Shown piece by piece: positions 1 to 11,305 of a stretch of DNA of 11,305 nt. This DNA comes from Clostridia bacterium. Its GTDB lineage: Bacteria; Bacillota; Clostridia; Oscillospirales; Acutalibacteraceae. Position 1 is the first letter of the stretch; each line of letters begins with the position of its first letter. Location of the stretch: contig JAGAAE010000009.1 of the NCBI GenBank assembly GCA_017615405.1, positions 1 through 11,305 of the forward strand, given 5' to 3'. A program made the position numbers and the translations under genes. The notes beneath the pieces were generated by a model. That model made no database searches, was not told the origin of the DNA, and saw only the letters and a list, made by a program, of their open reading frames with translations.

Positions 1-70
1 GATGTCTTCGGACGGGTTCGGGAAATTAGGTAGAACTTTTGGTAGAACTCGGGCAATTTTGACAAAACGG
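1..70. other. Left edge, unassigned sequence
   Basis: I recognise no gene here. A plus-strand frame is open from the window edge (ATG at position 2) to a TGA at 137-139. It would end inside the tRNA gene and could be the tail of a gene lying to the left or chance. The 8-bp direct repeat GGTAGAAC occurs at 29-36 and 41-48. The stretch lies beyond the 3' end of the tRNA, which is where tRNA-targeting integrative elements sit, but nothing visible proves that one is present. Confidence 0.2.
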
Positions 71-114
71 ACAAAAAAGAAAAACCGCAAAACCATTGGT
101 GTTAAGCGGTTTCT
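71..114 (-). terminator. Rho-independent terminator after tRNA-Pro
   Basis: Read on the minus strand, AAACCGC pairs with GCGGTTT around a loop containing the small palindrome ACCATTGGT, followed by a T-rich run (TTTTTCTTTTTT, complement of 71-83). It starts just past the encoded CCA of the tRNA, so it most likely ends the tRNA transcript. Confidence 0.7.
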
Positions 115-117
115 CAA

Positions 118-193
118 TGGTCCGAGTGACAAGACTTGAACTTGCGGCCTCTTGACCCCCAGTCAAGCGCGCTACCAGCTGCGCCACACCCGG
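118..193 (-). tRNA. tRNA-Pro (anticodon GGG)
   Basis: On the minus strand the sequence folds as a complete tRNA. The seven-pair acceptor stem is CCGGGTG with CACTCGG (one G-U). The D arm is GCGC/GCGC with loop AGCTGGTA. The anticodon stem CTTGA/TCAAG encloses loop CTGGGGG, giving anticodon GGG. The T arm is GCAAG/CTTGT with loop TTCAAGT. C1-G72 and discriminator A73 are usual for bacterial tRNA-Pro, and the CCA end is encoded (118-120). It decodes CCC/CCU proline codons. It lies downstream of ptsH on the same strand with only a hairpin between them, so it may be made partly by read-through. I see no clear promoter of its own. Confidence 0.95.
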
Positions 194-199
194 AAATAT

Positions 200-226
200 A
201 AAGTTATACCTTCGCGGTATAACTTT
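200..226. terminator. Perfect 11-bp hairpin between ptsH and tRNA-Pro
   Basis: AAAGTTATACC (200-210) pairs perfectly with GGTATAACTTT (216-226) around the loop TTCGC. It follows the ptsH stop codon by about 10 bases on the minus strand and is probably the ptsH terminator. The T run is actually stronger on the plus side (224-229), so the structure looks bidirectional or only partly terminating toward the tRNA. Confidence 0.6.
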
Positions 227-235
227 TTTGTTGTT

Positions 236-499
236 TTAATCTTCAAAGCCGGAATTGACGAGATTAACAAGACCCTCAAGAGCCTCTTTTTCGTCGCTTC
301 CGTCAACGATGATCTTGATCGTGGTTCCTCCGACGATACCGAGAGAAAGAACGCCTAAAAGACTTTTCGCATTGACCTTGCGTTCATCCTTTTCGACCCA
401 GATGGACGACTTGAATTCGTTTGCCTTCTGGATAAAAAAGGTAGCAGGACGAGCGTGTAAACCAACCTGATTCTGGATCGTAACATCTTTAACGCACAT
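236..499 (-). CDS. ptsH: Phosphocarrier protein HPr
   Basis: HPr is the small cytoplasmic protein that passes phosphate from enzyme I to the sugar-specific EIIA domains of the phosphotransferase system. The 87-residue product has the full family length. GLHARPA at residues 13-19 puts the phosphorylated histidine at position 15, and NAKSLLGVLSLG puts the regulatory serine at position 46. In Firmicutes, HPr kinase/phosphorylase acts on Ser46 to make the CcpA co-repressor. His15 separates it from Crh, which lacks that residue. The ATG has a clear ribosome binding site (AAGGAGAG, complement of 506-513). The gene stands alone with its own promoter and no ptsI next to it, so HPr is expressed separately from enzyme I here. 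Recognition is secure from the two phosphorylation motifs; the regulatory role of Ser46 is inferred from the family. Confidence 0.96.
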   Translation of the reverse strand: MCVKDVTIQNQVGLHARPATFFIQKANEFKSSIWVEKDERKVNAKSLLGVLSLGIVGGTTIKIIVDGSDEKEALEGLVNLVNSGFED

Positions 500-543
500 A
501 AAAAACTCTCCTTAAAATACACCGTGAAGATTTTACATTTATC

Positions 544-571
544 ATTATACCACAATAAATGAAATCGTCAA
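544..571 (-). promoter_or_regulatory. Promoter of ptsH
   Basis: On the minus strand a -35 box TTGACG (complement of 566-571) and a perfect -10 TATAAT (complement of 544-549) are separated by 16 bases, about 45 bp upstream of the ptsH start. The 572-654 stretch between here and trmD is AT-rich and contains nothing else I can name. I see no convincing terminator for trmD in it. Confidence 0.8.
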
Positions 572-654
572 TATTTTGTGAAAAAGTTCTAATTTTTTTC
601 CAACTATCGGGGGTTTAGAGGGGTCGTATTTGGTTAAAATTACAAATATGCGAT

Positions 655-1380
655 TTACTTTTTCTCGTCCAAAAGTTTCAGATCATTCTTATCGAGAACG
701 ATTTTTTCAAACATTTCGGGTCGCCGTTCTTTGGTTATGAGAAGCGACTGTTTCCGTTTCCATTTTGCTATCTCGGCGTGGTTGCCCGAAAGAAGGGTCT
801 CGGGCACGTTTTTTTCGTGCCAGACGGCGGGTCTCGTGTATTGCGGGTGTTCAAGAAGACCTGCAAAATGGCTTTCTTCTTCAAAGCAAAGGTCGTCGGA
901 AAGCACGCCCGGAAGCATCCGGCAAACGGCGTCCGCCAAGGTAAGCGCGGGCAGTTCGCCGCCGGTCAGAACGTAGTCACCGACCGAGATCTCCTCATCG
1001 ACGATCTCCTCGATAACGCGCTCGTCGACCCCTTCATAATGCCCGCAAAGAAGGACGATGCGATCAAGCTTTGAAAGCTCGATCACCCTGCTTTGGGTAA
1101 GAGTCTTACCCTTTGGCGACATATATATCAGGTGAGGCTTCGGCTCATCCTCGTCATAAAGGCTTTTATAGCAGTTATAGATCGGGTCCGCCGCCATTAT
1201 CATCCCCATACCGCCGCCATACGGCATATCGTCGACCTTATTGTGCTTATTGCCGGCAAAATCGCGGATATTGGTGCATTTTATCTCGACCTTGCCCGCT
1301 TTTCTCGCCCGCCCGATAATGCTTTCGGACATGACCGTTTCGCACATTTCGGGGAAAAGGGTCATAATATCAATCCTCAT
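655..1380 (-). CDS. trmD: tRNA (guanine37-N1)-methyltransferase TrmD
   Basis: TrmD uses S-adenosylmethionine to methylate N1 of G37 next to the anticodon of tRNAs reading CNN codons, including the tRNA-Pro in this window, and so prevents +1 frameshifting. The 241-residue product shows the SPOUT (trefoil-knot) motifs in order: DMPYGGGMGM at 51-60, YMSPKGKTLTQ at 86-96, LCGHYEGVDERV at 111-122, ISVGDYVLTGGELPA at 131-145, EHPQYTRP at 177-184 and LLSGNHAEI at 196-204. By hand alignment the catalytic Asp169 of the E. coli enzyme corresponds to Glu169 here, a conservative change worth confirming. The start overlaps the end of rimM by 11 bases, and its ribosome binding site GGAGGG (complement of 1389-1394) lies inside rimM, indicating translational coupling. 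The usual next gene, rplS, does not follow. Confidence 0.96.
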   Translation of the reverse strand: MRIDIMTLFPEMCETVMSESIIGRARKAGKVEIKCTNIRDFAGNKHNKVDDMPYGGGMGMIMAADPIYNCYKSLYDEDEPKPHLIYMSPKGKTLTQSRVIELSKLDRIVLLCGHYEGVDERVIEEIVDEEISVGDYVLTGGELPALTLADAVCRMLPGVLSDDLCFEEESHFAGLLEHPQYTRPAVWHEKNVPETLLSGNHAEIAKWKRKQSLLITKERRPEMFEKIVLDKNDLKLLDEKK

Positions 1381-1882
1381 CGAAAATACCCTCCATGGGA
1401 TCGATAACGACCTTTCCGTTTTCGATATCGACCGAGATCACGACGCTCTCAATGGCGGGAACGAGGTACTCTTTTCCGTCCTTTTTTATATGCCAGACGT
1501 CGTTTGCTCCGGTCTTTGAAACGTCGCTCAAAACGCCCAAAAGTTCACCGGTTTTTTTATCATATACCTTTGAAGAAATAAGTTCCTCGATAAAGTACCT
1601 TCCCTCGGGAACATCGGCGTCGCTCCGCTTTACAAGAAGGACCTTGTTGCGGAGTTTTTCGGCGTCCTCGATCGAGTTTACGCCGACGATCTCAACTATC
1701 GCGATATTCCCGTGCGGCTTTACCGATCGGATCTCAAGAGGGGTCATATCGGGCAAAAATACGGTCTTGATGCCGGACAGAAAATCCGCGTCATCCGACC
1801 ACGGCTGAAAGCGCACCGCGCCCCTTATACCGTGGGTCCCGACGATTTTACCCGATTCGAGAAATTCCTTTTTCAAGCCCAT
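1370..1882 (-). CDS. rimM: 16S rRNA processing protein RimM
   Basis: RimM assists maturation of the 30S subunit (16S rRNA 3' major domain) and binds ribosomal protein S19. The product of about 170 residues is of normal length. GKIVGTHGIRGAVR near the N-terminus is the RimM domain signature. A PRC-barrel domain follows with PEGRYFIEELI in mid-protein, the Asn-Asp-Val-Trp motif (NDVWHI) and LVPAIESVV near the end. The start is uncertain: GTG (1883-1885) and ATG (1880-1882) lie almost on top of the only Shine-Dalgarno-like sequence (AGGGG), whereas a TTG at 1874-1876 lies eight bases from it and would give a protein starting MKKEFLESGK, like many RimM proteins. It overlaps trmD and follows a terminator-like hairpin, so its expression may be partly separated from khpA. 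Confidence 0.92.
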   Translation of the reverse strand: MGLKKEFLESGKIVGTHGIRGAVRFQPWSDDADFLSGIKTVFLPDMTPLEIRSVKPHGNIAIVEIVGVNSIEDAEKLRNKVLLVKRSDADVPEGRYFIEELISSKVYDKKTGELLGVLSDVSKTGANDVWHIKKDGKEYLVPAIESVVISVDIENGKVVIDPMEGIFDED

Positions 1883-1902
1883 CACCCCTAAAAAATGCTC
1901 AG

Positions 1903-1939
1903 AAAAACCAATACCCCCGTGTAAGGGGGCAGCAATTGG
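1903..1939 (-). terminator. Terminator or attenuator hairpin between khpA and rimM
   Basis: On the minus strand CCAAT (complement of 1935-1939) and CCCCC (complement of 1925-1929) pair with GGGGG (complement of 1914-1918) and ATTGG (complement of 1908-1912), giving a two-part stem followed at once by TTTTTC. This is the form of an intrinsic terminator placed inside the operon, about 20 bases upstream of rimM. Partial read-through would lower rimM-trmD relative to ffh-rpsP-khpA. Confidence 0.65.
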
Positions 1940-1966
1940 TTTATTCGGTTAAAGATCAAACGATTA

Positions 1967-2200
1967 TCAGTCGATCTCGCCCATTATCTTCTGCTCTTTG
2001 CGAACAGCGGCGGCACGCATAACGGTGCGGATAGCCTTTGCGATGCGGCCTTCCTTACCGATAACGCGACCCATATCGCCTTCCGCTACGTTAAGATGAT
2101 AAACGATGATACCTTCCTCGTTCGGCTCATCAACGGTAACGTTAACGGCATCGGGATCCTCAACTAAACCTTGTGCAATAGTAACTAATAATTCTTTCAT
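1967..2200 (-). CDS. khpA: KH-domain RNA-binding protein KhpA (YlqC)
   Basis: This 77-residue protein is a single KH domain. The RNA-contacting GxxG loop is GKEG within MGRVIGKEGRIAKAIRT (about residues 43-59). KhpA is a small RNA-binding protein of Gram-positive bacteria, known in streptococci to pair with KhpB (EloR/Jag) and to affect cell elongation and division. Its exact RNA targets are not evident from sequence. It lies 31 bases downstream of rpsP, with AAGGAGA (complement of 2212-2218) before the ATG, so it is in the ribosomal operon. The length matches the family and I see nothing irregular. Confidence 0.93.
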   Translation of the reverse strand: MKELLVTIAQGLVEDPDAVNVTVDEPNEEGIIVYHLNVAEGDMGRVIGKEGRIAKAIRTVMRAAAVRKEQKIMGEID

Positions 2201-2231
2201 GATAAATTTCTCCTTACAGATTTTTAAGTGA

Positions 2232-2477
2232 TTATTCGATTATTCCGTTCTTTTTAAGCAAAGCCTTAACGGTATCGGTCGGCTGAGCGCCGTTCTTTAT
2301 CCACTGCTTTGCCTTGTCGCCGTCGATATTAACGGCAGCGGGGTCCTTGGTCGGGTCGTAGGTTCCGATCTCTTCGATAAAGCGACCGTTACGGGGATAT
2401 CTCGAATCGGCAACGACAACGCGATAGAAAGGAGCCTTTTTTGCGCCTAAGCGGCGAAGTCTGATCTTTACTGCCAT
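2232..2477 (-). CDS. rpsP: 30S ribosomal protein S16
   Basis: S16 binds 16S rRNA early in assembly of the 30S body. The 81-residue product has the expected length and the family start [19 protein letters not shown], followed by [19 protein letters not shown] and a C-terminal segment with [12 protein letters not shown] strong ribosome binding site (GGAGGTG) lies seven bases before the ATG. The 48-bp gap to ffh has no obvious terminator, so it is probably transcribed with ffh. Confidence 0.97.
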
Positions 2478-2525
2478 TTTTCACACCTCCAAAATAAAAA
2501 TTATATTTAAAAGGAAATGATATCC

Positions 2526-3884
2526 TTATAAACCGAAATCACGGGGGTTGAGTCCGCCCATACCGCCCATACCGCGCATCATTTTGCGCTTTCCGTTCTT
2601 TCCGCCGAACTGCTTGAACATCTTTTTCATCTGCTCATACTGCTTCAAAAGGCGGTTGACCTCTTCGACCGTAAGCCCGCAGCCCGCGGCGATACGGCGT
2701 TTTCTTGACGCGTTGATGATATCGGGCTTTGCGCGTTCCTTTTTGGTCATCGACTTGATAATAGCCTCTACCCTTGCCATCTGCCTGTCGTCAACGTCAA
2801 CGTCTTTAAGCTGTTTTCCGACGCCCGGGATCATCGAAATAAGGTTTTTGATGCTCCCCATCTTTTTTATCTGCTCAAACTGGGAAAGAAGGTCATTCAT
2901 ATCGAACTTGTTTTCTTCAAGGCGTCTCGCCGCTTCTTCGGCTTTTTTCTCGTCAAGCTCGTTTTCGACCTTTTCGATAAGCGAGAGCATATCGCCCATA
3001 CCGAGGATACGGGTCGCCATACGGTCGGGGTGGAATTCCTCGAGCGCGTCCAGCTTTTCGCCGACGCCGGCAAACATAATCGGCTTGCCGGTCACCGCCT
3101 TGACCGAAAGCGCGGCGCCGCCTCGCGTGTCACCGTCGAGCTTTGTGAGAATAATACCGTCGATCTCTAAAATATCATTGAACGCCTTGGCGATATTGAC
3201 GGCGTCCTGACCGACCATCGAATCGACGACGAGAAGAATATTATCTATCTCGACCGCCTTGGTTATGCGGATAAGTTCGTCCATAAGCTCGGAATCGATG
3301 TGAAGACGTCCCGCGGTGTCGAGGATAACGAAATCGTGACCGTAGTCGCGCGCGTAGGATATCGCTTCGACGATGGTTTTTTCGGGCTTTTGAGTCCCCT
3401 TTTCAAAGACCGGAACGCCGACCTGACCGCCTACGACCTTCAACTGATCGATAGCGGCGGGGCGGTAGATATCCCCCGCGACGAGCATAGGTCTGTGACC
3501 CTTTGTTTTAAGGAATTTCGCAAGTTTCGCGCAGTGGGTCGTTTTACCGGAGCCCTGCAGACCGCACATCATAATAACGGTCGGTATCCTTGACGCGGTT
3601 TTAAGACGCGCCTGCTCGCTGCCCATGAGCGCGGTGAGTTCCTCGCGGACGATCTTGACGACCATCTGGGCGGCGGTAAGGCTTTCCATTATGTTTTCGC
3701 CGATACATTTTTCGGTGACGGCGTTTGTAAAGTCCTTTGCGACCTTGTAGTTTACGTCTGCCTCCAAAAGCGCAAGGCGGACCTCACGCATGGCCTCTTT
3801 AACGTCGGATTCGCCGAGTCTTCCGCGGTTGCGGAGTTTCCGGAAAATACCGGTCAGTTTATCGGTAAGATTGTCAAATGCCAC
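2526..3884 (-). CDS. ffh: Signal recognition particle protein Ffh (SRP54)
   Basis: Ffh is the GTPase of the bacterial signal recognition particle. With SRP RNA it binds emerging signal sequences and delivers ribosomes to FtsY at the membrane. The 452 residues show an N domain (about 1-88), then the G domain: G1 GLQGSGKTT at 108-116, GDIYRPAA at 137-144, DTAGR at 189-193, TKLDGDTRGGA at 247-257 and GVGE at 273-276. A methionine-rich M domain follows, with the RNA-binding SRKRRIAAGCG at 393-403 and the tail RGMGGMGGLNPRDFGL. The start is GTG (3882-3884), supported by GGAGG seven bases upstream. It follows ylxM by 30 bases. The large secreted protein at the right end of the window is the sort of cargo that depends on the general secretion route. 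Length and all motifs are intact. Confidence 0.97.
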   Translation of the reverse strand: MAFDNLTDKLTGIFRKLRNRGRLGESDVKEAMREVRLALLEADVNYKVAKDFTNAVTEKCIGENIMESLTAAQMVVKIVREELTALMGSEQARLKTASRIPTVIMMCGLQGSGKTTHCAKLAKFLKTKGHRPMLVAGDIYRPAAIDQLKVVGGQVGVPVFEKGTQKPEKTIVEAISYARDYGHDFVILDTAGRLHIDSELMDELIRITKAVEIDNILLVVDSMVGQDAVNIAKAFNDILEIDGIILTKLDGDTRGGAALSVKAVTGKPIMFAGVGEKLDALEEFHPDRMATRILGMGDMLSLIEKVENELDEKKAEEAARRLEENKFDMNDLLSQFEQIKKMGSIKNLISMIPGVGKQLKDVDVDDRQMARVEAIIKSMTKKERAKPDIINASRKRRIAAGCGLTVEEVNRLLKQYEQMKKMFKQFGGKNGKRKMMRGMGGMGGLNPRDFGL

Positions 3885-3914
3885 AAGTCCACCTCCCTGG
3901 ATCTTCGGTTTTCA

Positions 3915-4226
3915 TCATATATTATCCACTATTCGGAGCATTTTATCGAGGGCGTCTTTGTCGCCCTCTTTGACCTTTGCGCTGAGGTTTTTAAGGTCAA
4001 GGATGGTCGCATAGTAGCCGTATTTCTTTTCGAGCGAGTCGAGCTTCGCCGAGGCGCGTTTGATCGAATCGAGGACCGCCTGACGGGTTATACCCTCGTT
4101 TTCGGCGATCTCGGCAAGCGAAAGATCCTCGTCGTAATAAGCCGAAACGATACGGCGTTGTTTGGCGCTTAAAAATTCGCCGTAAACCTCGTTAAGCGAA
4201 CCTAATAAAAGGTTTTTTTCAGCCAT
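3915..4226 (-). CDS. ylxM: YlxM, UPF0122 helix-turn-helix protein
   Basis: This 103-residue protein is YlxM, the small protein usually encoded just before ffh in Firmicutes and thought to act with or regulate SRP. Its central part resembles sigma-70 region 4: LSAKQRRIVSAYYDEDLSLA (about 19-38) followed by EIAENEGITRQAVLDSIKRA (about 39-58), a classic recognition helix-turn-helix. The open frame extends further upstream, but I chose the ATG at 4224-4226. It has an AGAAGG Shine-Dalgarno eight bases before it, the protein then begins MAEKN as family members do, and the extra upstream codons would overlap the promoter. It is the first gene of the operon. ftsY, a frequent neighbour, is not present; rex lies upstream instead. 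Whether it binds DNA or RNA cannot be told from sequence. Confidence 0.92.
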   Translation of the reverse strand: MAEKNLLLGSLNEVYGEFLSAKQRRIVSAYYDEDLSLAEIAENEGITRQAVLDSIKRASAKLDSLEKKYGYYATILDLKNLSAKVKEGDKDALDKMLRIVDNI

Positions 4227-4240
4227 AAGATCAACCTTCT

Positions 4241-4313
4241 GTAAAGTTTTTTTCTTTACACCTACGGTAGTATAGCACAAAAAGACGCCGCTGTCAAGGT
4301 TTTTTCTTGACAG
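4241..4313 (-). promoter_or_regulatory. Promoter of the ylxM-ffh-rpsP-khpA-rimM-trmD operon, with inverted repeats
   Basis: On the minus strand a perfect -35 TTGACA (complement of 4292-4297) and -10 TATACT (complement of 4269-4274) are 17 bases apart. The -35 box lies inside an inverted repeat with 8-bp arms, CTGTCAAG (4291-4298) and CTTGACAG (4306-4313), which could be an operator. In the leader, GTAAAG (4241-4246) and CTTTAC (4254-4259) form a second short hairpin just upstream of the ylxM ribosome binding site. The promoter is strong by consensus; any regulator is unknown. Confidence 0.85.
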
Positions 4314-4317
4314 CAAT

Positions 4318-4382
4318 TCAGACGTCAGATGTCAGATTTCAGATGTCAGACAATAGACGTTGGACAATGTATCGATATTGCC
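4318..4382 (+). repeat. Heptad tandem repeat tract 1 with core
   Basis: Seven degenerate 7-bp units (TCAGACG, TCAGATG, TCAGATT, TCAGATG, TCAGACA, ATAGACG, TTGGACA) run without interruption from 4318 to 4366. The 16-base core that follows ends at 4382 with TGTATCGATATTGCC. The same unit and core recur elsewhere in the window. There is no open reading frame of interest in this stretch. Confidence 0.85.
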
Positions 4383-4392
4383 TTAACGTGTT

Positions 4393-4506
4393 GCCTGCCC
4401 TGTGAAAGGGAAGGTGGCACGGCGAACGCCGTGACGGAAGGGTTGTTTTTAACAATCCACCCGACAAAACCTTCGGTTTTGCCACCCTCCTTTGCACAAG
4501 GAGGGC
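4393..4506. mobile_element. 114-bp multi-hairpin element, MITE-like
   Basis: The ends form an imperfect inverted repeat of about 26 bp: GCCTGCCCTGTGAAAGGG at the left against CCTTTGCACAAGGAGGGC at the right, extending inward to GGTGGCA and GCCACC. Inside are three smaller hairpins: CACGGC/GCCGTG (4419-4434), GGTTGTT/AACAATC (4441-4458) and AAAACC/GGTTTT (4467-4480). The right arm is itself a strong hairpin followed by CTTTTT, so it can act as a plus-strand terminator. From memory, near-relatives of this sequence are scattered in clostridial genomes. It carries no gene and would need a transposase supplied from elsewhere. No convincing target-site duplication is visible. Confidence 0.65.
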
Positions 4507-4538
4507 TTTTTATTCGATAAATCAATAATGTATTCGTG

Positions 4539-4562
4539 CGTAGGGTCGATTCACGAATCGAC
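4539..4562 (+). repeat. REP-like hairpin R1 (single)
   Basis: CGTAGGG leads into the palindrome GTCGATTC-AC-GAATCGAC (4545-4562), 8-bp perfect arms with a two-base loop. The 24-base unit is identical at 6031-6054 and 7867-7890. A GTAG tetranucleotide immediately 5' of a hairpin is the hallmark of REP sequences mobilised by RAYT (TnpA-REP, Y1) transposases. None is encoded in this window. Confidence 0.75.
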
Positions 4563-4574
4563 AGCAAAAATTCT

Positions 4575-4655
4575 GTATCAATATTGCCTCATCGTCTGAT
4601 ATCTGCCATCTGCCATCTGTCATCTGATATCCGACGTCTGCAATCTGATATCTGA
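4575..4655 (-). repeat. Heptad tandem repeat tract 2, inverted
   Basis: The core GTATCAATATTGCC (4575-4588) is followed by nine 7-bp units in the opposite orientation (CGTCTGA, TATCTGC, CATCTGC, CATCTGT, CATCTGA, TATCCGA, CGTCTGC, AATCTGA, TATCTGA; 4593-4655). Together with tract 1 this makes a large imperfect palindrome whose middle is occupied by the 114-bp element and R1. The tract abuts the rex terminator. Confidence 0.85.
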
Positions 4656-4684
4656 AAAGAATCCGCACCGGATAACCGGTGCGG
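4653..4684 (-). terminator. Rho-independent terminator of rex
   Basis: On the minus strand CCGCACCGG pairs perfectly with CCGGTGCGG (4663-4671 with 4676-4684, loop ATAA on the plus strand), followed by ATTCTTTTC. It begins six bases past the rex stop codon. Confidence 0.85.
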
Positions 4685-4690
4685 AACGGT

Positions 4691-5326
4691 TTATTTATTC
4701 TTGTTTGCAAGCTTATACGAAAGTGTCATAAGACTGTCGGTAAAATGAACGTTTTCTACCGAAACGTCAGGGAAATTGAGGGCGATATCGTAATGGCTGA
4801 AATTCCAAAAGCCCTTGACTCCCAATTTAATAAGCTGCTCGGTTATTGATGCCGCCGCAGATTTCGGGATGCACAAAACCGCGACCTCGGGCTTGTTTTC
4901 ACGGCAAAACTCGTCGAGCACCGAAATGCTTCTTATCGGCGTGTCCTTCACCGTCTGCCCGATAAGCGACTCCTTATGGTCGAAAAGCCCGATAACGCTA
5001 TATCCGAGGGAAGCAAAATTGACGTGCTGCGCGACGGCGCGACCCAAGTTCCCGACGCCGATCAAAACGGCGTTTTTCGGTCGCTCAAGCCCTAATATCT
5101 TCCCTATTTCACTCTGCAATATTTCAACGTTATATCCGTAACCCTGTTGTCCGAATTCACCGAAACAGTTAAAATCCTGCCGTATCTGGCTCGCGGTAAG
5201 TCCCATTCTTTTGCTGAGTTCACCCGACGATATCTTTGCGATACCCTTGGATTTAAGCTCACCCAAAAAGCGGTAATACCGTGGTAATCTTCTAATAACA
5301 GAGTTGGAAATTTCTCCTATTCTCAT
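4691..5326 (-). CDS. rex: Redox-sensing transcriptional repressor Rex
   Basis: Rex is a dimeric cytoplasmic repressor that senses the NADH/NAD+ ratio. NADH binding releases it from DNA and turns on fermentation and NADH-reoxidation genes in anaerobic Firmicutes. The 211-residue product has full family length. An N-terminal winged helix (about 1-80) includes the DNA-reading segment LTASQIRQDFNCFGEFGQQG (43-62). The Rossmann NAD(H) domain has GVGNLGRA at 90-97 and Asp116 in GLFDHKES at the end of the second strand. A C-terminal swapped helix includes VHFTDSLMTLSYKLAN. The ATG follows a GGTGGAG ribosome binding site. It stands alone with its own terminator and is divergent from rubrerythrin. The family assignment is secure. 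Control of rubrerythrin or of rex itself is only inferred from a half-site in the intergenic region. Confidence 0.96.
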   Translation of the reverse strand: MRIGEISNSVIRRLPRYYRFLGELKSKGIAKISSGELSKRMGLTASQIRQDFNCFGEFGQQGYGYNVEILQSEIGKILGLERPKNAVLIGVGNLGRAVAQHVNFASLGYSVIGLFDHKESLIGQTVKDTPIRSISVLDEFCRENKPEVAVLCIPKSAAASITEQLIKLGVKGFWNFSHYDIALNFPDVSVENVHFTDSLMTLSYKLANKNK

Positions 5327-5335
5327 ATCTCCACC

Positions 5336-5403
5336 TCAAATAATTTTGACTTATTCACTTTTTTAACAATCATTATATTAGTACCTTTGCCCCTGAAAGT
5401 CAA
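5336..5403 (-). promoter_or_regulatory. rex promoter and possible Rex half-site
   Basis: On the minus strand TTGACT (complement of 5398-5403) lies 17 bases from TAATAT (complement of 5375-5380). The better -10 TATAAT (complement of 5372-5377) would give a 20-base spacer, so the exact -10 is uncertain. Between promoter and start, TTAACAA (5363-5369) matches one half of the clostridial Rex operator TTGTTAA-N4-TTAACAA. The other half (5352-5358, TATTCAC) is poor. TCAAA-TAAT-TTTGA (5336-5349) is a further small palindrome next to the ribosome binding site. Confidence 0.55.
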
Positions 5404-5422
5404 GAATTATTTTGCCTATTTC

Positions 5423-5450
5423 TTGACAAACGGCGAAAAAATGGTAAAAT
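5423..5450 (+). promoter_or_regulatory. Promoter of rubrerythrin
   Basis: TTGACA (5423-5428) and TAAAAT (5445-5450) with a 16-base spacer, 33 bases before the rubrerythrin ATG. The ribosome binding site GGAGGA is at 5469-5474. The promoter shares its region with the divergent rex promoter. Confidence 0.8.
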
Positions 5451-5483
5451 GATAATAACAAATTTAACGGAGGAAGAATTCTT

Positions 5484-6026
5484 ATGAAAAAGTTTGTATG
5501 TCTTGTTTGCGGTTACGTTTACGAGGGCGAGGAAGCCCCTGCCGAGTGCCCGATCTGTAAGGCTCCCGCCTCAAAATTTGAGGAGCAGTCCGGCGAAATG
5601 ACCTGGGCGGCGGAGCACGTTGTAGGCATTGCCAAGGGCGTTGACCAGAGGATCATCGACGGTCTTCGCGAGAACTTCAACGGCGAGTGCTCGGAAGTCG
5701 GTATGTACCTCGCGATGTCGCGCGTTGCGTTCAGAGAGGGTTATCCCGAGATAGGACTTTATTGGGAAAAGGCGGCATTTGAAGAGGCCGACCACGCTTC
5801 AAGATTCGCCGAGATGTTAGGCGAGGTCGTAAGCGACAGCACCAAGCAGAACTTGAAGGTTCGCGTTGACGCCGAGAACGGCGCGACCAAGGGCAAGACC
5901 GAGCTTGCAAAGCTTGCCAAGGAATTGGGTCTTGACGCGATCCACGACACCGTCCACGAAATGGCTCGTGATGAAGCACGGCATGGAAAAGCGTTTAAAG
6001 GTCTCCTTGACAGGTACTTCAAATAA
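5484..6026 (+). CDS. rbr: Reverse rubrerythrin (N-terminal rubredoxin domain)
   Basis: This is a non-haem iron enzyme that reduces hydrogen peroxide, and in clostridial relatives also oxygen, to water with electrons that ultimately come from NAD(P)H. It acts in the cytoplasm as part of anaerobic oxidative-stress defence. The 180 residues begin with a rubredoxin-like Fe(Cys)4 site: Cys6, Cys9, Cys22 and Cys25 in CLVCG and CPICK. A ferritin-like diiron domain follows, with [11 protein letters not shown] around Glu68 and two ExxH motifs, EADH at 101-104 and EARH at 164-167. Classical rubrerythrin has the order reversed (diiron first, rubredoxin last), hence 'reverse' rubrerythrin. All ligand residues are present. 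It is divergent from rex, which suggests shared redox control. A second, broken copy of its 3' end lies at 6529-6612. Confidence 0.94.
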
Positions 6027-6030
6027 TAAT

Positions 6031-6056
6031 CGTAGGGTCGATTCACGAATCGACCG
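6031..6056 (+). repeat. REP-like hairpin R2 (single)
   Basis: CGTAGGG followed by GTCGATTC-AC-GAATCGAC and CG. The first 24 bases are identical to R1 and R7. It sits four bases past the rubrerythrin stop and before the terminator, so it is transcribed in the mRNA 3' end, where such hairpins can protect mRNA from exonucleases. Confidence 0.75.
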
Positions 6057-6065
6057 GGAAAATTA

Positions 6066-6102
6066 CGGCGGTGAGGATTTCTCACCGCCGATTTCATTTT
6101 TT
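6066..6102 (+). terminator. Rho-independent terminator of rubrerythrin
   Basis: CGGCGGTGAG (6066-6075) pairs perfectly with CTCACCGCCG (6081-6090) around GATTT, followed by ATTTCATTTTTT. Confidence 0.88.
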
Positions 6103-6106
6103 AATG

Positions 6107-6135
6107 TTGCAAAATATGTCGTAATATGATAAAAT
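6107..6135 (+). promoter_or_regulatory. Promoter of the toxin mRNA
   Basis: TTGCAA (6107-6112) and TAAAAT (6130-6135) have the ideal 17-base spacer. Transcription would start near 6142 and give a leader of about 87 bases before the toxin ATG, long for so small a gene, as is usual for type I toxins. Confidence 0.7.
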
Positions 6136-6176
6136 ACCTTTCGGAATAAGGTGTGCCTTAACGGTAGGCGGTTAGT

Positions 6177-6223
6177 CCTCTTTATTTAAGAGGGCACTTT
6201 CGCCCTCTTCCAGAAGGGGGCGG
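6177..6223 (+). promoter_or_regulatory. Competing leader hairpins and Shine-Dalgarno of the toxin
   Basis: AAGAGGGC (6188-6195) pairs with GCCCTCTT (6202-6209). The same AAGAGG can instead pair with the upstream CCTCTT (6177-6182), so two mutually exclusive hairpins exist just before the ribosome binding site. The Shine-Dalgarno region GGGGGCGG (6216-6223) is complementary over eight bases (one G-U) to CCGCCCTC (6319-6326) right after the toxin stop codon. Long-range pairing would shut translation, a known design of type I toxin mRNAs. Structure is seen; function is inferred. Confidence 0.6.
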
Positions 6224-6228
6224 TGCTT

Positions 6229-6318
6229 ATGATTACATACGGTGAGTTGTTTTTACTTCTTTCTCTTATTGTTTCCATAATCGCACTTGTTGTTAATATA
6301 ACAAACAAAAAGAAATAA
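6229..6318 (+). CDS. Small hydrophobic type I toxin (holin-like toxin family)
   Basis: The 29-residue peptide runs MITYGELFLLLSLIV, then about ten more hydrophobic residues, and ends INITNKKK-like with a lysine tail (residues 24-29 are ITNKKK). One membrane helix spans about residues 7-24. A short polar start (MxTY), a single hydrophobic helix and a cationic end are the pattern of the Firmicute putative holin-like toxins, related in style to TxpA/BsrG. Such peptides insert in the cytoplasmic membrane and depolarise or damage it unless an antisense RNA blocks their mRNA. AAGGGGG lies eight bases before the ATG. The gene has its own promoter and long structured leader, and a convergent antisense RNA promoter lies about 80 bp past the stop. 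Recognition rests on size, composition and context. Toxicity is inferred. It could also be a small regulatory membrane peptide. Confidence 0.78.
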   Translation: MITYGELFLLLSLIVSIIALVVNITNKKK

Positions 6319-6393
6319 CCGCCCTCGCCAAAGTCGCGGTTATTTCTAATAACTAAACAAAGGCTAACCGTCTATACGGCATACCTTATTTCC
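6300..6393 (-). ncRNA. Antisense antitoxin RNA (predicted)
   Basis: From the consensus promoter at 6400-6428 a minus-strand RNA would start near 6393 and end at the hairpin 6311-6347, which on this strand is followed by TTTTGTTTGTT (complement of 6300-6310), a proper terminator. The RNA of about 90-95 bases overlaps the toxin stop codon and 3' region by perfect antisense over roughly 6300-6350, as in the convergent txpA/ratA arrangement of Bacillus. Its 5' part is a near-copy of the toxin leader rather than its complement. It contains no credible reading frame. Confidence 0.7.
6311..6347. terminator. 12-bp hairpin at the end of the toxin gene, shared by both transcripts
   Basis: AGAAATAACCGC (6311-6322) pairs perfectly with GCGGTTATTTCT (6336-6347); the toxin stop codon lies in the stem. 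On the minus strand it is followed by a T-rich run and should end the antisense RNA. On the plus strand the following ATTTCTAATAAC is a weak T tract, so toxin mRNA may read on. Confidence 0.75.
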
Positions 6394-6399
6394 ACCCTT

Positions 6400-6428
6400 A
6401 TTATATACCCTGTTTTAAAAATTGTCAA
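6400..6428 (-). promoter_or_regulatory. Consensus promoter of the antisense RNA
   Basis: On the minus strand perfect TTGACA (complement of 6423-6428) and perfect TATAAT (complement of 6400-6405) are separated by exactly 17 bases. It is clearly stronger by consensus than the toxin promoter (TTGCAA/TAAAAT), as expected for an antitoxin RNA that must be in excess. No minus-strand gene lies downstream to explain it otherwise. Confidence 0.85.
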
Positions 6429-6528
6429 GTATTCTTATCAAAAGCGATTTGAAAAGACTTTGTTTTTCACTCATATCTTTTTTGATTTGTGTGCTGTTTT
6501 GTGTGTTATTTTTAAATAAACCACATAA

Positions 6529-6612
6529 GCAAAAGGAAGAACAGACATTTTCCGTGCCGAAGCACGGCATGGCAAGGCGTTTAAGGGTTTGCTTGACAGA
6601 TATTTTAAATAA
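6529..6612 (+). pseudogene. 3' remnant of a second rubrerythrin gene
   Basis: In the frame of 6556-6612 the DNA encodes [17 protein letters not shown] and stop, identical in all 17 residues to the C-terminus of the intact rubrerythrin (codons at 5973-6026). The two stretches differ at eight bases in 54, every one synonymous. Upstream the similarity stops: the frame reads only GRTDIFRA-like residues before a TAA at 6526-6528. This is the tail of a former paralogue that was under protein-level selection before it lost the rest of its gene; it cannot make a functional enzyme. It contains the second ExxH iron-binding motif. A good terminator follows at 6629-6660. A 13-bp direct repeat (TTTTAAATAAACC at 6510-6522 and 6603-6615) flanks the remnant and may mark the deletion event. 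The 6429-6528 stretch before it is AT-rich with no gene I can support. Confidence 0.82.
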
Positions 6613-6628
6613 ACCGTTTTATGTTTTG

Positions 6629-6660
6629 AAAAGGTGCGAGTGATTTGCTCGCACCTTTTT
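6629..6660 (+). terminator. Rho-independent terminator after the rubrerythrin remnant
   Basis: AAAAGGTGCGAG (6629-6640) pairs with CTCGCACCTTTT (6648-6659), a 12-bp perfect stem, loop TGATTTG, ending in TTTTT. It presumably served the lost rubrerythrin copy. Confidence 0.85.
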
Positions 6661-6707
6661 AGATTGTAGATATCAGACGATAGACAATAGACGATGTGGC
6701 AATATTG
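6660..6707 (+). repeat. Heptad tandem repeat tract 3 with core
   Basis: Five 7-bp units (TAGATTG, TAGATAT, CAGACGA, TAGACAA, TAGACGA; 6660-6694) are followed by a diverged core TGTGGCAATATTG. Confidence 0.8.
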
Positions 6708-6715
6708 ATTTCGGG

Positions 6716-6786
6716 CGTAGGGGCAGATATTATCTGCCCGCCGATTTACGCACAAACAAAACGGGCGGATGATATCCGCCCCTACG
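6716..6786. repeat. REP-like doublet (R3 forward, R4 inverted), 71 bp
   Basis: R3 is CGTAGG then GGGCAGAT-ATT-ATCTGCCC (hairpin 6721-6739). R4, inverted, is GGGCGGAT-GAT-ATCCGCCC followed by CTACG (hairpin 6763-6781). They are head-to-head with 20 bases between. The stems differ by compensated changes (A/G with T/C), so the pairing, not the sequence, is kept. Two inverted GTAG-hairpin units form a REPIN-like structure. Confidence 0.75.
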
Positions 6787-6790
6787 ATTT

Positions 6791-6879
6791 TAGATATTAG
6801 ACGTTAGATGATAGACATTAGACGATGTATCAATATTGCCTAATCGTCTGATGTCCGATATCTGAAATCTGATGCCTGA
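6791..6879. repeat. Heptad tracts 4 and 5 arranged as a palindrome around the core
   Basis: Five forward units (TAGATAT, TAGACGT, TAGATGA, TAGACAT, TAGACGA; 6791-6825), the core TGTATCAATATTGCC (6826-6840), then five inverted units (CGTCTGA, TGTCCGA, TATCTGA, AATCTGA, TGCCTGA; 6845-6879). ACATTAGACGAT pairs with ATCGTCTGATGT at 11 of 12 positions next to the loop, so the whole stretch is a long imperfect hairpin. Confidence 0.82.
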
Positions 6880-6882
6880 ATC

Positions 6883-6958
6883 CGTAGGGGACGGCGTCCT
6901 CGACGTTCCGTCAAAATGCGATAATCAAGACCGGAACAACACACAGGTTGTTCCCTAC
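6883..6958. repeat. REP-like doublet (R5 forward, R6 inverted), 76 bp
   Basis: R5 starts CGTAGG followed by a looser hairpin in which GGGACG pairs with CGTTCC. R6 is GGAACAAC-ACACAG-GTTGTTCC followed by CTAC (6933-6957), again inverted. The stem sequences are unrelated to the other copies while the GTAG heads are kept. Confidence 0.6.
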
Positions 6959-6980
6959 AACCGTATCATTGTTGCCTCGT

Positions 6981-7015
6981 GAAAAAAATATGCGGCGGTG
7001 AGTTTTCACCGCCGC
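6981..7015 (-). terminator. Rho-independent terminator of the aquaporin gene
   Basis: GCGGCGGTGA (6992-7001) pairs with TCACCGCCGC (7006-7015), loop GTTT. On the minus strand the stem is followed by ATATTTTTTTC. It starts about 18 bases past the stop codon. The stem resembles that of the rubrerythrin terminator at 6066-6090. Confidence 0.88.
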
Positions 7016-7032
7016 GGTTTTTATGTTCAGAA

Positions 7033-7701
7033 TTATTCTTCCTTGCCTTTGCCGTCGAGGAAACGGTAGCAAAGCGCCGCGAGGACACCGCCGATAAGCG
7101 GAGCGACGATAAAGACCCAAAGCCCTTCGGTTGATCCGGAAAGTATCGCGGGACCGAAGCTTCTCGCGGGGTTGACCGAAGTGCCGGTGAAGTGAATGCC
7201 GAAAATGTGAACGAGCGTGAGGGTGAGACCAATAACAAGCCCTGCAACGCTTGAGTTTTCAACGCGTGAAGTAACGCCTAAAATGGCGAGGACAAATACG
7301 AACGTGAGGATGATCTCAACAAGGAGGCTAAGCCATGCGTCGCCCTTGTAAAGCCCGTTCTGACCGAGCGATTCTTTGCTTCCGAGCAGTGCCCACAGGA
7401 TCGCCGCACCGGTCGTAGCGCCGGCAAACTGAGCAATAACGTAGCCGATAAAATCGCCCGCCTTCATTTTGCCGTTTACGAACATCGCGATGCTTACCGC
7501 GGGGTTGATATGGCAACCAGAAATATTGCCTATCGAATACGCCATGGCAACGATAACAAGCCCGAACGCCGCGGCGGTCATAAAGTAAGCCGCGTCCGCC
7601 TTAGCAGTGTTGCACCCGAGCACCGCGGCGGCACCGCAGGCAAAAAGCACGAGCACAAGCGTGCCGATAAATTCGGCAAGGTATTTTTTTAATGCCTTCA
7701 T
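7033..7701 (-). CDS. aqpZ: Aquaporin, AqpZ-like water channel (MIP family)
   Basis: This is a six-helix membrane channel for passive movement of water, probably used in osmotic adjustment. The 222-residue protein has the family's normal length and internal twofold repeat. The two pore motifs are INPAV (Asn66-Pro67-Ala68) and VNPAR (Asn177-Pro178-Ala179). By hand alignment to E. coli AqpZ the selectivity-filter residues are Phe46, His165, Thr174 and Arg180, the set found in strict water channels; glycerol facilitators have a smaller residue than this histidine. The ATG follows GGAGGAATT. The gene is alone, with its own promoter and terminator, between two repeat clusters. The leader contains a GGGGAAAA/TTTTGCCCC hairpin (7735-7754) of unknown role. 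Membership of the family is secure; water specificity is inferred from the filter. Confidence 0.94.
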   Translation of the reverse strand: MKALKKYLAEFIGTLVLVLFACGAAAVLGCNTAKADAAYFMTAAAFGLVIVAMAYSIGNISGCHINPAVSIAMFVNGKMKAGDFIGYVIAQFAGATTGAAILWALLGSKESLGQNGLYKGDAWLSLLVEIILTFVFVLAILGVTSRVENSSVAGLVIGLTLTLVHIFGIHFTGTSVNPARSFGPAILSGSTEGLWVFIVAPLIGGVLAALCYRFLDGKGKEE

Positions 7702-7763
7702 AGATAATTCCTCCGATACAGATTTGATTTGTGCGGGGCAAAACGATTTTCCCCACCGTGATA

Positions 7764-7792
7764 ATTATACCATAATTCCCGTTTGATTGCAA
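7764..7792 (-). promoter_or_regulatory. Promoter of the aquaporin gene
   Basis: On the minus strand TTGCAA (complement of 7787-7792) and a perfect TATAAT (complement of 7764-7769) are 17 bases apart, about 62 bases before the start codon. Confidence 0.82.
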
Positions 7793-7811
7793 ACGTTTTC
7801 GGAAGACATAT

Positions 7812-7861
7812 TAGACGTTAGATGTTAGACAATAGACATTAGACGATGTATCGATATTGCC
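7812..7861 (+). repeat. Heptad tandem repeat tract 6 with core
   Basis: Five exact-length 7-bp units (TAGACGT, TAGATGT, TAGACAA, TAGACAT, TAGACGA; 7812-7846) are followed by the core TGTATCGATATTGCC (7847-7861). Confidence 0.85.
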
Positions 7862-7866
7862 TTGTG

Positions 7867-7937
7867 CGTAGGGTCGATTCACGAATCGACCGAAAAGATA
7901 CGTTAAATAAACGGGCGCTTCGTGAAGCGCCCCTACG
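7867..7937. repeat. REP-like doublet (R7 forward, R8 inverted), 71 bp
   Basis: R7 is identical to R1 over 24 bases (palindrome GTCGATTC-AC-GAATCGAC at 7873-7890). R8, inverted, is GGGCGCTTC-GT-GAAGCGCCC followed by CTACG (7913-7937). The doublet has exactly the length of the one at 6716-6786, and the linkers share TACG and an A-rich end before CGGGCG. Confidence 0.75.
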
Positions 7938-7941
7938 ATTT

Positions 7942-7991
7942 TAGATATCAGACGTTAGATGATAGACATTAGACGATGGAGCAATTTTGCC
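7942..7991 (+). repeat. Heptad tandem repeat tract 7 with core
   Basis: Units TAGATAT, CAGACGT, TAGATGA, TAGACAT, TAGACGA (7942-7976) match tract 4 except at one base, and the core is TGGAGCAATTTTGCC (7977-7991). As at 6791, this block directly follows the inverted half of a REP-like doublet. Confidence 0.85.
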
Positions 7992-8086
7992 GTCGCGTTT
8001 TTCGGTGATTTTTATGTAATATATATAATAATATATTAGTTACATCGTGTATTGTTTAATAATTATTTACATTTTTGAAATATTTA

Positions 8087-8115
8087 TTGACAGGGGGGGT
8101 GAAAAATGGTAAAAT
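8087..8115 (+). promoter_or_regulatory. Promoter of the large surface protein, with a poly-G spacer
   Basis: TTGACA (8087-8092) and TAAAAT (8110-8115) are exactly 17 bases apart; the spacer begins with seven consecutive G (8093-8099). An AT-rich segment upstream (8016-8043) may act as an UP element. The leader of about 95 bases contains the hairpin TGCTTCA-TCTT-TGAAGCA (8177-8194) before the ribosome binding site AAGGAGGAG (8202-8211 region). A change in G number would move the spacer away from 17 and could switch expression. Confidence 0.75.
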
Positions 8116-8215
8116 AAACCCGTATATGAAGTGAGGGGACTGCGGCATTCGGTTTCCTTGCTGAAATTACAAAAAATGCTTCATCTTTGAAGCAAAAATT
8201 AAAAGGAGGAGTTTT

Positions 8216-11200
8216 ATGAAGACTTCAAGTTTCAGCAAGCGTCTTTTATCCGTGATATTGGCGCTTGCGATGATGGTCTCGCTGTTCTCGGGTTTAGGCA
8301 GCATCTTCACCGTTTCTGCGGATGAAGGTGTAGAAGTCGGCGTCTTTATTATAGACCCAGATAACCCTGAAGGCAGCCCCATTCCGCTGATGTCAAAGGC
8401 GATTGATAATTACAGTCATTCCTACATTGGCGGCACCCACAGCATCAGGGTCACCGTGCCTGATGAGTTCTACAGTTCCGACTACAACAACAGTAGGAAT
8501 TATGTTTTCCACAGTTGGCCGAGTACCATCAGGGTCAAAGACCTGGATGCTTCCGAGTACGTATATATTGGTGTTGATGACGACGACCGGGAGGATAACG
8601 TACTCAACATCACCTTTGATTCTCCGCTTTCATTCAACAGGATGAGAATAGAAGGTCCCGTTTACGACAAGGAATACAAGATCAGCTACTGGACAGCCAG
8701 CGACAGTGCCTACGGTGATTGCGAAGAAATCGAGGACGAAACGTTCTACTGCTCCTGGGATGGTTATTTCCATTTGATCGATTATCCTGAAGAGTTGATC
8801 CCCGAGGGCAAGACCTTCGTCGCATGGGCTGAATATTACACCGGCGTTATGTATGCCGCAGGCACCGAGGTCAGCTATCCTACTGATGCGATGTATTTCG
8901 TCCCCGTATTTGCCGAGAAGGCGACCCAGTCGGGCTATTTCGTATACTTTAAGGACTATGAAACCAATCAGATATACGATATAGTTTACTTCGATCCTTC
9001 GGTCGACGACGGCTACTACACCGCTTATGAGCCGACAAAGCCCGGCTATTCGTTCCTTTACTGGTATACCGAGGATTATGAGTATGACGCTCATGAATGG
9101 GTAGATGAAGAGCCCCCGACAGTAACCACATACTATGCAAGATGGTCACCGGATCTCTATGAGGTATACACCGAGACCTCGGGCAGCGCCTACGTTAATT
9201 TCCGCAATTCAAGCAGCGCTTATTGCGGCGACGACGTAATATTCAAGGTTGGCTCAACTAAGGACAATGAGAATATCTCGAAGGTTGAGGTTATCGGTCT
9301 TGACAGCAACAGCCCCGTTCCGTATTATTACGATGCGGAAGAGGAAGAATATCGCTTCACTATGCCGGCGCAGGATGTTGTTATCAAGGTCGAAACGTCG
9401 GTTACAGAGTATCTTGTAACCTTCCTCGATGAAAACGGCGGTTACTATGCTTCAAGAACGGTTGCCGAGGGTGAAACCATTTCCTTCTTCAATATGCCTT
9501 TCGCTCCCTTCAAAACAGGCTACACCTTTGCAGGCTGGGAGATCGTAAGCGATAACCCGTTCGCAGGAATGTTCGGCGGAAACACCACCTTCGACTCGAG
9601 CACTCCCGTTACAAGCAACCTGTATGTCAAAGCTACATACACGGGCAACGATTACAGAGTTTACAAGGCTGACGACTGCGACGAAGAGCTTGAATACTTA
9701 TACGTTCGCTCTACCGACCAGGATAAGGACCTTACCGACGAGGTTACAAACTACGTTACCGCTCCCGCGGGCGACAAGGTTTATCTTGACATCGCTCCCA
9801 CTCCTACATACAGCATCACCGGTATCGCTGTTCGTGAGCGCGGAACAGGCAACTTTGTTGTTGCTCCCACTCTTTTGAGAAAGTATAAGGACGGCGAAAA
9901 CAACGATTGCTATGAATATGCTTTTGAAATGCCCACAAGCAATGTTGAAATAGCAGTTTACGTCGCCGCAAACGCTTATGACGTTATTGTTGATGAAAAC
10001 ATACCCGCAGGCGGAACATACCGCATCAACGGTTATGACACCAACAATCTCGCGGTTCCGCAGGGCGATTATGCTTATATCGAGATCATCCCCGAAAAGG
10101 GATACTATATCGAGAGCGTTGAATCGTTCTATTATGACGAAAACAACAATATCGCTTTACCTGATGACAATCTCTTTATAGACGACTTCGATAACGGTTT
10201 CTATTCCTTCCTTATGGTTTCGTCGGACGTTTACGTTACCATCAACTATGCTCCTTATGAGTATATGGTAAGCGTTTCCAGTACAAACATCGATAACTAT
10301 AAGCCGGTTTGGAACGGCGACGAATACGAAGCTATCGAATCACTCGACGATACAGAGGTTTCAAAGGGTCTCGTTGTTCTCTTAGACGAATTTGATGATC
10401 CTTACACCGATTGGGTTATGCTTGAGCCCGGCAAGAGCGCTATGCTCCCGCTCAACGCTACCGACGCTATCGTCGGCGATCAGATCCGCTTCATTATCGA
10501 AGAATGCACAGGCTATGACCTCGAAGCTGTTGTCGTAACCTATGCCGACGGAACAAAGACCGTTCCCGTAACTCTTAAAGACGGCGTTTATTACTTCTAT
10601 ATGCCGGCTGACGACGTTATGATCACCGCTTCCTTCAAGGAAGAGACCTACAAGATCTATAAGTACACAGCCAGCGAAGAATACAACACCGATGCTGAAC
10701 ACGCCGTTATGGGCGAGGTCAACATCCAGGGTCTTCGTGAGAAGATCGTATCCGCCGATTATAAGGAACTTGTTGAAGTTACCGCAATTCCGAAGGCGGG
10801 ATACTATGTTGAATCCATCTCCTATGAATTAAGAGACGGCACCAACAAGGACGGCAAGACCGTTGTTGATTTCTCCGAAGCCGCAAGATATGACGGCGTT
10901 CAACTCACCGACTCTCCCGACACAATGCAGTCTATCGAATTCTATATGCCTGCTTGTGATGTTGAGATCAGTGTTACCTACGGTAAGATCGAGTATTCAA
11001 TTCAGACCGAGGTTGCAAGCGGCGACGAGACAGGTACCATCACGGTCAACGATTATGCTTACTATGACGATGAAGTTACCTGCGCCGTTACACCTGAATA
11101 CGGTTACGTTTTGAGCAAGATCAACGTTAAGAATCTTGCTACCGGCAAGACCATTGCCATCAAGACCGACACGATCGACCGTACCTACGGCGACGAATTC

Positions 11201-11305
11201 TATTTCGATATGCCGGCTTCTTCGGTTAAGATCACCGCTACCTTCGTTAAGGATAAGTATTCGGTCATCTACAAGGATACCAACAACACCGTTATCGGTA
11301 TTGAA
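8216..11305 (+). CDS. Large secreted repeat protein (partial, runs off the right end)
   Basis: The frame is open for 1030 codons from the ATG at 8216, which has a strong AGGAGGAG site, to the window end, with no stop. Residues 1-35 are a typical signal peptide: a KTSSFSKR basic start, a hydrophobic core, and cleavage expected after VSA-35. Residues 36-240 I do not recognise. Residues about 241-310 and 399-475 look like Listeria-Bacteroides (InlB B) repeats, for example KTGYTFAGWE and TYYARW. From about 379 on, the motif aromatic-x-aromatic-x-MP-x-x-DV-x-I-x-V recurs, with its Met at residues 383, 572, 667 (MV here), 796, 911 and 999, marking beta-rich Flg_new_2-type modules of about 90-190 residues. 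The protein is rich in Asp, Glu and Tyr. It is probably exported by Sec and acts at the cell surface, possibly in adhesion. The C-terminal anchor (LPXTG, S-layer or other) is outside the window. Ligand unknown. Confidence 0.88.
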   Translation, partial: MKTSSFSKRLLSVILALAMMVSLFSGLGSIFTVSADEGVEVGVFIIDPDNPEGSPIPLMSKAIDNYSHSYIGGTHSIRVTVPDEFYSSDYNNSRNYVFHSWPSTIRVKDLDASEYVYIGVDDDDREDNVLNITFDSPLSFNRMRIEGPVYDKEYKISYWTASDSAYGDCEEIEDETFYCSWDGYFHLIDYPEELIPEGKTFVAWAEYYTGVMYAAGTEVSYPTDAMYFVPVFAEKATQSGYFVYFKDYETNQIYDIVYFDPSVDDGYYTAYEPTKPGYSFLYWYTEDYEYDAHEWVDEEPPTVTTYYARWSPDLYEVYTETSGSAYVNFRNSSSAYCGDDVIFKVGSTKDNENISKVEVIGLDSNSPVPYYYDAEEEEYRFTMPAQDVVIKVETSVTEYLVTFLDENGGYYASRTVAEGETISFFNMPFAPFKTGYTFAGWEIVSDNPFAGMFGGNTTFDSSTPVTSNLYVKATYTGNDYRVYKADDCDEELEYLYVRSTDQDKDLTDEVTNYVTAPAGDKVYLDIAPTPTYSITGIAVRERGTGNFVVAPTLLRKYKDGENNDCYEYAFEMPTSNVEIAVYVAANAYDVIVDENIPAGGTYRINGYDTNNLAVPQGDYAYIEIIPEKGYYIESVESFYYDENNNIALPDDNLFIDDFDNGFYSFLMVSSDVYVTINYAPYEYMVSVSSTNIDNYKPVWNGDEYEAIESLDDTEVSKGLVVLLDEFDDPYTDWVMLEPGKSAMLPLNATDAIVGDQIRFIIEECTGYDLEAVVVTYADGTKTVPVTLKDGVYYFYMPADDVMITASFKEETYKIYKYTASEEYNTDAEHAVMGEVNIQGLREKIVSADYKELVEVTAIPKAGYYVESISYELRDGTNKDGKTVVDFSEAARYDGVQLTDSPDTMQSIEFYMPACDVEISVTYGKIEYSIQTEVASGDETGTITVNDYAYYDDEVTCAVTPEYGYVLSKINVKNLATGKTIAIKTDTIDRTYGDEFYFDMPASSVKITATFVKDKYSVIYKDTNNTVIGIE

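Follow-up and report, generated by a model that had tools for sequence, protein, structure and literature searches.

Organization of the locus

The window, by which we mean the whole 11,305-nt stretch of contig JAGAAE010000009.1 (Clostridia bacterium) analyzed here, carries a compact candidate toxin-antitoxin locus downstream of a rubrerythrin gene. Its features are listed with the evidence for each.

5484..6026, plus strand: rubrerythrin gene, its 3' end a putative integration site (profile match, neighbourhood survey)
6107..6135, plus strand: putative toxin mRNA promoter, TTGCAA-17-TAAAAT with TG preceding the -10 (9 of 12 consensus matches)
6143..6157, plus strand: outer long-range helix, 5' arm (fold, cognate-arm pairing, covariation)
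6163..6178, plus strand: inner long-range helix, 5' arm, GGTAGGCGGTTAGTCC (fold, cognate-arm pairing, covariation)
6212..6220, plus strand: ribosome-binding site AGAAGGGGG, predicted paired (sequence, accessibility prediction)
6229..6318, plus strand: putative toxin ORF, 29 aa (reading-frame list, peptide and pattern searches, codon-position differences)
6300..6393, minus strand: predicted antisense (antitoxin) RNA, about 94 nt (ends placed from promoter and hairpin; fold computed)
6311..6347, minus strand: hairpin predicted to end the antisense RNA (inverted repeat, T-run count, covariation, A-C over G-U polarity)
6362..6375, plus strand: inner long-range helix, 3' arm (cognate-arm pairing, covariation)
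6378..6393, plus strand: outer long-range helix, 3' arm (cognate-arm pairing, covariation)
6400..6428, minus strand: putative antisense RNA promoter, TTGACA-17-TATAAT, reading from 6428 to 6400 (12 of 12 matches, kept in relatives)
6553..6612, plus strand: stray 60-nt copy of the rubrerythrin 3' end, 83% identical, a putative attachment-site repeat missing from an earlier note on this DNA (repeat search)
6629..6659, plus strand: perfect 12-bp inverted repeat, a possible end of the full-length toxin mRNA

Two further features lie nearby. Short related repeat runs (TAGATATCAGACGATAGAC...) and an inverted repeat around GGGCGGATATCATCCGCCC occupy 6665-6900, beside the locus, and a long ORF of 1030 codons runs from 8216 to 11305, open at the window end; with its signal-like start and repeated segments, it probably encodes a surface protein.

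A constrained peptide frame

The ORF at 6229-6318 has 29 codons, and its translation, MITYGELFLLLSLIVSIIALVVNITNKKK, comprises a single hydrophobic segment followed by a lysine tail. An alternative in-frame GTG at 6223 would lengthen the peptide by two residues; the ATG at 6229 is the start common to relatives, both in a peptide search, which does not impose the start, and in a DNA pattern search, which does. No second copy of the peptide or the locus was found in the genome of origin (assembly 64.5% complete). Among 1077 close pairs of relatives, differences in the 28-codon genes number 10019, 5482 and 15226 at codon positions 1, 2 and 3, a skew by codon position indicating that these genes are under coding constraint. 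The earlier note had proposed a tiny hydrophobic peptide gene here and had made its reading depend on conservation of the peptide frame; the ORF is complete, and the frame is kept in these relatives. The locus therefore has a small hydrophobic peptide under coding constraint, as a type I module should.

Convergent promoters and an antisense hairpin

Both promoters proposed in the earlier note stand, the plus-strand one (9/12) being weaker than the minus-strand one (12/12), which is of sigma-70 type and the sole perfect promoter among 16 sites between 5000 and 8000 of the window. Downstream of the 3' arm, a minus-strand promoter scores 12/12 in 35 of 73 loci and at least 11/12 in 60 of 73 (window included); since shuffled sequence reached 11 in 10 of 1460 cases, its presence in relatives is above chance. 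The plus-strand promoter averages 9.5/12 over the 73 loci, against 8.1 in shuffled sequence. Loci that encode other peptide classes (see below) have a 12/12 minus-strand promoter in 27 of the 29 measured. The antisense promoter is harder to discern among 20 loci of the wider phylum, where only 5 reach at least 11/12. The nearest identified minus-strand gene, for a Rex repressor (4691-5326), sits on the far side of the rubrerythrin gene, so that no other obvious gene accounts for the antisense promoter, as had been claimed.

The hairpin pairs 6311-6322 with 6336-6347 (12 pairs, 13-nt loop). The toxin stop codon falls inside its stem, and the C-terminal lysine codons face its T-run. Counting T residues in the 9 bases that follow the stem gives 7 for the minus side and 2 for the plus side. 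The earlier note had assigned the T-run to the antisense side exclusively; this holds for the free run, while the plus side retains a T-rich tract, TTATTTCT, within the stem, where a fraction of plus-strand transcripts may end. A strict terminator pattern, whose loop limit made it overlook the minus-strand hairpin at 67 of 70 loci, was replaced by the T-run count. General plus-strand termination before the 3' arm was rejected, given that the strict pattern found none in 70 loci and that a plus-side T-run of at least 6/9 occurs in only 4 of 65 hairpins. Only 8 of 65 loci showed a plus-strand terminator no more than 200 nt from the 3' arm, a point against the module reading proposed below. Together, the conserved promoter and hairpin point to a gene for an antisense RNA overlapping the toxin mRNA.

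Pairing between the ends of the putative toxin mRNA

The 5' end of the predicted mRNA (6143-6178) pairs with 6362-6393, a feature absent from the earlier note. The RNA 6142-6395 has a minimum free energy of -96.6 kcal/mol (z = -8.7), compared with -55.3 kcal/mol for shuffled sequences, none of which (0/200) folded as well. As a consequence of the arm pairing, the first stretch of the antisense RNA would be nearly identical to that of the toxin mRNA. The arms vary in concert between loci: cognate arms pair with a mean of -49.2 kcal/mol and non-cognate arms with -36.5 kcal/mol, the cognate partner being the best of all in 24 of 70 loci and better than the mean in 69 of 70. A separate alignment of 70 loci comprised 61 distinct ones.

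Covariation was quantified in alignment A1, which holds 69 sequences. From 80 pattern matches, 7 with an open ORF or without a 3' arm were excluded, followed by L067 (insertion), L081 (contig end), L076 (leader insertion; same locus as L043) and one duplicate. A1 contains 216 two-sided cells, against 68 in shuffles and at most 62 in slid versions, with two-sided changes at 8 of 9 outer-helix pairs; at 11 inner-helix pairs the 5' side is fixed by the search pattern. Every covariation measure but one lies above all shuffles, the exception being the number of further pair types, a weak signal that 23 of 500 shuffles matched. Three model-found sets (A2, A3 and A4) agree with A1 on covariation; they are fitted to a covariance model, the four sets partly overlap, and related sequences within them are not independent.

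The strand on which selection acts can be read from the polarity of wobble pairs, as a wobble in the plus-strand RNA appears on the plus strand as G-T and one in the minus-strand RNA as A-C. In the long-range helix the ratio of G-U to A-C is 108:38, 91:37, 126:35 and 51:6 in A1 to A4 (G-U-consensus pairs left out). This large excess of G-U points to selection on the pairing of the plus-strand RNA at this helix. The hairpin leans towards the minus strand, with ratios of 10:28, 2:27, 16:22 and 2:7, significant only in A1 and A2. Taken at sequence level, these polarities argue for a plus-strand RNA that reaches the 3' arm and a minus-strand RNA with a hairpin of its own.

Across the 69 loci, the ribosome site has a mean predicted unpaired probability of 0.20. 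Masking the 3' region lowers its accessibility by more than 0.05 in 34 of 69 loci and raises it in 5. Because masking shifts the predicted mean only from 0.20 to 0.12, we rejected a riboswitch-like mechanism by which the antitoxin would occlude the ribosome site.

Distribution of the peptide and of the RNA

At E<=1 the peptide search hit 33 of 198 genomes. Sixteen matches (window included) lie at E<=1.3e-5, and one of the 16, with 93% peptide identity, belongs to another family of the order, which suggests horizontal transfer. The DNA pattern, comprising leader and start and thereby imposing the first peptide residues, occurs in 74 stretches of genome_contigs and 3 of viral_contigs, mostly named Clostridia, Oscillospiraceae, Ruminococcaceae or Lachnospiraceae. 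The ORF is complete in 76 of the 80 pattern matches (window included), and 73 of those 76 encode 27-32 residues. A search of plasmids and phages by blastn with 6105-6430 found no match, nor did tblastn with a family-like 28-mer, where the low-complexity filter may hide hydrophobic peptides; two further patterns run on viral contigs also found none.

A covariance model of the window-type RNA, termed R1, scores the window at 196.9 bits. The earlier note had proposed such a search; R1 finds the RNA in 91 of 295 genomes of the order (E<=0.001), in 35 of 299 genomes of the phylum (E<=1e-6), other families included, and in 44 of 70 genomes of the genus (E<=0.01), with about 58 genus matches at E<=1e-7. 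The literature listings consulted returned no report of this RNA family or of a rubrerythrin 3'-end site.

Several relatives show structural peculiarities. Tandem arrays of 2-5 module copies, about 330-450 bp apart, occur in L252, L280, L246, L256, L260 and others. A palindrome-ended insertion of about 260 bp interrupts the leader at the same point in L043 (about 2160-2410, minus strand) and L046 (about 1760-2035), both from one genome. In L053/L067 and L060, sequences starting CCCCAAAA(A)GTT.AGACAAAA, which we take to resemble an insertion-sequence end, lie just downstream of the ORF and break the antisense region.

Different peptides on one RNA

Many genus loci found with R1 carry peptides absent from the peptide search. 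They include a 29-mer class (MYITNQDMFQ...), a class of 23-24 residues at 22 loci (for example MEYYYLIVLVLIVATGYIISIKK; one has lost its stop) and a class of 21 residues at 4 loci. For nine short-class peptides, Pfam returned nothing at E<=1 and NCBIfam nothing above cut-off; one of the nine has a sub-cut-off match. Their codon positions are also constrained (707/248/1028 differences; 105 pairs, 17 sequences), and similar short classes recur in an order-wide sample, viral contigs included. Aligned with the 28-mers they score 25.4, slightly above the 22.6 (sd 0.36) of a shuffled-core control, and they may or may not be related to them. Overall, the RNA carries Hol_Tox-like 28-mers, the 23-24-residue '..ATGYIxSIKK' class, 20-22-residue classes and others.

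The window shares 84-95% identity with G049, G002 and G033 in the antisense promoter and 3' flank, but 25-27% in the leader past the arm and 51-52% in the ORF. Compared with G046, it is 89-100% identical over leader, ORF and 3' arm and differs in the flanks. Core and shell have thus recombined.

Family assignment

The earlier note had suggested a profile search against the holin-like toxin family Hol_Tox (PF16935). The window peptide falls short (13.6 bits, cut-off 23.3), while the peptides of 2 of 10 relatives pass (27.9 and 24.0 bits), as do 4 of 10 in a second set encoded on homologous RNA, among them three on R1 RNA in other families of the phylum (48.8, 44.2 and 24.6 bits). The top Pfam match of the window peptide, haem-transporter PF16954, was rejected as chance (17.5 bits, cut-off 27), and its best NCBIfam match, ComI (NF052249), lies far under cut-off (19.1 against 55 bits). 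The only Rfam signal in the window is BsrG (RF01412), at 30.0 bits under a gathering cut-off of 55. BsrG was found above cut-off in none of 41 genomes, Bacillus subtilis serving as a passing control, and at the gathering cut-off in none of 16 further loci; at lower scores a signal appeared in only 2 of 8 loci. Within the genus, 6 of 6 sub-cut-off BsrG matches fall on R1 loci.

The closest parallels to the window locus are bsrG/SR4 and bsrE/SR5 of B. subtilis, which likewise encode a small hydrophobic peptide with a charged C-terminus and a convergent antisense RNA over the 3' part of the mRNA. They also have a paired ribosome site and a main helix whose 3' part the antitoxin contacts (PMC6562991), and BsrG itself gives sub-cut-off matches at window-type loci. 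The window conforms in sequence to their plan, in which a long helix joins the mRNA ends and the antitoxin is complementary to the 3' part, a complementarity that follows from the antisense layout. It departs from them in lacking an above-cut-off Rfam match, in an overlap of about 94 nt versus the 100-140 bp given for theirs in PMC6562991, and in its host, a gut lineage of Clostridia. The note's comparison with the txpA/ratA plan also fits: txpA/RatA and Hol_Tox share peptide size and layout with the window, and several peptides on the same RNA pass PF16935, unlike the window peptide.

End pairing has counterparts elsewhere. In hok/Sok, too, the two ends of the full-length toxin mRNA pair, which closes the molecule, and the ribosome site is sequestered. 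The same is described for aapA/IsoA of Helicobacter pylori, on the example of aapA3 (PMC6733600). Unlike both, the window locus shows no sign of activation by 3' processing, and no sequence relation to them is apparent in peptide or RNA. The type I modules of Clostridioides difficile share a convergent antisense RNA, a small membrane peptide and a link to mobile elements; their peptides, set beside the window locus by description only, are given as 34-59 residues long and dissimilar in sequence to those of Bacillus (PMC6563280).

The rubrerythrin 3' end as a probable integration site

In the window, the module sits between the rubrerythrin gene and the stray 60-nt copy of its 3' end, and nothing else is left there. 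Nine of 58 genus R1 matches lie within 2.1 kb downstream of a rubrerythrin gene, 8 of the 9 in its direction. A copy of the rubrerythrin 3' end, 57-66 nt long, follows downstream in 11 of 21 rubrerythrin segments, a set chosen partly for a nearby module. In G067 (L226, 600-4770), the interval between gene and copy holds a tyrosine-type integrase adjoining the copy (Phage_integrase, 66 bits) and a Mob_Pre mobilisation protein (49.7 bits). Judged from these sequences, the 3' end of the rubrerythrin gene is very likely an attachment site of small mobile elements. Because the G067 integrase and mobilisation gene lie between the same two landmarks, the window locus probably served an integrative element at that site as its addiction module and was left behind.

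Discussion

The experiments in silico described above make it highly probable that the locus is a type I toxin-antitoxin module on the chromosome, of the Hol_Tox (TxpA/BsrG-BsrE) kind, which supports the earlier reading of the window as a type I system: peptide frame, antisense promoter and hairpin are conserved together. Comparison among relatives brings out each of these elements and the plus-strand pairing as well.

By this scheme, a plus-strand mRNA would start near 6142, encode the 29-residue membrane peptide and read to at least 6393. Its ends would pair into the long closing helix, and, the ribosome site being predicted paired too, the full-length mRNA would be closed. The minus-strand RNA (about 6393 to 6300) would span the complete 3' arm and the hairpin and extend over the final codons. 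In B. subtilis, the antitoxins RatA and SR5 lead to cleavage of the toxin mRNA by RNase III, SR4 additionally tightens the bsrG ribosome site, and the ribosome sites of txpA, bsrE and bsrG are buried in 4 or 5 GC pairs (PMC6562991). By analogy with txpA/RatA and bsrE/SR5, the antisense RNA may bind the 3' third of the mRNA and bring about RNase III cleavage. In Helicobacter aapA3, the full-length mRNA is held inactive by a 5'-3' interaction for as long as its 3' end stays untrimmed (PMC6733600), and 3' trimming might by analogy activate the window-type mRNA. Were the locus lost, the short-lived RNA would vanish first and the peptide would damage the membrane. The transcripts, the role of RNase III, toxicity and addiction are what we infer from this layout.

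Other readings of the same features have to be weighed. The module may be whole in sequence yet have fallen silent or out of use after the loss of its element; it is the only thing left between rubrerythrin and the stray 3' copy, and relatives are interrupted by insertions in the leader (L043/L046) or downstream of the ORF (L053/L067 and L060). We consider such decay unlikely given that the ORF, ribosome site, both promoters, hairpin and both arms of the window are whole and that R1 scores it so highly. A small membrane peptide under antisense control might instead regulate competence or a membrane enzyme, a ComI-like use to which the far sub-threshold NCBIfam match would lend itself. This seems to us quite unlikely, as the peptide class is free to change on a constant RNA, which fits a generic membrane effect better than a specific partner, and as peptides above the Hol_Tox cut-off are encoded on the same RNA, though 'holin-like toxin' is itself an annotation.

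It is very improbable that the repeats mark the two ends of a small transposable element and that mRNA pairing is a by-product. The arms do form an inverted repeat 214 nt apart, and copies are many and sometimes in tandem; yet both promoters lie outside the arms, the arms vary between loci while matching within each, and G-U pairs far exceed A-C pairs, an excess that DNA ends would not create. On this polarity the transposon reading was rejected, and the type I module remains our preferred reading.

Type I modules of this kind are already known, and the interesting part is the RNA chassis with its interchangeable peptides. We lean towards the view that the conserved unit across much of the phylum is an ancient RNA chassis (both promoters, closing helix and antitoxin hairpin) and not the toxin, the peptide being exchangeable and swapped at a fixed site by recombination between the repeated arms. 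Such exchange has a precedent: in other Bacillus species, BsrE/H peptides may be encoded by loci of the bsrG type, and both RNAs look related (PMC6562991).

An integration site at the rubrerythrin 3' end would explain why a self-poisoning gene stands beside an oxygen-defence gene. The tiny size and rapid divergence of their peptides make type I toxins hard to find. Should the RNA chassis be what persists, a covariance model would find loci that peptide searches miss, family-less peptide classes included, and would make testable whether any short membrane-active peptide suffices as the toxin of such a module.
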